Assembly (NCBI GenBank): GCA_017592665.1
Contig: JAGFNW010000021.1
Span: 62,001 to 126,000, forward strand
From: Streptosporangiaceae bacterium NEAU-GS5
Lineage (GTDB): Bacteria; Actinomycetota; Actinomycetes; Streptosporangiales; Streptosporangiaceae
Length of the DNA stretch: 64,000 nucleotides
Direction of reading: 5' to 3'
Shown here: piece after piece, positions 1 through 64,000 of the stretch
How positions within the stretch are numbered: position 1 is the stretch's first letter
Layout of the letters: each line of letters starts with the position of its first letter
Program-made: the position numbers and the translations under genes
Notes under the pieces: generated by a model
Seen by the model: only the letters and a program-made list of their open reading frames with translations
What the model was told of the DNA's origin: nothing
Databases searched by the model: none

Positions 1-1
1 C

Positions 2-712
2 GTGCTGTCCATCCTCGACACGCAGGCGATGGCCGTGCCGATCAAGAAGGCCGCGTCCGCCGGGGTCCCGGTGCTGGTCTTCGACGGCCCCACCGATCCG
101 TCCGTGGCCGGGCAGGTGATGTCGGTGCTCTCGGACAACGTGAAGCTCGGCGAATACGCCGCCCAGAACATCATCGAAGGCCTGCGCGCGCAGGGTCGCA
201 CCTCCGCCAAGATCATCGTCCTGACCGGCACGAAGTCGATGCTCGTCACCCAGGATCGGATGAAGGGCTTCGAACGCGTGATGGCGACCGCCCCCGAATA
301 CCAGGTCATCGAGGAGCAGGACGCCAACTGGGATCCCAAGCTGTCCGGTGACATCGCCCAGCAGCTGCTGGCCAAACACGGCCGCGACGGCGTGCAGGCC
401 GCGTACGGCATGGCCGACTACATGGCCCTGCCGATCATCCAGGCCGCCAAGCAGGCCGGATTCCCGATCGGCGGCAAGGACGGCCTGATCGTCACCAGCA
501 GCAACTGCTTCAAGGCCGGCATCGACTCCATCAAGGCGGGCGAGCTGTACGGCACGGCGACCGAGGACCCCGGCACGATCGCCGCGCAGACCGCCGACTA
601 CGTCGTCCGCTACCTGACCGGTAAGAAGCCGCCGAGGAGCGAGATGGTCCAGGAGGAGCGGGTGACCGCCGCGACCGTGGGCCAGTTCGCCGAGCAGTGC
701 GGCCACGCATGA
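2..712 (+). CDS. sugar ABC transporter substrate-binding protein (5' truncated by the window edge)
   Basis: C-terminal 236 residues of a type I periplasmic-binding-fold protein of the ribose/xylose/galactose class. It captures a sugar outside the membrane and delivers it to the permeases encoded next. Visible family features are a hinge-region stretch DGPTDPSVAG, an AAQNI helix and the late segment AGIDSIKAGELYGTATEDP typical of Peripla_BP_4 proteins. The N-terminus, with any lipoprotein signal, lies outside the window; the GTG at base 2 is only the first in-frame start codon. The stop overlaps the ATPase start in ATGA, so the genes are one operon. The sugar is not identifiable; the downstream lactonase gene hints at an aldose. 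Confidence 0.85.
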   Translation: MLSILDTQAMAVPIKKAASAGVPVLVFDGPTDPSVAGQVMSVLSDNVKLGEYAAQNIIEGLRAQGRTSAKIIVLTGTKSMLVTQDRMKGFERVMATAPEYQVIEEQDANWDPKLSGDIAQQLLAKHGRDGVQAAYGMADYMALPIIQAAKQAGFPIGGKDGLIVTSSNCFKAGIDSIKAGELYGTATEDPGTIAAQTADYVVRYLTGKKPPRSEMVQEERVTAATVGQFAEQCGHA

Positions 713-2232
713 CGCCATCGCCGGCCGACCGGCCCCTGGGCCCCTATCTGCGGGTCGAGGGGCTGGTCCGTGCCTTCGACGGAGTGCCGGCGGTCCGCGA
801 GGTCTCGTTCGCGGTCGGGCCGGGTGAGATCCACGCTCTGTGCGGGCACAACGGAGCCGGCAAGAGCACCGTGGTGAAGCTGCTGTCGGGGCAGTTGACA
901 CCCGACAGCGGGCGCATCGTCATCGGTGGCCAAGAGGTCGGCTTCCGCGACCGCCAGGCCGCCCAGCGGGCCGGCGTCGCCCTGGTCGACCAGGAGCTGA
1001 GCGTGGTGCCGGCGCTCACCGTCCTCGACAACATGCTCCTCGGCGACATCCACGTGCCCTTCGTCAATCGAAGGCGTACGGCCGCCGCCGAGTGCCGCCG
1101 GGTCCTCGACGACATGGGCCTCGGGCGCATCGCCCCGGATCAGCCGCTGTCGGCGCTCAGCCTCGGCGAGCGGCAACTGGTCGAGATCGCCAAGGCGCTG
1201 AGCCAGAAGGCCCGCCTGGTGATCCTCGACGAGCCGACCGCGACGCTCGGCGACGTCGAGACCGAGCACGTGTTCGCCGCGATTCGGCGGGTCGCCGGCA
1301 TGGGCTGTTCGGTCATCTTCGTCTCCCATCGGCTGACCGAGGTGCTCGGGCTGTGCGACACCGTCACCGTCCTCCGCGATGGACGCAGTGTCGCCACGAC
1401 CCTGGCCAAAGACCTGACGGTCGACGAGCTGATCGTGCAGATGCTCGGGGCGGCGCCGCGCCGCCTGTCGGCCGAGCGCGCCTCGGGCCAGGCCGACGCC
1501 CGCGCGTTGCGGATCGAGCACCTGAACGTGCCCGGGCGCCTGACGGACTTCACCCTCACCGCGCAGGCCGGCCGCGTCCACGCCCTGGCGGGGCAACTCG
1601 GCGGCGGCGCGTCCGACGTCCTGCGCGCCCTCGCCGGGCTGCATCCACGGGCGACCGGCGTCGTCACACTGCACGGCAGGCCGATCCCTTTCCGCGACCC
1701 GGTGCGCGCCGCACGGGAGGGCATCGCGTTCGTGTCCAACGACCGCAAGTCCGAAGGGCTGTTCCTCGGCACGTCGGTCGCGCGGAACCTGGTCGCGACG
1801 CGCCTGCCCGCCCTCGCGCGGGCCGGGGTCATGGTGCCACGCAGGGAACGCCGCGCCGCCCGGTCACTGGCCGAGCGGTCCCGCCTGCCGCCACACCGCC
1901 TGGACGAGCGCGTCACGGCGCTGAGTGGAGGAAACCAGCAGAAGGTCTTCGTCGGCCGCTGCCTCGACGACGGCCGTGTCCACGCCCTGCTCCTGGATGA
2001 GCCGACGCGCGGCGTGGACGTCGGCGGCCGCGCCGAGATCCACCGGCTGCTCCGCCAGGCCGCCGACCGTGACCTCGTCGTCGTGTTCGCCTCTACGGAG
2101 CTCGACGAACTGCTCGAGCTGGGCGACGTGATCGTCACCATGCGGGACGGCCGGATCGTGAGCCGATACGAGGGCGACATCGACGAGGCGCGGCTGCTGC
2201 GCGACATGACCCACGGAGCGCTAGAACCATGA
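709..2232 (+). CDS. sugar ABC transporter ATP-binding protein, two fused ABC domains (RbsA/MglA/XylG type)
   Basis: About 507 residues with two tandem ABC cassettes, the usual build for monosaccharide importers. The first cassette has a Walker A (GHNGAGKST, about residues 46-54), signature LSLGERQ and Walker B LVILDEPTATL. The second has a degenerate Walker A region (GQLGGGASDV), signature LSGGNQQK and LLLDEPTRGVDVG. That asymmetry, with a catalytically weak second P-loop, is normal for this family. The start was taken at 709 because its ATG overlaps the previous stop in ATGA; a GTG 12 bases upstream is also in frame. It energises the two permeases that follow. Confidence 0.93.
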   Translation: MTPSPADRPLGPYLRVEGLVRAFDGVPAVREVSFAVGPGEIHALCGHNGAGKSTVVKLLSGQLTPDSGRIVIGGQEVGFRDRQAAQRAGVALVDQELSVVPALTVLDNMLLGDIHVPFVNRRRTAAAECRRVLDDMGLGRIAPDQPLSALSLGERQLVEIAKALSQKARLVILDEPTATLGDVETEHVFAAIRRVAGMGCSVIFVSHRLTEVLGLCDTVTVLRDGRSVATTLAKDLTVDELIVQMLGAAPRRLSAERASGQADARALRIEHLNVPGRLTDFTLTAQAGRVHALAGQLGGGASDVLRALAGLHPRATGVVTLHGRPIPFRDPVRAAREGIAFVSNDRKSEGLFLGTSVARNLVATRLPALARAGVMVPRRERRAARSLAERSRLPPHRLDERVTALSGGNQQKVFVGRCLDDGRVHALLLDEPTRGVDVGGRAEIHRLLRQAADRDLVVVFASTELDELLELGDVIVTMRDGRIVSRYEGDIDEARLLRDMTHGALEP

Positions 2233-3245
2233 GAACGCGCAACGGCTCCGTGGGCGCCGCGGAAAGCCCGGTGACGCGTGACTCCGGCGACGCCGCGGGC
2301 CGGGACCAGCGCCCGGGTTCGCCGGGTGACCGCTACCTGGGGATAGGTCTTGCCGTCGCGCTGCTGGCGCTAGCCGTACTGGCCGTGACGACGCATCGCT
2401 TCCTCAGCCTCGACAACGCGCGCGCCATTCTCGCGTCCGCGGCTTTTGTGGGCATCGCCGCCATCGGGGCGACGCCGGTGATGATCGCCGGGTCCGCGGT
2501 GTCGCTGGCCACGTCGCAGACCGCGACCGTCGTGGCGATGCTGTTCCTGGCCACGCAGCAGCTGGGGTTGTGGACGGCACTGCTGATCGCCGTCGCGGCC
2601 GGCGTCGCGCTGACCGGCGCGCAGGGCGCGATCATCGGTTTCTGGGGCTCGAACCCGATCGTGCTCACCATCGCGGCGGGCTTCGCGATCGGCGGCGCCG
2701 CCACCTGGTTCAGCGGCGGAACCCCTGTCAATCCGGCCGCGCGCGGCTTCGACGTGCTCAACTCCGCCCCGCTCGGCCTGCCGCTGGCCGTGTACGTGCT
2801 GCTCGTGACCACCGCGGTCGCCCAATGGTCGCTGCGCCGCACGACGGCCGGACGGCAGATGTATCTGATCGGCGAGAATCGGGCCGCGGCCCGGGCCGCC
2901 GGGTTGCCCGTCGGCCGGGTGACCGTGCTCGCCTGGGCCTTCTTCGGCGCGTGCGTCTCCCTGACCGGTGTTTTCCTGGCGGCGTTCAACACCTCCGCCA
3001 CGGTGACGCTCGGCGGGACCCTCACCCTCGACGCCATCGCGGCCGTTCTCGTCGGGGGCACGGCGATCGCCGGCGGCCGCGGCTCGGCCGTGCGGACCTT
3101 GGGCGGTGCGCTGCTCATCGCCGCCATTTCCGACGTGCTCCTGCTGCGCGGATATTCGACCGGGGCGCAGATCCTCGTGAAGGGGCTCCTCGTCCTGGTG
3201 GTCGTCATCGCGGTGCATGTACGGACGACGAGGGGGCAGCGATGA
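2229..3245 (+). CDS. sugar ABC transporter permease (RbsC/XylH type), first subunit
   Basis: 338 residues of BPD_transp_2 type. After a polar N-terminal tail of about 35 residues come eight to ten hydrophobic segments, and near the C-terminus the family sequence AVLVGGTAIAGGRGS. It forms half of the membrane channel of the sugar importer. Start ATG and the preceding TGA overlap in ATGA, and its own stop overlaps the next permease start, so translation is coupled throughout. The substrate cannot be read from the permease. Confidence 0.92.
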   Translation: MRTRNGSVGAAESPVTRDSGDAAGRDQRPGSPGDRYLGIGLAVALLALAVLAVTTHRFLSLDNARAILASAAFVGIAAIGATPVMIAGSAVSLATSQTATVVAMLFLATQQLGLWTALLIAVAAGVALTGAQGAIIGFWGSNPIVLTIAAGFAIGGAATWFSGGTPVNPAARGFDVLNSAPLGLPLAVYVLLVTTAVAQWSLRRTTAGRQMYLIGENRAAARAAGLPVGRVTVLAWAFFGACVSLTGVFLAAFNTSATVTLGGTLTLDAIAAVLVGGTAIAGGRGSAVRTLGGALLIAAISDVLLLRGYSTGAQILVKGLLVLVVVIAVHVRTTRGQR

Positions 3246-4243
3246 TCCACCGGAGTGTGGCTCAACCGGACCGGCTCGTGCCGGCGACCGCGCTCGTGAT
3301 CGTGCTGATCGCGTTCCTCGCCTCGCCTCTGATCAGCGGCAAGCCCATGGCGGTTTTCGACGTCTACAACGCGCTGCAGGGCTTCGCGCAGCTGGGTCTG
3401 CTGGCCCTCGCGATCGGGATCACGATGATCGCCGGCGAGTTCGATCTGTCGGTGGCCGGCACGTACGCGCTGGGGGGCATCCTCGCCGTCCGGACCGGAG
3501 AGACGTCGCCTGTCCTCGGCGTGCTGGCCGCCATGGCCGCGGGCGCCTGCATCGGAGCCGTGCAGGGCGGGCTGATCGCGCGGTTGCGCATCCCGTCCCT
3601 GCCGGTCACGCTCGCGACGTACATCGCGCTCCTCGGCCTGACCTATGCGATGTCCGGAGGATTGAGCACGACGTACCGCAACAGCGACGCGACCTTGTGG
3701 GTCGATCAGACGGTCGGCGGCGTCTTCTCACCGCGGAGCCTGCTGACGCTCGCGGCCTTCCTGGCCGCCGCGATCATGCTGGCCCGCACGAAGCTGGGCC
3801 GCGAACTTCGGGCCATCGGCGGAGACCGCCGGGCCAGCCGGGTGGCGGGCGTCAGCGTCGACCGGCGGCTCGTCGGGATCTTCACGGCGTCGGGGACGCT
3901 GGCGGCGCTCGGCGGAGCCCTGCTGGCCTACAGCTACGCGTCGGCCAACCCGGACCCCGGCCTGCAGCCGTTGATCCTCGCCGTCGTCGCCGCCCTGCTC
4001 GGTGGCGTCTCCCTGGCGGGCGGGCGCGGCGCTCCGCTGGGGCTGCTGGCCGGGACCCTCTCCGTGGCCCTGCTGGCGCAGATCGTCGCGATCACCGCGC
4101 TGCCCGACTTCAGCACCCAGCTTCTGTACGCCGCGCTGCTCGCCGTGATCGTGGCCATCGAGAGCCCTGGACTGCGGCACATAGTGGACCGGGCGCGGGC
4201 CCGATACCGTCACGACACCCCGGTCGCCGAGCCCGACCGGTGA
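3242..4243 (+). CDS. sugar ABC transporter permease, second subunit
   Basis: 333 residues, again BPD_transp_2: multiple membrane spans, the GITMIAGEFDLSVAG motif near residue 50-70 and LLGGVSLAGGRG near the C-terminus. The start is the ATG overlapping the previous TGA; the open frame continues upstream but only as an out-of-phase shadow of the first permease. With the first permease it probably forms a heterodimeric channel. The next gene, encoding a lactonase, lies 49 bases downstream. Confidence 0.92.
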   Translation: MIHRSVAQPDRLVPATALVIVLIAFLASPLISGKPMAVFDVYNALQGFAQLGLLALAIGITMIAGEFDLSVAGTYALGGILAVRTGETSPVLGVLAAMAAGACIGAVQGGLIARLRIPSLPVTLATYIALLGLTYAMSGGLSTTYRNSDATLWVDQTVGGVFSPRSLLTLAAFLAAAIMLARTKLGRELRAIGGDRRASRVAGVSVDRRLVGIFTASGTLAALGGALLAYSYASANPDPGLQPLILAVVAALLGGVSLAGGRGAPLGLLAGTLSVALLAQIVAITALPDFSTQLLYAALLAVIVAIESPGLRHIVDRARARYRHDTPVAEPDR

Positions 4244-4292
4244 CCGCACCGACCTGCCGACGTGCGCCGGCAAAACGCAAAGGAGGACGACC

Positions 4293-5171
4293 ATGACCGC
4301 GAACACGACCACGGTGGCCGAGGGCTTCCACTTCCTGGAGGGGCCGCGCTGGCACGACGGCCGGCTCTGGTTCTCCGACTTCTACAGCTACCAGGTCTAC
4401 TCCATGCTCGAGGACGGCTCGGACCTGCGCGTGGAGGCATCCGTGCCGGGGCAGCCCTCCGGCCTCGGCTGGCTGCCCGACGGACGGCTGCTGATCGTGT
4501 CCATGCGCGACCGCCGGATCCTGCGCCGCGAGCCGGACGGATCGCTCGCCGTACACGCCGATCTCGCCGAGCACACCCGCGGGCACCTCAACGACATGGT
4601 CGTGGACGGCCATGGCCGCGCCTACGTGGGCAACTTCGGATTCGACCTGATGGGCGGCGCGCCGCTGGAGCCCACCACCCTGCATCGGGCCGACCCCGAC
4701 GGCCGGGTCACGCAGGTCGCCGACGACCTCTGGTTCCCCAACGGCAGCGGCATCACGCAGGAAAACGTGCTCGTGGTCGCCGAGACGTTCGGCAACCGCG
4801 TGAGCGCGTTCGACCTCACCGATGACGGCGAACTGGTCAACCGCCGGGTGTGGGCCGAGTTCGGGCCGCTCCCGTCCGACCGCGAGATCGGCGCGGCGCT
4901 CTCTCAGTTGGTGGTCGCCGGCGACGGCGCGTGCCTCGACGTGAAGGGCGGGCTGTGGATCGCCGACGCCATCGGCCACCGGCTGATCCGCGTCATAGAA
5001 GGCGGGACCATCACCGACGAGGTCAAGCCGGGGACACCGGTATACGCCTGCGCGCTCGGCGGCACGGACGGCACCACCCTGTTCGCCTGCGCCGCCCCCG
5101 ACTTCGCCGAGGCCGCACGCAAGGCCGCCAAGGAAGCCCGCATGATCGCCATCCGCGTCCCCAGCCCCTGA
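4293..5171 (+). CDS. SMP-30/gluconolactonase/LRE family protein
   Basis: 292 residues of the SGL six-bladed propeller family, which hydrolyse sugar lactones with a divalent metal. Visible signs are EGPRWHDGRLWFSD at the N-terminus (the Glu is a metal ligand in family members), the LNDMVVDGHGRAYVGNFG blade and LWFPNGSGI, containing the Asn region of the active site. A strong ribosome-binding site (AAAGGAGG) precedes the ATG. Position at the end of the sugar importer operon suggests it opens a lactone made from the imported sugar or from its oxidation. The specific lactone is unknown. Confidence 0.88.
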   Translation: MTANTTTVAEGFHFLEGPRWHDGRLWFSDFYSYQVYSMLEDGSDLRVEASVPGQPSGLGWLPDGRLLIVSMRDRRILRREPDGSLAVHADLAEHTRGHLNDMVVDGHGRAYVGNFGFDLMGGAPLEPTTLHRADPDGRVTQVADDLWFPNGSGITQENVLVVAETFGNRVSAFDLTDDGELVNRRVWAEFGPLPSDREIGAALSQLVVAGDGACLDVKGGLWIADAIGHRLIRVIEGGTITDEVKPGTPVYACALGGTDGTTLFACAAPDFAEAARKAAKEARMIAIRVPSP

Positions 5172-5192
5172 GGTGGACGTCGCGACGGAGGC

Positions 5193-6113
5193 TCAGGCGG
5201 CGAGGACGTGGGCGGTGACGTAGGCGGCGTAGGCGGCCAGCAGGATGGCGCCCTGCCATCGGCTGACCTGGCCGCGCCAGAGGAAAGCCGTCGCCAGCCA
5301 GGTGACGGCGATCAGGAAAGGCCAGTCGAGCGTGATGACCTGGCGCGGCACGACGACCGGAGCCACGACGGCGATCAGTCCGAGGTTGAAGAGCACGAAG
5401 TAGAGCAGGGTGCCGATCAGGTTGCCGGCCGCGACATCGTGGTGGCCGCGTTTGGAGGGCACCGCCTGGCGGATGACCTCCTCGGCCTCGATCGCCGCTG
5501 GGGTGACGATCATCCCCATCACGGTCGCGGGGAACGCGAACTGCCGCACGATGCCGTCCGCGCCGTATCCGATCAGCTCCGCGCCGGCCGTGATGACGAT
5601 CAAGCCGGCGACCGTCAGCCCGACCGGCCGCCACCAGCGCGCCGGCGGCTCATCGACGTTCCGATCCAGCTGGTTCCGCATGGCGAGGACGACGTACGTC
5701 ATGGCCGCGGCGAAGGCCGCGAGCAGCGCCGCTCCGGCCGCACGCGAGGTGTGGCCGCCGATCAGCGCGATGCCGGCGAAGACGGGCGTGGCAGCGACGA
5801 CCAGCAGGATGCCGCGTGGCAGCCGGACCCGCAGCGGAAACAGCACCGCGGCCAGGCCGAGCGCGACGCACATGACGAACGAGGCGCCGCCGAACACCGT
5901 GCCCAGCGCGATCTCGGTGTGCCCGTCGCGCGCGGCCACCACGCCGACCGCGACGTTCTCCGCCTCCAGCCCCGAGAAGACGCCGGCGATGACGAACGGC
6001 GCGGCCCGGAGCAGCGCGGCCAGCCCGACCATGCCGTCTACGAGCATCTCGGTGGACCACACCACGATCACCACCCCGAGCGCGAAGGCGCCCAGGGCCA
6101 GCAGCCCGCTCAC
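5193..6113 (-). CDS. sodium/calcium exchanger (CaCA) family membrane protein
   Basis: 306 residues with about ten predicted membrane spans arranged as an inverted repeat. The first alpha-repeat contains VFSGLEAENVAVGVVAARDG and ALGTVFGGASFV; the second contains TPAAIEAEEVIRQAVPSKRG and GNLIGTLLYFVLFNLG. These match the Na_Ca_ex acidic/GN-type motifs. It should move Ca2+ or another cation or ion pair across the membrane. Its ATG overlaps the stop of the ChrB-like gene (ATGA), so the two are translationally coupled. In known chr operons the partner of ChrB is the ChrA chromate pump, so this pairing is atypical. Confidence 0.85.
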   Translation of the reverse strand: MSGLLALGAFALGVVIVVWSTEMLVDGMVGLAALLRAAPFVIAGVFSGLEAENVAVGVVAARDGHTEIALGTVFGGASFVMCVALGLAAVLFPLRVRLPRGILLVVAATPVFAGIALIGGHTSRAAGAALLAAFAAAMTYVVLAMRNQLDRNVDEPPARWWRPVGLTVAGLIVITAGAELIGYGADGIVRQFAFPATVMGMIVTPAAIEAEEVIRQAVPSKRGHHDVAAGNLIGTLLYFVLFNLGLIAVVAPVVVPRQVITLDWPFLIAVTWLATAFLWRGQVSRWQGAILLAAYAAYVTAHVLAA

Positions 6114-6679
6114 GACACCCCCGTTTCCCCGGCCGGATCCTCGGTGGCCTGCACCGATCGCTCCGTGAAGACGCGGAGGGCCGCCGCGGCCTCATCCACC
6201 GCTTGGCGCGCCCGTGCCCGCCCGGCCGCGCCATGGCGGTCGCGGCGCCCGATCGCCTCCATCCACCGCCGGAGCTTGACCAGGTCGGCCTCGTTCTCCT
6301 CCACCTCGGCGAAGGTGAACCTGCCCCGCCGGGTCTCCTCGGCCAGTTCGGCGAGCAGCGCCTGCGCGCGCTCCACGACCTCGGTGTATTCGGCGTCCCG
6401 CTCGGCGTTGAACCGCGCGAGCAGCCTCCGGTGGGCGCCGTCGGCGAACCCCTCGATCCGGTAGGTGTCGATGCTGCCGCCCGCGCCCGTGATGCCGCCC
6501 GCGACCGTGGACAACGCCTGCTCATCGGCCAGGTCGAGCGGCAGCAGGCAGGTCGACGGGCCCAGATAGAGCGCGCCCAGGCGATGCAGCCGCCGCCAGG
6601 CCGCCACACGCGCCGTCGACGGCTGCTTCGGAGTCCGGTAGCTGATCAGCAGCCAGCCCAGGGACGGTTCATCGCTCAC
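6110..6679 (-). CDS. ChrB N-terminal-domain protein, putative regulator
   Basis: About 189 residues resembling the ChrB N-terminal domain: WLLISYRTPKQPSTARVAAWRRL followed by GALYLGPSTCLLPLD, then a helical C-terminal half rich in Glu and Arg. Full ChrB proteins are about 300 residues; this one lacks the C-terminal rhodanese-like part. ChrB is known as a chromate-responsive regulator of chr operons. GTG at 6679 was preferred because an upstream ATG at 6706 would sit inside a pair of perfect inverted repeats. No ribosome-binding site precedes 6679, so a leaderless transcript is possible. Coupled to the downstream CaCA exchanger. Confidence 0.75.
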   Translation of the reverse strand: MSDEPSLGWLLISYRTPKQPSTARVAAWRRLHRLGALYLGPSTCLLPLDLADEQALSTVAGGITGAGGSIDTYRIEGFADGAHRRLLARFNAERDAEYTEVVERAQALLAELAEETRRGRFTFAEVEENEADLVKLRRWMEAIGRRDRHGAAGRARARQAVDEAAAALRVFTERSVQATEDPAGETGVS

Positions 6680-6690
6680 GCCCTGAGAAT

Positions 6691-6724
6691 GCAACACTCG
6701 TTGCACTATCGCAACATCTGTTGC
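6691..6724. promoter_or_regulatory. tandem perfect inverted repeats GCAAC-N4-GTTGC (operator candidate)
   Basis: Two copies of GCAAC-N4-GTTGC, at 6691-6704 and 6711-6724, separated by 6 bases (20 bases centre to centre). They lie directly upstream of the ChrB/CaCA operon and overlap the likely -35 region on the minus strand. The divergent NTF2-like gene could share them. Autoregulation by the ChrB-like protein is an inference. Confidence 0.65.
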
Positions 6725-6831
6725 GAAAGCTGAGCCGCCTCGGGCCCGGCGCGGGGGCGACCGGACCGCGCTGGGATAGCGTTGCGGCAGACCGTTTTTT
6801 CCCCCGAGAACGGCTTTGGGACGAGGTGGAC

Positions 6832-7275
6832 GTGGCCGGTGAATGTGAGAGCCCGCGGGAAGTCTTCGAACGCCTGGCCGATGGGATCACGAACCGAAGG
6901 TGGCACGACCTGCATGAGTTGTACGCCGTCGACGCCGTGATCGACTATCCGTTCGCCGTTCCAGTGCTGCGCCTGGCCGGTCGCGACGATATCCAGCGAT
7001 ATTTCGCGGCGGTGGCGCGCATGCCCCTCGACCTTCGGGCGTGCAACATCATGGTGCGCGAGACCAGCGACCCCGAAGTCGTCGTCGGCGAATATGACTA
7101 CGACGCGCGGGTCACCACGACCGGCCGCGTGTTCCACGTTGCGAACATACAGGTGACCAGGGTTCGCAACGGTCAGATCGTGGCCTCCCGCGACTACCAC
7201 AACCACCTGGTGCTGGCCGAGGCCGCCGGACGCCTCCCAGCGCTTCTCGAGGCGCTCGAGCAGCGCCGCGGGTGA
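6832..7275 (+). CDS. NTF2-like (SnoaL-fold) protein, nuclear transport factor 2 family
   Basis: About 147 residues with the cone-shaped SnoaL/NTF2 pattern: an N-terminal helix (REVFERLADGITNRRWHDLHELYA), a DAVIDYPFAVP strand, a GRDDIQRYFAAVARM helix and the paired strands ending GQIVASRDYHNH. Such proteins bind small hydrophobic ligands or act as isomerases or hydrolases; the ligand here is unknown. GTG at 6832 was chosen because AGGTGG sits just upstream; the frame is open back to 6721 but that part is not family-like. It stands alone, divergent from the ChrB/CaCA operon. Confidence 0.75.
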   Translation: MAGECESPREVFERLADGITNRRWHDLHELYAVDAVIDYPFAVPVLRLAGRDDIQRYFAAVARMPLDLRACNIMVRETSDPEVVVGEYDYDARVTTTGRVFHVANIQVTRVRNGQIVASRDYHNHLVLAEAAGRLPALLEALEQRRG

Positions 7276-7464
7276 TCCAGGCGACGCCGCCAACTCGGGT
7301 TTCCGTACTGCATGGCGCAAGCATGGCGTGAGCAGCCCTGCGGAGAGAACGGCAAAAAAGTCCTTATCGGAGGACGAACTCCTCATGGGTGATGCCGTGT
7401 CCGCGTGACATGCGCGATGGGTACATGCCTACGCAGCGGCGACGCGACCCCCCTTATTGGCAGG

Positions 7465-7510
7465 AACTACACATCATGTATAGTTATGAAACTACACAGG
7501 ATGTGAAGTT
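7465..7510. promoter_or_regulatory. tandem 21-bp near-palindromes upstream of a TetR gene
   Basis: Two imperfect palindromes of the form AACTACACA-N3-TGTGTAGTT, at 7465-7485 (9 of 10 pairs match) and 7490-7510 (8 of 10), 25 bases centre to centre. They are AT-richer than the surroundings and end 27 bases before the TetR start, so autoregulation is likely. The 187 bases between the previous gene and this site show nothing else I can interpret. Confidence 0.7.
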
Positions 7511-7537
7511 CGTGACGACAGCGGGGAGGTCGGTGCG

Positions 7538-8179
7538 GTGGCTCAGCAGAACGCGCGTAGTCGCCGCACGCGGCTGGCACTGCTCGCCTCGGCGCGCACG
7601 CTGGTCGAGCAGGAGGGCGTCACCGCGGTCACCATGGCCTCGGTCGCCGAACACGCCGGAGTCACACGTCGCGCGGTCTACCTCCACTTCGCCACCCGCG
7701 GCGAACTCGTCGCGGCGCTCTACGAACACGTCATCGAAACGGCCGAGCTCGCCGCTTCGCTGAAGTCGGTGTGGCTGGCCCCCGACGCGGTGTCGGCACT
7801 CGACGAGTGGGCACGCCACCTGGCTCGTTCACATACCGAGTTGATCCCGGTCGCGCGCGCGTTCCAGCGGGTCCGGGGGACCGACCCGGATGCCCGCGAC
7901 TCCTGGGATTCGGTCACGCGGCAGTGGCGCAAGTCGTGCCGGCGGCTGGCCGACTGGCTCGCCGCCGAGGCCCGGCTGTCGGCGCCGTGGACGGTCGAGA
8001 CCGCCGCCGACATGTTGTGGGCCCTGATGTCTTTTGACGTGCTGGAAGCACTGGTCGTCGACCGGCGGTGGTCGCGCAAGCGGCTGGCCCGGCAGCTGTC
8101 GGTGCTTCTGCGCTCCACATTCGTCGCTGAGCCGGAGGCCGCCAAGAAGGCGGTCAAGAGGCAGCGGCAACCAGCGTAG
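7538..8179 (+). CDS. TetR/AcrR family transcriptional regulator
   Basis: 213 residues. The N-terminal HTH runs through LALLASARTLVEQEGVTAVTM and VAEHAGVTRRAVYLHF, followed by a helical ligand-binding domain ending in a basic tail (KKAVKRQRQ). GTG at 7538 has GGAGG 8 bases upstream. Two palindromes in front suggest that it represses itself. A 16-codon lysine-rich reading frame with its own strong ribosome-binding site begins 17 bases after the stop and may be in the same transcript. No enzyme or pump gene is adjacent, so the regulated function is not evident. Confidence 0.88.
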   Translation: MAQQNARSRRTRLALLASARTLVEQEGVTAVTMASVAEHAGVTRRAVYLHFATRGELVAALYEHVIETAELAASLKSVWLAPDAVSALDEWARHLARSHTELIPVARAFQRVRGTDPDARDSWDSVTRQWRKSCRRLADWLAAEARLSAPWTVETAADMLWALMSFDVLEALVVDRRWSRKRLARQLSVLLRSTFVAEPEAAKKAVKRQRQPA

Positions 8180-8196
8180 GAGGGAGGCGACCACCC

Positions 8197-8247
8197 ATGG
8201 CGAAGAAATCCAAGAAGAGCAAGAAGGGCAAGAAGGGCAAGAAGTAA
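8197..8247 (+). CDS. 16-residue lysine-rich micropeptide
   Basis: ATG at 8197 opens 16 codons before TAA: MAKKSKKSKKGKKGKK, with 10 Lys, plus Ser, Gly and Ala only. A near-ideal ribosome-binding site (AGGAGGGAGG) lies upstream and a long hairpin follows, so it looks like a genuine terminal cistron behind the TetR gene. Lys codons are nearly all AAG, as expected for this genome. The composition resembles the basic tails of nucleoid or RNA-binding proteins. No function can be assigned, and a decayed 3' end of the TetR region is the alternative. Confidence 0.55.
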   Translation: MAKKSKKSKKGKKGKK

Positions 8248-8262
8248 GGATGCCCACGACAT

Positions 8263-8299
8263 ACGTGCGGTGGCGCCGATCATCGGCGCCACCGCACGT
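8263..8299 (+). terminator. long perfect hairpin after the TetR/micropeptide unit
   Basis: An 18-base arm (ACGTGCGG through CGAT) and its exact complement are separated by a single base. There is no T-tract, which is usual for terminators in GC-rich actinomycetes. It ends the TetR-micropeptide transcript. From here to 8482 I see no coding sequence. Confidence 0.7.
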
Positions 8300-8482
8300 C
8301 GCGTATGACCGCGCCGCGCACGGGGGCCGCGGGCGACCCCTGCGGGACCTGCCCCAAGAAGAGGGCTCTCACCTGGCCATACGCCACAGTCGGCAGTCAA
8401 TCTGGCGGGCACGTAGTGAGCGCCAGGCGGATGTGGTAGCGTGGCAAGGGTAGTTGCAGTGTAGTACCCATTGAACGCTTTT

Positions 8483-8518
8483 AGCGCCTAACGGGTCAGG
8501 ACCCCGTGGGCGCTTTTT
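8483..8518 (+). terminator. intrinsic-terminator-like hairpin in the cspA leader
   Basis: Stem AGCGCC...ACGGG with complement CCCGT...GGGCGCT around loop TCAGGAC, followed immediately by TTTTT. T-tracts are rare in this window, so this is a real U-tailed terminator by pattern. It stands about 90 bases upstream of the cspA ribosome-binding site. It could end a short upstream RNA or act as an attenuator in a long csp 5' leader. Confidence 0.6.
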
Positions 8519-8609
8519 GTTGCCGGTCATCTCCGGGTGGGCTTCTTTTGCAGCTATGAGAGATTCGCACAGGGCGGATTCTGTCAGCCCCCTAACGGAG
8601 GAATACAAA

Positions 8610-8813
8610 ATGGCTACTGGAACCGTGAAGTGGTTCAACGCCGAAAAGGGCTTCGGCTTCATCGCTCAGGACGGCGGCGGCGCCGACGTCTTCGCCCACT
8701 ACTCCAACATCGCGGCTTCGGGCTTCCGCGAGCTGCACGAAGGCCAGAAGGTGTCGTTCGACATCACCCAGGGCCAGAAGGGCCCGCAGGCCGAGAACAT
8801 CGTTCCCGCCTAA
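8610..8813 (+). CDS. cspA: cold-shock protein, CspA family
   Basis: 67 residues, a single cold-shock domain: [16 protein letters not shown] with RNP1 (KGFGFI) and RNP2 as VFAHYS, ending QGPQAENI-type. It binds single-stranded RNA or DNA and works as an RNA chaperone in the cytoplasm. The ATG follows ACGGAGG. The 5' region is long and holds a U-tailed hairpin, in keeping with post-transcriptional control known for csp mRNAs. A strong hairpin follows the stop. Confidence 0.95.
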
Positions 8814-8830
8814 CACCGGGATCACCGAGC

Positions 8831-8857
8831 GGGGCCGCACCATCCAGGTGCGGCCCC
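8831..8857. terminator. hairpin terminator of cspA
   Basis: Perfect 11-base arms (GGGGCCGCACC and complement) around loop ATCCA, 17 bases after the cspA stop. No T-tract. It sits between cspA and the convergent TetR gene and could serve both. Confidence 0.75.
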
Positions 8858-8946
8858 GCGCCGCGGTCAGCCGCATTACACAATGCAACCCGCTCCATAC
8901 CGACCGGCGGCCGTCCCTAATCGAGGCCCGGACCCGCTCATCAAGA

Positions 8947-9564
8947 TCATTTACGCTCTGCGCTGAGCATGGCGTCCACCAGGTCGCGCAGTGGCGGGGT
9001 GAGATCCGCCCCCGAGGCCGAAGCGAGCGGCTGCAATCCCGACGCGCGCAGGATCACGATGCCGGCGGAGGCGCACAGGATGAGCTGGGCGCGCAGGAGG
9101 AGCTGAGCTTCGTCGGGCTCGCCGGGGCGCCAGCCGGCGGCGGAGGCCAGCCGTTCCGCGTAGGCGCGCAGCACCCCCAGCCGGATCTGGTCGACGCGCT
9201 CGTCGCCGGAGGAGCGCAACAGCAGCAGCAGGATCTGCTTCGTGGCGTCGCCGGCGGAGCCCGCCAGCTGGCCGGCGATGGCGTCCGGGACCTCGCCGAG
9301 CGGCGTGCCGCCGGTCCGCCGCAGCTCTTCCTCGACGCCCTCCAGGCAGGCCGCGAACAGGCCCTCCTTGGAGGAGAAGTAGCGGTTGATGAGGGCGACG
9401 TTGACGCCGGCGTCGTCGGCGATGTCGCGGACCGTCGTGGCCGCGTAGCCGTCGTACGCGAAGCGCTGGCGCGCCGCTTCGAGCAGCAGCCGGCGCGTGT
9501 TGGCCGCGTCCCGGCGGCGGGTCGCGGCGCCGGTCGGCGCGGGCTGAACAGATCGTGGGGTCAT
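8947..9564 (-). CDS. TetR family regulator divergent from a DHA2 efflux pump
   Basis: About 205 residues with a TetR_N HTH (RRLLLEAARQRFAYDGYAATTVRDIADDAGV then INRYFSSKEGLFAACL). ATG at 9564 has GGAGG 6 bases upstream; an in-frame GTG at 9585 is less well placed. The gene is divergent from the MFS transporter, with two operator-like dyads sharing a GTAAACA/TGTTTAC half-site between them. By analogy with TetR/QacR systems it probably represses the pump until a drug-like ligand binds. Confidence 0.9.
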   Translation of the reverse strand: MTPRSVQPAPTGAATRRRDAANTRRLLLEAARQRFAYDGYAATTVRDIADDAGVNVALINRYFSSKEGLFAACLEGVEEELRRTGGTPLGEVPDAIAGQLAGSAGDATKQILLLLLRSSGDERVDQIRLGVLRAYAERLASAAGWRPGEPDEAQLLLRAQLILCASAGIVILRASGLQPLASASGADLTPPLRDLVDAMLSAERK

Positions 9565-9611
9565 GGCGGTCCTCCGGTCGTCCACCCAGCGTAGCCGTGC
9601 TCCGGCGGTAC

Positions 9612-9674
9612 GTAAACAAATGTTGACTTAGCTCGTGCGATGACGGTAGCGTTCAAGTAATCACATGTTTACTT
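9612..9674. promoter_or_regulatory. paired operator-like dyads between tetR and the MFS gene
   Basis: GTAAACA-AA-TGTTGAC at 9612-9627 (7 of 8 pairs) and AAGTAA-N8-TTTACTT at 9655-9674 (8 of 10 pairs). Both contain the half-site GTAAACA or its complement. They bracket the divergent promoter region and are the AT-richest bases in the neighbourhood. Probable binding sites for the adjacent TetR protein. Confidence 0.65.
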
Positions 9675-9689
9675 GTTCGGGGGATTGTC

Positions 9690-11171
9690 ATGAGCCATGC
9701 CGCCGAGGCGTCGGTCGCCGGCGCTCATAGAGGCGGATCGGCGCCACGCGCCGGCCGCCACGCCAACACCGCGCTCGTGGTGCTGTTCCTGTCGCTCGGA
9801 GGGCTGTCCTTCGCGGTGCTGCAATCGCTGGTCGCACCCGCGCTGCCGGCCATCGCCACCGACCTACACGCGTCGACCGGCGACATCAGCTGGATCCTGA
9901 CCGCCTATCTCCTCGCGGCGTCCGTGCTGACGCCGATCCTCGGCCGGCTGGGCGACATGGTCGGCAAGCGCAGGGTCCTGCTCGCCGTGCTGGTCATCCT
10001 GGGTGCGGGCACGCTGCTGGCCGCGCTCGCGCCGAACCTGCCGATCCTCATCGCCGCCCGGGCGCTGCAGGGCGCCGCCGGAGCCATCCTGCCGCTGTCC
10101 ATCGGCATCGTCCGCGACGAGCTGCCGCGCGAGCGGGTCGGCGTCACGGTCGGCCTCCTGTCGGCGATCTTCGGCATCGGTGCCGGCATCGGGATCGTGG
10201 CCGCCGGGCCCATCGTGGATCACCTGTCCTGGGAGTGGCTGTTCTGGTTCCCGCTGGTGATCGTCGGGATCGCGCTGCTCGGCGTGCTGTTCGGGGTGCC
10301 GGAGTCGCCGGTGCGCGCACCCGGGCGGCTCGACCTGCTCGGCGCGCTCATCTTGTCGGTCTCGCTCGTTTCGCTGCTGCTGGCGATCAGCAAGGGCCGG
10401 GAGTGGGGCTGGGGCGAGCCCAAGACGATCGGCCTGCTCGCGCTCGGCGTGGTCACCCTGATCGTGTTCGTCCTGGTCGAGCTGCGGGTCCGCGAGCCGC
10501 TCATCGACATGCGGCTGATGGCCATCAGGGGCGTGTGGGCGACCAACCTCGTCGGCCTCGCCTTCGGCTTCGCGATGTTCGGCACCTTCCTGCTGATCCC
10601 CACCCTGCTCGAACTGCCGGCCGTCACCGGCTACGGTTTCGGCAAGTCGGTCTCGGAGGCCGGCCTGTTCCTGCTGCCCACGACCTTGATGATGCTGGTC
10701 TTCGGCCCGCTGTCCGGGCTGCTCGAGCGTCGTTTCGGCCCCAAGCAGCCGCTGATCCTCGGCGCCGTGGCGGTGGCCGCCGCGTTCGCGCTGCCCGCCG
10801 TCGCCCACGACCAGATCTGGCACGTGGTGGCCTCCGGCCTGCTGACCGGCGCCGGCATCGGCTTCGCCTTCGCGGCGATGTCCAATGCCATCATCGAGTC
10901 CGTGCCGGCCACCCACACGGGCGAGGCGACCAGCGTCAACAGCATCGTCCGTACCATCGGCGGCAGCATCGGCACGGCCGTGGTGGCCGCGGTGATCGCC
11001 TCGAACAGCACGCCGCGCGGGCTGCCCACCGACACGGCCTTCACCGACGGATTCTGGGTCTGCGCCGCCGTGGGCCTGCTCGCCGTCCTCGCCTCGCTCA
11101 TCCTGCCCTCGGCGCGTCGCCGCAAGGAGCAGGCCGCCGCCGCGGGCGCCGAGGATCTGGTGACCGGCTGA
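9690..11171 (+). CDS. MFS transporter, DHA2 (14-span) drug:H+ antiporter family
   Basis: 493 residues with about 14 hydrophobic spans. Motif A is GRLGDMVGKRR between spans 2 and 3, and the family sequence PALPAIATDLHAS occurs in the first periplasmic loop. These are hallmarks of EmrB/QacA-type exporters that use the proton gradient to expel hydrophobic or cationic drugs. The start ATG follows GGGGG. It is divergent from a TetR gene with operator dyads between, the classic inducible-efflux arrangement. Substrate unknown. Confidence 0.93.
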   Translation: MSHAAEASVAGAHRGGSAPRAGRHANTALVVLFLSLGGLSFAVLQSLVAPALPAIATDLHASTGDISWILTAYLLAASVLTPILGRLGDMVGKRRVLLAVLVILGAGTLLAALAPNLPILIAARALQGAAGAILPLSIGIVRDELPRERVGVTVGLLSAIFGIGAGIGIVAAGPIVDHLSWEWLFWFPLVIVGIALLGVLFGVPESPVRAPGRLDLLGALILSVSLVSLLLAISKGREWGWGEPKTIGLLALGVVTLIVFVLVELRVREPLIDMRLMAIRGVWATNLVGLAFGFAMFGTFLLIPTLLELPAVTGYGFGKSVSEAGLFLLPTTLMMLVFGPLSGLLERRFGPKQPLILGAVAVAAAFALPAVAHDQIWHVVASGLLTGAGIGFAFAAMSNAIIESVPATHTGEATSVNSIVRTIGGSIGTAVVAAVIASNSTPRGLPTDTAFTDGFWVCAAVGLLAVLASLILPSARRRKEQAAAAGAEDLVTG

Positions 11172-11263
11172 GGTCCATGGTCTCCTGATGACCGGGAAAG
11201 TCGTCGTCGCGTGGCGCGTTTTCATGCGATGGGCGCCGGCGTCGGCAGAAAGGACCGAGGAGC

Positions 11264-12019
11264 ATGGCTGATCAACTGAACGACACAGTGGCACTGGTGA
11301 CCGGGGCGAGCAGCGGCATCGGCGAGGCGGCCGCGCGTGACCTCGCGGCGCGCGGCGCGACGATCGCGTTGGTCGCGCGCCGCAAGGACCGGCTGGAGGC
11401 CTTGGCGGCCGAGCTGGGCGGCCGGACCCTGGTGATCGATGCCGACATCACCGACAGGTCCGCCGCCGAGGCGGCCGTGGCCCGCACGGCGGCCGAATTC
11501 GGCCGGCTGGACACCGTGGTCAACAACGCCGGTGTGATGCTGCTCGGCCCAGCGGTCGGCGCCCCGCTCGAGGAGTGGGAGCGCATGGTCGACATCAACA
11601 TCAAGGGGCTGATGTACGTCGCGCATGCGGCGCTGCCGCACCTGCTCGCGGCCGCTGAATCGGGCCCGCGGCAGGTGGCCGACCTGGTCAACATCAGCTC
11701 AGTGGCCGGCCGCGTCGCCCGTGCCGGTTCGGCCGTCTACAACCTGACCAAGTTCGGTGTGACGGCGTTCAGCGAGTCGCTGCGCCAGGAGGTGGCCACC
11801 CGCCATGTCCGGGTCTCGGTGGTCGAGCCGGGCGCCGTCGCGACCGAACTGACCACCCACATGCGCGCGGAGGTGCGAGAAGTGGCGCGCGCCCGCTTCG
11901 CCGACGTCGAGCGGCTGGCCGCCGAGGACATCGGCGACCTCATCGGCTACATCGTCAGCCGCCCCCGCCGCATGGCGCTCAACGAGATCCTGGTCCGCCC
12001 CACCAACCAGGCCGGCTGA
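11264..12019 (+). CDS. SDR family NAD(P)-dependent oxidoreductase
   Basis: 251 residues, a classical short-chain dehydrogenase. It has TGASSGIG nucleotide-binding turn (about residues 14-21), NNAG, a catalytic Ser in NISSVAG and the YxxxK pair in AVYNLTKFG. The Arg at the end of the second strand (VARRKDR) suggests NADP(H). It ends with a C-terminal NEILVRPTNQ segment typical of the YdfG-like subgroup. It follows the MFS gene by 92 bases in the same direction and might be co-expressed. The substrate cannot be inferred. Confidence 0.92.
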   Translation: MADQLNDTVALVTGASSGIGEAAARDLAARGATIALVARRKDRLEALAAELGGRTLVIDADITDRSAAEAAVARTAAEFGRLDTVVNNAGVMLLGPAVGAPLEEWERMVDINIKGLMYVAHAALPHLLAAAESGPRQVADLVNISSVAGRVARAGSAVYNLTKFGVTAFSESLRQEVATRHVRVSVVEPGAVATELTTHMRAEVREVARARFADVERLAAEDIGDLIGYIVSRPRRMALNEILVRPTNQAG

Positions 12020-12146
12020 GCCACAGCGGTGGTACGGCAGGTGAGGTCAATGAGAATATTCTTCACTTTTGCGGCGGAAGTGGCATCGATCATGGTCAGA
12101 TACATAGAAGATCATTCGTACCGCTATCCCCCTCGTTGAGGTGTAC

Positions 12147-12794
12147 GTGAAGAATCTTCTGCGCCTTCTCGCCGCACAGGTGTTCGCTGCGGCCTTTGTC
12201 CTCACCGCCGTCTCCGGGCCGGCCCAGGCCGACACCGGGCCGACCGACGCTCAGCTCGCCGCCGAGTGGCAGACCGCGCTGGACACCTACCACTTCACCG
12301 TGACCCCGCCGCCTCCCGCCCCGGGGTCGGGGCGAAGCCGGGCCAAGGCCACCATCTCCATCGTGATCAACTCCCCGATCGCGCACGTGTTCCCCATCTA
12401 CTCGAACTTCAACAACCATGTCGGCCTGCACTCGTTCCTGAAGCGGATCGTCACCCACAAGACCGGGGTCCTGGCCGGCCGGGTCTTCAACAACTTCACC
12501 GCGATCGAGGACGTGCCGTTCGAGGGCACGATCGTGACCCTCTATACGCATGGCCAGCAGCGGATCGACGTCAAGGGCCAGTTCTACGAGACGGACACCT
12601 GGTCGCAGCCCAACGTCCTCACCCACCAGAAGATCATCTTCAAGAAGCTGAGCGCCAAGAAGACTCAGGTCACCGAGCAGCTCATCTTCGACGCCGACAC
12701 CTCCCTGATCGACACCGTCCTGCAAGGCGGCGTCTCGTCCCACCAGGCGACGCAGGCGGGGTTGAAGGAAGCGATCGAGAGCGGCGCCCTCTAA
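12147..12794 (+). CDS. secreted protein of unknown function with an SRPBCC-like pattern
   Basis: About 215 residues. A Sec signal peptide (KNLLRLLAAQVFAAAFVLTA, cleavage near AQA-D) is followed by a Pro-rich linker and a domain beginning ATISIVINSPIAHVFPIYSNF. That stretch resembles the first strand and helix of the SRPBCC/START-like ligand-binding fold. The fold call is weak. GTG at 12147 has GAGG 5 bases upstream; another GTG lies two codons earlier. The 127 bases in front are AT-richer than average and may hold its promoter. No functional neighbour is obvious. Confidence 0.65.
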   Translation: MKNLLRLLAAQVFAAAFVLTAVSGPAQADTGPTDAQLAAEWQTALDTYHFTVTPPPPAPGSGRSRAKATISIVINSPIAHVFPIYSNFNNHVGLHSFLKRIVTHKTGVLAGRVFNNFTAIEDVPFEGTIVTLYTHGQQRIDVKGQFYETDTWSQPNVLTHQKIIFKKLSAKKTQVTEQLIFDADTSLIDTVLQGGVSSHQATQAGLKEAIESGAL

Positions 12795-12818
12795 GAACCT
12801 CACACAGGCCGCACGAAG

Positions 12819-12846
12819 CCCGGTTCCGCGCCGCGGAGCCGGGTTT
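12819..12846 (+). terminator. hairpin terminator after the secreted protein
   Basis: An 11-pair stem (CCCGGTTCCGC with its complement, one wobble) around a 3-base loop, followed by TTT. It ends the upstream gene. From 12847 to 13162 I see only high-GC sequence with no convincing gene, RNA or repeat. Confidence 0.7.
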
Positions 12847-13162
12847 CGCCGTTGCGACAACCGGGTGGACGCGAACCCACCCGGTGGAGTGTGGACTCGG
12901 CCACGACCAGGCTTTCGGCGGCCCCTGCGGTGGTGTCGGGTCGCGCTGATCGGCTGGGGCGCCCCTGGTTCGGCGAGACGAGTGGGCGATGCCTTTTACG
13001 GCGGGCCTTCGTGGTGGCGGCCTCGGGGGGACGAGTGGATTTTCGGCCGGTAGTGCCCCCGCCGATGCGTGGAGCCGGCGCTACGCCTTGTCCGGGCGAC
13101 GTCGTCAGGCCGGTGGCCGGCCGGATGTGTGGGGATGACCGGCCAGGGGGTTGGGTCTGCGT

Positions 13163-13453
13163 TCAGGTTCCGATCCAGGCGTCGATGATGTCGAGTCGCT
13201 CCATTGAGGGCTCGGGCGGGCGGAAGCCGAGCGTCTCGGTCAAGATGCCGTCGACGACCGGGTGGAGGCGTTCCTCGACGAAGGTCTCCCAGTCGCTTTG
13301 GGACTGCCACACGTCGACGTAGCGCAGGCCGTTGTCGGTGCGGTAGGCCAGGTGCGCGATGAGTCCCTTGGGCGGTTCGGGGCCCAGCCCTTCCTTGATT
13401 CGGGCGTATACGTCGGGGCCGATCGGGACTTCGTAGGTGAATGCGTGGGTCAT
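13163..13453 (-). CDS. small conserved protein, ABM-like fold suspected
   Basis: 96 residues from the ATG at 13453, which has GAAGGGGG upstream. The pattern AHLAYRTDNGLRYVDVWQSQSDWETFVEERLHPVV resembles dimeric alpha-beta barrel proteins (antibiotic biosynthesis monooxygenase/ABM-like), where a Trp strand precedes a helix with a late Phe. No catalytic residue is certain. It is divergent from a TetR gene with a perfect palindrome in between, so it is probably the main target of that regulator. Confidence 0.6.
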   Translation of the reverse strand: MTHAFTYEVPIGPDVYARIKEGLGPEPPKGLIAHLAYRTDNGLRYVDVWQSQSDWETFVEERLHPVVDGILTETLGFRPPEPSMERLDIIDAWIGT

Positions 13454-13475
13454 GCGATTTCCCCCTTCATATTTC

Positions 13476-13494
13476 ATCCGAAGTGGCTTCGGAT
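13476..13494. promoter_or_regulatory. perfect palindrome ATCCGAAG-N3-CTTCGGAT
   Basis: Eight-base arms match exactly with a 3-base spacer. The site lies in the 51 bases between two divergent starts and would cover the -35 region of the TetR gene if TATGAT at 13504-13509 is its -10. Likely operator of the adjacent TetR protein. Confidence 0.75.
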
Positions 13495-13504
13495 AGATAT
13501 TGCT

Positions 13505-14152
13505 ATGATGAGCCCTGTGGCATCACCGGTCAAGAGGCGATACGACGCAAGCGGGCGGCGGCAGGCGGCACAGGCCAACCGACGGGCCATCTTGGAGGCG
13601 GCCCGCGAACTGTTCACCACCCGCGGCTATGCGGCCACGACGATGAACGACATCGCCGAACGCGCCCAGGTCGCCCTGGACACCGTCTACGCCGCGGTCG
13701 GTCGCAAACCCGAGCTCTTCCTGGCACTGGTCGAGACCGCGCTGTCCGGCACCGACCAGGCCGTGCCCGCCCAGCAACGCGACTACGTGCGCGCCATCCA
13801 AGCCGAGCCCGACGCGGCCCGCAAGCTGGACATTTACGCACGCGCGATCGGGAGCATCCACAGCAGGCTGGCCCCGCTGCTGCGCGTCGCCCAGACCGCC
13901 GCCCACCCAGAAGTACGCCAGATGTGGCAAGACATCGCACGACGCCGCGCAGCCAACATGCGCGAACTGGCACAAGAGCTCAGCGACACCGGGCAGCTCC
14001 GGCCTGGACTTGGCCTAGACGAGATCGCCGACGTCATCTGGGCCACCAACTCTCCCGAGTTCTACTGCCTGCTCGTCGAAGATCGCGGCTGGTCACCGGA
14101 GCGATTCACGGCCTGGCTCGCCGCCACCTGGCACCGCCTGCTCCTGGTCTGA
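13505..14152 (+). CDS. TetR family regulator
   Basis: About 215 residues. HTH region: RRAILEAARELFTTRGYAATTMNDIAERAQV then VYAAVGRKPELFLALV; the rest is a helical effector domain. ATG codons at 13505 and 13508 overlap a TATGAT -10-like hexamer, so initiation at the GTG at 13517 on a leaderless mRNA is an attractive alternative. No ribosome-binding site is seen for any of them. It probably controls itself and the divergent small ABM-like gene through the palindrome. Confidence 0.85.
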   Translation: MMSPVASPVKRRYDASGRRQAAQANRRAILEAARELFTTRGYAATTMNDIAERAQVALDTVYAAVGRKPELFLALVETALSGTDQAVPAQQRDYVRAIQAEPDAARKLDIYARAIGSIHSRLAPLLRVAQTAAHPEVRQMWQDIARRRAANMRELAQELSDTGQLRPGLGLDEIADVIWATNSPEFYCLLVEDRGWSPERFTAWLAATWHRLLLV

Positions 14153-14181
14153 CCAATCCCGACGGCCGCCACCCGCACAAA

Positions 14182-14215
14182 CCAGAGGTCGCCGAAGTAA
14201 TTCGGCGACCTCTGG
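14182..14215 (+). terminator. hairpin terminator of the TetR gene
   Basis: Fifteen-base perfect arms (CCAGAGGTCGCCGAA and complement) with loop GTAA, 29 bases past the stop. No T-tract. The 161 bases up to the next start contain no other visible feature. Confidence 0.8.
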
Positions 14216-14376
14216 GACAGGTGATCGGGCGGTGGCCGGTCTGCGGAGCCGGGCCGTAGCGGCCGGTCGGCGGCTGTGGCCGGCCTCGGCTCCGGCTTGG
14301 CCAAAGCGGGCAATCCGCGGCGCCTCGGGTGACGAATAGGGGGCGAACTCGCCGACCCCGTCCGAGGTGGAGCGAC

Positions 14377-14517
14377 ATGCGTAATTCCGTGAGAGTCGTC
14401 ATCGTGCTCGGGATGGCCCTGGCCACCGTCTTCGCCGTACAGGCCGCCGCCTCCGCCGCGACGGCCATCGAGTATGGCCTCATCGCCGCTTTGATCGCCG
14501 TGGCGGCCATCGCATGA
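14377..14517 (+). CDS. Flp/Fap-pilin-like stub peptide (46 residues)
   Basis: Begins at ATG 14377 after GAGGTGGAG. The first half is a positively charged start plus a hydrophobic run resembling a secretion signal; the second half, ATAIEYGLIAALIAVAAIA, is the hallmark of class IVb Flp pilins. The protein stops there. Family members normally have about 30 more residues after this helix and a short basic leader before it. The Glu+5 and Tyr+6 of the mature pilin are present, but the -1 residue is Ala instead of the usual Gly. No tad/rcp genes are nearby. It may be a decayed pilin, a pseudopilin stub or a membrane micropeptide. Confidence 0.55.
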   Translation: MRNSVRVVIVLGMALATVFAVQAAASAATAIEYGLIAALIAVAAIA

Positions 14518-14546
14518 CCTTGCAGGCCCGCCGGACCGGGTCGCGT

Positions 14547-14573
14547 CGGCCCCGCCCGGGTGGGGCGGGGCCG
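14547..14573. terminator. bidirectional hairpin terminator
   Basis: Eleven-base perfect arms (CGGCCCCGCCC and complement) around loop GGGTG between two convergent genes, the Flp-like stub on plus and the EF-G paralogue on minus. No T-tract. Confidence 0.75.
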
Positions 14574-14581
14574 CGTGCTTG

Positions 14582-16675
14582 CTAGCGGGGTGACATGGGG
14601 TCGGGCGCCGTTGCCGGCGCCTCGGCGTAGCCGACCGGGCGCAGGGTGAACGCGCCGCCGCCCTGCGTGCGGCTGCGCAGCCGGGTCGCGTAGCCGAACA
14701 GCTCCGCGATGGGCACGATCGCGGTGATCACGACGGCGCCCATCCGTGCGGTCGAACCTGACACCCGGCCACGCCGTGCTGCCAGATCGCCCAGCACCCC
14801 GCCCATGGCGGCATCCGGAACGGTCACGGTCACCTCGGCCACCGGCTCCAGCACGACCATGGCGCAGGCGCGCAGAGCCTCTCGCAACGCGAGGCGGGCG
14901 GCCGTACGGAATGCCAGTTCGGAGGAGTCCTTGGGGTGGGTGGCTCCGTCGGTCAGCGTGACCCGCAGGCCGATCACCGGATGACCACTGAGTGGTCCGT
15001 CGGTCAGCGCGTCACGGCACCCTGCCTCCACGGCCCGTACGTACTCCTGCGGCACCCGCCCCCCGGCCACGGCCGAGCGGAACTCGAAGCCGGCCGCGTC
15101 CGCCTCACGCGCGGCGTCCGGCTCCAGCGGCTCCACATCGAGGACGACATGGGCGAACTGACCGGCGCCGCCGTCCTGCTTGACGTGCCGATACAGCAGC
15201 CCGGACACGCCGGCGACGACCGTCTCCCGATAGGCCACCCGTGGCCGGCCCACGTTCACGACCAGCCCGTACGCCTGGCGGATCTTCTCCACGGCCACCT
15301 CCAGATGTAGTTCGCCCATCCCCGCGAGGACGGTCTGACCGGTTTCGGGGTCGGTCCGTACCGTCAGGGACGGATCCTCCTCGACCAGGCGTGCCAGCGC
15401 CGAGGTCAGCCGGCCGGCGTCGGTGCTCCGGCCGGCTTCCACCGCCATCCAGACCACCGGATCGGCCGTGGCCGGAGGTTCGAGCACCAGCGGCGCCCCA
15501 GGCGCGCACAGGGTCGCCCCGGTGCGGGCCGCCCTGAGGCCGGTCACCGCGACGATGTCGCCCGCGACCGCCAAGCCCACCTCGGTGTGCCGGTCGGCCT
15601 GCACCCGCAGAATCCGGCTGATCCGCTCGGTGCGCCGTGCCCCGGCGTCCAGCACCACATCCGCCTTCCGGAGCGTTCCCGAATACACGCGCAGGTACGT
15701 CAGCCGCCCGGTGGCCGCCGAGGCCACCTTGAAGACCAGCGCCGCGAACGGCGCCGCCGGGTCGGCGGGCCGCTCCTGCGCCGCGCCCTCGTAATCGCCG
15801 CGTACGGCGGGTACGTCGAGCGGCGAGGGCAGGTAGGCCGTGACGGCGTCCAGCAGCGGCTCGATCCCTCGGTTGCGATAGGCCGATCCGCACAGCACGA
15901 CCACGCCCTCACCGCTGAGGGTCAGGTCGCGAAGGGCGGCCGCGAGAGTCCGCGCGTGGATGGCCGACCGCTGGCAGAACTCCTCCATCGCGTCGCCATG
16001 CAGCTCGGCCACGGTCTCCTCCAGCAGCCTGCGCCGCCGGTGCGCCTCCTCGCGCAGGGCCTCGGGCACCGGGCCCTCCTCGTGGACCTCGCATCCGTCG
16101 GCCCAGACCAGCGACCGCATGGCCAGCAGATCCACGACGCCGGTGAACCCGTCTTCGCGCCCGATCGGCAGCTGGACCACCAGCGGCGTCACCCGCAGCC
16201 GCGCCTGGATAGAGGCGGCGGCAGCGTCGAGGTCGGCACCCGCGCGGTCCAGCTTGTTGACGAAGGCGATCCGCGGCACGCCATACCTGTCGGCCTGCCG
16301 CCACACCGACTCGGTCTGCGGCTCGACGCCCGCGACGCCGTCGAAGACCGCGACCGCCCCGTCGAGGATCCGCAGCGAGCGCTCCACCTCGGCGGCGAAG
16401 TCGACATGGCCTGGCGTGTCGATCAGGTTGATCCGGTGACCGTCCCAGTCGCAGCTGACGGCCGCGGCGAAGATGGTGATGCCGCGGTCGCGCTCCTGGG
16501 GATCGAAGTCGGTGACGGTGGTCCCGTCATGTACTTCGCCGCGTTTGTACGTGGCGCCGGTGCGGTACAGGATTCGTTCGGTGACGGTGGTCTTGCCGGC
16601 GTCGACGTGGGCAAGGATGCCGATATTGCGGACCCCGACCGGCGGGGTCGATTCAAGGTGCACGTTGCTACGCAC
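14582..16675 (-). CDS. elongation factor G paralogue (translational GTPase)
   Basis: About 697 residues with the full EF-G layout. G1 AHVDAGKT, G2 around RGIT, G3 DTPGH, G4 NKLD and G5 in CGSAYRNRG are followed by domain II, domain III ([23 protein letters not shown]), domain IV (RVAYRETV...[14 protein letters not shown]) and a C-terminal domain V. It should act on the ribosome as a GTPase. It is isolated, not in a str operon, so it is a second EF-G rather than the housekeeping fusA. Ribosomal-protection (TetM/OtrA-type) activity is an alternative, but domain IV looks EF-G-like. GTG at 16675 has GAAAGG 9 bases upstream; GTG at 16702 is also open. Confidence 0.85.
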
Positions 16676-16822
16676 AGCCCATGGCCTTTCATTGGTTCCC
16701 ACAGGACAGCGCGATTACGGACGAAAAGCCTGCGTCGGGCTTACGGCGATTCCTGGCACGCATGCGCGAGCCGTGCCACGACAGCGCAGCCGCTCAGCCT
16801 AGGCGTTCGTCACTGACATCCC

Positions 16823-16844
16823 GTGCCGGCCGCGCGGCCGGCAC
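16823..16844. repeat. 22-bp perfect palindrome upstream of the EF-G paralogue
   Basis: GTGCCGGCCGC followed directly by its complement. It lies about 150 bases upstream of the EF-G paralogue start on that gene's leader side, and may form a leader hairpin. The rest of the 16,703-17,037 gap has no gene or other feature I can support. Confidence 0.5.
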
Positions 16845-17037
16845 AGGGCGCCAACGAAGACACCAGAATCACCTCATACCGTGACCGGGGGATGACGACA
16901 GCGGTGCGATAGCGCACGGCCTGCTCCCCTCACTCGTCAAGGATGATTCGAGGCGATTTTACTGATCACCGCACGGCTCCGGAAACGCATTTTCGTCGGC
17001 GCGGGTTCCTCATCCACCTGCGCATATGATCGGCGAC

Positions 17038-17775
17038 ATGGCGCTGTGGCTGGTTCAGGCGAATTTCAAGGCCCGTGACGACTCGGCGCTCGGCCGGTTC
17101 TGGGCGCAGGCGCTCGGCTGGCGTGCTTCCAGCGGAGAGCCCGGTGCGACCAGCGTCACACCCGTGGGCTTCGTCTGGCCGGACCCCGACGCCTTCTGCA
17201 TCGACGTCATCGCCGTCCCGGACCCCGAAACGGTGAAATACCGCGCGCACCTGGATCTCGCCACCACCTCCGCCGACCATCAGGCAGAGCTGGTCGCGCG
17301 CCTGAAGGAGCTCGGTGCGACGCCCGCCGACGTGGGCCAGGGCGACGTGCCGTGGACGGTCCTCGCCGACCCGGAGGGCAACGTGTTCTGCGTGCTTGAG
17401 CCTCGCGAGATCTACCAGGACACCGGGCCGATCGCCGCAGTGGTGGTCGACTGTGCGGATCCCCGGGCCATGGCGTGGTTCTGGGGCGAGGCGATGGACT
17501 GGACCCTGCACGAGGCGACCGACGATCACGCGCGGCTGCGTTCGGCCAAAGGCGTCGGCCCATATCTGGAGTTCCTCCGCGCGCCCAGCGCCAACACCGT
17601 GTCGAACCGCGTCCATCTCGACCTGGCGCCGTATCCCGGTGGCGATCAGGAGGCGGAGGTGGACCGGCTGCGCGCTCTGGGCGCCACCGACGCCGACGTC
17701 GGCCAGGGCGATGTCTCCTGGAAGGTCCTTGCCGACCCGGAGGGCAACGAGTTCTGCGTCCTCGCCGTGCGCTGA
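17038..17775 (+). CDS. two-domain VOC (glyoxalase/dioxygenase superfamily) protein
   Basis: 245 residues made of two related halves. Each ends in a nearly identical block: GATPADVGQGDVPWTVLADPEGNVFCVL at about 95-122 and GATDADVGQGDVSWKVLADPEGNEFCVL at the C-terminus. These are VOC domains with metal-site-like His/Glu positions (HLDL and the E of DPEGN). Glyoxalase, fosfomycin-resistance or dioxygenase-like chemistry is possible; the substrate is unknown. The second ATG was preferred over the one at 17026 because homologous proteins typically begin MAL; neither has a clear ribosome-binding site. It stands alone. Confidence 0.85.
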   Translation: MALWLVQANFKARDDSALGRFWAQALGWRASSGEPGATSVTPVGFVWPDPDAFCIDVIAVPDPETVKYRAHLDLATTSADHQAELVARLKELGATPADVGQGDVPWTVLADPEGNVFCVLEPREIYQDTGPIAAVVVDCADPRAMAWFWGEAMDWTLHEATDDHARLRSAKGVGPYLEFLRAPSANTVSNRVHLDLAPYPGGDQEAEVDRLRALGATDADVGQGDVSWKVLADPEGNEFCVLAVR

Positions 17776-17811
17776 CGCGGAGCCTGTCCGCCTCTGCGCG
17801 GCGGCGGGCGG

Positions 17812-17961
17812 GTGGCCGTGCTCCTGGGGGCCGTCCTCTTCGGCGGGGCGATACCCGGGCTGAGCGTCTCAGCGGTGACCGGCACTCGCGCTGGCCGCGG
17901 TCGGCCTGGCACGCATCGCCGTACGACGGGCGACATCCCGGACCGCGACGTCCAGTCCCTA
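17812..17961 (+). pseudogene. possible remnant of a membrane transporter C-terminus
   Basis: From GTG 17812 one frame reads a hydrophobic VAVLLGAVLFGGAIPGLSV; near 17885 the sequence continues in another frame as LALAAVGLARIAVRRATSR and stops at about 17961. Together this resembles the last spans and basic tail of an MFS-type transporter broken by a frameshift. It has no start region of its own. Low confidence; chance hydrophobic translation of high-GC DNA is the alternative. Confidence 0.25.
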
Positions 17962-18630
17962 GAGGTGTTCCGGCTGGTAGACCAGCTCTGGGCGGCCGAC
18001 CTCGCCGTAGCGGGGGACGCGCCGGGCCAGGCCGGTCTCGGCGAGGTGTTCCAGGTAGCGGCGGGCCGTGACGCGGGAGACGCCGATCAACGTGCCCACG
18101 GCCTGGGCCGACACGCCCTCCGGGTGCCTGCCGAGTTCCCCGGCGATCGCCTCGAGCGTGGCCTGGGTCAGTCCCTTCGGCAGCGGCGACCGCGTGGCGG
18201 CCCGCAGGGCGTTGAGCGCCCGGTCGACTTCACCCTGGCCGGTCGCCGCACCGGCCGTCGACTCGCGGAACTGCTTGTACTGCTGGAGTTTCTGGCGCAG
18301 CGCGTCGAAGGTGAAGGGTTTCAGCAGGTATTGGGTGACACCGAGGGAGACGGCCGAGCGGACCATCGTGAGGTCGCGGGCCGAGGTGATCGCCATGATG
18401 TCGCAGAGGTTCCCGGCGGCGCGCAGCGAACGGGCCAGATCGAGGCCGTGCATGTCCGGCAGGTTCAGGTCGAGCAGGATCAGGTCGGGATGCTCGTGCC
18501 GGAGGATCCGCAGCGCGTCCGCGCCGGTCCGGGCCGACCCCGCCACCTGGAAGCCCGGCACCCGCAGTACGTAGCGCCGGTTCGCCTCGGCGGCGATCTC
18601 CTCGTCCTCGACGATCAGTACGGAGATCAT
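17959..18630 (-). CDS. response regulator, CitB/DcuR family
   Basis: 223 residues. The receiver domain has the acidic pair in VLIVEDEE, the phospho-acceptor Asp in LILLDLNLPD, Thr/Ser in AITSARD and Lys in YLLKPF. A C-terminal HTH of the DcuR type follows (VSAQAVGTLIGVSRVTARRYLEHL). It should be phosphorylated by the histidine kinase encoded upstream and bind promoters of dicarboxylate or citrate genes. Its ATG overlaps the kinase stop in ATGA. The divergent dctA just beyond the kinase gene is the probable target. Confidence 0.93.
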   Translation of the reverse strand: MISVLIVEDEEIAAEANRRYVLRVPGFQVAGSARTGADALRILRHEHPDLILLDLNLPDMHGLDLARSLRAAGNLCDIMAITSARDLTMVRSAVSLGVTQYLLKPFTFDALRQKLQQYKQFRESTAGAATGQGEVDRALNALRAATRSPLPKGLTQATLEAIAGELGRHPEGVSAQAVGTLIGVSRVTARRYLEHLAETGLARRVPRYGEVGRPELVYQPEHL

Positions 18631-19865
18631 GGCAGCGGCAGCCGTACGGAGAATTCGGAGCCGTGCACCTCGATGGCGCCGCCGAGGCGATGGACGGCGG
18701 CCTCGACCATGGGCAGGCCGAAGCCGCGGCCCGTGCCCTTGGTGGTCCACCCTCTCTCGAAGGCCCTCCGCACGGCCTTGGGCGGCATTCCAGGCCCGCT
18801 GTCGTGGACGCGGAGCAGGAGCCGCGGCCCGTCGACGTCGAGGCCGACCTCGACCCAGGCGGGCGAGGGCCCCGAGACGGCCGCGTCGATGGCGTTGTCG
18901 ATCAGGTTTCCGACGATCGTCACCAGCTCGCCGGGATCAAGGGCGCCGTCGAGGTCGAGGTCGCCGAGCGGGCCTTCCGGGGTGATCACGAGTTCCACGC
19001 CGCGCTCGGCGGCCTCGGCGCTCTTGCCGAGCAGCAGCGCGGCGAGCACGGGTTCGCGCACGGCGCCGACGACGTGGTCGGCGAGGCGCTGGGCGCTGGC
19101 TAACTCGCGGGTGGCGAACGCCACGGCATCCTCGCTCCGGCCCAGCTCGATCAGGCTGATCACGGTGTGCAGCCGGTTGGCCGACTCGTGCGCGGCCGAC
19201 CGAAGCGAGTCGACGAAGCTCCGCTCGGCGTACATCCGGTCGAGTTCGGTCGGGCCGAGGCCGTGGGTCTGCCGCCGGAGCCGGGCGCTGACCAGCCATG
19301 TCCCGCCGACCCCGACGAACAGGCCGAGCAGGCCGCCCAGCCCGGTCGTCATCAGCTGGCCACGGACCTCGTCGTCGATGTGCTCGATGGTGATCCCCGC
19401 CGCGACCATGCCTCGGACTCGGCCGGCGGCGTCCCGGACGGGCGTGATGGTGCGGACCGACGGCCCGAGCGTGCCGGTGGCCGTCTCGGTGTAGGTCTGC
19501 CCGGCGAGGGCCTGCGCGATGGACCCGATGTAGTGCCCGCCGATCTGGGCCGGATTCGGATGGGTGTACCGGCGGCCCTCCGGGCTCATGATCGTGATGA
19601 AGTTGACCCCGGCGTGGGTCTGGATCTCCTCCGCGTACGGCTGGAGCGTCGCGGACGGGACCGCCTGTGCGAACGCCGCGAGGACCGACGGGGATTCGGC
19701 CACGCTGATGGCCACCGCGCGCGAGGTCCGCGCCGCTTCGGCGGTCAGCAGGTTCCGCGTGCGGAAGAAGTCGAAGACGCCGCCGCCGATCACGGTCGCG
19801 CCGACCACGACGAGCTGGAGCAGTAGCATCTGCCTGGCCAGACTCCATCGGCGGGAGAGCAGCAT
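18627..19865 (-). CDS. sensor histidine kinase, CitA/DcuS family, apparently lacking the PAS domain
   Basis: About 412 residues from the ATG at 19865, which has GAGG 6 bases upstream. TM1 lies near residues 14-32, an extracytoplasmic Cache-like sensor domain near 40-170 and TM2 near 175-193. The SpoOB-type His motif (AAHESANRLHTVISLIELG, His about 226) and a HATPase (GNLIDNAIDAA, HDSGPG, TKGTGRGFGLPMV) follow. In CitA/DcuS kinases a PAS domain of about 100 residues separates TM2 from the His motif; here only about 30 residues remain. It should sense C4-dicarboxylate or citrate-like ligands and phosphorylate the coupled response regulator. Confidence 0.9.
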   Translation of the reverse strand: MLLSRRWSLARQMLLLQLVVVGATVIGGGVFDFFRTRNLLTAEAARTSRAVAISVAESPSVLAAFAQAVPSATLQPYAEEIQTHAGVNFITIMSPEGRRYTHPNPAQIGGHYIGSIAQALAGQTYTETATGTLGPSVRTITPVRDAAGRVRGMVAAGITIEHIDDEVRGQLMTTGLGGLLGLFVGVGGTWLVSARLRRQTHGLGPTELDRMYAERSFVDSLRSAAHESANRLHTVISLIELGRSEDAVAFATRELASAQRLADHVVGAVREPVLAALLLGKSAEAAERGVELVITPEGPLGDLDLDGALDPGELVTIVGNLIDNAIDAAVSGPSPAWVEVGLDVDGPRLLLRVHDSGPGMPPKAVRRAFERGWTTKGTGRGFGLPMVEAAVHRLGGAIEVHGSEFSVRLPLP

Positions 19866-19877
19866 AACCGGCCTCAT

Positions 19878-19897
19878 ATTTCGCTCGTGAACGAAAT
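19878..19897. promoter_or_regulatory. inverted repeat ATTTCG-N8-CGAAAT between the kinase gene and dctA
   Basis: Six-base arms match exactly around an 8-base spacer, in the roughly 100 bases separating the divergent kinase and dctA starts. A candidate binding site for the CitB/DcuR-type regulator; modest because the arms are short. Confidence 0.4.
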
Positions 19898-19968
19898 GTA
19901 CGCAATGATGACCGCTTTCCGGGCCGGGCGCATAGTCACTCAAATCGAACTTTCATCAGGAGTGGCCC

Positions 19969-21312
19969 ATGCGTCGTGATCGAACTCACTACCTGTATCT
20001 GGCGGTGATGGTCGCGGTCCTCGCCGGGATCGCGGTCGGGTTCGCCGCCCCTGACGTCGGAGTGGCCCTCAAGCCGCTGGGCACCGGGTTCGTGGCCCTG
20101 ATCAAAATGATGATCAGCCCGATCATCTTCTGCACCATCGTGCTCGGGGTCGGCTCGGTCAGCAAGGCCGCCAAGGTGGGCAAGGTGGGCGGCCTCGCGC
20201 TCGGCTACTTCCTGGTCATGTCCACGGTGGCGCTCGCCATCGGCCTGCTGGTCGGGAACCTGATCGAGCCGGGCAGCGGGCTGGTGCTCACCGACTCGCT
20301 CAAGACGGCCGCGCACGAGCAGGCCACATCCGCGGAGGCGACGAACTTCGCGGATTATGTGCTGGGAATCATCCCGACGACGCTGCTGTCGGCCTTCACC
20401 GACGGTCAGATCCTGCAGACGCTGCTGGTCGCGTTGCTCACCGGCTTCGCCCTGCTGGCCATGGGCGACCGGGCGGCGCCGATCCTCACCGCGATCGGGC
20501 ACCTCCAGCGGCTGGTCTTCCGGATCCTCGCCATGGTCCTCTGGGCCGCCCCGGTCGGCGCCTTCGGCGCGATCGCGTCCGTGGTCGGTGCCACCGGCGT
20601 GGACGCGCTGAAGGCCCTCGGCGTCATCATGTTGGGCTTCTACGTCACCTGCCTGCTCTTCCTGGGCCTGGTCCTCGGCCCGCTGCTGTGGGCCGTCGCC
20701 AGGGTCAGCCTGATCTCGCTGATGCGCTACCTCGGCCGGGAGTATCTCCTGGTCTTCTCGACCTCCTCCTCGGACGCCGCGCTGCCACGCCTGATCGCCA
20801 AGATGGAACATCTCGGGGTGAGCCGCCAGACGGTCGGCATCACCGTGCCCACGGGATATTCGTTCAACCTGGACGGCACCGCGATCTACCTGACCATGGC
20901 CACGCTCACGATCGCCAAGGCCCTGGGCAGCCCGCTCGAGGTCGGGCAGCAGATCTCGCTGCTCGTGTTCATGATGGTCGCCTCCAAGGGCGCGGCCGGC
21001 GTCACGGGCGCGGGGCTGGCGACCCTCGCGGGCGGCCTGCAGACCTACCGGCCGGCCCTGGTCGACGGCGTCGGGCTCATCATCGGCATCGACAGGTTCA
21101 TGTCCGAGGCCCGTTCGCTGACCAACTTCACGGGTAACGCGGTGGCCACCGTACTGATCGGCAGCTGGACCGGCGAGTTCGACCGGGAGCGGGCCGAGGA
21201 GGTCCTCGCCGGCCGGCTCCCCTTCGACGAGACGACGTTGCTCGACGAGCCCGAGCCCCAAGAGCCACCGGAATCGGCGCATCCGGCGCTGAGCGGCACC
21301 GGCTCGGCCTGA
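19969..21312 (+). CDS. dctA: C4-dicarboxylate:cation symporter, DctA (DAACS family)
   Basis: 447 residues of the glutamate/dicarboxylate symporter fold. It has IKMMISPIIFCTIVLGV, the serine-rich re-entrant loop STSSSDAALPRLIAKM, GYSFNLDGTAIYLTMA and the GAAGVTGAGLATLA segment before the last spans. These match DctA/GltP proteins that import succinate, fumarate and malate with protons or sodium. CAGGAG precedes the ATG. Divergent from a CitA/CitB-type two-component system, which very likely controls it. A strong hairpin follows. Confidence 0.93.
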   Translation: MRRDRTHYLYLAVMVAVLAGIAVGFAAPDVGVALKPLGTGFVALIKMMISPIIFCTIVLGVGSVSKAAKVGKVGGLALGYFLVMSTVALAIGLLVGNLIEPGSGLVLTDSLKTAAHEQATSAEATNFADYVLGIIPTTLLSAFTDGQILQTLLVALLTGFALLAMGDRAAPILTAIGHLQRLVFRILAMVLWAAPVGAFGAIASVVGATGVDALKALGVIMLGFYVTCLLFLGLVLGPLLWAVARVSLISLMRYLGREYLLVFSTSSSDAALPRLIAKMEHLGVSRQTVGITVPTGYSFNLDGTAIYLTMATLTIAKALGSPLEVGQQISLLVFMMVASKGAAGVTGAGLATLAGGLQTYRPALVDGVGLIIGIDRFMSEARSLTNFTGNAVATVLIGSWTGEFDRERAEEVLAGRLPFDETTLLDEPEPQEPPESAHPALSGTGSA

Positions 21313-21320
21313 TCAGCGGA

Positions 21321-21351
21321 GAGCGGCCCTCCCGCTTGACGAGGGCCGCTC
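21321..21351. terminator. hairpin terminator between dctA and the tautomerase gene
   Basis: Perfect 11-base arms (GAGCGGCCCTC and complement) with a 9-base loop, between convergent genes. Probably serves both directions. Confidence 0.8.
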
Positions 21352-21392
21352 CCCGCACAGCCGGCTGAACTTCCCTCGACCCGGCCGACCGG

Positions 21393-21776
21393 CTATTCCT
21401 GGACGACGCCTCCGAGACCGGTGCGGCCCTCGAGAACGGCGACTAGCTCGACGGTGGTCCCGCTGCGCGCCTCCTCGCCGAGGACACCCGCTATCGCGTC
21501 GGTCAGCCCGGCGACCAGCCGCGCCGCGATTTCCTTGCCGCCGGGCCGCGTCAGGGCCACCTCGCGGATGCCGAACGTGATCGCGGGCGCGGCGTCGTCG
21601 ACGGCCCTTCCACCGATGCCCCAGCGCCCGCGTGGTATGCCGTCGAGATGGACGACGACCAGGTCGCGAGCCCACTCGCCATACACCTGGACGACGGCAT
21701 CGGTCAGAGCGGCGATCAGCGCCGGCTCATGGCCGGCCAGTTTCACCTCGGGCACCCGTGCGGTCAGATGTGGCAT
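21393..21776 (-). CDS. tautomerase family protein
   Basis: 127 residues starting Met-Pro; removal of Met would leave the catalytic N-terminal Pro1 of the 4-oxalocrotonate tautomerase/MIF superfamily. Two beta-alpha-beta-like halves are visible (an EPALIAALTDAVVQVYGE helix and a GGKEIAARLVAGLTDAIAGVLGE helix), the fused-subunit size of some members. It would catalyse keto-enol tautomerisation or a related reaction; substrate unknown. It is divergent from a MarR gene, with a 29-base inverted repeat between, and so probably under MarR control. Confidence 0.82.
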   Translation of the reverse strand: MPHLTARVPEVKLAGHEPALIAALTDAVVQVYGEWARDLVVVHLDGIPRGRWGIGGRAVDDAAPAITFGIREVALTRPGGKEIAARLVAGLTDAIAGVLGEEARSGTTVELVAVLEGRTGLGGVVQE

Positions 21777-21790
21777 AGTCGAGGACTCCG

Positions 21791-21819
21791 TTTGTATCCA
21801 AAAAAGATTTGATTACAAA
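21791..21819. promoter_or_regulatory. MarR operator candidate, TTTGTAtcCAAA-N5-TTTGATTACAAA
   Basis: Twelve-base arms pair at 10 positions around a 5-base spacer. The whole site is AT-rich and lies in the 61-base divergent region between the tautomerase and MarR genes. Placement and symmetry fit autoregulation by MarR. Confidence 0.7.
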
Positions 21820-21837
21820 GGTAACAGGGGTGACGAG

Positions 21838-22302
21838 ATGAGCGCCAGGGACGCCATGACGACGGTCCAGGCGGTCCGCTCGATGCTGCTGTTGATGCCG
21901 CGGCTGGTGGGGCGGGCGAAGCGACTGCCGATCCCGGCCGCCCTGCGTGGACTGGACCTCGCTTCCCGGCATCTCGCCTTGCTGGCCCACCTGCAATACG
22001 ACGGGCCGCTGACGGTGAGCCAGCTGGCCGACCGGCTGGAAGTGGCGCCCACCACCGTCAGCCTCATGGTCGGCGACCTGTCCCGCCACGGCATCCTGAC
22101 GCGGCAGGAGGACGACGCCGACCGGCGACGCAGAATCGTCACGATCGCACCGCACTACGCGGCCCCGATCAACGAATGGCTTTCCGGCAGCGCCACCGCC
22201 TGGACCGAGGTGCTGGCCGCGCTAACGCCCGCGGAACGAGCGACGATCGTGGCCACCATGCGCGCTTACGAAGCCGCCCTCGACAAACACACGAGCACCT
22301 GA
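21838..22302 (+). CDS. MarR family regulator
   Basis: 154 residues with the winged [49 protein letters not shown], where the DxDRR wing is diagnostic. MarR proteins dimerise and release DNA when bound by small aromatic or phenolic ligands. ATG at 21838 follows AGGGGTGA. Divergent from the tautomerase gene, so the ligand may be a substrate of that enzyme or of the acyl-CoA ligase 148 bases downstream. Confidence 0.9.
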
Positions 22303-22450
22303 TTTCGCGCCGGGGCGCGAGATCGCGGTGCCATGCGATGGCACGGGGTTGGCACGGGTTTGGCACACCTCACTAAGTAGGACCCGAGTGTTGCGGCGGC
22401 GGCCGCCGCGGACCCGACGGCCTCCGAACCTGCCAATCCACGGAGCCATC

Positions 22451-24088
22451 ATGACCAAACGCATCGCTTCGTACGCCTCCGGCGTTTCTGACATCTCGCT
22501 GCTCGGCGAGACGATCGGCGAGAACCTCGAACGCACCGTGGCCAGACACCGCGATCGCGAGGCGCTGGTCGACGTGGCGGCCGGGCGCCGCTGGACGTAC
22601 TCGGAGTTCGGCGCCGAGGTGGACCGGGTCGCGCTCGGCCTGCTGGCGCGCGGGATCGCCCGGGGCGACCGGGTCGGCGTCTGGGCGCCCAACTGCGCGG
22701 AGTGGGTGTTCGTGCAGTACGCCACCGCCAAGATCGGCGCGATCCTGGTCAACGTCAACCCCGCCTACCGCGCCCACGAGCTGGAATACGTGGTGCGGCA
22801 GTCCGGCATGCGACTGCTGATCAGCGCGGTGACCCATCGGGGCGCCGACTATCGGGCGATGATCGCCGAGGCGGGCGTCGAGGATGTGATCTTCTTCGGT
22901 GAGGCCGGCTGGCACGAACTCGTCGCCGCCGGCTCGGCGGCCGACCCGGCGGCACTGCGGGAGCGGGCGGCCGAGCTCGCCTTCGACGACCCGATCAACA
23001 TCCAGTACACCTCGGGAACCACGGGCTTCCCCAAAGGCGCCACGCTGTCCCACCACAACATCCTCAACAACGGCTACTTCGTCGCCGAAGGCCTCGGTTA
23101 CACCGAAGCGGACCGGATCTGCCTGCCGGTGCCGCTTTACCACTGCTTCGGGATGGTCCTCGGCAACCTGGGCGCCACCTCGCACGGCGCGTGCATCGTC
23201 CTTCCGGCCGCCGGGTTCGACCCCGAGGCCACGCTGCGGGCCGTGCAACAGGAGCGGTGCACCTCCCTGTACGGCGTGCCGACCATGTTCATCGCCGAAC
23301 TCGGCCTCGCGGACTTCGCCACGTTCGACCTGTCCAGCCTGCGCACCGGCATCATGGCCGGGTCGCCCTGCCCGGTCGAGGTGATGAAGCGCGTGGTCAG
23401 CGAGATGAACATGGCCGAGGTGGCGATCTGCTACGGCATGACCGAGACCTCCCCGGTCTCGACGATGACGCGGCGCCACGACGGGCTCGTGCGGCGCACG
23501 GAGACGGTGGGCCGGCCGATGCCGCACGTCGAAGTGAAGATCATCGACCCTGATACGGGCCTGACGGTGCCGCGCGGCACATCCGGGGAGCTGTGCACCC
23601 GCGGGTATTCGGTCATGCTCGGATATTGGGCCGAAGCCGACCGGACCGCCGAGGTCATCGACGCCGCCCGCTGGATGCGCTCGGGAGACCTGGCGACCAT
23701 GGACGCCGACGGATACCTCAACGTCGTCGGCCGGATCAAGGACCTGGTGATCCGCGGCGGCGAGAACATCTACCCGCGCGAGATCGAGGAGTTCCTCTAC
23801 AGCCACCCCGACATCGGCGATGTCCAGGTCATCGGCGTCCCGGACCAGAAGTACGGTGAGGAGCTGATGGCGTGGATCGTGATGCGCCCGGGCGCCGAGC
23901 CGCTCACCGCGGAGAGCGTCAGGCGGTTCTGCACGGGCCGGCTCGCCCACTACAAGATCCCGCGGTACGTCCACATCGTCGGCGGGTTCCCCATGACGGT
24001 CACCGGCAAGATCCGGAAGGTGGAGATGCGCGAGGCCGCCATCGACCTTCTCGGCCTCCACGAGGCGGCCGCGACGCACACCGCCTAG
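22451..24088 (+). CDS. AMP-binding acyl-CoA ligase (FadD-like)
   Basis: 545 residues of the ANL superfamily. It has the phosphate-binding loop [16 protein letters not shown], the adenine motif [45 protein letters not shown] hinge region and the catalytic Lys in TVTGKIRK. It activates a carboxylic acid to the acyl-AMP and then the CoA thioester; medium-chain or aromatic acids are both possible. ATG at 22451 has GGAG 6 bases upstream. The 148-base upstream gap contains three TGGCAC repeats of unknown meaning. It lies downstream of MarR and may belong to the same catabolic response. Confidence 0.92.
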
Positions 24089-24193
24089 TGCGGTGGGACG
24101 TGCGGCCGGCCGTCCGGCTGAAGACCACGGCTGACCTGATGATTGGCGGTGATTGAGGGTAGTTGGCGGGGAACCAGAAAGGGGCCCGCCCAG

Positions 24194-25363
24194 ATGGGGG
24201 AGAAGCCGGTTCTGCAGGAACGTCCCTCGAGCCCAGGCGCTGAGGAGGTCTCCGCCGAGCGGACCGTGGCCGCCGCCGTGGCGACGGCGGCGGCCGCCGC
24301 GGAGGAAGGTCAGCCGTTCGGCAATCCCGGCCGGCCGTTCAATCGCCGGTCGCCGTTCTTCGTCGGGATGACCGCCGCAGCCGGCGTGGCCGTGACGTAC
24401 GGGCTGATCCAGCTGATCGTGTCGGCCCGCGATGTGCTGGCGTTGATCGGCCTGGCGCTGTTCCTGGCGATCGGCCTGGACCCGGCGGTGGCCTGGCTGG
24501 TACGGCGGGGCCTGCCGCGCGCGCTGTCCGTTCTGGCGATCTTGGCCGCGGCCTTTGGCTTGCTGGCCTGCTTCCTGGCGCTGGCCATTCCCGCCCTGGT
24601 CGAGCAGGGCGGCCGGTTCGTACGGCAACTGCCGGGCTATGTGCAGAGCTTGCAGGACAAAAGCTCGTTTCTCGGCGCGCTCAACCAGCGCTTTCAGCTG
24701 CAGCAGCGGTTGGCGGACTTCGCTTCGGGCAAGGCCAATCTGTCACTTGCCACGGGGTTGCTCGGCGCCGGCCAGGTCGTCGTGGGAGCGGCCGTCTCGG
24801 TGCTGGTGGTGTGCGTCCTCACGGTTTACTTCCTGGCGGACATGTCACGCATCAAGACCACCCTGTATCGCTGCGTGCCGCACTCGCGGCGTCCACGGGT
24901 CATCCTGATCGGTGACGAGATCTTGGCCAAGGTCGGCGGCTTCGTCCTGGGAAACCTGCTGACCTCTCTGATCGCCGGTGTGGCCACGTTCATCTGGCTA
25001 CAGGTGTTCGGTGTTCCGTACTCGGTGCTGCTGGGGTTGTTCGTCGCTTTGGTGGATCTGGTTCCCGTGGTGGGGTCGACGCTCGGCGGGGTGGTGGTGG
25101 CGCTGGTGGCGGTGAGCGTGTCGATCCCTGTCGCGATCGGGACGGTGATCTTCTTCGTCGCTTACCGCTTCGTTGAGGACTACCTGCTGGTGCCCAAGAT
25201 CATGGGCCGTACGGTCGAGGTGCCCGGCGTGGTCACCGTGATCGCGGTCCTGGTCGGCGGGACCTTGCTCGGCATGATCGGCGCGCTGGTGGCCATCCCG
25301 GTCGCGGCGGCACTGCGCTTGTTCCTGCGCGAGGTCGCCTTCCCGCGCCTGGATCGCTCCTAG
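24194..25363 (+). CDS. AI-2E family transporter
   Basis: About 389 residues. A polar, Ala/Glu-rich cytoplasmic tail of about 55 residues precedes seven to eight spans. The family sequence around LGLFVALVDLVPVVGSTLGGVVVALVAV and the DYLLVPKIMGRTVEVPG stretch mark PF01594. Family members have been linked to AI-2 export or Na+/H+ exchange; the role here is open. ATG at 24194 follows AAAGGGG by 9 bases, with a possible GTG at 24149. It is convergent with the STAS gene. Confidence 0.88.
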   Translation: MGEKPVLQERPSSPGAEEVSAERTVAAAVATAAAAAEEGQPFGNPGRPFNRRSPFFVGMTAAAGVAVTYGLIQLIVSARDVLALIGLALFLAIGLDPAVAWLVRRGLPRALSVLAILAAAFGLLACFLALAIPALVEQGGRFVRQLPGYVQSLQDKSSFLGALNQRFQLQQRLADFASGKANLSLATGLLGAGQVVVGAAVSVLVVCVLTVYFLADMSRIKTTLYRCVPHSRRPRVILIGDEILAKVGGFVLGNLLTSLIAGVATFIWLQVFGVPYSVLLGLFVALVDLVPVVGSTLGGVVVALVAVSVSIPVAIGTVIFFVAYRFVEDYLLVPKIMGRTVEVPGVVTVIAVLVGGTLLGMIGALVAIPVAAALRLFLREVAFPRLDRS

Positions 25364-25382
25364 CGCTTCGGGGCCGGCCCGT

Positions 25383-25703
25383 TCAGGCCATGACCTCGAA
25401 GCGGAGGTCCAGGCCGGTGACGCGCAGCAGCCGGGCGATGCGCGGCGGAACGCCGGTCAAGGCCAGCCTGATGCCCTGGGCTTGGGCGCGGCCCTGCACG
25501 CCGAGCAGTACGCCCAGCCCACCGGCGCCGCAGAAGGTGACCTGGGACAGATCCAGGACGAGCAGGTCGGTGCTGTAGTCGAGAGTATTGAGCAGCCGCT
25601 GGCGCAGCTGCGCCGTGGTGAAGATGTCGATGTCGCCCGACAGATACACGACGGTGGGCGCCGAGGCGCCCGCGCTGAGCAGGGCGGATTCGATGACGGT
25701 CAT
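25383..25703 (-). CDS. STAS-domain protein, SpoIIAA-like, without the phospho-acceptor Ser
   Basis: 106 residues, one STAS domain: VVYLSGDIDIFTTAQLRQRL, then LLVLDLSQVTFCGAGGLGVLLG. In anti-anti-sigma factors the second block reads DSSGL and its second Ser is phosphorylated by the anti-sigma kinase. Here the aligned residues are G-A-G, so Gly61 replaces the target Ser. It may bind an anti-sigma factor constitutively, or bind something else. No anti-sigma kinase is adjacent; the DUF5994 gene lies upstream on the same strand. Confidence 0.85.
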   Translation of the reverse strand: MTVIESALLSAGASAPTVVYLSGDIDIFTTAQLRQRLLNTLDYSTDLLVLDLSQVTFCGAGGLGVLLGVQGRAQAQGIRLALTGVPPRIARLLRVTGLDLRFEVMA

Positions 25704-25820
25704 GGAAGTCTCCTCTACTGGAAGCCGAAGGTGATGAGATGCCTGCCGGCCGAAGATCGGCCCGCCGCCAAAACGGGCGGAGCCTGGACCGTTCGATCCA
25801 GCCGGCAGGCGGCACGTGGG

Positions 25821-26330
25821 TCACCCACCGGTGCTCGCGGCCCCGGTGCGCGGCGCGGGTGGTTCGCTCACCAGGGTGTGGATGTCGTCGGGCGTCAGGC
25901 CGGCGGCGTCCTGAAGGGCCCGCCTGAGCACGGCCTCGCCGGCGCCGGCGGGGGCGTCGGCTGGGATGATCAGCAAGACGATCGGCTCCTCGGCCGCGAA
26001 GCTGAGCGTGATCAGACGTGGGTCGGTGGAGTGGAACCAGCCGATGCGGACCTGCCGCCCGCGGGCCGGGATATGGCGCGGGATGCGCGGCCATGCGTCC
26101 CGGTGCACGCTGACCCGCAGTGTGGTCCGGCCCAGGCGCTGGTCGACGGCGGCGATGAGATTGGGCAGCTCGGCGGCGGCGTCGTGCGAGTAGGGCCACC
26201 AGGCCCCGTCGACCACGGCCCGCCGATCCAGCACCGGGTGGAGACTGAGCCGCAGCGTGGAATTGACGCGGGGGATCGACGAGGAGGCGGGGCTGAGAGG
26301 CGGTGGATGAAAAAGAAGTGCCGGCATCAT
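25821..26330 (-). CDS. DUF5994 family protein
   Basis: 169 residues with the family pattern GAWWPYSHDAAAELPNLIAAVDQRLG, then RVSVHRDAWPRIPRHI and RQVRIGWFHSTDPRLITL. Function unknown; no signal peptide or membrane span. The Trp- and Arg-rich core is well conserved in actinomycetes, often near stress or anti-sigma genes, which fits the STAS gene downstream. It is divergent from a tyrosine recombinase, with a 30-base inverted repeat between them. Confidence 0.8.
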   Translation of the reverse strand: MMPALLFHPPPLSPASSSIPRVNSTLRLSLHPVLDRRAVVDGAWWPYSHDAAAELPNLIAAVDQRLGRTTLRVSVHRDAWPRIPRHIPARGRQVRIGWFHSTDPRLITLSFAAEEPIVLLIIPADAPAGAGEAVLRRALQDAAGLTPDDIHTLVSEPPAPRTGAASTGG

Positions 26331-26444
26331 GTCGCCTTACCTGTCCGGGCCCCTCCGAACGGGGCCGGTAGCGGTGATTCGCCGGGGCGACGCGACCTGA
26401 GTGCCAACGCTCGAAAAATCCTCGGTACCTCCACTCTACCGCAC

Positions 26445-26474
26445 AACTTCCGGAATTTTTGAATTCCGGAAGTT
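26445..26474. repeat. 13-bp perfect inverted repeat with TTCCGGAA cores beside the recombinase gene
   Basis: AACTTCCGGAATT, spacer TTTG, then the exact complement. Each arm contains the self-complementary TTCCGGAA. A further CTTCCGG half-copy lies just inside the recombinase start (about 26489-26495). It could be a recombinase binding or crossover site, or an operator for either divergent gene. Confidence 0.65.
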
Positions 26475-26485
26475 AGACTGAGGAC

Positions 26486-27493
26486 GTGACTTCCGGGAAC
26501 TGGCCGTCAGAGATCGCGGAACCGGCCGGAGTGCTTTCTGCGAACATCCGCCGGTCGCGGGCCGTCCCGCTGCCCGCTCCGCACGCCGCGGTCCTGGCCG
26601 ACTACGCCGCCGCGCTCGAGCGCGCTCCGCTCGGCGACTCCACCAAGGCCAAGTACGCCTCCCGGCTGCGCGGCTACCTGGCCTGGCTGGCCGCCCAGGC
26701 CGAGGCCGGCCTTTGGGACGGCGACCCGCTCGCCGACGCGGCCGCGGCCGCGGGAGCGGTGCGCGACTTCCGCCACCACCTCAAGAACGGCCACCGCGCC
26801 GCCAACACCATCGACACCTATCTGTCGGCCATCGACGACTTCTACTCCCGTCGCGGCCTCGGCAAACCCCAGGCCCGCCGCGAGCGGGACGCCCGCCGCC
26901 GCGCCGCCCCCCGTGCCCTGGACCCCGAGGGCGCCCGCCGTTACATCCGCCACGTCCAGCTCACCGCATCCCCGCGCGACAAGGCCATCGCCCTGCTGCC
27001 CTACTTGGCCGGCCTGCGCATCTCCGAAGTCGTCGGCCTCGATGTGGCCGATGTCCGGCTGTCGGCCCACCCAGGCGAGCTGTGCATCCGGGGTCAGGGC
27101 CGCGACGGCGGCAAGATCCGCCTGCTGCCGGTTCACATGGACCTGCGCCAGGCCCTCACCGACTGGCTGGCGACGCGCCCCGGCTGGAAGGGAGCCGGCA
27201 CCCAGGTCGCGGTCTTCCTCAACCACCGAGGCGGCCGCCTGAGCGACCGCGCCGCCCGCGACATCATCACGGGCCTCGGCGACGCCGTCGGCCTGGGCGA
27301 TGACCCCACCGAGCCCTTCAGCCCGCACGTCCTGCGCCACACCTTCGCCACCCAGCTCATCCGCGACGGCAAGGACCCGATCCTGGTCGCCGAACTCCTC
27401 GGCCACGGTTCGCTCGACACCACCCGCCGCTACGCCCTGCCCGCCGAAGCCGACAAGGCAGCCGCCTTGGACGCCCTGATCACCGACCATTAG
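26486..27493 (+). CDS. tyrosine recombinase/integrase, XerC/XerD-like
   Basis: 335 residues with an N-terminal SAM-like core-binding domain (about 35-140) and a C-terminal catalytic domain. The catalytic set is visible: Arg in LAGLRISEVVGL, HxxR in HVLRHTFATQL, His in LLGHGSLDTTRRY, and that final Tyr as nucleophile. No phage or plasmid genes flank it, so it is not part of an obvious prophage. GTG at 26486 has GAGG only 2-3 bases before it, and a TAGACT -10-like box ends 6 bases upstream, so a leaderless start is possible. The adjacent inverted repeat may be its target. Confidence 0.88.
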   Translation: MTSGNWPSEIAEPAGVLSANIRRSRAVPLPAPHAAVLADYAAALERAPLGDSTKAKYASRLRGYLAWLAAQAEAGLWDGDPLADAAAAAGAVRDFRHHLKNGHRAANTIDTYLSAIDDFYSRRGLGKPQARRERDARRRAAPRALDPEGARRYIRHVQLTASPRDKAIALLPYLAGLRISEVVGLDVADVRLSAHPGELCIRGQGRDGGKIRLLPVHMDLRQALTDWLATRPGWKGAGTQVAVFLNHRGGRLSDRAARDIITGLGDAVGLGDDPTEPFSPHVLRHTFATQLIRDGKDPILVAELLGHGSLDTTRRYALPAEADKAAALDALITDH

Positions 27494-27560
27494 TCGTCGG
27501 AACCCATTGCGCTTGGGGGAAGACGCGGCGGTGGTGGGTGGCGGCGGTGGCGGGGTGACG

Positions 27561-27675
27561 ACCGGTGGTCCGCGGGCATGGGGGACCGGTGGTCCGTGGC
27601 GTGGGGACCGGTCTGGCTCCGGCGCGGTGTCCCGCGGGCGTGGGGACTGGCCTGGCTTCGGTGCGGTGTGCCGCG
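27561..27675. repeat. degenerate G-rich direct repeats after the recombinase gene
   Basis: ACCGGTGGTCCG occurs at 27561 and 27585, each followed by G-rich sequence (GGGCATGGGG, then GGCGTGGGG). Two longer related units starting ACCGGTCTGGCT (27607) and ACTGGCCTGGCT (27646) follow, each ending in GCGGTGT(C/G)CCGCG. It lies between convergent genes and has no coding sense. Confidence 0.55.
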
Positions 27676-28473
27676 CTACGCGTCGTGCACCTCGAAGGCT
27701 TCGCCGTCGGTGCTGGCGATTACGACCGTGTAGCCGTCGAGGTCCTTGAGCCAGACCTCGCGGTGGCCAGGCCCGTTGCCCTGGCCCTCCGGCGGGTTGC
27801 GGTGCGGAGGGCGGACCACCGTGGCCCCGAGATCGGCCGCGCGCTGGAGTACGCCGTCGAAGTCGGTGACCTCCCCGAACCACACCAGTACGCCGTTTCC
27901 GACATCGCTGCCGTCGTCGGTGAACAGGCCGTGGTGGTGCTCGACGCGCCGTTGGTGGAGCTGGAGCACGAGGACGCCGTCGGCGAGCAGGCGCTCGTAC
28001 TCCGGCCCGCCGTGGTCGCTGCGCAGACCGAGGAGCTGCTGATACCAGCGGCTGGACGCCTCGACGTCGCGGACGCCGAGCAGCGTCTGGGCCATGGCGG
28101 TGCGGGCCGGCGCGACGACGCCGATCCGGTTGCCCGCGGGGTCGTCGATCTCAGCCAGCCAGCGTTCACCGCCGTCCGGCTGGGGGCGTCCATGGACCCG
28201 GCCACCGGCGTCCTGCACCCGTTGCAGCGCGGGATACAGCTGGTCGACCCAGATCCAGACGACCGGCCCGGCATCGCGGGCCGGGGCCAGATCGGTGGTC
28301 CACTGTCCGATCATCCCGGGTGCTTCGAAGCCGCCGCGCTCGGCGTCGGCGGACCAGCCGAAGGCCGCCTGGTAGAAGGCCGCGGAGCGGGCCACGTCTG
28401 TGGCGGGCAGCTGCAGATAGGCGATGGCGCCCTCGGCCGGGTGCTGAGCAATGGCACGAGTGGGTCGGCTCAC
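27676..28473 (-). CDS. two-domain VOC family protein
   Basis: 265 residues from GTG at 28473, which has GAAGGAG 6 bases upstream. The first VOC domain (about 10-125) contains AYLQLPATDVARSAAFYQAAFGW and WLAEIDDPAGNRIGVV. The second (about 130-262) contains LLGVRDVEASSRWYQQLLGL and EVWLKDLDGYTVVIAS. Metal-ligand-like Glu and His positions are present in the second domain. Substrate unknown. It begins 11 bases after a TetR stop and is surely co-transcribed with it; the ribosome-binding site lies at the end of the TetR gene. Confidence 0.87.
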   Translation of the reverse strand: MSRPTRAIAQHPAEGAIAYLQLPATDVARSAAFYQAAFGWSADAERGGFEAPGMIGQWTTDLAPARDAGPVVWIWVDQLYPALQRVQDAGGRVHGRPQPDGGERWLAEIDDPAGNRIGVVAPARTAMAQTLLGVRDVEASSRWYQQLLGLRSDHGGPEYERLLADGVLVLQLHQRRVEHHHGLFTDDGSDVGNGVLVWFGEVTDFDGVLQRAADLGATVVRPPHRNPPEGQGNGPGHREVWLKDLDGYTVVIASTDGEAFEVHDA

Positions 28474-28484
28474 GTCGTTCTCCT

Positions 28485-29174
28485 TCAGTGGTGGACGGAT
28501 CCGGGAGTGTCGTGGATGAGCAGCCGGCGGGCGGAGCGGGCGAACCAGGCCTGGTAGCGCTCGATCGTCCAGCCACGGCGCCGGACCAGGCGGTCGAACA
28601 GCGCGGGGTCCATCAGGATCCACACCGTGTCGACGGCGTCCTGCCTGTCCAGGTCGGCGCGGAGGGGGGCGTGGGCGGTCAGCCCGTCGACGATCCAGCC
28701 GGCGGTGACCTCCCGCTGCTCGATCATCTGCGCGGCGATGCCGGCCAGCCCGGAGTCGGCCGCGGATCCCTCGAACACGGCCAGGACCAGGCCGGCGGAA
28801 CGGGCCTGGGCCGAGCCGATCACGCCCCCGACGACATCAAGGAACTCCTCCCCGCTGACGGCGTTGCGCGCGGCCACCGTCCAGTCGCGGTCCAGCACGG
28901 GGACCGGCTCGTCGTCACCGGCGATCGCGACGTCGATGGCGTCCTTGAGCAGGCGCGCCTTGGTGCCGAACAGCGACTCGACGGTCGGCACCGAGACGCC
29001 GGCCGCCGCCGCCACGGCGCGCATCGTGGTCACGGCATAGCCCTGCGCCACGAACACCGAGGTGGCGGCCTCGATCACGCGCCGCCTGGTGTGGCGTGCC
29101 TGCTCCTGCCGGCGGCTCGAGCGATAGGAACGCGCCGGGGCCCGCTCGCCGGGCTCTGATCCCACAGAGGACAC
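28485..29174 (-). CDS. TetR family regulator, first gene of a two-gene operon
   Basis: Up to 229 residues. HTH: RRRVIEAATSVFVAQGYAVTTMRAVAAAAGVSVPTVESLFGTKARLL. The GTG at 29174 is the outermost start and touches a 31-base palindrome; a GTG three codons in (29165) is equally possible, and no ribosome-binding site is seen, suggesting leaderless initiation. It probably represses its own operon, including the VOC gene, through the palindrome. Confidence 0.85.
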   Translation of the reverse strand: MSSVGSEPGERAPARSYRSSRRQEQARHTRRRVIEAATSVFVAQGYAVTTMRAVAAAAGVSVPTVESLFGTKARLLKDAIDVAIAGDDEPVPVLDRDWTVAARNAVSGEEFLDVVGGVIGSAQARSAGLVLAVFEGSAADSGLAGIAAQMIEQREVTAGWIVDGLTAHAPLRADLDRQDAVDTVWILMDPALFDRLVRRRGWTIERYQAWFARSARRLLIHDTPGSVHH

Positions 29175-29204
29175 AATTGACTATGGCCGTCCCATAGTCA
29201 ATTG
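29174..29204. promoter_or_regulatory. 31-bp palindrome CAATTGACTATGG-N5-complement at the TetR start
   Basis: Thirteen-base arms match exactly. The outer arm includes TTGACT, a good -35 for the minus strand, so a bound repressor would cover the whole promoter. It directly abuts the start codon of the TetR gene. Confidence 0.85.
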
Positions 29205-29285
29205 CCGTTGCCGTACGGCATCGACGAACTCAGCCCGCGAAGCGGTCGGTTGGCGGTCGCGGGAGGCATTTGATGGAATCGGTCT

Positions 29286-29655
29286 ATGCAGACACGAGGA
29301 CATGACATCGAAGTCAAGGCTCTATCAGATCAGGTCGTCGTGCGGGTCAAGGACGTGGTCGTCGCGACCTCGTCGCGGCCGGTCGTCCTCACCGAGACGG
29401 GCTCCCCCTGCTCGGTACTATCTTCCGCCGGCGGATGTGCGGATGGATCTGCTCAGGTCATCGACGACCACGTCGCACTGCCCGTTCAAGGGTGACGCCG
29501 TCTACTGGACGGTCCAGGCCGGTGACGACGTGGCCGAGGACGTGGTCTGGTCCTACCCGGAGCCGTTCCCGAAGGTCGAGGAGATCGCCGGCCTGCTCGC
29601 CTTCTGGCCCGAGAAGCCGGGCGTCACCTTGGAGGTGAACGGGCAGGTCGTATAA
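29286..29655 (+). pseudogene. DUF427 family gene interrupted by a +1 frameshift
   Basis: Reading from ATG 29286, the protein matches the DUF427 N-terminal half (VVVRVKDVVVATSSRPVVL then TETGSP). At a CCCCCT run near 29404-29410 the frame is lost. The family sequence resumes one base later as ARYYLPPADVRMDL, CPFKGDAVYW and VWSYPEPFPKVEEIAGLLAF, ending at 29655. Without the extra base it would encode about 122 residues, the normal single-domain size. It is a recent pseudogene or an error in a C run. DUF427 function is unknown. Confidence 0.8.
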
Positions 29656-30498
29656 GCGCTCGGCCGGATGCCCGGCGCGGGGTCCGAACCGGAACCGTAC
29701 GATGCGGGTCGATCGCTTCATGCCCGGCATCAGGTTCATGAGGCGGTATATGCGGCGTATGTTCGCGGGAGCCTTGGCCATCAGCACCGGTGAGTCGTTC
29801 ATCGGCGCCTCGTCGGCGTATTCGAGCCGGGGGTGCCAATCGGCGATCGCGGCCGGGTCGTTGAAGCCGCTGTGGAATCGGGTGCCGTATTTGCGCAGCG
29901 TGGGGTCCCATTTGGAGGTGCGCCACGCCCAGACCGGCACCGTGTCGAACTGAGCCTGGCCGCTGGGGAAGGCGTCGACGACGCTGGTCAGCAGCCGCCT
30001 TACCTCGGTTTCGGTCAGGTAGGGCACCAGCCCTTCGGCGATCATCAGCGCCGGCCGGTCGTGGGGGACACGGTCCAGCCAGGTCAGGTCGGTGACGTTG
30101 GCGCCGATCAGGGTGTAGTGCTCGCGCGGCGGCAGGAATTCCCGCCGCAGTTCGATGACGTTGGGATAGTCCAGGTCGTACCAGTCGACGGTGGGAGGCG
30201 GGTCGATCCGGTAGACGCGGGCGTCGAGGCCGCAGCCGAGGTGCAGCACCACCGCGTCGGGGTGATCGGCGAGGAAGCTCCGGGCCCAGTCGTCGTGGGC
30301 TTTGGCGCGCACCACGGCGGCGAGCCCGATCTGGCTGGTGCCGAATCTACGTTTGTCGTAGTCCGGGTCGAGGCGGCGCATCGCCTCTTCGGCGTATCGG
30401 TCGCCGAGGATCGGGTCAGGCAGCCGGTTGTCCAGCGCTTTGGCCTTGAGGACGGGGCTGAGGGTCTTCTGTGCCCCGACGAGTTCGGCGTCCTTCAC
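29458..30498 (-). CDS. class I SAM-dependent methyltransferase (LCMT/PF04072-like) with an abnormal C-terminal extension
   Basis: 346 residues from GTG at 30498. The family pattern begins KDAELVGAQKTL and contains a SAM-binding VVLHLGCGLDARVYRID, DYPNVIELRR and LMIAEGLVPYL. The reaction is probably O-methylation, substrate unknown. The family-like part ends near RIVRFRF (about residue 270); the last 75 or so residues are encoded on the strand opposite the DUF427 frame and look like antisense translation, so a natural stop has probably been lost. A leaderless promoter (CTGACT-17-TAGTGT, 7 bases before the GTG) sits at the end of the sigma gene. Confidence 0.8.
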   Translation of the reverse strand: MKDAELVGAQKTLSPVLKAKALDNRLPDPILGDRYAEEAMRRLDPDYDKRRFGTSQIGLAAVVRAKAHDDWARSFLADHPDAVVLHLGCGLDARVYRIDPPPTVDWYDLDYPNVIELRREFLPPREHYTLIGANVTDLTWLDRVPHDRPALMIAEGLVPYLTETEVRRLLTSVVDAFPSGQAQFDTVPVWAWRTSKWDPTLRKYGTRFHSGFNDPAAIADWHPRLEYADEAPMNDSPVLMAKAPANIRRIYRLMNLMPGMKRSTRIVRFRFGPRAGHPAERLYDLPVHLQGDARLLGPEGEQAGDLLDLRERLRVGPDHVLGHVVTGLDRPVDGVTLERAVRRGRR

Positions 30499-30505
30499 GA
30501 CAACG

Positions 30506-30534
30506 ACACTAGTGACGCAAGCGGACGAAGTCAG
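30506..30534 (-). promoter_or_regulatory. leaderless promoter of the methyltransferase gene
   Basis: On the minus strand CTGACT (30534-30529), a 17-base spacer and TAGTGT (30511-30506), then 7 bases to the GTG at 30498. The spacing puts the transcription start at or beside the start codon, and there is no ribosome-binding site. The -35 overlaps the stop codon of the sigma factor gene. Confidence 0.6.
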
Positions 30535-31757
30535 CTCAGCGCGGCCGCCTTGCGTAGCAGCACCGAGCGTTCGCGCTGGTTGGCGCACAGCCGGGCGGCC
30601 AGCTCAAGCTCGGCACGCGCCTCCGGTAGCCGGCCGAGGCGGGCCAGCAGCTCTCCGCGTACGGTCGGCACCAGATGCGAACCGGGGAGCCGATCCAAGG
30701 CGATCAGATTGTCCACGATGGCCAGGGCCTGCTCCGGCCCCGAGGCCATGGCCACGGCGACGGCCCGGTTGAGCTCGACCACGGGCGAGGGCGCGACCCG
30801 GCCGAGCGCCTCGTAGAGGACCACGATCCGATCCCAGTCGGTCGCCTCGACCGAGGGCGCCGACGCGTGGGCGGCGGCGATCGCGGCCTGCAGGCCGTAG
30901 GGGCCGAGGCCGCGGGCCGACGCCTTGGTCAGCGCGGCCAGCCCGCGCCGGATCGCCGAGAAGTCCCACCGCCGCCGGTCTTGGTCCTCGAGCAGGATCG
31001 GCGAACCGTCCGGACCGGTCCGGGCCGGGAAGCGCGCGGCCGTCAGCTCGCACAGCGCGAGCAGGCCGTGCACCTCCGGCTCGTCCGGCTGCAGCGCGGC
31101 CAGCGTGCGGGCCAGCCGGATCGCCTCGTACGCGACGTCGGGACGGAGCAGCCGGTCGCCCGACGTGGCCGTCGACCCCTCACTGAAGATCACGTAGAGC
31201 ACGCTGAGCACGCCGCCGAGCCGTTCGCGGCGCTCATCGGCCGACGGCAGCTCGAACGGCACCCCGGCCGCCGCGATCGTCTTCTTGGCCCGGGTGATGC
31301 GGGCCTGCACGGTCGGCACGGGCACGAGGAACGCGCGGGCGATCTGTTCGGTGGACAGGCCGCCGACCACGCGCAGGGTAAGCGCCACCCGGGCCTCGGG
31401 GGAGAGCACCGGGTGGCAGCTGACGAACATCAGCGCCAGGACGTCGTCGTCGATCCGGTCGGGGTCGATTTCCTCGTCGATCGCCGGGTCGGTCGCCGCG
31501 TCGGTCGCCAGCAGGACGTACCGGTCCTGCAGGGCGGTCCGGCGGCGGATCGCGTCGATGGCCCGCCGCCGGGCCGTGGCCATCAGCCATCCGGCCGGAT
31601 TGGCCGGAGAGATGACCGGCCACGACACCAGCGCCTCGGCCACGGCCTCCTGGGCGGCGTCCTCGGCCAGCCCGAAATCGCCGGTGAACCGGGTCAGCGC
31701 GGCGACGATCCGCGCCGACTCGATCCGCCAGACCGCCTCGACGTCGGCTGCGCCCAT
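30531..31757 (-). CDS. RNA polymerase ECF sigma factor, ECF42/SigJ-like with long C-terminal domain
   Basis: 408 residues. Sigma region 2 (DFGLAEDAAQEAVAEALVSWP, ATARRRAIDAIRR) and region 4 (LTLRVVGGLSTEQIARAFLVPVPTVQARITRAKKTI) occupy about the first 190. The rest is the helical DUF6596/TPR-like extension found in group ECF42 (EAIRLARTLAALQPDEPEVHGLLAL, LEARAELELAARLCAN-like helices). ATG at 31757 overlaps the stop of the DGPF-family gene in TGATG. ECF42 sigmas are known to sit with DGPF/YCII proteins and lack an anti-sigma factor; the same holds here. Confidence 0.93.
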   Translation of the reverse strand: MGAADVEAVWRIESARIVAALTRFTGDFGLAEDAAQEAVAEALVSWPVISPANPAGWLMATARRRAIDAIRRRTALQDRYVLLATDAATDPAIDEEIDPDRIDDDVLALMFVSCHPVLSPEARVALTLRVVGGLSTEQIARAFLVPVPTVQARITRAKKTIAAAGVPFELPSADERRERLGGVLSVLYVIFSEGSTATSGDRLLRPDVAYEAIRLARTLAALQPDEPEVHGLLALCELTAARFPARTGPDGSPILLEDQDRRRWDFSAIRRGLAALTKASARGLGPYGLQAAIAAAHASAPSVEATDWDRIVVLYEALGRVAPSPVVELNRAVAVAMASGPEQALAIVDNLIALDRLPGSHLVPTVRGELLARLGRLPEARAELELAARLCANQRERSVLLRKAAALS

Positions 31758-32137
31758 CAGCTCTGAACGGTGCTGTCCTGCGGGACCTCGTCCTCTTCGG
31801 GCACCCGCCGCACCTCGATCTTGGATCCGGGGGCCGCCGGGACCCGCTTGGCCCACTCGACCGCCTCCTGCTTCGACGCGACGTCGAGCAGGAAGAAGCC
31901 CCCGAACAGTTCCTTCGTCTCTCCGTACGGCCCGTCGGTGACCACCGGCACCTCGCCGCTGAAGTCGACCACGACGCCGATGCCGGGATCGTCGAGCCCC
32001 TCGGCCGCGAGGAGGACGCCCGCCTTCATCATCTCCTCGATGAACAGGCGCGTCTTGGCGATCCCCTCCTCGATCGTGGCCATCATGGCGGCGTTCGACT
32101 CGTCGGTGCCCCGCATGATCAGCATGTACTTCGACAT
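31757..32137 (-). CDS. YciI/DGPF family protein paired with the ECF42 sigma
   Basis: 126 residues from ATG at 32137 with GAGGAG upstream. The YCII fold pattern is KYMLIMRGTDES, then VLLAAEGLDDP, then the motif TDGPYGETKELFGGFFLLDV, where the usual DGPF reads DGPY. Partner genes of ECF42 sigmas carry this motif and are thought to be regulators or targets of the sigma. Translationally coupled to the sigma gene. Confidence 0.9.
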   Translation of the reverse strand: MSKYMLIMRGTDESNAAMMATIEEGIAKTRLFIEEMMKAGVLLAAEGLDDPGIGVVVDFSGEVPVVTDGPYGETKELFGGFFLLDVASKQEAVEWAKRVPAAPGSKIEVRRVPEEDEVPQDSTVQS

Positions 32138-32279
32138 CGCGCTCTCCTCATCCGGCCGGGGCCGCCTTTCGGCCCCTCGCACCCACACGTCGAACGAGCG
32201 GCCCGAGGATCGACACGGCCCCGGAGAAATCTCGCCGCGCCGCGGCCGAACCCGTCTTACCGGCCCGCAGCGGTCGGTG

Positions 32280-32555
32280 TCACCGGCCCGGAGCGTACCG
32301 CTGGGCGGCGCGCGCCCGGGCCTTCGCGGCCTCGATCTCCCTGTCCCGGGGGGCCGCGGTGGTCACCAGGCGGTCGAGCAGCTCCCGGGTCGCCTCCGCG
32401 ACGGCCCGCACGGCCTCGTCGAAGGCTTCGCGGTTGGCCGCCGACGGGCGGGTCGTACCGCTGATCTTCCGGACGTACTGCAACGCGGCGGCTTCGACCT
32501 CGTCGTTGGTGGCGGGCGGCTCGAAGTTGTGGAGAGGGTGGATGCTTCGGCACAT
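32280..32555 (-). CDS. DUF2277 family protein
   Basis: 91 residues from ATG at 32555 (AAGGTGAAG upstream). Nearly the whole protein fits the family: MCRSIHPLHNFEPPATNDEV, ALQYVRKISGTTRPS, then LLDRLVTTAAPRDREIEAAKARARAA. Function unknown; small, soluble and charged, suggesting a nucleic-acid or protein partner. It is divergent from giant gene A, with only 120 bases between. Confidence 0.88.
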   Translation of the reverse strand: MCRSIHPLHNFEPPATNDEVEAAALQYVRKISGTTRPSAANREAFDEAVRAVAEATRELLDRLVTTAAPRDREIEAAKARARAAQRYAPGR

Positions 32556-32640
32556 AACTTCACCTTGCCACGTGTGCCGCTCGCCGGGCCGGCCGGGCCG
32601 TGCTTTTCCGGCCAGAGCCTCGGCGGGGGACAAATGGCCG

Positions 32641-32669
32641 TTGGTGATCGCCGGATCCGCGTCTACCGT
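32641..32669 (+). promoter_or_regulatory. leaderless promoter of giant gene A
   Basis: TTGGTG at 32641-32646, a 17-base spacer and TACCGT at 32664-32669, then 6 bases to the ATG at 32676. No ribosome-binding site precedes that ATG. The geometry fits a leaderless transcript starting at the A of ATG or next to it. Confidence 0.55.
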
Positions 32670-32675
32670 GCGTTC

Positions 32676-35600
32676 ATGACCACTGCGGGTGGCGCGGAGA
32701 ACATCTTCACTCTGGACGGCCCGACGGCGACCGGCAGCGGCATGCTGCGCGCCGCGGCCACCGCGACCGCACGCAACACCCGGGGGCTGAGCGCCGGATT
32801 CGACCTGCAGGCCCAGTTCGAGGGCGCGGTGGACGCCAAGCTGACCGACGCGGCCAAGGCGTCGTTCCGCGCCAGCGGGTCGGCGTCCGTCACCGCGGAG
32901 GCGGCGGCGTGCTTCCCGCTCGACATCTTCGACTTCGCGGGCGTGGTCGCCTCGCTCAAGGTGCAGGCCGAGGCACGCGCCAGCGTGAAGCTCGCGGTCG
33001 AGTTACAGCCGTTACGCCTGGTCGAGCAGCTGCTCGCGGAACACGTCGACACCGGCTGGCGGCCGTACATCGAGGCTCTGAGCAGGCAGATCAACGCCCG
33101 CGCCGGGTTGCAGGCGAGCGCCGCCGTGTGCGTCAAGGCCGTCTCGGAGGTCAGGGCCGGCGTGCGGCTGTTCCCGAAGAACGGCGAGCCGGCGGGCACG
33201 GTGTTCGTCGTCAACTTCGGCTACGGCTACATCTACGGCTACAGCTGGTCGCTGATCGCCGAGCTGACGTTCTTCGACCCGGCGGCCCTGGTCAAGGATG
33301 TCTTCCAGATCAGCGCGCGGCAGCTGGCCGACGTGTTCGAACTGGAGGGCGCCAAGCAGCCCGAGCCGGCCAGGAGCGCTCTTCTCGAAGGCGCCAAGCT
33401 GGTCGAGATGGCGCTCCCCGCGCTCGCGGACATGCTGTGCACGCTCCTCGCCGACCTGCCCGGCGCGACCAAGCAGGCGCGGCTGACGTCGGCGGTCACC
33501 GCGCTCGGCACCCGGCTCGGCCGGCATCTGCTGGAGACCCTGATCTCGGCGGCGATGGGCGAGCTCCAGCGCCTGCTGGAGCGGCTCGGCCTGCCCCTCG
33601 ACACCGACGTCACCAACCGGCTCCTGGCGCTGTTGCACGGGATCGAGGACGCGATCTTCGCCGACGGCAGCCTGCTCGCGCTGCTGCCCGACGCGGTCGA
33701 CACGGCCGTCGACGCGATCGTCGCGCTGGCTCTGCGCGGCCTGAACGCCGCGGACCGCCAGCTCGTGGAGGATGTCGCGATCGGTGTGTGGGCGGGCATC
33801 AGTCTCCTGTTCGCCGAGCCCACCGCGAGCCGGGGCCCGTCGGCGGCCATGCGGCGGATGCTGGTCGAAGCGGGCGTCGCGCTGACCGGGCCCGGCGACC
33901 TGCCGGCTCGCGCGCTCGGACACTCCGCCGCCCGGCTGCTGCGGCGCGCGGGCGCCGCCGAATGGCTCAGCGACATCACCGGCCTCACCCTCGAGCAGCT
34001 CGTACGGATCCCGCGGGACGGCGTCACGGGCGACGCGCAGACGTTCCTGCGCGAATTCCTGACCGCGGTGGGCGGCGCGCTGTCCAAGGAACTGCTCGAC
34101 CAGGTGCCCGACGACGCCTTCGGACTTCCGCCGCAGGCCGTCCAGTCGGTACGGACCGTCCTCCAGGTGGCGGTGGAGGAGCTGCCCGCCCTGATCGACA
34201 GCGTGGATCAGCCGAAGGTCCTGGAACGCCTGCGCGAGCGGGTGGGCGTCGGCATGTTGCAGGCCATCGGCCCGCCCCTGGTCGCCTACCTGGAAGCCCT
34301 CGCCCGCGAGGGCTTCCAGCGGGCCGTGCCGGCCGTACAGCAACTGGCCGACGAGGCGGCGCACCTCGGCGACCACATTCCCGCCTTCCCGCGCGGCGGC
34401 CCGCTCGACCGCTTCACGGCGGCGCTGGAGGACCTCGGACGGGAGTCGATCAACGTCACGCTGGGCCTGCCGACGTCGACCATGCTGGGCCATCTGGCCT
34501 CGAAGCTCGGCCGGTGGCGCGACGAACGGCTGCCGATCGAGCTCGGCCTGCTGCGCCGGACGCTCTGCATGGAAGGAGAGACGAGCGACAGCCTGCTCAG
34601 CCGGCTGGACAGCTCCGACACCTCCGTGGTGCTCGCGTCGCTCGGCGAACTGGCCAAGCACCACCTCGACCAGATCAGGTCGATCACCCAGTTCGTCCTC
34701 GAGGACAGCGCGGATCTGCTGGTCCGGCTGACCGTGCTGCCGTTCGAGCAGGCCGCGCGGCTGTTCGCGGCCAGTGTGAAGGCCGCCTTCGAGCTCACGG
34801 CCGCGCTGATCGCCGAGATGGCGCGGATCGCCGCGGACCTGGACGCCCGGACCCGGCAGCTGGAGACCGACGCGGCCATGCTGACGGCCCGGGTCGCGAT
34901 CCAGTGCGGCGCCCTCGCCGCGGAGGCCGCCGCGCTGACCGATCACCTCGTCGATCTGATCATCACGAATCTGGTGGGCAACGACCCGGTCGCGCGGGAA
35001 GCGGCGAAGATCGCGTTCTTCCTGCTGACCGGTGACGTCACCGAGGTCGTCTCGCGCGCGCTGGGCGACATCGCCATGGTCCTCCAGGTGGCGGGCCAGG
35101 CGATCGCGGCGGCGGCCCGGCAGGGCACCCTGGGCAGCCATGGCGCCAAGGACCTGCTCGAATCCGCGGTCCGGGCGACGGCGTCGGAGAACGTCGGCAT
35201 CCCCATCACGATCCTGATCCCCATCGTGCCGCCCTTCATCTTCGCCACGGTCACGCTGATGACCGTGGAGGTGAACGCGGCCTGGCTCGGCGGGATCCTG
35301 TGGAACGGGCTGCTCGGCGCGACCGGCGCCGGGCCGATCATCGCGGCGATCGGCGACACCGCCACCTCGCTCCAGGCCACGAACGCGGCGCTGGACGCCG
35401 TCCGGGCCGCGGGCACCCCGGCCGAGGTCCGGCAGCGCGCCGCCGACCTGCAGAGACGGGTCGACACGGCCTACCGGCCAGACCCCATCACGATCACTTT
35501 CGAGGCGGGTTCACCCCAGTCGGTGACGACGGGGACGCGCGAGGCCGTCGTCCGGGGCAGGGTCGCGGGCATCGATCGGACGTACGTGGCCCCGCTCAAG

Positions 35601-37433
35601 GTGGAGGACGGCGCCGACGGCCTGGTGATCCCGGCCCGGGTGCGGTTCACCTGCCAGGGGACGCCGGTGCCGCCCGAGATGGTGGCCTGGACCGACCTCG
35701 GCCCGCGTGAGCTCGAATTCAGCTTCCGTATCTCTGTCCGGCCCGGCGAATCGGCCGATCCGGTCGTGGTGGTCCAGCCGGGCGTGTGCGTGGTGTCGTG
35801 CCTGGCTGCGGCGGGCGCGTGGGCCGGCACCTCCGACGAGGTCGGCGCGTCCAAGTCCGTGACGTTCCTGCTGGTTCCCGACCGGGACCAGGTCTACGGC
35901 CAGGCGGCGATCAGCGCCTGGCCGTCGGCGGCCGGCGCCCTCGGTCTCGCCTACGCCACCGAGAGCGGGCGCGTGGCCTGGCTGGCCCGGCGGGACGGGC
36001 ACTGGTCGGCGGAAGACGCGCCGGTTCCTGCGCCGCGCTCGGGTTCCGGGATCGCCGGCTGGATGTCCTCTGACGGCGACCGGCTCCTCTACGTCGCCGG
36101 CAGCGGCGGCGTGCGGGTCGCGCACCGTGCCGCCGACGGATCGTGGGGCGGTTCCGTCGTCCACGGCGCGCCCGCCCGCATCGGCCGTCCCCAGCGGACG
36201 GCGACGGCCTCGGGCGGTGATCGCGTGGCCTACATCGACGAGGCCGGACGGCTGTACGTCGCCGTACGCGAAGCAACCCGTTGGAAGGTCGCGGACGTCA
36301 CCGCGCTCGCCGGGCTGCCGCCCGCCGCCCCGGCCGCCGACCTGACCCAGTGGTCGTCCCCGTACGGCTTCGCGGCCGACGTCATCGCCGAAGGCAACCT
36401 GCTCGCCAACCCGCTATTCGCCGCCGGTCCGCGCTCCGCCGGCGAACCCGCGGCCGGGTGGAGCCTTTGGGCGGGCGGCCGCACCGAGCAGGTGCTGGTC
36501 ACCGACCTGCGCCCATCGACCCTCGGCCTGCCCGAGTCGGCCCGCATGATCCATGTCGGCACCAGCGTCGAGAACGTAGGACTGGTGCAAGTCTTCGGCG
36601 CCGAGCACGCCGGCCCGGCCGAGGTGGACGCGGTCGCCTGGGTGCGCGTCCTGCGCGGCGAGGTCGGCATGGGCACCGGCGACGGCGGCAGCACGGGATT
36701 CGACGCCAGGACCGACGTCAAGGACCGCTGGATCCGTCTGTCGGCCCGCAACGGCGTCGCTCCCGCCAACGAGTTCATCGTGTACGCCGCCGGCCGGGGC
36801 GGCGCGGAGTTCCTGGTGGCGGGGGCCTCCGTCCGGGCGGTCGGCGCGCCGCTCCCCGAAACGACCTGGAACCTGGTCTTTCCTTCGGCGGACGGGCGGC
36901 TCTGCCTGGTCGCCTACCTGCCGGTCCCCGGCGTATGGCGGTTCACCGATCTGATGGCCGGCGGCCGGGCGCCGCGCTGGAAGGACGGCGGCGATCTCGC
37001 GGGCTGGCTCGACGCGGCCGGCGACCCGCACGTCGCCTACTGGGCCGACGACGGCGACCATTATGAGCTGGCCGGCTCCGCCGCCACGTCCGAGTGGCGG
37101 GCGCGCCGGTTCGGGCCACCGGGCCTCGGCCGGCGTGCCACCCGCACCGCGGCGGCGACCGCGGTGTCGGGTGACGAACGGCTGGTCGTCTGCGCCGCTC
37201 CCGACGACTCCCTCCACCTGCTGTCCTCGCGCGGGGGCGCGGGCCCGTGGACGGTGACGCCGCTGACCTCGCTGGCCCCCGCCACCAGGGCGGCCGTCGC
37301 GATCACCGGGACGACGGTGGCGATGGTCGGCGCCGACCGCCAGATCATCGTGGCCTCCCGGAGCGCCGCGGGCCGCTGGACGACCTCCGATCTGAGCGCC
37401 GAGATCGCGGCGCCGCGCGCAGGCAGGTGGTGA
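32676..37433 (+). CDS. giant protein A (1585 residues): helical body, hydrophobic segment, propeller with jelly-roll-like insert
   Basis: I do not recognise this protein as a whole. Residues 30-190 alternate polar and hydrophobic positions, as in amphipathic beta-hairpins, with Ala/Gly-rich runs. About 200-830 are predominantly amphipathic helices. About 839-895 is strongly hydrophobic (ITILIPIVPPFIFATVTLM and a Gly-rich second part). About 940-1060 looks beta-rich. From about 1071 to the end, seven repeats of a G-x-hydrophobic strand plus aromatic R-W turn suggest a seven-bladed propeller. Between repeats three and four (about 1244-1390) sits a domain starting NLLANPLFAAG with GWSLW, like a carbohydrate-binding jelly roll. 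No Sec signal or lipobox. It is coupled to gene B with a 2-base gap. The frame is open back to 31770, but that part is antisense to the DGPF gene. Confidence 0.8.
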   Translation: MTTAGGAENIFTLDGPTATGSGMLRAAATATARNTRGLSAGFDLQAQFEGAVDAKLTDAAKASFRASGSASVTAEAAACFPLDIFDFAGVVASLKVQAEARASVKLAVELQPLRLVEQLLAEHVDTGWRPYIEALSRQINARAGLQASAAVCVKAVSEVRAGVRLFPKNGEPAGTVFVVNFGYGYIYGYSWSLIAELTFFDPAALVKDVFQISARQLADVFELEGAKQPEPARSALLEGAKLVEMALPALADMLCTLLADLPGATKQARLTSAVTALGTRLGRHLLETLISAAMGELQRLLERLGLPLDTDVTNRLLALLHGIEDAIFADGSLLALLPDAVDTAVDAIVALALRGLNAADRQLVEDVAIGVWAGISLLFAEPTASRGPSAAMRRMLVEAGVALTGPGDLPARALGHSAARLLRRAGAAEWLSDITGLTLEQLVRIPRDGVTGDAQTFLREFLTAVGGALSKELLDQVPDDAFGLPPQAVQSVRTVLQVAVEELPALIDSVDQPKVLERLRERVGVGMLQAIGPPLVAYLEALAREGFQRAVPAVQQLADEAAHLGDHIPAFPRGGPLDRFTAALEDLGRESINVTLGLPTSTMLGHLASKLGRWRDERLPIELGLLRRTLCMEGETSDSLLSRLDSSDTSVVLASLGELAKHHLDQIRSITQFVLEDSADLLVRLTVLPFEQAARLFAASVKAAFELTAALIAEMARIAADLDARTRQLETDAAMLTARVAIQCGALAAEAAALTDHLVDLIITNLVGNDPVAREAAKIAFFLLTGDVTEVVSRALGDIAMVLQVAGQAIAAAARQGTLGSHGAKDLLESAVRATASENVGIPITILIPIVPPFIFATVTLMTVEVNAAWLGGILWNGLLGATGAGPIIAAIGDTATSLQATNAALDAVRAAGTPAEVRQRAADLQRRVDTAYRPDPITITFEAGSPQSVTTGTREAVVRGRVAGIDRTYVAPLKVEDGADGLVIPARVRFTCQGTPVPPEMVAWTDLGPRELEFSFRISVRPGESADPVVVVQPGVCVVSCLAAAGAWAGTSDEVGASKSVTFLLVPDRDQVYGQAAISAWPSAAGALGLAYATESGRVAWLARRDGHWSAEDAPVPAPRSGSGIAGWMSSDGDRLLYVAGSGGVRVAHRAADGSWGGSVVHGAPARIGRPQRTATASGGDRVAYIDEAGRLYVAVREATRWKVADVTALAGLPPAAPAADLTQWSSPYGFAADVIAEGNLLANPLFAAGPRSAGEPAAGWSLWAGGRTEQVLVTDLRPSTLGLPESARMIHVGTSVENVGLVQVFGAEHAGPAEVDAVAWVRVLRGEVGMGTGDGGSTGFDARTDVKDRWIRLSARNGVAPANEFIVYAAGRGGAEFLVAGASVRAVGAPLPETTWNLVFPSADGRLCLVAYLPVPGVWRFTDLMAGGRAPRWKDGGDLAGWLDAAGDPHVAYWADDGDHYELAGSAATSEWRARRFGPPGLGRRATRTAAATAVSGDERLVVCAAPDDSLHLLSSRGGAGPWTVTPLTSLAPATRAAVAITGTTVAMVGADRQIIVASRSAAGRWTTSDLSAEIAAPRAGRW

Positions 37434-37435
37434 CC

Positions 37436-40400
37436 ATGGCGATCGATCTGGCGGGCCTTCTGCAGGGCGTTCTCAAGGAGCTGTTCGGCGTCGTCACGAA
37501 GCTGAGCCCCCCCGTCCTCGTGCACCCCGTGCTGGGCCGCGTCTATCCGCGGCTGGACGGCTTCTGGCCAAGGGGCTCCTCGCAGCCCGCCCCGCCTCGC
37601 CTGCTGACGCCGCGCACGCTGCGCGGATTCCTGGTGGGCGCCGGCGCGGACAGCCAGGCACTCGGCAAGCTCGCCCTGCTCGGGCTCCCGGTAGACCTGC
37701 TCCAGGAGACCTGGTCGGACGACGGCACGAAGATCGGGGCCGCCGCCCTGCAGATCGTCGCCGACGCCCAGCCCAACACACTCATCCAGACGACGCTGAC
37801 CACCGCGGCCGTCGGGGCGCTCTGGCGGCTCAACCCGTTCGAGTCCGGCCCCCCGGCTGACGCGGCCGCCGTTTACGCCGACCTCATGGCGGCGGCGCTG
37901 ACCGGGCACGCCGACGACCCCGCCTTCCGGACCGCGGCGGCCGGGCGCCCCGTGGAGGAAGTGATCGAAGAGGGACGTGCCTACCTGGCGGGCCTGGCCA
38001 CCGACTGGCTCACCGCCGTCCAGGCACTGGTCGTCCTGTCGGCGGCGCAGCAGGCCGAGCCCGCGGGCCGCGACTTCCCCGCCGAGCTGGACGCCATCGT
38101 CGCCGCCTACAACGCGACGTCGGCGCCCGATTCGCCGTTCCTCGAGTACGTCGCCGGCGTGCTTCTCGGCGGGCACCCGGCGACCACCGCCATGCCGGAC
38201 GACCCCGGTGACGACCACTTCGCCGACGTGCTTCGCGCCGCGATCCTGCACACCGCCGCGGGCGGCCTCGTACGCGAGGACGGCGACGGCACGGCCGCCG
38301 CGGCGGCGGCGACTCCCGCGCCCGTCGGTAACGCCATCCTGGACAGCGCGTTCGAGCTCGCCGACCAGCTCACCACGTACGCGCAGGACGAGGCCGGGCG
38401 GTGGGCCGACGACCAGGCCGACTGCAGCAGCTTCGTCCAGCGGGCGCTGTTCGCCGCCGGCACCACCGCGTTCGACCCAGGGCCCGACCACACGAACGCC
38501 TTGACCAGCCACGCCCTCGCCGGCCGCGACGACCTGTTCGACACCGTGCCCCGCTCGGGCGCGCGCCCGGGAGACGTGCTCGTGCAGGGCGCGCTGGTGA
38601 TGGTCGACGGCACGATGACCTGGAAGGGGCACTGCGGCCTGTTCCTCCAGCCCGCCGCGGACGATCCCGACGTGCTCGAGGGGGCGTCGATGGACGCCGT
38701 CGGGCCCGTGACGGAGGGTCGGTGGGGGGTGGGCGGGTCCTATGCGTACGGGGAGAATCTGCTTGTCCGGCGGCTCAAAGAGGTCCGCAAGGGCGGCCCG
38801 GCGCTGCCGTTCGCCGATTTCTCGGCCGCCGATCCCGCGGTGACCGCGAGCAACGACGCCAAGCGGTTCGCCGGGTTCAGTCTGGCGAAGGTGCACTGGC
38901 AGGACGCCGACAGCGACGCCGACGCCCGACCGGCCGTCGAGGCGACCGCGCTGGGGATCCACTACACGGTCCGGCAGAATCACGGCCCCGCGGTGCTCGC
39001 CTTGAGCCCTGGCGCGATGGCCTGCGCCCCTCCCGGCGACGGGACCCAGCGCGTGCGCGCCTATCTGGCCGAAGACGACGTCGCCCGGGTGCGCCGGACA
39101 CTGAGCGTGGACAACGTCCGCTTCGTCTGGGAGCTCTCGGCCGACCAGGGCGCCCGCTTCGCGGCCTCGATGCGCACCCACCATGGCACGGGCCACCTCC
39201 GCCCGGTGCTGCTCAACGGCCAGGACGAGCCGTACGAGCGGATGCTCACCGTCGGCCCCGTCACGGCCGACCTGGACCGGGTCGAACAGATCGACGTCTG
39301 GGCGCGCGGCGAGGGACCGGTCCTGTTCCGCCCCGCCGAGGGCGTCCGGCCCGAGCAGGTGGAGCTGCTGCGGCTGCGCGCGGGCGAGAAGATCACGCTG
39401 TACGCCGAGGTCATGACCCACGCCAACGACGTCGCCGCGCAGTCGTGGTATCGGGTCAACGCCGGTTCGATCCTCGACGCGCTACGCCGGGACGGGACGC
39501 TGGAAGAGGAGTACGACCTGCTCACCGAGGTTTTCCGGGACGGCGGCGTGGCCAGCGGGGGACCGGCCGGCTCACGCGGCGAGCTCGTCGCGCTGTGGGG
39601 CGGCTCGCGCGACACGCTGATCCTGCAGCCGGCCGGAGTCGTGCCCGCCGCGCTGTTCAGCTTCGCCACCTGCGACGTGATCCAGATCTTCGCCCCGGCG
39701 CTCGCCGTCCCGCCGGACCGCCCGATCGGCGTGCGGACGTCCCTGCCCACGATCCCGCGCGCCGCGCTTGCCCAGCTGTGGGCCCGCTACGCCGTCACCG
39801 ACCGCTTCACCGATCCCGGGGCCGGCTACGACTTCCCGGCGACCGACTACGCCACCGAGATCACCAGCGCCGATCCAGGGCAGGTCCGCGGCCTTGCCTT
39901 CCACGATGAGGTGGCCCGGGTGATCACCTATGGCCCGGCGGGGGAGAAGACGGGCGCCTACCTGCACGGCGGGACGTCCCGGAAGATCATCCCGCACTCC
40001 GACCCCGCCTCCCGCCCCGACCACCCGCAGTGGCAGGTCAAGCGCGTGCCCCAGCTACTGCGCCTCTATCCGCTCCGCTACACCCTGAAGGTGGGTGACG
40101 CGCCCGAATTCGCCATCACGCAGGACGATGTGGACTGCGCTCGCCAGGAATACGTGTTCCACATGGACTTCACCGACGGCTACTTCCAGACCTATGCCGG
40201 GATATTCAAACCGGCGGACCTGCCACGGCTCGTCTTCCCCACCACCGATCCCGGCAACCCGCACGGCCTGGAACTGGCCGGTGGCCGTCCAGTGCTCCCC
40301 GCACTCGGCGCCAACAAGGTCATCGTCGTTCCGACCCGGAGCGAGATCCGGCCGCTCACGCTCGCGCCGGAGACGCGGGGGGTCAGGCACAGCACCGGCT

Positions 40401-41230
40401 ACCACTACACCCGGCTGACCGCCGCCTCCGACGACCTGGTGGAGACGGCACGCGTGGCGTCCGAACGCTATGCGCTGGGTGCCCTGGACATCGTGCACTC
40501 GGTCTTGGGGAATACGCCCCTGCCCGTGACCACGCTGCCCGACTACGCCGCCCGGGCCGTCGTGCGCATCACGCGGCTGATCAGCGCGCCACCGCCGGCG
40601 CTCGGCTCCATCGACGGGGTCCTGTACGAAGCCCTGATGCGCGGCGGCAACCCGCTCGCCACCTTCGCCGACCTCGCCGATCCCATGCATCCGCGGCTGT
40701 GGCCGTACACGCTGCAGATCTCGTCCGGGTGGCGGTCGCCCGAGCACAACGAGACCGTCAGCAAGGTGCCGACCAGCAACCACCAGCTGGGCGTGGCCAT
40801 GGACATCCAGCCGAAGAAGGATCGCGGGCAGCGCAACCCGCTCGCGCTGCTCTGCCTGCACCTGTCGGCGCAGGACCACCTCAGAGCGCATCGGGTGCGG
40901 GAGTGCCTGCTGGAGTTCTTCGCCGACGAGTACGTCGTCGGCGCTTTCCCGCGTGACCTGGTCGACATGACCTTCCGCGAGCAGGTCACGCCGCACGGCG
41001 TCGAATATGTCCTGCACTCCAGCGCGGGCGACCAGCCGATGTCGGTCCCCGACCAGGTCCACGAGGGCGACCAACTGGCCGGGAGCCGCGGGCTGCACCC
41101 TCTGCTCATCAAGACGTTCCGCACGGCCTGGGACGCCACCCACCTGCCCTGGCCCGAGCCGACCTATCTCGACGTGTACGTCTTCGCCCTCGCCAGGGGC
41201 TCTCACGTCCACCACACCTGGGTGCTGTGA
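37436..41230 (+). CDS. giant protein B (1264 residues) with NlpC/P60-like and M15-like peptidase centres
   Basis: The N-terminal 300 residues are helical and unassigned. About 310-430 resembles an NlpC/P60 domain: the Cys in DQADCSSFVQRALF (Cys330), a PGDVLV turn and the His in KGHCGLFL (His399). About 480-720 is beta-rich. The C-terminus has SSGWRSPEHN then SNHQLGVAMDIQP, the M15 (VanY/YcbK-like) zinc motif SxHxxGxAxD with His1116 and Asp1123; a His cluster near 1257-1260 could give the third ligand. Both centres belong to families that cut peptidoglycan peptides. No signal peptide is present. ATG at 37436 has AGGTGG upstream. Together with A it is probably one secreted or injected machine; mechanism unknown. 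Confidence 0.75.
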   Translation: MAIDLAGLLQGVLKELFGVVTKLSPPVLVHPVLGRVYPRLDGFWPRGSSQPAPPRLLTPRTLRGFLVGAGADSQALGKLALLGLPVDLLQETWSDDGTKIGAAALQIVADAQPNTLIQTTLTTAAVGALWRLNPFESGPPADAAAVYADLMAAALTGHADDPAFRTAAAGRPVEEVIEEGRAYLAGLATDWLTAVQALVVLSAAQQAEPAGRDFPAELDAIVAAYNATSAPDSPFLEYVAGVLLGGHPATTAMPDDPGDDHFADVLRAAILHTAAGGLVREDGDGTAAAAAATPAPVGNAILDSAFELADQLTTYAQDEAGRWADDQADCSSFVQRALFAAGTTAFDPGPDHTNALTSHALAGRDDLFDTVPRSGARPGDVLVQGALVMVDGTMTWKGHCGLFLQPAADDPDVLEGASMDAVGPVTEGRWGVGGSYAYGENLLVRRLKEVRKGGPALPFADFSAADPAVTASNDAKRFAGFSLAKVHWQDADSDADARPAVEATALGIHYTVRQNHGPAVLALSPGAMACAPPGDGTQRVRAYLAEDDVARVRRTLSVDNVRFVWELSADQGARFAASMRTHHGTGHLRPVLLNGQDEPYERMLTVGPVTADLDRVEQIDVWARGEGPVLFRPAEGVRPEQVELLRLRAGEKITLYAEVMTHANDVAAQSWYRVNAGSILDALRRDGTLEEEYDLLTEVFRDGGVASGGPAGSRGELVALWGGSRDTLILQPAGVVPAALFSFATCDVIQIFAPALAVPPDRPIGVRTSLPTIPRAALAQLWARYAVTDRFTDPGAGYDFPATDYATEITSADPGQVRGLAFHDEVARVITYGPAGEKTGAYLHGGTSRKIIPHSDPASRPDHPQWQVKRVPQLLRLYPLRYTLKVGDAPEFAITQDDVDCARQEYVFHMDFTDGYFQTYAGIFKPADLPRLVFPTTDPGNPHGLELAGGRPVLPALGANKVIVVPTRSEIRPLTLAPETRGVRHSTGYHYTRLTAASDDLVETARVASERYALGALDIVHSVLGNTPLPVTTLPDYAARAVVRITRLISAPPPALGSIDGVLYEALMRGGNPLATFADLADPMHPRLWPYTLQISSGWRSPEHNETVSKVPTSNHQLGVAMDIQPKKDRGQRNPLALLCLHLSAQDHLRAHRVRECLLEFFADEYVVGAFPRDLVDMTFREQVTPHGVEYVLHSSAGDQPMSVPDQVHEGDQLAGSRGLHPLLIKTFRTAWDATHLPWPEPTYLDVYVFALARGSHVHHTWVL

Positions 41231-41243
41231 AAATCGCCGGTGA

Positions 41244-41276
41244 AAGATAGGGACCCGGCGCCCGGAAGATAGGGAC
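41244..41276. repeat. direct repeat AAGATAGGGAC, two copies 22 bases apart
   Basis: Copies at 41244-41254 and 41266-41276, two helical turns apart, in the 121-base gap before the M6-like protease gene. Two in-phase direct repeats suggest a regulator site; an insertion-sequence end remnant is the alternative. No other feature in the gap. Confidence 0.5.
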
Positions 41277-41351
41277 ATTGACCGATCCGCCCCGACCTTT
41301 ACCCGCCCTACGGTCAGGCCTGATCTGGTGGTGGCTGATAGGAGATTCGGG

Positions 41352-44033
41352 TTGAGCCGGTGGGTGGTGCGTCTGCGACGGTTCTGGATCGGATTTGTCG
41401 CATCTGTGGCGATTGTGCTGTTTCTGGGGGCCGGTGCGGCCAACGCGATCCCGGTCGGCGGTGGTGGCGACGATCCGCCGCCCGACGACTGCGCCTCATT
41501 CATATGGGGAGACCTGACGGTCTCGCCGGCCAAGGTCACGGCCGGGCAGAGCGTGACGCTGAGCTGGAATGTCAGCCAGAAATCGGGTTGTCCGACGTGG
41601 CGGCACATCAACGGGCTCGGCTTCGGCGGCGAATCGGTGGCCCTGACGGGCAGCCGCACGCTCGTCCTGAACACCGTGGGCCCGACGACCTGGTCACTGA
41701 CCGTCTACGGGGTCCTCGGCACGGTCTACACGCTCGACACCGCCACCGCGACGGCGCAGTCGCCGAGCGGTCCGCCGTCGGTGTCGTCGCAGGCCGCCCT
41801 GTCGGTGGTCACCGCTCAGGAGGCGGCGCAGGTGGGCAACAAGCCCGGTTTCTGGGTCAATGTCCCTGGTCTGAGCACCGCTGTATCGGCCAAGGCCGGG
41901 TCCACGCTCGCGGCGACGCTGTCGGCCGAGATCTACACGCAGAACACCGTGTGGTTCCGCGTGCTCGTCGATGGCGCTGTGAGCGCGCCGGGCGATGTGG
42001 CCTACAAGTTCGACGGCGCGGACTTCGACGGCACCCGCTCGTTCACGTTCGGCCGCGAGAACCTTCCCGCCGGTCGGCACATCGTGCAGGTCCAGTGGTT
42101 CACCACCACCGGCACGTCGGCCCATGTCGGCAAGCGGACGCTGACCGTCAACACCGATGCCGGCGGCGCGGCCGCCGGTCGCCTGTTCCATGTGGCGGCC
42201 GAGTCGGACTGGCTCACCAAGACCTCCCAGACCTGGGAAGGCGTGCCGGATCTGGTGCGCAGCGTGAGCTTGTCCGACACGCGCGACCTGAAGATCACCT
42301 TCTCGGGTCAGACGATCCCCGGCAGCGGCGCGTTCTACGCCCGCGCGGTGGTCGACGGGGCGCCGGGCGAGGACGTGCTGTTCGGCGCCGCCGGTGTTCC
42401 CGGCGGCGCGCGGTCGTATGTGTTCGTGCGCAAGGGCGTCGGCGCCGGCACGCACACCGTGTCGATTCAGTGGTACTCCGACGGCGGCGGCATCCTGCTC
42501 GGCGACCGGGCGATGACGGTCTTCGCGACCCCGGCCACCGCGATCGATGGCGGCCTGACGACGTCGGTGTACGAGGGGGGACCCGACACGATCACCGGTG
42601 GCACGTTCACCACGCTCGGCAACATCGGCGGGTCGTTCACCACCTATTCGGGCGGCACGAACGCCGAGCTGACCGTCGGCCTGGACGTGCGGTCCACGGG
42701 GCGGGCGCTGCTGCGGGTGCTGTTCGACGGTGCGCCCCCCGGCTCCTCCGACGTCGTGCTGTCCGACTCGGTCGGCGGGTTCCGCGCGCAGAGCTACAGC
42801 TTCACCGTCAAGAACATAAAACCTGGCCCGCACAACGTTCAGGTCCAGATCCAAGCCCCCTCGGGCACCGTGTACGTGGGCGACCGTACGCTCGCGGCGA
42901 CGTTCACCCGGCGACCCGGCACCGACTTCGCCCAGCCGTACCGCACCCTGGCTCCGCGGATGGGGCCGTCCGTGCCGGTCATCGCCATCTGCTTCGATCC
43001 CGGGCGGCCCGGTCAGGCGGCGCCGAGCCTCAGCTCCCTGCGGAACATGCATGAGGGGCTCGACGGCGGCCGCAGCGTCAAGGGCTGGTTCCAGGAGAAC
43101 ACCGCGGGTCAGCTCCCGTTCGCCACGCCGACGTACATCGGCTGCGCCGACGGCAACTGGCTGACCCCGCCGGCCGGACGCACCGGCACCTGGTACTGGG
43201 ACACCGGCAACTTCCCGATGATGTGGCAGGACGCGCTGATCGCCGCCGATCCGTACGTCGACTTCCTGGCGCTGGACCACAACGGCGACCACGTCATCAC
43301 CGGCGACGAGGCGGTGATCGAGATCATCCGTCCCCAGGACGGCCCTTACGGCACGCACGACTACATGACGGCCACCCTGGACGGCGTCTCCATGAGCGTC
43401 GGATTGCTCGACCTGTATCTGTCCTCGCTCGGGGGCGACGCCACACGACAGTGGAACATCGGCGTCACCTCGCACGAAGCGTCGCACCTCCTGCTGGGGG
43501 CCGCCGACATGTACTGGGACATGCCGACCCGCGCATGGTTCTTCAGCATCATGGACAACCACTTGCTGGGCACCCATCTCGATGCGTTCCACAAGCTCAA
43601 GAGCGGCTTCGTGACACCGAACGTCGTGGAGATGAACACGTGGACGACCTCGACGGTCTCCCTCAACGCGGTGGAGACCAGCCAGGAGATCACGATCCTC
43701 TATGACCCGGCCCGCGGGGACAGGGAGTACTTCATCCTGGAGAACCGGTGGCCCGGCACCGGCTCCGCCCTCAACTACGACGTCGGTCTGGGTTCCGGCG
43801 GCGTGGCGGTCTGGCACATCGTCGAGGACACCAGCCTCCAGGATCAATATCCACCCGCCAATGGCATCGTCAGCGGCGACTGGGGGCGCATGGGCATACG
43901 GTTGATCAAGGTCCTCAACGTGAACGGCAGCAGCCTGGGCCTCACCTGGGCCGACCACACGTCGGCGGGGATCAGCGTCACCGCGAAGACGGACCCCCAG
44001 GCCTCCATTCCCGTCGAGATCGCAAAAATCTGA
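41352..44033 (+). CDS. secreted M6-like (immune inhibitor A-like) metalloprotease with tandem beta-sandwich repeats
   Basis: 893 residues from TTG at 41352 with GGAG 7 bases upstream. A Sec signal peptide ends near ANA-IP (about residue 32). About 50-130 is a beta domain; three related modules of about 115-125 residues follow, each closing on a V/L-G-(K/D)-R-(T/A)-(L/M) turn. The C-terminal catalytic domain has an EF-hand-like Ca2+ loop DHNGDHVITGDEA (about 642-654) and the zinc motif HEASH (708-712) followed by LLLGAADMYW, as in M6 peptidases. It would be exported and degrade extracellular protein. It follows giant gene B in the same direction but has its own upstream region. Confidence 0.85.
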   Translation: MSRWVVRLRRFWIGFVASVAIVLFLGAGAANAIPVGGGGDDPPPDDCASFIWGDLTVSPAKVTAGQSVTLSWNVSQKSGCPTWRHINGLGFGGESVALTGSRTLVLNTVGPTTWSLTVYGVLGTVYTLDTATATAQSPSGPPSVSSQAALSVVTAQEAAQVGNKPGFWVNVPGLSTAVSAKAGSTLAATLSAEIYTQNTVWFRVLVDGAVSAPGDVAYKFDGADFDGTRSFTFGRENLPAGRHIVQVQWFTTTGTSAHVGKRTLTVNTDAGGAAAGRLFHVAAESDWLTKTSQTWEGVPDLVRSVSLSDTRDLKITFSGQTIPGSGAFYARAVVDGAPGEDVLFGAAGVPGGARSYVFVRKGVGAGTHTVSIQWYSDGGGILLGDRAMTVFATPATAIDGGLTTSVYEGGPDTITGGTFTTLGNIGGSFTTYSGGTNAELTVGLDVRSTGRALLRVLFDGAPPGSSDVVLSDSVGGFRAQSYSFTVKNIKPGPHNVQVQIQAPSGTVYVGDRTLAATFTRRPGTDFAQPYRTLAPRMGPSVPVIAICFDPGRPGQAAPSLSSLRNMHEGLDGGRSVKGWFQENTAGQLPFATPTYIGCADGNWLTPPAGRTGTWYWDTGNFPMMWQDALIAADPYVDFLALDHNGDHVITGDEAVIEIIRPQDGPYGTHDYMTATLDGVSMSVGLLDLYLSSLGGDATRQWNIGVTSHEASHLLLGAADMYWDMPTRAWFFSIMDNHLLGTHLDAFHKLKSGFVTPNVVEMNTWTTSTVSLNAVETSQEITILYDPARGDREYFILENRWPGTGSALNYDVGLGSGGVAVWHIVEDTSLQDQYPPANGIVSGDWGRMGIRLIKVLNVNGSSLGLTWADHTSAGISVTAKTDPQASIPVEIAKI

Positions 44034-44065
44034 CACCCCCGGCGCAAGGCGCGGTGCAGGAGATT

Positions 44066-44085
44066 TCCCTATTTACGAGTAGGGA
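44066..44085. promoter_or_regulatory. inverted repeat TCCCTA-N8-TAGGGA before the YeiH/sulfonate operon
   Basis: Six-base perfect arms around an 8-base spacer, immediately followed by TTGACG (44086-44091), a possible -35. Located 50 bases before the micropeptide start. Candidate operator for a sulfur-responsive regulator. Confidence 0.45.
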
Positions 44086-44134
44086 TTGACGGGTTTATGC
44101 TCCGGGAGGAGTCCACCCCCCAAGGAGCAACGTC

Positions 44135-44254
44135 ATGGCTGTACGCGAGGAGCGGCGTGAACGCACGCCCGTGCTGGACTGGGTAGCGGTCGGGGTCGCC
44201 GCCATCATCGTGCTGATCGCCGTGCTCGGCTGGCTTCCGGCGGTGACCTGGTGA
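44135..44254 (+). CDS. 39-residue single-pass membrane peptide coupled to the YeiH gene
   Basis: ATG at 44135 follows AAGGAG by 7 bases. The peptide begins with the charged segment [14 protein letters not shown], then one hydrophobic span ([18 protein letters not shown]) and ends PAVTW. Its TGA overlaps the GTG of the YeiH gene in GTGA, so it is a genuine, coupled cistron. Probably a small subunit or folding partner of the transporter; no family is recognised. Confidence 0.75.
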
Positions 44255-45345
44255 CCGCCACCGAGGCCGCCGCGCCGGCCGGTCGCCTCGCTCTCGGAGA
44301 CCTCGCACGGAAGGCGGCCGGACTGCTGCCGGGCCTGATCCTGCTGGCCGTCGTCGGATACGCCGGCAAGCTCGCGCAGGTCGGCGTGAAGAACCTGGCC
44401 ACGGCCAACGACTGGCATCTGCCCGACATCGAGTACGTGTTGTGGGCCATCGTCTTCGGCCTGATCATCACCAACACGATCGGGCTGCACCGGGTCTTCG
44501 CGCCGGGCGTGGCCACGTACGAGTTCTGGCTGAAGCTGGGCATCGTGCTGCTCGGCGCGCGGTTCCTGCTCGGCGACGTGGCCAAGCTGGGCGGGGTCAG
44601 CCTCGCCCTGGTCGCGATCGAGCTGGTGGCCGCCATCGGCATCGTGGTGCTGATCGGGCGCTGGTTCGGGCTCGGGCCCAAGCTGATCTCCCTGCTGGCC
44701 ATCGGCTCGTCCATCTGCGGTGTGTCGGCCATCATCGCGGGCAAGGGCGCCATCGACGCCGACGACGAGGACGCCTCGTTCGCGATCGCCGCGATTCTCG
44801 CCCTGGGCGCCTTCGGGCTGTTCGCCTATCCGGCCATCGGCCACCTGCTCGGCATGACGGCGCACGAGTTCGGCCTGTGGGCGGGTCTGGCGGTCGACAA
44901 CACGGCGGAGGCCACCGCCGCCGGCGCCATCTATGGCGACGAGGCCGGGAAGATCGCGGTTCTGGCCAAGTCGGCGCGCAACGCCACCATCGGGTTCGTC
45001 GTGCTGGGCTTCGCCATCTACTGGGCCGCGCGTGGCCAGGCCACGGCCATCGGCAACCGGGCCCAGTTCCTGTGGGCCAAGTTCCCCAAGTTCGTGCTCG
45101 GCTTCCTCGCGGTGTCCGCGCTGGCCACGGCCGGGATCATCGCCAAGGCGGACGCGGTGTCGCTCGGCAACCTGTCCCGCTGGGCGTTCCTGCTCACCTT
45201 CGCCGGAGTCGGGCTCCGCACCGATCTTCGAGCCCTGGGCCGGCTCGGCTGGCGCCCGTTCGTCGTCGGCGCCTTCGCCGAACTGGCGGTGACCGTCGTG
45301 ACCCTGGGTCTCGTCCTCGCCGCCTCCGCCTGGATAGGCCTCTAG
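44251..45345 (+). CDS. YeiH family putative sulfate exporter (UPF0324)
   Basis: 364 residues with about ten spans and the family features [38 protein letters not shown] and [22 protein letters not shown]. Members are annotated as sulfate or sulfonate-linked exporters from context, not from direct transport data in most cases. It starts at GTG 44251 inside the micropeptide stop. The sulfonate-type ABC importer genes follow, which supports a role in removing sulfite or sulfate produced from imported sulfonates. Confidence 0.85.
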
Positions 45346-45357
45346 AGGAGACTCGTC

Positions 45358-46221
45358 TTGATCTACACGCAGTCCGGTACGGCCGTCGAGCCGTCGGTCG
45401 TGCCGGTCGGCGGATCGGCTCCGGCCGGCGTTCCCGCCAAGCGCAGGCCGCGCCGGATCCTCGTCCGGCTCGGAGCCCTCGCCGCGCTTGTGGCCGTCTG
45501 GCAGCTCGCGGCCGTCACGACGCGGAATCCGTCCTTCGTGCCGTCGCCCAAGGCGGTCTGGAGCCAGTTGATCCTTACCTCCACCACCCACGACGGCGTC
45601 CGAGGGTACAGCGGGCACTACCTCGTCGAGCACCTCGGCATCAGCCTGCGCCGCATCCTCATCGGCTCGGTGCTCGGGACCGCGGTGGGGCTGATCCTCG
45701 GTGTCGTCATGGGCACGGTGCCCTGGATCCGGGTGGTCACCGAACCCGTGGTCACCTTCGTCCGGGCGCTGCCGCCGCTGGCGTACTTCTCCCTGCTGAT
45801 CATCTGGTTCGGCATCGACGAGACGCCGAAGCTGTGGCTGCTCACCATCGCGGCCCTGCCACCGGTCGCGGTGGCCACCGCCTCGGCCGTGTACGGCGCG
45901 CCGATCGGACTGGTGGAGGCGGCCCGCGCGCTCGGCGCCACCAGGCGTGACGTGATCCGGGACGTCGTGCTGCCCAACGCGCTGCCGGAGATCTTCACGG
46001 GCGTCCGGCTGGCCGTCGGGCTGGCGTACTCCTCGGTCGTGGCGGCCGAGACCATCAACGGCGTGCCGGGCATCGGCGGCATGGTCCGCGACGCCCAGCG
46101 CTACCTCCAAACCGACGTGGTCGTGCTCGGCCTGCTGGCCATCGGCCTTTCCGGCCTGCTGATCGACGCCGCGCTGCGCACCGCCGAGAACCGGCTCATC
46201 CCCTGGCGCGGCCGGTCCTGA
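45358..46221 (+). CDS. ABC transporter permease, taurine/aliphatic sulfonate type (TauC/SsuC-like)
   Basis: 287 residues, BPD_transp_1 type with about six spans. The EAA loop is EAARALGATRRDVIRDVVLPNALPEIFTGVRLAVG and ends with the YSSVVAAET segment of the TauC/SsuC group. The start is TTG at 45358 with AGAGGAGA just upstream, 12 bases after the YeiH stop. It forms a homodimeric channel with the downstream ATPase and lipoprotein. Nitrate or thiamine-precursor transport cannot be excluded, since these share the family. Confidence 0.9.
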   Translation: MIYTQSGTAVEPSVVPVGGSAPAGVPAKRRPRRILVRLGALAALVAVWQLAAVTTRNPSFVPSPKAVWSQLILTSTTHDGVRGYSGHYLVEHLGISLRRILIGSVLGTAVGLILGVVMGTVPWIRVVTEPVVTFVRALPPLAYFSLLIIWFGIDETPKLWLLTIAALPPVAVATASAVYGAPIGLVEAARALGATRRDVIRDVVLPNALPEIFTGVRLAVGLAYSSVVAAETINGVPGIGGMVRDAQRYLQTDVVVLGLLAIGLSGLLIDAALRTAENRLIPWRGRS

Positions 46222-46254
46222 GCCGCCAGGCACCCTGAAGGAAGGGCGTTTCCC

Positions 46255-47322
46255 ATGTCACGATCCCAGCCACGACCACGACTCCGGCGCCCGATCCTCC
46301 TCGCCGTCGCCGCCGTGACAGCGGCCGTCCTCGCGGCCTGCGGGAACGGCACGGCCACCGGTGGCGGCGCGAGCGGGGCCGGCGCCAAGACCATCAGACT
46401 GGCCTATCAGGCCTTCCCCAGCGGCGACCTCATCGTCAAGAACAAGGGCTGGCTGGAGGAGGCGCTGCCGGGCTACACGATCACCTGGACCAAGTTCGAC
46501 TTCGGTGCGAGCATCAATACGGCGTTCGTCGCCAAGAGCGTGGACATCGCGGCCATCGGCTCCAGCCCGGTGGCGCGGGGGCTGTCGGCGCCGCTGAACA
46601 TTCCCTATCAGGTGGCGTTCGTGCTGGACGTGGCCGGGGACAACGAGGCGCTGGTGGCCAGGAACGAATCGGGGATCACCTCGATCGACGGCCTGCGCGG
46701 CAAGAAGATCGGCACGCCGTTCGCCTCGACGGCCCACTACAGCCTGCTGGCGACGCTGGACAAGGCCGGCATCCCCGAGTCGGCGGTCACGCTCGTGGAT
46801 CTGGAGCCTCAGGACATCGTGGCGGCCTGGACTCGGGGCGACATCGACGCCGCGTACACGTGGCTGCCGACGCTCGACGAGCTGAAGAAGACCGGCAAGG
46901 TGCTCATCAGCAGCCGCGAGGTCGCCACGACCGGCAAGCCCACCCTCGACCTCGGGGTGGTGTCCACCGCGTTCATCCAGGCGCACCCCGACGCCCTGGA
47001 GGCCTGGCGCAAGGCCGAGGCCAGAGCGCTCAACCTGATCGCCGAGGATCCCGGCGCCGCCGCCGAGGCGGTCGGCAAGGAGCTGAACCTGAGTTCGGCC
47101 GACGCCGCGCGGCAGCTCGGCCAGGGCGTGTTCCTCAAGCCCGCCGACCTGGCGAGCGACGAGTGGCTGGGCACGCCCGGCAAGCCGGGCGGCCTGGCGC
47201 ACAACCTGCTCAGCGCGGCGCAGTTCCTCAAGGACCAGCAGAAGGTCGACGCCGTGCCCGGCTTGGAGGCCGTCCGGAAGGCCATCTACAACCAGGGACT
47301 TCCCGGTGCCCTCGAATCCTGA
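46255..47322 (+). CDS. ABC transporter substrate-binding lipoprotein (TauA/SsuA-like)
   Basis: 355 residues. Lipoprotein signal with lipobox VLAAC-G (Cys about 28), then TIRLAYQAFPSGDLIVKNKGWLEE and FGASINTAFVAKSVDIAAIGSSPVARGL, the NMT1/SsuA-like pattern. The late helices (AWTRGDIDAAYTWLP) match taurine-binding proteins. It is tethered outside the membrane and delivers a sulfonate-like anion. GAAGG precedes the ATG. Its 3' end overlaps the ATPase gene by 17 bases. Confidence 0.9.
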   Translation: MSRSQPRPRLRRPILLAVAAVTAAVLAACGNGTATGGGASGAGAKTIRLAYQAFPSGDLIVKNKGWLEEALPGYTITWTKFDFGASINTAFVAKSVDIAAIGSSPVARGLSAPLNIPYQVAFVLDVAGDNEALVARNESGITSIDGLRGKKIGTPFASTAHYSLLATLDKAGIPESAVTLVDLEPQDIVAAWTRGDIDAAYTWLPTLDELKKTGKVLISSREVATTGKPTLDLGVVSTAFIQAHPDALEAWRKAEARALNLIAEDPGAAAEAVGKELNLSSADAARQLGQGVFLKPADLASDEWLGTPGKPGGLAHNLLSAAQFLKDQQKVDAVPGLEAVRKAIYNQGLPGALES

Positions 47323-48100
47323 CGTGGTGCTCGCCGCCGTGGACGTGCACGAGGTCGAGCACGTCTACGGCACGGGCCGCGACGCCGTCACGGCGCTCGG
47401 GCCGATCTCCCTCAGCGTCCGCCCAGGCTCGTTCGTGGTCCTCGTGGGCGCCTCAGGGTGCGGGAAGAGCACCCTGCTCCGCCTGATCGCCGGCTTCGAG
47501 CGGCCCACCTCAGGCGCCGTACGCGTCGGCGGCCGGGAGCCGGTGCCCGGCGCCGGCGCGGGGGTGGTCTTCCAGCAGCCGCGGCTGTTTCCGTGGAAGA
47601 CCGTGGGCGGCAATGTGGATCTGGCGCTGCGGTACGCCGGGGTGCCCAAGCCGGAGCGCCCGGGGCGGATCGGCGAGCTGCTGGGGCGCGTCGGGTTGCA
47701 CGACGTCGCCGGGCGCCGGACCTGGCAGATTTCCGGAGGCCAGCAGCAGCGGGTGGCCATCGCCAGGGCGCTGGCCGGCGACGACGACCTGCTGCTGCTC
47801 GACGAGCCGTTCGCCGCGCTGGACGCGCTCACCCGCGAACGGCTCCAGGAGGACCTGCGGCAGGTGACCGGGGAGACGGGCAGGACGTGCGTCTTCGTCA
47901 CCCACAGCGTGGACGAGGCGGTGTTCCTGGGCAGCCGGGTCGTCGTGCTGACCCACCGACCCGGCCGGATCGCGCTCGATCTCGACGTCGACCTCCCGCG
48001 CTCGGGCGTCGGGCCCGACCGGCTGCGCGCCCTGCCGGAATACGCGGCCCTGCGAACCGTGATCGGCCAGGAGGTCCGCGAGGCTGCGGGCGGCCGATGA
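47306..48100 (+). CDS. ABC transporter ATP-binding protein (TauB/SsuB-like)
   Basis: 264 residues. Walker A GASGCGKST, Q-loop FQQPRLFPW, signature ISGGQQQRVAIARAL, Walker B LLLLDEPFAALD and the switch His in FVTHSVDEAVFLGSRVVVLT. The FPWKTV and DEAVFLG sequences are typical of the nitrate/sulfonate/taurine subfamily. GTG at 47306 overlaps the preceding gene. Last gene of the plus-strand operon, stopping 16 bases before the convergent peptide-transporter genes. Confidence 0.92.
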   Translation: MPSNPDVVLAAVDVHEVEHVYGTGRDAVTALGPISLSVRPGSFVVLVGASGCGKSTLLRLIAGFERPTSGAVRVGGREPVPGAGAGVVFQQPRLFPWKTVGGNVDLALRYAGVPKPERPGRIGELLGRVGLHDVAGRRTWQISGGQQQRVAIARALAGDDDLLLLDEPFAALDALTRERLQEDLRQVTGETGRTCVFVTHSVDEAVFLGSRVVVLTHRPGRIALDLDVDLPRSGVGPDRLRALPEYAALRTVIGQEVREAAGGR

Positions 48101-48116
48101 GATGGGCCGCCTTGAT

Positions 48117-48890
48117 CTAGGGGAGCCGGGGCACGCCGGCGATCAGGCGGCGGGTGTAGGGGTGCCGGGGCGAGCCGAGCACCTGGGCCGTGTCGCCCTG
48201 CTCGACGATCCGGCCGCGCTCGAGGACCGCCGTGTAGGAGCACAGGGTGGCCACTACGGCGAGGTCGTGGGACACCATGACGATCGTCAGGCCGCGGCTG
48301 TCGCGCAGCTCGGCGAGCAGGTCGACGATACGGGCCCGGGTCGAGACGTCGAGCGCGCTCACCGGCTCGTCGGCCAGCAGCACGCGCGGCTCGCACACGA
48401 TGGCCCGTGCGATGGCGATGCGCTGCCGCTGGCCACCGGAGAACTCGTGCGGGTAGCGGCGTGCGGCGTCCTCGGGAAGTCCCACGACGTCGAGCGCGGC
48501 CGCGACACGCTGGGCCGTCTCGGCACGCGAGCCGCCCCGCCGCACGAGCCCGAGCGAGTGGATCGGTTCGGCGATGATCCGGTCCACCCGCTGCCGGGGG
48601 TCGAGGGAGGAGTACGGGTCCTGGAACACGGTCTGCACGTGCCGCCGGAACGTCCGCATCCATGCCCGGTCGCGTGGCTCCACGACGTTCCCGTCGAACA
48701 GGACCTGGCCGCTTGTGGGCCGTTTCAAGCCGAGCAGGAGATGCAGCAGGGTGGTCTTGCCCGCGCCCGACTCCCCGACGAGGGCGACGGCGCGGCCGGC
48801 CGGCACGCCGATGGAGACGTCGGCCAGCGTGGCGGGGGAACCGCGGTAGGCGAAGCCCACCTGCCGCGCTTCCAAGATCGGGGCGGTCAT
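48117..48890 (-). CDS. peptide/nickel ABC transporter ATP-binding protein (OppF/DppF-like)
   Basis: 257 residues. Walker A GESGAGKTT, Q-loop FQDPYSSLDPRQ, signature FSGGQRQRIAIARA, Walker B LLADEPVSALD, and a shortened C-terminus ending SPRHPYTRRLIAGVP, the Opp/Dpp-type tail. Last gene of a five-gene operon read right to left. Its ATG overlaps the stop of the other ATPase gene. Substrates of this family are oligopeptides, dipeptides, nickel or siderophore-like compounds. Confidence 0.92.
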   Translation of the reverse strand: MTAPILEARQVGFAYRGSPATLADVSIGVPAGRAVALVGESGAGKTTLLHLLLGLKRPTSGQVLFDGNVVEPRDRAWMRTFRRHVQTVFQDPYSSLDPRQRVDRIIAEPIHSLGLVRRGGSRAETAQRVAAALDVVGLPEDAARRYPHEFSGGQRQRIAIARAIVCEPRVLLADEPVSALDVSTRARIVDLLAELRDSRGLTIVMVSHDLAVVATLCSYTAVLERGRIVEQGDTAQVLGSPRHPYTRRLIAGVPRLP

Positions 48891-49708
48891 GGCGCCGTCC
48901 TGGTGAGGGTGTCGAGGGCGCCGCCGAGCCGGCGCGCGGCGGCCACCAGGGATCGGGTGTAGGGGTGGCGTGGGGCGGTCACGATGTCCCGTACGGCTCC
49001 GGCCTCGACGGCGTGACCGTCCTTGAGGACGACGACCCGGTCGCTGATCCCGGCCATGACCGCGAGGTCGTGGCTGATGAACAGCAACGCCATGCCCCGG
49101 GCGGACACCAGCGCGTCCAGCAGTGCGAGCACCTCGGCCTGCACGGTCACATCCAGGGCCGTGGTCGGCTCATCGGCGATCAGCAGCGCCGGCTCGCACG
49201 CGAGCGCCATGGCGATGGCCACGCGTTGCCGCTGACCGCCGGAGATCTCGTACGGGTAGGCCCGCGCGACGCGATCCACATCGGTGATCCGCACCTCCTC
49301 GAGGGCGGTGATGACGGCCCGCCGCAGGGCGCCGCCCCGCAGTCCGCGCCGCCGGGCGATCGGCTCGGCGAGCTGGCGGCCGATCCGTGCGAGCGGGTCC
49401 AGCGCGGTGAGCGGTTCCTGGAAGACGATGGTCATGGCCCGGCCGCGCAGCCCGTTCAGACGTCGCTCGGCCGCCCCGACGATCTCGGTCGCCGGCGTGG
49501 CGCCGGTGTCGAGGACGATGCTGCCGGACGCGTGCATCCCCGCGGGAAGCAGGCCCATGACGGCGAGCGCGGTCAGCGACTTGCCCGACCCCGACTCGCC
49601 GATGAGGCCGAGCCGCGCGCCGGCCCCGATCGAGAAGGACACGTCGGAGATCAGCGCACGCCCGTCGGCCGACCGTACGTGGAGCGCTTCGACGTCGAGC
49701 AGGCTCAT
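48887..49708 (-). CDS. peptide/nickel ABC transporter ATP-binding protein (OppD/DppD-like)
   Basis: 273 residues from ATG at 49708. Walker A GESGSGKSL, Q-loop FQEPLTALDPLARI, signature ISGGQRQRVAIAMALA, Walker B LIADEPTTALD, C-terminal APRHPYTRSLVAA. Classical OppD proteins run about 320-340 residues because of an iron-sulfur-binding Cys tail; this one is short and lacks that tail. Pairs with the second ATPase as a heterodimer. Coupled to both neighbours by ATGA overlaps. Confidence 0.92.
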   Translation of the reverse strand: MSLLDVEALHVRSADGRALISDVSFSIGAGARLGLIGESGSGKSLTALAVMGLLPAGMHASGSIVLDTGATPATEIVGAAERRLNGLRGRAMTIVFQEPLTALDPLARIGRQLAEPIARRRGLRGGALRRAVITALEEVRITDVDRVARAYPYEISGGQRQRVAIAMALACEPALLIADEPTTALDVTVQAEVLALLDALVSARGMALLFISHDLAVMAGISDRVVVLKDGHAVEAGAVRDIVTAPRHPYTRSLVAAARRLGGALDTLTRTAP

Positions 49709-50523
49709 CGGATCCTCCGCCGCGTCGGGTCGGCCACGTCCCGGAGTCCGTCGGCGACCAGATTCACGCCGACGACCAGCACGACCAGGAGCACGCCGGG
49801 GGCGATCGCCCCCAGCGGGGCGGTCAGGGCCGTCGCCTGCGCCTCCTGGAGCATGCGCCCCCAGGACGCGGCGGGCGGCGGGGGCCCGAGACCGAGATAG
49901 GACAACGACGCCTCGGCGAGCACCGCGAGACCGAGCTGGAGCGCGAGATTGACCAGCAGGGTCGGCCAGATGTTCGGCAGGACATGCCCGATGACGACGC
50001 GCGGCCAGGAGGTCCCCGCGGTGCGTGCCGCCGTGATGAAGTCCAAGGCCAGTACGCGCTTGACCAGCACCCGGGTGAGCCGGGCCACGACGGCCGACAT
50101 CGCCAGGCCGATGGCCAGCGCCACCGTGCCGATCGACGCGGCCCGCACCGCGACCACCAGCATCGCCACGAGCAGGGTGGGAAAGGCGATGAGGATGTCC
50201 AGCAGCGCCGCGACGGTGTCGTCGAGCCAGCGCGTGGTGAAGCCCGCCGCCAGCCCACTGGTCACACCGAGGGCGGCCCCGACCAGTACGGATCCGATCC
50301 CGACCGCCAACGCGACGCGGGCGCCCACCATCAGCCGGGTCAGCAGGTCGCGGCCGAGCTTGTCGGTGCCCAGCAGGTGCGGAAGGCCAGGAGAGGCGAG
50401 CCGTCCGCCCGAGGTGTCCGCCGGGTCGTACGGCAGCCACACGAGTGAGGCCACGGCCAGGATGACGATCACGGCGACGAGCGCGCATCCGAACACGAGC
50501 GTCGCCGAGCGCCGCGTCCTCAT
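49705..50523 (-). CDS. peptide/nickel ABC transporter permease (OppC/DppC-like)
   Basis: 272 residues. An N-terminal span is followed by the OppC_N-like segment LGTDKLGRDLLTRLMVGARVALAVG. The EAA loop is FITAARTAGTSWPRVVIGHVLPNIWPTLLV, and the protein closes with the family sequence LSYLGLGPPPPAASWGRML. Five or six spans. The start overlaps the stop of the other permease gene (ATGA), and its own stop overlaps the ATPase start. Confidence 0.92.
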   Translation of the reverse strand: MRTRRSATLVFGCALVAVIVILAVASLVWLPYDPADTSGGRLASPGLPHLLGTDKLGRDLLTRLMVGARVALAVGIGSVLVGAALGVTSGLAAGFTTRWLDDTVAALLDILIAFPTLLVAMLVVAVRAASIGTVALAIGLAMSAVVARLTRVLVKRVLALDFITAARTAGTSWPRVVIGHVLPNIWPTLLVNLALQLGLAVLAEASLSYLGLGPPPPAASWGRMLQEAQATALTAPLGAIAPGVLLVVLVVGVNLVADGLRDVADPTRRRIR

Positions 50524-51485
50524 CTCGCCTCCACGGACAGGTTGTGCCGCAGGCGGGGGTCGATGATCCGCTGGATGAGGTCGGCGGCGAAGCCGATCAG
50601 CAGGACCGCGAAGGTGCTCACGAACAGCACGCCCTGAATGACCGGATAGTCGTGCTCGGCGATCCCCTTCACCAGCAGGGTGCCGAGACCGGGCAGCGCG
50701 AACACGCTCTCCACGACCACCGCGCCGAGGAAGGTGGTGGCGAGTTCGATCCCGAGAACCGAGACGACGGGGACCGCCGCGTTGCGCAGCCCGTGCCGCC
50801 ACATCGCGCCGGTGAACGACGAGCCCAGTGCTCTGAACGTGCGCAGGTAGTCGCTGCCGAGCACATCCAGGGTGGCGGAGCGCACGTAACGGATCAGGGA
50901 GGCGGACATGACCAGGCCGACCGTGACGACGGGCAGGGCCAGCGAGGTCAGCGCCCTGCCGGGATCGGCCCAGTCGTCCCTGGGAAACCCGCCCGCCGGC
51001 AGGATCCGCAGCCGCAGCGCGAACACCGTGATCAGGAGCAGCCCGATCCAGAAGACCGGGACCGCGACGCCGAGCTGCGACAACGCGCCCAGCAGGGCTC
51101 CGAACCAGGTGTTCGACCGCCGGGCCGCGAGGTAGCCGAGCGGCACCGCGACGACCACCGCCAGCGTGAAGGACAGCACGGTCAGCGGCACCGTGACGAC
51201 CAGCCGTGCCGCGATCTCCGGCCCGACCGGCGCCGTGCTGACGAAGGACCGGCCGAGGTCGAGCGTGGCGAGGCTGCCCAGCCACGCCGCGAACTGCTCG
51301 GGCAGCGGCCGGTCGGTCCCGATCTGGTGGCGGGCGGCCGCGATCTGGTCAGGCGTGGCGCCCAGCGACAGCAGCGCGTTCGCTGGATCACCCGGGAGCA
51401 GGCGCAGCAGCAGGAACAGCACGGCGGCCGCCAGGAACAGCGACAGGAGCAGGAACGCCGACCGCCGCGCCAGGTAGCCGATCAC
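50520..51485 (-). CDS. peptide/nickel ABC transporter permease (OppB/DppB-like)
   Basis: 321 residues from GTG at 51485, which overlaps the binding-protein stop in GTGA. Family landmarks are LLRLLPGDPANALL, FGRSF-like LDLGRSF, AVPVFWIGLLLI, the EAA-type sequence YLRTFRALGSSFTGAMWRHGLRNAAVPV and ESVFALPGLG. Six spans. Forms the channel with the OppC-like subunit. Confidence 0.92.
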   Translation of the reverse strand: MIGYLARRSAFLLLSLFLAAAVLFLLLRLLPGDPANALLSLGATPDQIAAARHQIGTDRPLPEQFAAWLGSLATLDLGRSFVSTAPVGPEIAARLVVTVPLTVLSFTLAVVVAVPLGYLAARRSNTWFGALLGALSQLGVAVPVFWIGLLLITVFALRLRILPAGGFPRDDWADPGRALTSLALPVVTVGLVMSASLIRYVRSATLDVLGSDYLRTFRALGSSFTGAMWRHGLRNAAVPVVSVLGIELATTFLGAVVVESVFALPGLGTLLVKGIAEHDYPVIQGVLFVSTFAVLLIGFAADLIQRIIDPRLRHNLSVEAR

Positions 51486-53041
51486 GCGCTCTTTTTGATG
51501 CCGTACGCATAGAACTGCGAGTTCAGGCCGTTGATCGGATACCCCTGCAGGTCGGCGGAGGCGACGACGATCTGCGGATACAGATACAGCCAGTCGCTGG
51601 CCGCGTCTTCCGCGATCTGCCGGTTGACCTGCTTGAGCAGGGCCGTCTGCGCGTCGGTGCTGTCGGCCTGCTCGGCCTGCTTCACCCAGTCGATGACCTG
51701 TTCGTCGTCGTATCCCCAGTAGAAGCCGGGGTCGCCGTACCAGACGACGTCGCGGTCGTTGACGTGCTCCTGCAGCGTCGCCGCGAAGTCGTGGTTCTTG
51801 TAGACCTTGGTGTACCACTCGTCGGCGGTGATGACGTTGATGTTCACCGTGACGCCGACCTTGGCCAGCTCGGACTTGATGAACGCGGCCGCGGTGGGAT
51901 GCGGATCGTAGTTGGGGGTGTCGAGCGTGAAGGTGAACCCGCCGCCGAATCCGGCGTCGGCGAGCTCCTTCTTGGCGAGGTTCACGTCATAGGGGTTGAT
52001 CTTGGTGAGGTCCTCGTACCACGGGTCGGTCGGCGGCACCATCGAACCGATCAGGGAGCCGTGCCCATTCCAGATGGAGTCCAGCAGCTTGCGGTTGTCG
52101 ATGGCGGAGGTGATCGCCTTGCGCACCAGCGGCTTGTCGAACGGGGCCTTGCGGTCGTTGAAGGCCAGCAGGAGCTTGGTGGTGGAGTGCCCGTCGCTGA
52201 CCTTGTAGTCGGCGTTGTCGGTGAACTGGGCGAGCGCGTCCGGGCTCTGCTGGCTGGTCACCACGTCAACGGCGTTCGTCAAAAGCGCGTTGTCGAGCGC
52301 GGAGGCGTCGGTGAAGTAGTGGAAGACGACTTCCTTGTTGGTCGCCGGCGTTCCCCAGTGGCCGTCGAACCTCGAAAGACTCAGCGTCGAGCCCCGCTTC
52401 CAGGTCCCGAGCCGATAGGGCCCGGTGCCGTCTTCGGACGTGGCGAGGTCCTTCGCCGCGGCGTTGACGATCCAGACGTAGCTGAGGTTGTAGACGAACG
52501 AGATCGACTTGGCCGACAGCCGTACGGTCACTGTGCTGTCGTCGGGCGTCTCGATGCTCTTGATCACGCTCAGGCTGTCCTTGCGCGCGGACTGCGACGC
52601 CGGGCCGATGACCTTCTCCAGGCTGGACTTGACGTCGGCCGAGGTCAGCGCCTTGCCGGAGTGGAACTTCACGCCGTCGCGCAACGTGAACGTGTAGCTG
52701 AGCCCGTCCGCGCCGACCTTGTAGCCGGTCGCCAGGAGGTTCTCCACCTTGCCGTCGTCGGTGAGCTTGAACAGGCCCTCATAGACGTTGCCGTTGAACG
52801 CCTCGGTCACTCCTTGGCCGCCGCCGCCCGTGTTGTCCAGGTTCTGCGGCTCGTAGAGGGAGCCGATCTCGATCGTCGCGTTCGGGTCGTACGCGCCGGT
52901 GGACGACGCTCCGGGCGAGGCCGCGGCGGGCGGTGAGGTGTCCGTGCCCGCGCCACAGGCCGTGAGCGCCGGGGCGAGGGCAAGCGCGGCCACGACGGCC
53001 GCGCCGATGAGCGACCTGCGGCTGCTCGACGTCCTGTTCAC
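51482..53041 (-). CDS. peptide/nickel ABC transporter substrate-binding lipoprotein (SBP_bac_5)
   Basis: 519 residues. Twin-Arg-like start (SSSRRSLIG), a hydrophobic run and the lipobox LTAC-G (Cys about 29). SBP_bac_5 landmarks are LATGYKVGADGLSYTFTLRDGVKFHSGKALTSADV and the later LLDSIWNGHGSLIGSMVPP. First gene of the operon; AGGAG lies upstream of the ATG. A 16-base motif shared with the DUF1684/winged-helix promoter sits about 40 bases upstream. Confidence 0.92.
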   Translation of the reverse strand: MNRTSSSRRSLIGAAVVAALALAPALTACGAGTDTSPPAAASPGASSTGAYDPNATIEIGSLYEPQNLDNTGGGGQGVTEAFNGNVYEGLFKLTDDGKVENLLATGYKVGADGLSYTFTLRDGVKFHSGKALTSADVKSSLEKVIGPASQSARKDSLSVIKSIETPDDSTVTVRLSAKSISFVYNLSYVWIVNAAAKDLATSEDGTGPYRLGTWKRGSTLSLSRFDGHWGTPATNKEVVFHYFTDASALDNALLTNAVDVVTSQQSPDALAQFTDNADYKVSDGHSTTKLLLAFNDRKAPFDKPLVRKAITSAIDNRKLLDSIWNGHGSLIGSMVPPTDPWYEDLTKINPYDVNLAKKELADAGFGGGFTFTLDTPNYDPHPTAAAFIKSELAKVGVTVNINVITADEWYTKVYKNHDFAATLQEHVNDRDVVWYGDPGFYWGYDDEQVIDWVKQAEQADSTDAQTALLKQVNRQIAEDAASDWLYLYPQIVVASADLQGYPINGLNSQFYAYGIKKSA

Positions 53042-53078
53042 GTGTTTCTCCTACCAGCGACCCTGTTTTACACTATCT

Positions 53079-53094
53079 CTACCTGTTCAGTAGG
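53079..53094 (-). promoter_or_regulatory. shared motif copy 1: CTACCTG-TT-CAGTAGG, upstream of the peptide importer
   Basis: Almost the same 16 bases occur at 53931-53946. Here the motif lies in the spacer and -35 region of a minus-strand promoter whose -10 may be TAGTGT (53075-53070). It would control the binding-protein operon. Confidence 0.6.
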
Positions 53095-53123
53095 TTATAT
53101 CGGGTTTACGTGACCTGGCCAAA

Positions 53124-53873
53124 TCAGCGGAACAGCACCGATTTCTCGCCGGCTTCGACCGCCACCGGCAGACGGTTGCCCACGGGCGGCAACGGACACA
53201 GAAAGTGCGCGGCGAACGCGCACGGCGGGAGGTAGGCCCGGTTGAAATCGGCCGTCAGCGCCCCCGCCGGACCCGGCAGGGGGAGCGCGAGCGTCCGGAA
53301 GCCATAGGTCGAGGCGCCGTTGGTCAGGTCGCCGAACTGCGCGGTCAGGCCGTCGCCCGAGCGGGAGACGGCGAGCGTGTGGGCGCCGCCAGGAAGATCC
53401 ACGGTCACGTCGCCGACCAGGCTCAGCTCACGCGTCCGGCCGTCGGCGTTGGCCACCTGCTCGTGCCGGCCGTGCTCGTAGGGCCGGAAACAGGCCGGCC
53501 GTACCCAGACCGGGTCGTAACCGAATGCGTCGATGCCCTTGAAGGCGGCGAGCGCGGGCGCGGCCGGATCGTAGATCCTGACCGCGGCCGTCCCGTCGCG
53601 GACGATGATCACCAGCTCCACCGGTCCGTACGCGATGCGCTTGGTCTCGGGCGACAGCGCGATCGTGCCATCGACCGGGCGGCCGTTGACGGTCAGGCCG
53701 TCCAGCGGGATGGCCTTGAGTTCGACGCCGCCCTGCCGCGGGCGCCACACTCCGGGAACGCCGGGCAACCGGCCTTCGCTTTCGACCCAGTGCGTTCCGG
53801 TCACCGCGAGCCAGCCGTGCGCCGACCGGGCCTCGGCCTGTCGTGACGCGCGCCACCGTTGCCATTCGCTCAT
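53124..53873 (-). CDS. DUF1684 family protein
   Basis: 249 residues from the ATG at 53873, which has AGGAG 6 bases upstream; an earlier ATG at 53900 has poor spacing. DUF1684 landmarks are WQRWRASRQAEARSAHGWLA, VWRPRQGGV, YDPAAPALAAFKGIDAFGYDP, and the C-terminal DFNRAYLPPCAFAAHFLCPLPP. The conserved Cys, His and Asn-Arg set suggests a small-molecule or metal site, but the function is unknown. Divergent from an orphan winged-helix regulator and sharing a promoter motif with the peptide importer. Confidence 0.87.
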   Translation of the reverse strand: MSEWQRWRASRQAEARSAHGWLAVTGTHWVESEGRLPGVPGVWRPRQGGVELKAIPLDGLTVNGRPVDGTIALSPETKRIAYGPVELVIIVRDGTAAVRIYDPAAPALAAFKGIDAFGYDPVWVRPACFRPYEHGRHEQVANADGRTRELSLVGDVTVDLPGGAHTLAVSRSGDGLTAQFGDLTNGASTYGFRTLALPLPGPAGALTADFNRAYLPPCAFAAHFLCPLPPVGNRLPVAVEAGEKSVLFR

Positions 53874-53930
53874 CTCGTGCTCCTGAGTCAGCCGGGCCAT
53901 GCCTCACTTCAGCACTATAACCGTCTTTTC

Positions 53931-53946
53931 CTACCTGGACAGTATG
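53931..53946. promoter_or_regulatory. shared motif copy 2: CTACCTG-GA-CAGTATG, between DUF1684 and the winged-helix gene
   Basis: Matches 13 of 16 bases of the copy at 53079-53094. It overlaps the -35 position of a minus-strand promoter with TATAGT (53919-53914) as -10, and sits just before the winged-helix start on plus. One regulator probably reads both copies. Confidence 0.6.
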
Positions 53947-53959
53947 AAATTTTCTTGCC

Positions 53960-54394
53960 ATGATGAGCCGCATGACCCAGACCATCCCGGAGAATCTCAC
54001 CGACGGCAGCGTCCTCGGGGTCGTGCCGCTGCCCGGCGGCGAGGCGGCCATCGTGATCGTCGCCCACCTGGTCCAGGTGGACGCGCCGCGGGCGCCGGTG
54101 AGCCTCCCGCCACGCGACTTCGTCATCGACCGTGACGCGCGCACGGTCCTGGTCGACGGCGCCGAGGCCGATCTGACCTATCGCGAGTTCGAGTTGCTCG
54201 ACTATCTGAGCTCGTCGCCCGGACGCGTCTACACGCGGCGCCAGCTGCTGGCCGCCGTCTGGGATCGCTATGGCGAGGAGAGCGGACGCACGGTCGACGT
54301 CCACGTGCTGCGGCTGCGCCGCAAGCTCGGCTCGTACGCGCCGCGGATCGTCACGGTGCGCAACGTGGGCTACAAGTACCAGCCGTCGCGCTGA
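53960..54394 (+). CDS. orphan winged-helix regulator (OmpR/PhoB-type DNA-binding domain without receiver)
   Basis: 144 residues. The first 50 show no receiver-domain Asp pair or phospho-acceptor. The rest is a Trans_reg_C domain: LTYREFELLDYLSSSPGRVYTRRQLLAAVWD, then VDVHVLRLRRKLG and the wing VTVRNVGYKYQ. Starts at 53960, 53963 or 53972 are possible; none has a strong ribosome-binding site. It probably binds the motif in its own promoter, shared with the peptide importer. How it is controlled without a receiver is open. Confidence 0.85.
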   Translation: MMSRMTQTIPENLTDGSVLGVVPLPGGEAAIVIVAHLVQVDAPRAPVSLPPRDFVIDRDARTVLVDGAEADLTYREFELLDYLSSSPGRVYTRRQLLAAVWDRYGEESGRTVDVHVLRLRRKLGSYAPRIVTVRNVGYKYQPSR

Positions 54395-54469
54395 CGAGCC
54401 CGGCGGGGCATCACAGGTCGGCTGCTAGGGTGAAAGACGCTAGTGATCGGCGGCTAAGAGAGACCAGAC

Positions 54470-54509
54470 GTGGCAGGTGACGACGACATCTCCGGGTGAT
54501 ACCGGAGAT
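54470..54509 (+). promoter_or_regulatory. leader peptide and hairpin ahead of the ABC-F gene
   Basis: GTG at 54470 opens a 9-codon frame (MAGDDDISG) ending TGA at 54499. Its last codons form the left arm of a hairpin, ATCTCCGG (54488-54495) pairing with CCGGAGAT (54502-54509). The layout resembles ribosome-mediated attenuators that control antibiotic-resistance ABC-F and erm genes. The remaining 110 bases to the ABC-F start are GC-rich without another clear stem. Confidence 0.45.
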
Positions 54510-54621
54510 TGACAGGCCCCGGCAGGCGCGCGTGACCGCCGCCGATGTGGCCCTCGTCGTCGTTCCCGAATCCCGGCCGCCCCGCGGGCCGCCTCTGCGC
54601 TCTTCTTCGAGGTCTTTTCGC

Positions 54622-56229
54622 ATGTCCGATTCCTTTATCGTCTGTTCGCACCTGTCGTTCTCCTGGCCGGACGACACCCCGGTCTTCCATGACCTGTCCT
54701 TCAGCGTGGGCGGCGGCCGCACCGGGCTCGTCGCCCCCAACGGCGCGGGCAAGAGCACGCTGCTCAAGCTCATCGCCGGCGAATATCGTCCCCGCAGCGG
54801 CGGCGTCTCCGTCGAGGGCGTGCTCGGCTACCTGCCGCAGAGCCTCCCCCTGGCCGGCGGCCTGACCGTGGCCGAGATCCTGGGCATCGCCCCGGTGATC
54901 GCCGCGCTGGACGCCATCGAGTCAGGAGACGCCGGCGAGGAGCATTTCGCCACGATCGGCAACGACTGGGACATCGAAGAGCGCACCCGCGCCCAGCTCG
55001 ACCAGCTGGGGCTCGGCGACCTCACCTTCAACCGCAGGCTGGGCACGCTGAGCGGTGGCCAGGTCGTCTCGCTCGGGCTCGCCGCGCAGCTGCTCAAACG
55101 GCCCGACGTGCTGCTGCTCGACGAGCCGACGAACAACCTCGACCGCGCCGCCCGCCGACGGCTCTACGACGTGCTCGGCGACTGGACCGGCTGCCTGCTC
55201 CTGGTCAGCCACGACCGGGCCCTGCTCGACCGGATGGACCGCATCGCCGAGCTCGACCGGGGCGAGATCCGCTTCTACGGTGGCGGCTTCACCGCGTACG
55301 AGGAGGCCGTGCGCGCCGAGCAGGAGGCCGCCGAGCGCACCGTGCGCGGGGCCGAGCAGGAGCTCAAGCGTGAGAAGCGGGAGATGCAGCAGGCCCGCGA
55401 GCGCGCCGAACGCCGGGCGAGCAACGCCGCACGCAACCTCAAGAACGCCGGCCTGCCGCGCATCTTCGCCGGCAACATGAAGCGCGGCGCCCAGGAGTCG
55501 GCCGGCCGGGCCGGCCAGACGCACGCGGCTCGCGTCGGCGACGCCCAGGCCCGGCTGGACGAGGCCGGGCGCGCCCTGCGCGACGACCAGAAGATCGCGC
55601 TGCACCTGCCCGGCACCCATGTCCCGGCCGGCCGCACCGTCTTCCACGGCGACCACCTGCGGGCACGCGACCTGTTCGCCGAGCCCGGCATCGACCTGAC
55701 CATCCGCGGCCCCGAGCGGATCGCGCTGACCGGCCCCAACGGAGCCGGCAAGTCCACCCTGCTCCGCCTGATCGGGGGCGATCTGGAGTCCGACGGCGGC
55801 ACGACCCGTCGTTCCGACGGCCGGGTCGCCTACCTGTCACAGCGGCTCGACCTGCTCGACCTCGACCGCACCGTGGCCGAGAACCTGGCCGCCGCCGCTC
55901 CGAGCATGCCGGCGGCGGAGCGGATGAACCTGCTGGCCCGCTTCCTGTTCCGAGGTCCGCGCGCGCACCTGCCGGTGAGCGTGTTGTCGGGCGGCGAACG
56001 GCTGCGCGCCACACTGGCCTGCGTCCTCTACGCCGAACCGGCTCCTCTGCTCCTGCTGCTCGACGAGCCCACCAACAACCTCGACCTGGTCAGTGTGGGG
56101 CGGCTGGAGAGCGCGCTCGGAGCGTACGAGGGGGCGTTCGTCGTGGTCAGCCACGACGAACGGTTCCTCAAGGAGATCGGGGTGGACCGCCGGCTCGAGC
56201 TGTCCGGAGGCCGTCTCCTGGAGACCTGA
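54622..56229 (+). CDS. ABC-F family ATPase (antibiotic-resistance or ribosome-associated type)
   Basis: 535 residues with two ABC cassettes and no membrane domain. Cassette 1: APNGAGKST, signature LSGGQ, LLLDEPTNNLD. A charged coiled linker (QELKREKREMQQARERAERRAS, about 250-290) separates it from cassette 2: GPNGAGKST, signature LSGGE, LLLLDEPTNNLD. ABC-F proteins act on ribosomes, either protecting against E-site/PTC antibiotics or tuning elongation. ATG at 54622 has GAGG 9 bases upstream; the frame extends to 54496, but that part overlaps a leader-like structure. The leader suggests inducible resistance. Confidence 0.9.
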   Translation: MSDSFIVCSHLSFSWPDDTPVFHDLSFSVGGGRTGLVAPNGAGKSTLLKLIAGEYRPRSGGVSVEGVLGYLPQSLPLAGGLTVAEILGIAPVIAALDAIESGDAGEEHFATIGNDWDIEERTRAQLDQLGLGDLTFNRRLGTLSGGQVVSLGLAAQLLKRPDVLLLDEPTNNLDRAARRRLYDVLGDWTGCLLLVSHDRALLDRMDRIAELDRGEIRFYGGGFTAYEEAVRAEQEAAERTVRGAEQELKREKREMQQARERAERRASNAARNLKNAGLPRIFAGNMKRGAQESAGRAGQTHAARVGDAQARLDEAGRALRDDQKIALHLPGTHVPAGRTVFHGDHLRARDLFAEPGIDLTIRGPERIALTGPNGAGKSTLLRLIGGDLESDGGTTRRSDGRVAYLSQRLDLLDLDRTVAENLAAAAPSMPAAERMNLLARFLFRGPRAHLPVSVLSGGERLRATLACVLYAEPAPLLLLLDEPTNNLDLVSVGRLESALGAYEGAFVVVSHDERFLKEIGVDRRLELSGGRLLET

Positions 56230-56236
56230 GCGCCGC

Positions 56237-57058
56237 TCAGCGGTCGGCGGTGATGACCACCACCGCGTTCGAGGCCACGAGATCCACGTCGGCGGGCAGC
56301 GACCGCCCGTACTCCTCGGCGAGGGCGGGCAGCCGAAATAGCCTGGCTTGCCAGCCGTGGCCGGTCAGCCAATCCGCAGGGCTGTCCGCGGTGGGCATGA
56401 GCTGGGCGCCCACCTGCCGCACCACCTCAGACACCGCGCGCATCCCTGGCCGCTCGGCCGCCGTCGTCTCGAGGTGGTCGAACACCGCCCGGCTGCCGGG
56501 CGCCGACAGCTCGGTCACTGTGGCCAGCAACCGCTCACCGTCCGCGCGCTGAAGATAAGGCAGCAGCCCCTCGGCCAGCCACGCGGTCGGTGCACCCGGG
56601 TCGAACCCGGCATCGATCAGCGGCTGCGCCCACTGCCCGCGCAGGTCCACCGCCACGACCACCCGCACGCACCGGGCCACCGCCTCGACCGACGCCAGCA
56701 CCGGCTCCTTGAACGCGAACATCTCCGGCAGGTCGAGCTCGAACAACCGCACACCACTCGGCCAGTCCAGCCGGAACGCGCGGCAGTCCAGGCCCGCGGC
56801 CGGCAGAACGATCTGCCTGATCCCGGCACCGCAGGCCGCCCGCGCCTGATCATCGAAGAAGCGGGCCCGGACGGCCAGGAACTCGCTCGTGCCAGGCGGT
56901 CCGGCCGTCTGCGGCACTATGCCGCCACCTGCGGCCGAGACGAACGCGGCGGCGAGCCGATCGTCGAACAGCCGATCGGCCCGCTCGCTCTCAGCGGCCC
57001 GCATCCCGGCCACCCACACCGCCGTACGGCTGACTCCCGGCAATTCCTCGCCACCCAT
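56237..57058 (-). CDS. SAM-dependent methyltransferase, TIGR00027/LCMT-like
   Basis: 273 residues. N-terminal GVSRTAVWVAGMRAAESERADRLFDDRLA, SAM-binding IRQIVLPAAGLDCRAFRLDWP, the acidic ELDLPEMFAFKE and WLAEGLLPYL, all typical of the actinobacterial PF04072 group. Substrate unknown; some relatives work in secondary metabolism. It is convergent with the ABC-F gene, 7 bases apart. Confidence 0.88.
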   Translation of the reverse strand: MGGEELPGVSRTAVWVAGMRAAESERADRLFDDRLAAAFVSAAGGGIVPQTAGPPGTSEFLAVRARFFDDQARAACGAGIRQIVLPAAGLDCRAFRLDWPSGVRLFELDLPEMFAFKEPVLASVEAVARCVRVVVAVDLRGQWAQPLIDAGFDPGAPTAWLAEGLLPYLQRADGERLLATVTELSAPGSRAVFDHLETTAAERPGMRAVSEVVRQVGAQLMPTADSPADWLTGHGWQARLFRLPALAEEYGRSLPADVDLVASNAVVVITADR

Positions 57059-57114
57059 ACCCGACTTTGTATCAACTACGGTGAGAGTTCATCCCGGATC
57101 CCTGGCGGAGACAT

Positions 57115-57708
57115 ATGTCAGCAGTCGGCGAAGCATTCCTCGCAGCCTTCGGCAAGCCCGATCCGGCGGCGCCGAACGGGATCGCCTTCTACCAGTGGAA
57201 GTCCCTGTACACCGAGATAGGCGCCGGCTGGTTCAAGGGCGGTTTCCTCTACCTGTTCGGCGACGGCATGGCGTTTCTCACCGAGTGTCTCGACGCGTGG
57301 CCGTTTCTCGTCCCGCCGTGTGACGACCGCATCATCGTCGGCCGGAACGCGTACGGCGCGATACTCGTGCTCGAGCATGCCCACACGCCCGAGCAGGAAC
57401 AGCTTTACGTGCTTGATCCGTTCACCGTGACCTACGAGACCCGGCCGAACCTGCTGTTCCGGAACCTGATCGGCCGCTGGCTGCCGCAGGGTCTGCTCAC
57501 GGACTTCCTCGACGATCGCGCCTACCGGCAGTGGCTCGCCGCGAACGAGGTCGACACCGTCGATCTCGACGAGGTGCTCGGCATCAAGATCCCGCAGGCG
57601 CTCGGCGGCGAGCTCGTCACCGGCAACATGCAGCTCGGCGACATCGTCGACTACTACCGCACCACGGCGCCGATCTACGCCGAAGCGTTCGCGACCCCGC
57701 CGGCTTAG
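57115..57708 (+). CDS. Tdi1/DUF1851-like protein (possible immunity-type domain)
   Basis: 197 residues, soluble. The pattern GWFKGGFLYLFGDGMAFLTE, then DDRIIVGRNAYGAILVLEH, then VLGIKIPQALGGELVTGNMQLGDIVDYYRTTAPIYAE resembles GAD-like/DUF1851 proteins, one branch of which are immunity proteins for T6SS DNase effectors (Tdi1). No toxin gene is adjacent, so immunity is only a possibility here. ATG at 57115 has TGGCGGAG-like sequence upstream. The family call is from remembered pattern and should be tested. Confidence 0.5.
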   Translation: MSAVGEAFLAAFGKPDPAAPNGIAFYQWKSLYTEIGAGWFKGGFLYLFGDGMAFLTECLDAWPFLVPPCDDRIIVGRNAYGAILVLEHAHTPEQEQLYVLDPFTVTYETRPNLLFRNLIGRWLPQGLLTDFLDDRAYRQWLAANEVDTVDLDEVLGIKIPQALGGELVTGNMQLGDIVDYYRTTAPIYAEAFATPPA

Positions 57709-57720
57709 GCGCGGCGCGGC

Positions 57721-58293
57721 TCAGCGACGGACGCGATAGCGGATGTGGGTGGCCTCCGGGGTGTCGATCACCCGGACGATCTCCAACTCGATCTCCGACG
57801 GCAGGACGTCGAACAGCCGGCGCCCCCGGCCGAGCAGCACCGGAATCTGATGGATCTGCAGCTCATCCAGCACCCCTGCGGCCAGCGCCCGTTGCGCCGT
57901 GTACGCTCCGCGCACCTGCACGTCCCGATCGCCGGCGGCGGCCTTCGCCTGCGCCATGGCGCTTTCGATCCCGTCGATCACGTACGTCACCAATGGATAG
58001 CCCCATCGGGCGGCCGGGCCGGGCGGCCGGTGACTGGGCACGAAGATCGGGAGACCACCATGATCGCCGCCCCAGTGATCCATGAGTTCGGCGGTCCGCC
58101 GCCCCGCGAGAACCGCGCCGGCCGCGCTCCACTCGTCCAGGAATCGCCCGACCACCCCGGACGGCCGGCCGGACTCGTCTTTCACGTCGTCCCACTTGTG
58201 CAGCCGTTCGCCATCCTCGCCGCCAAGGAAATCGTCGGGATCGGCGATGTACCCGTCGAGCGACATCGACATGTCGAGCACTGATATGGACAT
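57721..58293 (-). CDS. dihydrofolate-reductase-like (RibD C-terminal) protein
   Basis: 190 residues. MSMSLDGYIADPDDFLGG at the N-terminus is the RibD_C/DHFR-like NADPH-binding start. GAVLAGRRTAELMDHWG, VYVIDGIESAMAQAKAAAGDRDVQV-type helix and ELQIHQIPVLLGRGRRLFD follow, as in the many actinobacterial YyaP-like reductases. Folate or flavin-precursor reduction is not demonstrated for this branch. It begins 52 bases after an AraC gene on the same strand and may be co-transcribed. Confidence 0.88.
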   Translation of the reverse strand: MSISVLDMSMSLDGYIADPDDFLGGEDGERLHKWDDVKDESGRPSGVVGRFLDEWSAAGAVLAGRRTAELMDHWGGDHGGLPIFVPSHRPPGPAARWGYPLVTYVIDGIESAMAQAKAAAGDRDVQVRGAYTAQRALAAGVLDELQIHQIPVLLGRGRRLFDVLPSEIELEIVRVIDTPEATHIRYRVRR

Positions 58294-58345
58294 TTCGATC
58301 TCCCGTGGTCTCGATCCGAAATCGGGTCCACGCTAAGGGAGCGGG

Positions 58346-59104
58346 TCAGTGGCCGGTCTTGTACAGAAGCGACAGGGGCTCGTCCAGATTCGGATGCCGC
58401 AACTCCGTAGCCGTACGGCCCACGAAGCGGGTGAGCGAGCGGGCGAGGTGCGGCTGGTCGTAATAGCCCAGCCGATGCACGATTTCCAGCGCCGGGACAC
58501 CCTCGCCGAGCAGTAACACCGCCTGCCGGGCCCGCTCGATCTGGTGGATCGCCCCCTGGGTCAGCCCGGTCGCCGCCATGACCCGGCGCTGCACCGATCG
58601 GGCGCTCAGCCGCGGGGCGTCGTCGCCCGCGACGACATCGGTCACCAGCGGGTCGCGCACCAGGATGCCGGCGCCGACGAGCCGATTTACAAAATCCTCG
58701 GCGTTGTCGAAACTCGGCAGCTCCCACTCCTCTCCGCGTAGGACGAGCGCGTCCGAGGTCACATGCGGGGCCAGTACGGCCGAGTCGACAAGGCGCGAGA
58801 CCGGCAGGTGCGGCATGGCCGCCCCATGGGCGAAGACGATCCCGAAGGAGGACGCCTCCGGGGTGACCGTCACCGTCGACGGCCTGGTCTCCGGCCCGCG
58901 AACCGCGACGTGCACCTGGCCGCAATACGTCCAGACCGCCAGCTCCCAGTTGGCGCTCGCCACGGAGCGCATGCGCGTCGGCCTGGTGACGCCTTCGCTG
59001 CGGTAGACGCGCTCGATGTACGCCGAGTCCGACGGCCGGTTCTCGTTCTCTATCACCTGCGCCGGCTTGGCCGCACTCGGAGTGGACGTGCGATCTCGCT
59101 CCAC
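58346..59104 (-). CDS. AraC family transcriptional regulator
   Basis: 252 residues. The C-terminal HTH_18 region includes SVQRRVMAATGLTQGAIHQIERARQAVLLL and the second helix pair VPALEIVHRLGYYDQPHLARSLTRFVGRTATELR. The N-terminal half (RSVASANWELAVWTYCG, ATVTVTPEASSFGIVFAHG-type strands) looks like a cupin-type sensor. Start is GTG at 59104. Located just upstream of the reductase gene, which it probably controls. Confidence 0.88.
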   Translation of the reverse strand: MERDRTSTPSAAKPAQVIENENRPSDSAYIERVYRSEGVTRPTRMRSVASANWELAVWTYCGQVHVAVRGPETRPSTVTVTPEASSFGIVFAHGAAMPHLPVSRLVDSAVLAPHVTSDALVLRGEEWELPSFDNAEDFVNRLVGAGILVRDPLVTDVVAGDDAPRLSARSVQRRVMAATGLTQGAIHQIERARQAVLLLGEGVPALEIVHRLGYYDQPHLARSLTRFVGRTATELRHPNLDEPLSLLYKTGH

Positions 59105-59151
59105 CTGATCACCTTAGTGCGGTCTCAAGCCGGTCGGCGGTGGCGCGTGTG

Positions 59152-60057
59152 TTACAGGCAGGGGACGAGTTGCCTGGTGGCGACGGCACCGACCTTGGAC
59201 CAGGACAGGCCGCCGTCGTACTTCCAGACCGAGTCGCGTTGCGGTGAGGAAATGAATACAGAGCTGGGGGGGATCGCTACGTCCATATTCGCGTCGGTGA
59301 TCGGGAAAGGCGAGTCTGGCCTGATCATGATGATTGAGCCGTGGGTTGTGGCCAGCCTGCGCTCCTGGTCGAGGCCCATCGCGAAGGCGCCCCCGAACAG
59401 CGAGTCGAGAGAGACGCGAATGCCGCCGTCTGCGGGTATTTCTGGATCGAACACCCCCATGGCTGCGTTCCACCTGTACGGCTCATGGACTGCGTCGAGC
59501 GCGAAGAGGTTCTGGCTGGTCACGGCGTAGGTGATGTCGCTGTCGTGCTCGTGATTGGCTCTGCCGAGGAAACGCCAGTTGAAGGGTGTGCCCAGGTATT
59601 GCGATATGCCTGTGCCGTCGGGAATGGTGGCGAACAGGCCGTAACCTCCGCCGTACAGCCGTGCTGCCGGGCCGCCGACCTGGGTCCAGGTGGTGCCGGA
59701 GCCGGTCCACTTCCACACCCCGCTGTGGTCTGAGGGAAGGGCGTAGATCGCGTCGTCGGTCACCGCCCAGGTGCCGCGCGGGCCGCCGATGTTCTGCCAG
59801 CTGAAGGGCGTGCCGGAGTAGCGTACGAGGTTGCCGAACGAAGTGGTGGCGAACAGGCCGAATCCGCCGCTGTACAGGCGGGTGAACTGGCCGCCGATCC
59901 GGACCCAGGAGGCGCCGTCGTACCGATACACGGAAAGTGCGTCGGCGCTGAGCGCGCACACGGCCGAGGCCGTGTTGGCTTGCGCGGTCCCCGGAACCGC
60001 CAGCGCCTGCACGGCCATGGCGCCGGCCAGTGCGACCGCGGCAATACGTTTGATCAT
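59152..60057 (-). CDS. secreted tectonin-like propeller protein
   Basis: 301 residues from ATG at 60057 with GAGGAG 6 bases upstream. A signal peptide (IKRIAAVALAGAMAVQALA) ends near AQA-N. The mature part holds repeated units: YRYDGASWVRIGG, GFGLFATT, TPFSWQNIGG, DDAIYALPSDHSGVWKWTGSGTTWTQVGG, GYGLFATIPDG and so on. This is the W-x-x-I/V-G-G tectonin pattern, suggesting a six-bladed propeller that binds sugars or LPS-like ligands. It ends in a Cys (VPCL) that may pair with the Cys near the N-terminus. Function unknown. Confidence 0.75.
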   Translation of the reverse strand: MIKRIAAVALAGAMAVQALAVPGTAQANTASAVCALSADALSVYRYDGASWVRIGGQFTRLYSGGFGLFATTSFGNLVRYSGTPFSWQNIGGPRGTWAVTDDAIYALPSDHSGVWKWTGSGTTWTQVGGPAARLYGGGYGLFATIPDGTGISQYLGTPFNWRFLGRANHEHDSDITYAVTSQNLFALDAVHEPYRWNAAMGVFDPEIPADGGIRVSLDSLFGGAFAMGLDQERRLATTHGSIIMIRPDSPFPITDANMDVAIPPSSVFISSPQRDSVWKYDGGLSWSKVGAVATRQLVPCL

Positions 60058-60222
60058 GGTGCTCCTCAGGAGACGGAAACCTCGGGCCATGGGTGGGAGA
60101 CTGCGGCGTCATATCCGCAAGGGTGAAGATGACACCCTCGGCAAAAACGCGGCCAAGATCTGACTGAAATGGCGGCCACGCCGCCGCGGCCTGGCCGCCG
60201 GGCGGCCTGCGAGAATGGTGAG

Positions 60223-60558
60223 ATGACCATTGTCAAGATCAATGCCATCACTGTGGCGGGCGACAGCGGTGACGAACTGGCGCGTCGTTTCGCCGCGCGG
60301 GCCGGCGCCGTCGACGACCAGGACGGCTTCGAGGGCTTCGAGTTGCTCCGGCCCGTCGACGAGCGGACGACCTGGCTCGTCGTCACCCGTTGGCGTGACG
60401 AGGAGGCATTCCAGGCGTGGGTCACCTCACCGGCGTTCGCGCACGGGCACCGCTCGGCAGCCGAGCGTGGGGGCGAGCCCGCGCCGCCGCCGGTCGGAGT
60501 GCACAGCGAGGTTTGGTCCTACGTTCCCGCCGGAGGGTCCAGCCCGGCCCGACCGTGA
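60223..60558 (+). CDS. heme-degrading monooxygenase, MhuD/IsdG-like (ABM fold)
   Basis: 111 residues. The N-terminus VKINAI places Asn at position 7 as in mycobacterial MhuD. FELLRPVDERTTWLVVTRWRDEEAFQAW places Trp at 66, and AFAHGHR gives His at 74/76 near the heme-binding His75. Those are the three landmark residues of MhuD. It should open the heme ring with oxygen and reductant, freeing iron. ATG at 60223 follows a weak GGTGAG. No heme-uptake genes are adjacent. Confidence 0.8.
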   Translation: MTIVKINAITVAGDSGDELARRFAARAGAVDDQDGFEGFELLRPVDERTTWLVVTRWRDEEAFQAWVTSPAFAHGHRSAAERGGEPAPPPVGVHSEVWSYVPAGGSSPARP

Positions 60559-60568
60559 GCCGCTTCTT

Positions 60569-61333
60569 TCAGCGATCGCGCCGTACGGCATCCGCGAGAA
60601 GCGACGACACGACCTGCTCGTGTACGCCTCGAGTGCCATTGACGTCCGGGTGCCACGTGCAGGCGATGTTGATCGCGGCGACCCGCCCGCTGTCGAGGAC
60701 GGCGCGCGCGGCCCGGAGCACTGTGGGCACGTCCGGCCCATCAGGCGCCGGATATCGCAGTCCTGGCAGGAGAGCGGAGTCGACGACGTCGAGGTCGACA
60801 TTCACGAGCAGCGGCCCGTCCGGCAGGGTCTCCGCTGACAGGTCGATGACGGATGACCGCCGCACGGCCGCGGCCGCGAGATATTCCACCTCGGGAGGGT
60901 CGAGATCGCGGGCGTCGACGAGCAGCACGCGCTCCTCGGGCACCGCGCGAAAGCCCAGACGCTCGGCGATCAGCTCGGGACGGTAGCCGACGAGGAGCCG
61001 CAAGGCCATGCCGCCGAGGTAACCCGAGGTGGTCGTCTCAAGCGTCTGTACGTCGCCGTGCGCGTCGATCCAGACGATCGAGGGCTCGCGGCCTGCCCGC
61101 TGCAGCCCACACGCGATGCCCATCGATACGGTGCAGTCACCGGACACGACCACGGGCATCGACGGTTCCGCCTCGACTGCGCCGGCCACCGCCTCGTACA
61201 GCGCCGCCAGGCGAGACCAGACATCCGCATCGGGGAGTTCGACGTTGACGTCGGTGACGGACCCCGCAGAGGGCGGGACGTGGAGGTCGGGCAGCGATTC
61301 ATCGAGATGGTAGGGAACGCGGATGATCGGCAC
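60569..61333 (-). CDS. arginase/agmatinase-fold protein with a substituted metal ligand
   Basis: 254 residues with the ureohydrolase landmarks: SGDCTVSMG in place of GGDHS (Cys67 where the first manganese-binding His is expected), WIDAHGD (Asp90, His92, Asp94) and VNVDLDVVDS for the last Asp pair. SGYLGGMALRLLVG is the substrate-loop segment. The His-to-Cys change may weaken or alter metal binding, so arginase activity should not be assumed. Convergent with the heme monooxygenase gene, 10 bases apart. Confidence 0.8.
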   Translation of the reverse strand: MPIIRVPYHLDESLPDLHVPPSAGSVTDVNVELPDADVWSRLAALYEAVAGAVEAEPSMPVVVSGDCTVSMGIACGLQRAGREPSIVWIDAHGDVQTLETTTSGYLGGMALRLLVGYRPELIAERLGFRAVPEERVLLVDARDLDPPEVEYLAAAAVRRSSVIDLSAETLPDGPLLVNVDLDVVDSALLPGLRYPAPDGPDVPTVLRAARAVLDSGRVAAINIACTWHPDVNGTRGVHEQVVSSLLADAVRRDR

Positions 61334-61401
61334 AAAACGACGTTAACACCACGCGCTCCCGTCCAAATGCCGCAAGACCTGGCGCCCGGCGGAGAACCAG
61401 G

Positions 61402-61665
61402 TCAGTCGGTGACCCATTCGCCGCTGCGCCGTTTGTAGGCCTCGGCGCCTCCCCGGTCGATCGCCGCCTTCACGACAGCGAAGATCGCTCCTTGCAGGGC
61501 GGCGGCCACCAGGACCTCACCCCAGCCGTATTCGGGAGAGGTCGCCTGCGGGGCGTCTTTCTGGCCGGAAGTCAATTTCCACACCTGCTTGAAGACCACG
61601 CTCGCGACGATGCCGCCGAGCATGCCGCTGAGCGCGCTCGCGCCCCTAACTGCGAGTTTGTTCAT
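61402..61665 (-). CDS. DUF4235 family membrane protein
   Basis: 87 residues with two hydrophobic segments (ALSGMLGGIVASVVFKQVWK and VLVAAALQGAIFAVVKAAIDRGG) and the family ending AYKRRSGEWV. The function is unknown; related actinobacterial proteins are usually single small genes. ATG at 61665. The 164-base gap upstream includes a possible promoter for the next gene on the other strand. Confidence 0.85.
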   Translation of the reverse strand: MNKLAVRGASALSGMLGGIVASVVFKQVWKLTSGQKDAPQATSPEYGWGEVLVAAALQGAIFAVVKAAIDRGGAEAYKRRSGEWVTD

Positions 61666-61829
61666 GCCTTTGGGTACTGCCCCGGCACGCAGGACTATTC
61701 GGCCCCGGTGCCCTGGACCGTCAGCACGCCCTCATTGAGCCATCGCGCCGGAACTGGTCCCGTTTAGGTAAGCGCCGCGTTCACTTTTCCCTAATCCGGC
61801 TCTGAACTGCGGTTTTTTAGCCTGAAAGC

Positions 61830-62426
61830 ATGCATGTGCGCCTTGTGCCGGCGGTGGCCGCGGTAACGGTCCTGGCCGCGGCCTGCGCGACGGCCGCACC
61901 GGCAGAGGCTCCCGCCCCCGCAGGCCCCAGCGACGTATCCGCCGCCTCGCCGGCTCCTTCCACGGAGCCGACCGAGTCCAACCCGCCGGGCGACATTCCC
62001 GACAACACCGTCTTCATTGCTTACCGGCCTCCCGGCCAGCCGTACGAGATCAAGGTGCCTGAAGGCTGGGCCCGCACCAACCTGCCGACCGGGGCGCGTT
62101 TCACCGACAAGCTCAACAGCGTCCACGTGGAAGCGCTGGCCACGGCGGTGGCGCCGACCGAGGCGTCCATCCGCGCCGAGGTCCCGGCCGGCCAGGAGAT
62201 CCGCAAGGTCGACACGGTGTCCCGCAAGGGAGGCAGCGCGGTCCGCGCCGTCTACCGGGCCAACAGCTCGCCCGACCCGGTCACCGGCAAGGTGATCCTC
62301 GACGAGGTGGAGCGGTACGAGTTCTACCGCGCCGGACACAAGGGCATCCTCGTCCTGACCGGACCCGTCGGCGCCGACAACGTCGACCCGTGGCGGACGA
62401 TCTCGGATTCGTTCACATGGAAATGA
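61830..62426 (+). CDS. putative lipoprotein of unknown function
   Basis: 198 residues. Lipoprotein signal with lipobox LAAAC (Cys about 19), then an Ala/Pro/Ser linker of about 45 residues. The domain begins AYRPPGQPYEIKVPEGWART and ends YRAGHKGILVLTGPVGADNVDPWRTISDSF. The pattern resembles LpqN/LpqT-like or PsbP-like lipoproteins that bind small molecules. ATG at 61830 has GAAAG upstream. AT-rich bases and a T6 run precede it. Confidence 0.75.
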   Translation: MHVRLVPAVAAVTVLAAACATAAPAEAPAPAGPSDVSAASPAPSTEPTESNPPGDIPDNTVFIAYRPPGQPYEIKVPEGWARTNLPTGARFTDKLNSVHVEALATAVAPTEASIRAEVPAGQEIRKVDTVSRKGGSAVRAVYRANSSPDPVTGKVILDEVERYEFYRAGHKGILVLTGPVGADNVDPWRTISDSFTWK

Positions 62427-62714
62427 TCGCCCGGGACGACCCGGCCTTACTGACCGCCACCACGGCCTGGGTCGCAGGACTCGGCTTGCTCGCCGCGTGT
62501 GGAGCCGCACCGGCCCCCGCGCTCCGCCCGGCGAGCGTCATGACGGCCCGGCGAGCAGCCGAACCTTCGCGCATTGTTACTCCCCTTGTGCCACGGGTTC
62601 GACCTCTGGCTGCTCGCCGGGTCCCTGATCGTGTTCTGGATCACCAGCAGGAACGGCTGTCGGCCGGTCCCGCCGCTCGCCACCGACCGTCCTGCGCGAC
62701 CTGTGAGGCTTCCC

Positions 62715-64000
62715 ATGTCGATCGACACCGCGACCCTTCCGCCGCGATCGCCCGCGAGGATCCTCCAGCGGCCGGTGTGGCATCTCGCCCTCGGCGCGGT
62801 CGCGCTCGTCTACACCCTCGTGCAGCTCATCTTCACGTTGCGCGTCGGGCTGGGCTGGGATGAGACCGTCTATGTCAGTCAGGTGGCCACGGGTGTCCCC
62901 GCCGCGGAGTTCAGCGCGCCCCGGGCGCGTGGCGTGCCGCTGCTTGTCGCCCCGATCGCGATCTTCACTTCCTCGCCGGAAGCGATCCGCGGCTATCTGA
63001 GCGTCTTGTCGGGCGCCGGTCTGTACCTGGCGTACCTGCCCTGGCTCAAGCTGCGGAACGGACCGCTGGTTCCGGTGGCGGCCGGGCTGTTCGCCGGGCT
63101 GTGGACCAGCCTGTTCTACGGCAACGAGGCGATGCCCAACCTGTGGGTCGCGCTCGCCGCGGTCGCCGGGACCGGGCTGTTCTTCCTGGCCGTACGGACG
63201 CCCGTCGCCGGGTTCGGCGTGTTGGGCGCGTACGCGCTTGCGGCTCTGGTCCGCCCAACCGATGCGCTGTGGGCGGCGGCGCCGCTTGTGGTGGCGGCCG
63301 TGAGCGTGCGGCGCTGGCGGCGCCCGGCCACGCTGGGCGGTGTGCTCGGCGGCCTGGCCATCGGCTGGGGCGCCTGGCTGATCGAGGCGGTGATGCATTT
63401 CGGAGGTCCGCTCGCCCGGCTGAGCGCGGCCGGGACCGACAACGAGACCGGCCTGCACTTCAGCCTGCCGCAGCATCTGCGCGCGCTCGACGGGCCGCTC
63501 TTGTGTCGCTACACCTCCCCGTGCGGCGGCTACCCGCTGCCGCACATCGCCTGGTTCGCCGCGGTTCCGCTGCTTGCCGCCCTCGGCCTGTGGGCGACCC
63601 GGCACGCGCCGCTCGCACTGGCGGCGGCCTGCGGTCTCGCGGTGGCCGCCGGCTACGTCTTCACGGTCGGCTACGCGGCGCCGCGCTTTCTGATGCCCGC
63701 CTACGCGCTGCTCTCGCTACCGGTCGCCGCCGGGGCCGGCTGGTTGTGGACGCAGGTCAGGCCGGTCGGAGCGGTGCTCATGGTGGCCGCCGCCGGCGCC
63801 TTTCTCCTCCTGCAGGCGATCACCTTGCAGCATCAGCTGACCGCCTCGGCGACGTCGCGCGCGGCCGACCCTGTCGTCGCCGACGCGCTCAGGTCCGCCG
63901 GCCTGACGTCGCCGTGCCTCGTATATGGCCATCACGCCGTCGAAGTCGGCTACCTCACGCATTGCTCGTCCAAGGGCGTGTTCAGCAAGTACGGCGGGAA
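62715..64000 (+). CDS. GT-C-type glycosyltransferase-like membrane protein (3' truncated by the window edge)
   Basis: At least 428 residues, running off the window. ATG at 62715 has GAGG 6 bases upstream. The first span (LALGAVALVYTLVQLIFTL) is followed by GLGWDETVYV, placing an Asp-Glu pair in the first external loop as in PMT/ArnT-like GT-C transferases. At least nine further hydrophobic segments follow. It would use a polyprenyl-phosphate sugar to glycosylate a cell-surface target. The 288 bases before it hold no convincing gene; an in-frame hydrophobic stretch just upstream might be a decayed N-terminal extension. Confidence 0.75.
   Translation, partial: MSIDTATLPPRSPARILQRPVWHLALGAVALVYTLVQLIFTLRVGLGWDETVYVSQVATGVPAAEFSAPRARGVPLLVAPIAIFTSSPEAIRGYLSVLSGAGLYLAYLPWLKLRNGPLVPVAAGLFAGLWTSLFYGNEAMPNLWVALAAVAGTGLFFLAVRTPVAGFGVLGAYALAALVRPTDALWAAAPLVVAAVSVRRWRRPATLGGVLGGLAIGWGAWLIEAVMHFGGPLARLSAAGTDNETGLHFSLPQHLRALDGPLLCRYTSPCGGYPLPHIAWFAAVPLLAALGLWATRHAPLALAAACGLAVAAGYVFTVGYAAPRFLMPAYALLSLPVAAGAGWLWTQVRPVGAVLMVAAAGAFLLLQAITLQHQLTASATSRAADPVVADALRSAGLTSPCLVYGHHAVEVGYLTHCSSKGVFSKYGG

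Follow-up and report, generated by a model that had tools for sequence, protein, structure and literature searches.

Two giant adjacent genes of Streptosporangiaceae bacterium NEAU-GS5 and a possible role of their products in cell-wall degradation

The locus considered here raises the question of what two giant, closely adjacent genes of the high-GC organism Streptosporangiaceae bacterium NEAU-GS5 encode and where their products would act. Both lie on the forward strand of the window, the 64,000-nucleotide stretch of contig JAGFNW010000021.1 that we analyzed. Gene A (32676..37433) encodes 1585 aa and gene B (37436..41230) encodes 1264 aa, each from an ATG start, and 2 bases separate the stop codon of A (37431-37433) from the ATG of B at 37436. 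The ORF coordinates thus confirmed in full the pair of giant coupled ORFs that a sequence-only reading of this DNA had described; an alternative in-frame ATG at 32634 would extend A to 1599 aa. A and B are real coding genes, with per-codon codon scores of 0.378 for A and about 0.34 for B (the latter partly circular, given that the window genes used to train the model included B but not A). Three long ORFs that overlap them on the opposite strand were scored as well and reached 0.072, 0.029, and -0.095. The window reference for this score was 0.362 on average (sd, 0.091; n = 41 genes of at least 200 codons), and GC3 was 93% in A and 92% in B; the codon usage of both genes is typical of the window, and their setting is ordinary chromosomal. 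A leaderless promoter directly upstream of the ATG at 32676 is our own reading; a consensus promoter scan of 32200-44300 returned 0 promoter-like sites.

No known family covers either protein over its full length, as had been claimed from the sequence: whole A matched nothing at E up to 1 in Pfam, NCBIfam, PHROG, or PADLOC, and whole B gave partial family matches only. Searched as pieces, A gave nothing beyond weak matches to DUF6437 (E 0.015), three unknown PHROGs (E 0.11 to 0.17), and FG-GAP_3 (E 1.2), and A 1-1086, B 1-310, and B about 420-1050 yielded nothing significant. Nothing fell below E 0.25 in PDB sequence searches of the A pieces, and the matches of B to platelet glycoprotein Ib (E 0.013 to 0.1) and of B 295-480 to a photosystem I subunit (E 0.049 to 0.31) were taken as chance. 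The genome, plasmid, phage, and viral searches that we made found no relative of A or B. B was present in 1 of 297 same-family genomes, its own; in a tblastn search of plasmids with the E limit set to 10, A 1080-1585 had no match and B 960-1264 matched 7 records (E 0.4 to 10), none with an endolysin name. We did not accept as relatives the short tblastn matches that two sets of other genomes gave, one with 4 of 394 genomes besides its own (51 to 88 residues, best E 5.1e-4) and one with 4 of 250 besides its own (60 to 100 residues, best E 2.5e-4); stop codons interrupt four of the eight. Local re-runs against fetched loci, in which each E value refers to one short locus, likewise left us rejecting L004 (E 8e-7 over B 1062-1130, where the H-x6-D histidine is not retained), L009 (E 1.7e-5; presumably a beta-trefoil protein), the stop-containing L010 and L007 (E 3.7e-5 with two stops and E 2.4e-4, respectively), L012 (E 3.3e-4, 49 residues), and L011 (E 0.005); L006 had no match to A or B, and L005 was compared in one of the two re-runs only. 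Because no homologue was found, no conservation backs any residue or the pairing of A with B. At present, the two genes are an orphan pair with two recognizable enzyme centers, both in B, and one recognizable repeat array, in A, and the greater part of their length matches no family.

The better supported of the enzyme centers lies near the end of B. An H-x6-D motif, His1116 and Asp1123, which we take to be M15 zinc ligands, is present in B residues 1093-1130 (40712..40825, forward strand), and B matched the endolysin family phrog_894 significantly (E 2.8e-7; phrog_894 has no set cut-off). The M15-like center proposed earlier held up on these two counts but not by Pfam, in which B 960-1264 matched Peptidase_M15_3 (PF08291) at E 1.6e-4 with 22.2 bits, below the 23.2 cut-off. 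Closer to the C-terminus, the motif SHVHHTW (residues 1256-1262; 41201..41221, forward strand), picked out by eye and outside the HMM match, contains histidines that are candidates for the second zinc site of M15 enzymes, whose third zinc-binding His and catalytic acid lie toward the C-terminal end. B therefore resembles M15_3 enzymes and phage endolysins in its H-x6-D region and PHROG match but differs from them in that the match spans only about 38 residues close to the C-terminus of a protein of 1264 aa, 1 bit under the Pfam cut-off, and in that its second metal site is a candidate only. We consider a predicted M15 peptidase center in B to be moderately supported.

An NlpC/P60-like center in B is also predicted, with weaker support than the M15 center. 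It occupies residues 325-406 (38408..38653, forward strand), where the excised region matched Amidase_5 (PF05382) at E 0.0015 and NLPC_P60 (PF00877) at E 0.025. The part of the earlier claim that survived is the placement of Cys330 (in DCSSF) and His399 (in GHCGLF), both inside the stretches matched by PF05382 and PF00877, but both families stayed under their cut-offs (18.9 bits with a cut-off of 21, and 15.0 bits with a cut-off of 23). Like these peptidases, B displays a recognizable Cys and His; unlike them, it carries long extensions on both sides. An AlphaFold single-sequence model of B 295-480, considered for a papain-like fold, was unusable (mean pLDDT, 39.7), exceeding 50 only in a helix of the first ~40 residues. 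We considered that A and B could instead be multidomain orphans with degenerate or coincidental peptidase motifs and another function, e.g., adhesion or protein processing. The sub-threshold Pfam matches, the large stretches that match no family, and residues with no conservation data by which to judge them all suit this explanation, but catalytic-type residues stand at matching places in both centers of B, and the phrog_894 match is significant; we find it doubtful, if a serious contender.

The recognizable part of A is its C-terminal end, where seven repeats with a central invariant Trp are split 3+4 by a 168-aa insert. Repeats 1-3 occupy residues 1087-1227 (35934..36356), the insert residues 1228-1395 (36357..36860), and repeats 4-7 residues 1396-1585 (36861..37430), all on the forward strand; the limits of the insert follow from the repeat positions. 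Self-alignment of A 1091-1220 with A 1400-1542 scored 88, compared to a mean of 40.6 and a maximum of 63 for shuffles (0 of 200 reached the score; z 6.7). In a leave-one-out repeat test, with segments cut by hand, six of the seven repeats outscored 98.6% or more of their shuffles, and repeat 5 failed (179 of 500 shuffles reached its score). When two stretches of about 95 to 100 residues from this end were compared with each other, z was 2.6 and 4 of 200 shuffles reached the score. When a profile of the seven repeats was run against the PDB with the E limit set to 10, it returned only two sequences, namely DCAF8 (E 0.29), presumably a WD40 propeller, and the lectin CV39L (E 0.36), which we take to be a PLL-family member and whose match consists of four weak in-register matches and is not significant; a two-row profile of three repeats had no PDB match. 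The propeller of the earlier description gains some support from this array, which is consistent with a seven-bladed propeller whose identity is weakly shown. A recalls the PLL-family propeller lectins in its seven repeats around an invariant Trp, with CV39L among the two sequences returned, and departs from them in its insert between repeats 3 and 4 and in the fusion to a 1086-aa body. The AlphaFold single-sequence model of A 1080-1585 was likewise unusable (mean pLDDT, 38.9). The insert had no Pfam match and a best PDB E of 0.25, and its jelly-roll likeness, judged by eye only, is still an impression, as are the amphipathic strands and long helical body once ascribed to A, which have no significant Pfam or PDB match. 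None of the other comparisons within and between the proteins stood out from shuffles (the N-terminal halves of A, score reached by 17 of 200; the A body and the B N-terminus, 24 of 50; A 931-1090 and B 471-960, 50 of 50).

We hypothesized that A and B could be co-translated parts of one lineage-restricted cell-wall-degrading complex that acts independently of Sec and is aimed by a lectin-like propeller; of the readings considered this is the likeliest, and we hold it tentatively. B would be the enzyme, with a C-terminal M15-type zinc peptidase and a mid-protein NlpC/P60-like cysteine peptidase that would cut different bonds in peptidoglycan stem peptides. A would do the targeting: the seven-bladed propeller at its C-terminus, of the PLL/CV39L lectin kind, would bind a glycan at the surface, and its body, helical and hydrophobic, would contact the membrane or hold B. 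The earlier proposal of an envelope-acting machine is supported in part, by the coupled genes, the moderate M15 and weak NlpC/P60-like centers of B, the propeller-like end of A, and the lack of a visible Sec signal. The surface binding, the membrane insertion, the peptidoglycan cutting, the complex, its target, and its release route are all steps that we infer. If this were true, the locus would encode a wall-degrading machine with its enzyme and aiming parts on two giant coupled proteins that carry no Sec signal, and the direct question would be how such proteins exit the cell. A more specific version, a two-protein antibacterial or envelope weapon confined to a single genome so far, in which A would use its split propeller for a surface sugar and enter or hold the membrane, B would be a giant two-enzyme peptidoglycan cutter, and the pair, made without Sec, would be freed by lysis or loaded onto a contractile system, strikes us as a long shot.

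Hydropathy bears on both the membrane contact and the exit route of the proposed complex. In A, for which a strong hydrophobic segment had been reported earlier, the strongest such stretch spans residues 839-866 (35190..35273, forward strand; Kyte-Doolittle 2.15 over 19 residues); the other stretches above 1.6 were 76-94, 333-351, and 1027-1050 (2.04) in A and 728-758 in B. The first 20 residues averaged 1.44 in B (fairly hydrophobic) and 0.06 in A (neutral), and no Sec signal or N-terminal anchor was visible in either protein as judged on hydropathy alone, in agreement with the sequence-only reading. The lack of a visible Sec signal suggests that A and B would do their work once lysis or some other non-Sec route had released them. 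The same observation weighs against the possibility that they work on the wall of the producer itself, in developmental lysis or in remodeling of the hyphal or spore envelope. That possibility would fit the peptidoglycan-hydrolase-like B, the ordinary chromosomal setting, and the typical codon usage, but the absence of the pair from the other genomes searched is unlike what a core developmental role would predict, and we judge it unlikely.

A contractile release route is possible in this organism because its genome holds two extracellular contractile injection system (eCIS) loci, on contigs C84 and C37, which contain sheath, tube, baseplate J, gp25, Pvc16_N, AAA, and eCIS_core genes. A and B could serve one of these systems as cargo or accessory proteins and reach their target that way, and the lack of a visible Sec signal would suit such a role. 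However, they lie on another contig (C42), where a Pfam search of all genes called from 21838 to 48890 found no eCIS family, eCIS_core included. Neither protein, whole or in pieces, has an eCIS_core domain in Pfam (which we take to be DUF4157), and blastp at E 0.05 matched neither to any gene called in the retrieved eCIS regions. The eCIS-associated toxins (EATs) often carry DUF4157. One of those in PMC8213781, EAT10, is predicted to be a peptidoglycan hydrolase, and EAT1, EAT10, and EAT12 are listed there without DUF4157, so the missing domain does not disqualify A and B as cargo. The loading signals described in PMC11297309 are hydrophilic, unlike the hydrophobic N-terminus of B and the neutral one of A. 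Overall, we regard such a role as improbable.

The long, helical-looking A with its hydrophobic segments, placed immediately 5' of a gene with two lysin-like centers, also resembles a phage tail remnant, in which a tape-measure-like A would be followed by a tail-associated lysin, B. The best family of B is a phage endolysin PHROG, and a tyrosine recombinase lies nearby at 26531-27493. However, the Pfam search of genes called from 21838 to 48890 found no tail or capsid family, whole A and whole B were unmatched in 50,697 phage and 72,556 plasmid records, pattern scans of viral contigs confirmed no relative, and A ends in a propeller-like array. A repeat scan around the recombinase found five two-copy families (23 to 33 bases, 76 to 87% identity), which we read as chance, none being a convincing attachment site at the limits used. 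A tail remnant is very improbable in our view. The gene that follows B encodes an M6-type protease, C (41328-44033), with two paralogues in the same genome (72% and 71% identity). We compared A and B by blastp with the genes predicted in the regions of 28.0 and 28.5 kb surrounding these paralogues, and the single match with E no higher than 0.05, between A 910-991 and a 305-aa gene (E 0.021), was taken as chance. Because neither close paralogue has a relative of A or B alongside it, we set C aside as a third member, and the M6-type protease probably stands outside the A/B unit.

Genes A (32676 to 37433; 1,585 amino acids) and B (37436 to 41230; 1,264 amino acids) lie on the plus strand and both start with ATG, with 2 bases between the end of the A stop codon (37433) and the start of B. 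An alternative in-frame ATG at 32634 would extend A to 1,599 amino acids. The per-codon coding score, from a codon model trained on window genes with B included and A excluded, was 0.378 for A and 0.339 for B, and GC3 was 93% and 92%, respectively. The overlapping antisense ORFs (three long ones tested) scored 0.072, 0.029, and -0.095, and the sense out-of-frame ORFs (two long ones tested) scored -0.778 and -0.726. Judged by codon score and GC3, we read A and B as genuine genes, and the ORF coordinates bear out the two giant genes with a 2-base gap described in the sequence-only reading. Given that both scores are typical of the 41 window genes with ≥200 codons (mean, 0.362; SD, 0.091), codon use gives no sign of recent foreign origin. 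Reading 32641 to 32678 by eye gave TTGGTG, 17 bases, TACCGT, 6 bases, and the ATG at 32676, a promoter-like pair that would fit a leaderless transcript; the pair was absent from the output of our consensus promoter scan.

Whole B matched M15_3 (E = 9.6e-4), Amidase_5 (E = 0.026), and M15_4 (E = 0.14) in Pfam, all below cut-off, and excised regions matched M15_3 at E = 1.6e-4 (22.2 bits against a cut-off of 23.2), Amidase_5 at E = 0.0015, and NLPC_P60 at E = 0.025. The endolysin family PHROG 894 matched residues 1093 to 1130 (E = 2.8e-7), a stretch that holds an H-x6-D motif (His1116 and Asp1123), and SHVHHTW at residue 1256 may represent the second zinc site of M15. In tblastn searches with residues 960 to 1264 (E ≤ 10), weak matches occurred in 160 phage records, none with 80% query coverage; among the eight listed, the best E value was 0.2, and five were annotated as endolysin or peptidase. 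B is probably an M15 peptidase and possibly also holds an NlpC/P60 peptidase, whose NlpC-like stretch contains Cys330 and His399. A single-sequence AlphaFold model of residues 295 to 480 had a mean pLDDT of 39.7 and was set aside. The main PDB match of whole B and its C-terminal part, platelet glycoprotein Ib (E = 0.013 to 0.1), was taken as chance.

The C-terminal region of A is repetitive: residues 1091 to 1220 align with 1400 to 1542 at a score of 88, which none of 200 shuffles reached (mean, 40.6; SD, 7.0; maximum, 63). Cut by hand, the region gives seven repeats of 41 to 52 residues, with an insert of 168 residues separating the first three from the last four. In leave-one-out profiles, the score was reached by 4/500 shuffles for repeat 1, 7/500 for repeat 2, 2/500 for repeat 3, 1/489 for repeat 4, and 0/500 for each of repeats 6 and 7; repeat 5 failed, given that 179/500 shuffles reached its score. 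With the seven-repeat profile, two PDB sequences came up at E ≤ 10, both nonsignificant: DCAF8 (E = 0.29) and the lectin CV39L (E = 0.36; four weak in-register alignments). Because both are propellers, a propeller class for the A repeats is plausible. No match came from a two-row profile built on three repeats, and the Pfam FG-GAP repeat scored E = 1.2 over the region. The single-sequence AlphaFold model of residues 1080 to 1585 (mean pLDDT, 38.9) placed strands in the last repeats at a pLDDT of about 50 to 74 and was below 50 almost throughout elsewhere; this model was likewise set aside. The remainder of A gave weak rows, the best being DUF6437 (E = 0.015), and pieces of A, residues 241 to 1079 not being among those searched alone, reached E = 0.25 at best against the PDB.

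As the likeliest mechanism, A and B may form a coupled pair in which B would cut peptidoglycan and A would aim or anchor B. The family matches cover a minor share of their length, and residue conservation backs no residue.

A convincing match to A or B was found in the source genome alone among the genome sets searched, which overlap and hold no other genome of the same genus. That genome was the one match for B among 296 phylum and 297 family genomes, and for A among 100 relatives and 356 phylum genomes. At E ≤ 0.01, residues 620 to 1264 of B matched in 5/394 class genomes and residues 1080 to 1585 of A in 5/250 family genomes, four being short partial matches in each case; the best 2 to 6 candidates were scored per genome, which could have let a divergent relative escape. 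No match to whole A (E ≤ 1) or whole B (E ≤ 0.01) occurred in plasmids or phages, and pattern scans of genome and viral contigs with exact 8-residue words, which reach close relatives only, confirmed none.

A GC content of 70% fits the actinomycete origin named in the sequence-only reading. The source genome (9.96 Mb, 127 contigs), in which the window spans C42:62001-126000, carries two loci of the contractile injection system (eCIS) type away from the window contig C42: one on C84 at about 99 to 119 kb (stretches L015 and L016) and one on C37 at about 62 to 78 kb (L017), whose start may precede the fetched stretch. Among ten genes picked per locus, Pfam recognized sheath, tube, baseplate V, gp25, baseplate J, Pvc16_N, AAA, and the marker domain eCIS_core (taken as DUF4157) in both, with GPD and PAAR also at C84. 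Neither A nor B matched genes called in these stretches (E = 0.05). In published work, eCIS cargo often carries or adjoins DUF4157 and has a hydrophilic N terminus, and some listed cargo lacks the domain, including the predicted peptidoglycan hydrolase EAT10 (PMC8213781, PMC11297309). A and B lack DUF4157, and the first 20 residues of B are hydrophobic (mean, 1.44; A, 0.06). Thus, the contractile route is possible but unsupported for A and B, with lysis or another non-Sec route equally open. The sequence-only proposal of an envelope-acting machine without a Sec signal gains partial support, from the coupled genes, a probable M15, a possible NlpC/P60, and a plausible propeller. One candidate eCIS cargo, 637 amino acids long and carrying a deaminase domain (Pput2613-deam, E = 1.9e-24), is encoded between the eCIS_core and sheath genes of C84.

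Pfam was run on 22 of the 56 window genes called by the gene finder, including every one from 21838 to 48890, and on a divergent DUF2277 gene upstream of A (about 32280 to 32555, minus strand; E = 1.8e-37); none belonged to phage tail, capsid, or eCIS families, and two additional stretches chosen by eye gave no match. A phage-type tyrosine recombinase (26531 to 27493; PF00589, E = 8.9e-30) lies ~5 kb upstream of A; the genes called between 21838 and 48890 include none for phage structure, and no att-like repeat was convincing.

Downstream of B, gene C (41328 to 44033) matches M6 proteases below cut-off (TIGR03296, E = 8e-14), has a HEASH motif at residue 716, and by reading begins with what resembles a signal peptide; a Cons_hypoth698 protein and then transporter genes follow. 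Relatives of C at E ≤ 1e-6 occurred in 7/297 same-family genomes, the source genome included; the six others matched at 29 to 31% identity over the protease region only. The source genome itself holds two long M6-protease-like paralogues (72% and 71% identity) at unrelated places on contigs C23 and C39 (L028, 14736 to 17363; L030, 1661 to 4387). Among the genes called around them, the only similarity to A or B was one weak row (A residues 910 to 991, E = 0.021), and C looks like a cassette separate from A-B. A direct repeat, AGATAGGGAC, lies between B and C (41245 to 41276; starts at 41245 and 41267, 22 bases apart); among the genome stretches checked, the pair precedes the window copy of C only and is missing from the eight others. 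A 4,250-codon open frame, which we read as NRPS-like, lies a few genes from one of the three M6-protease-like paralogues.
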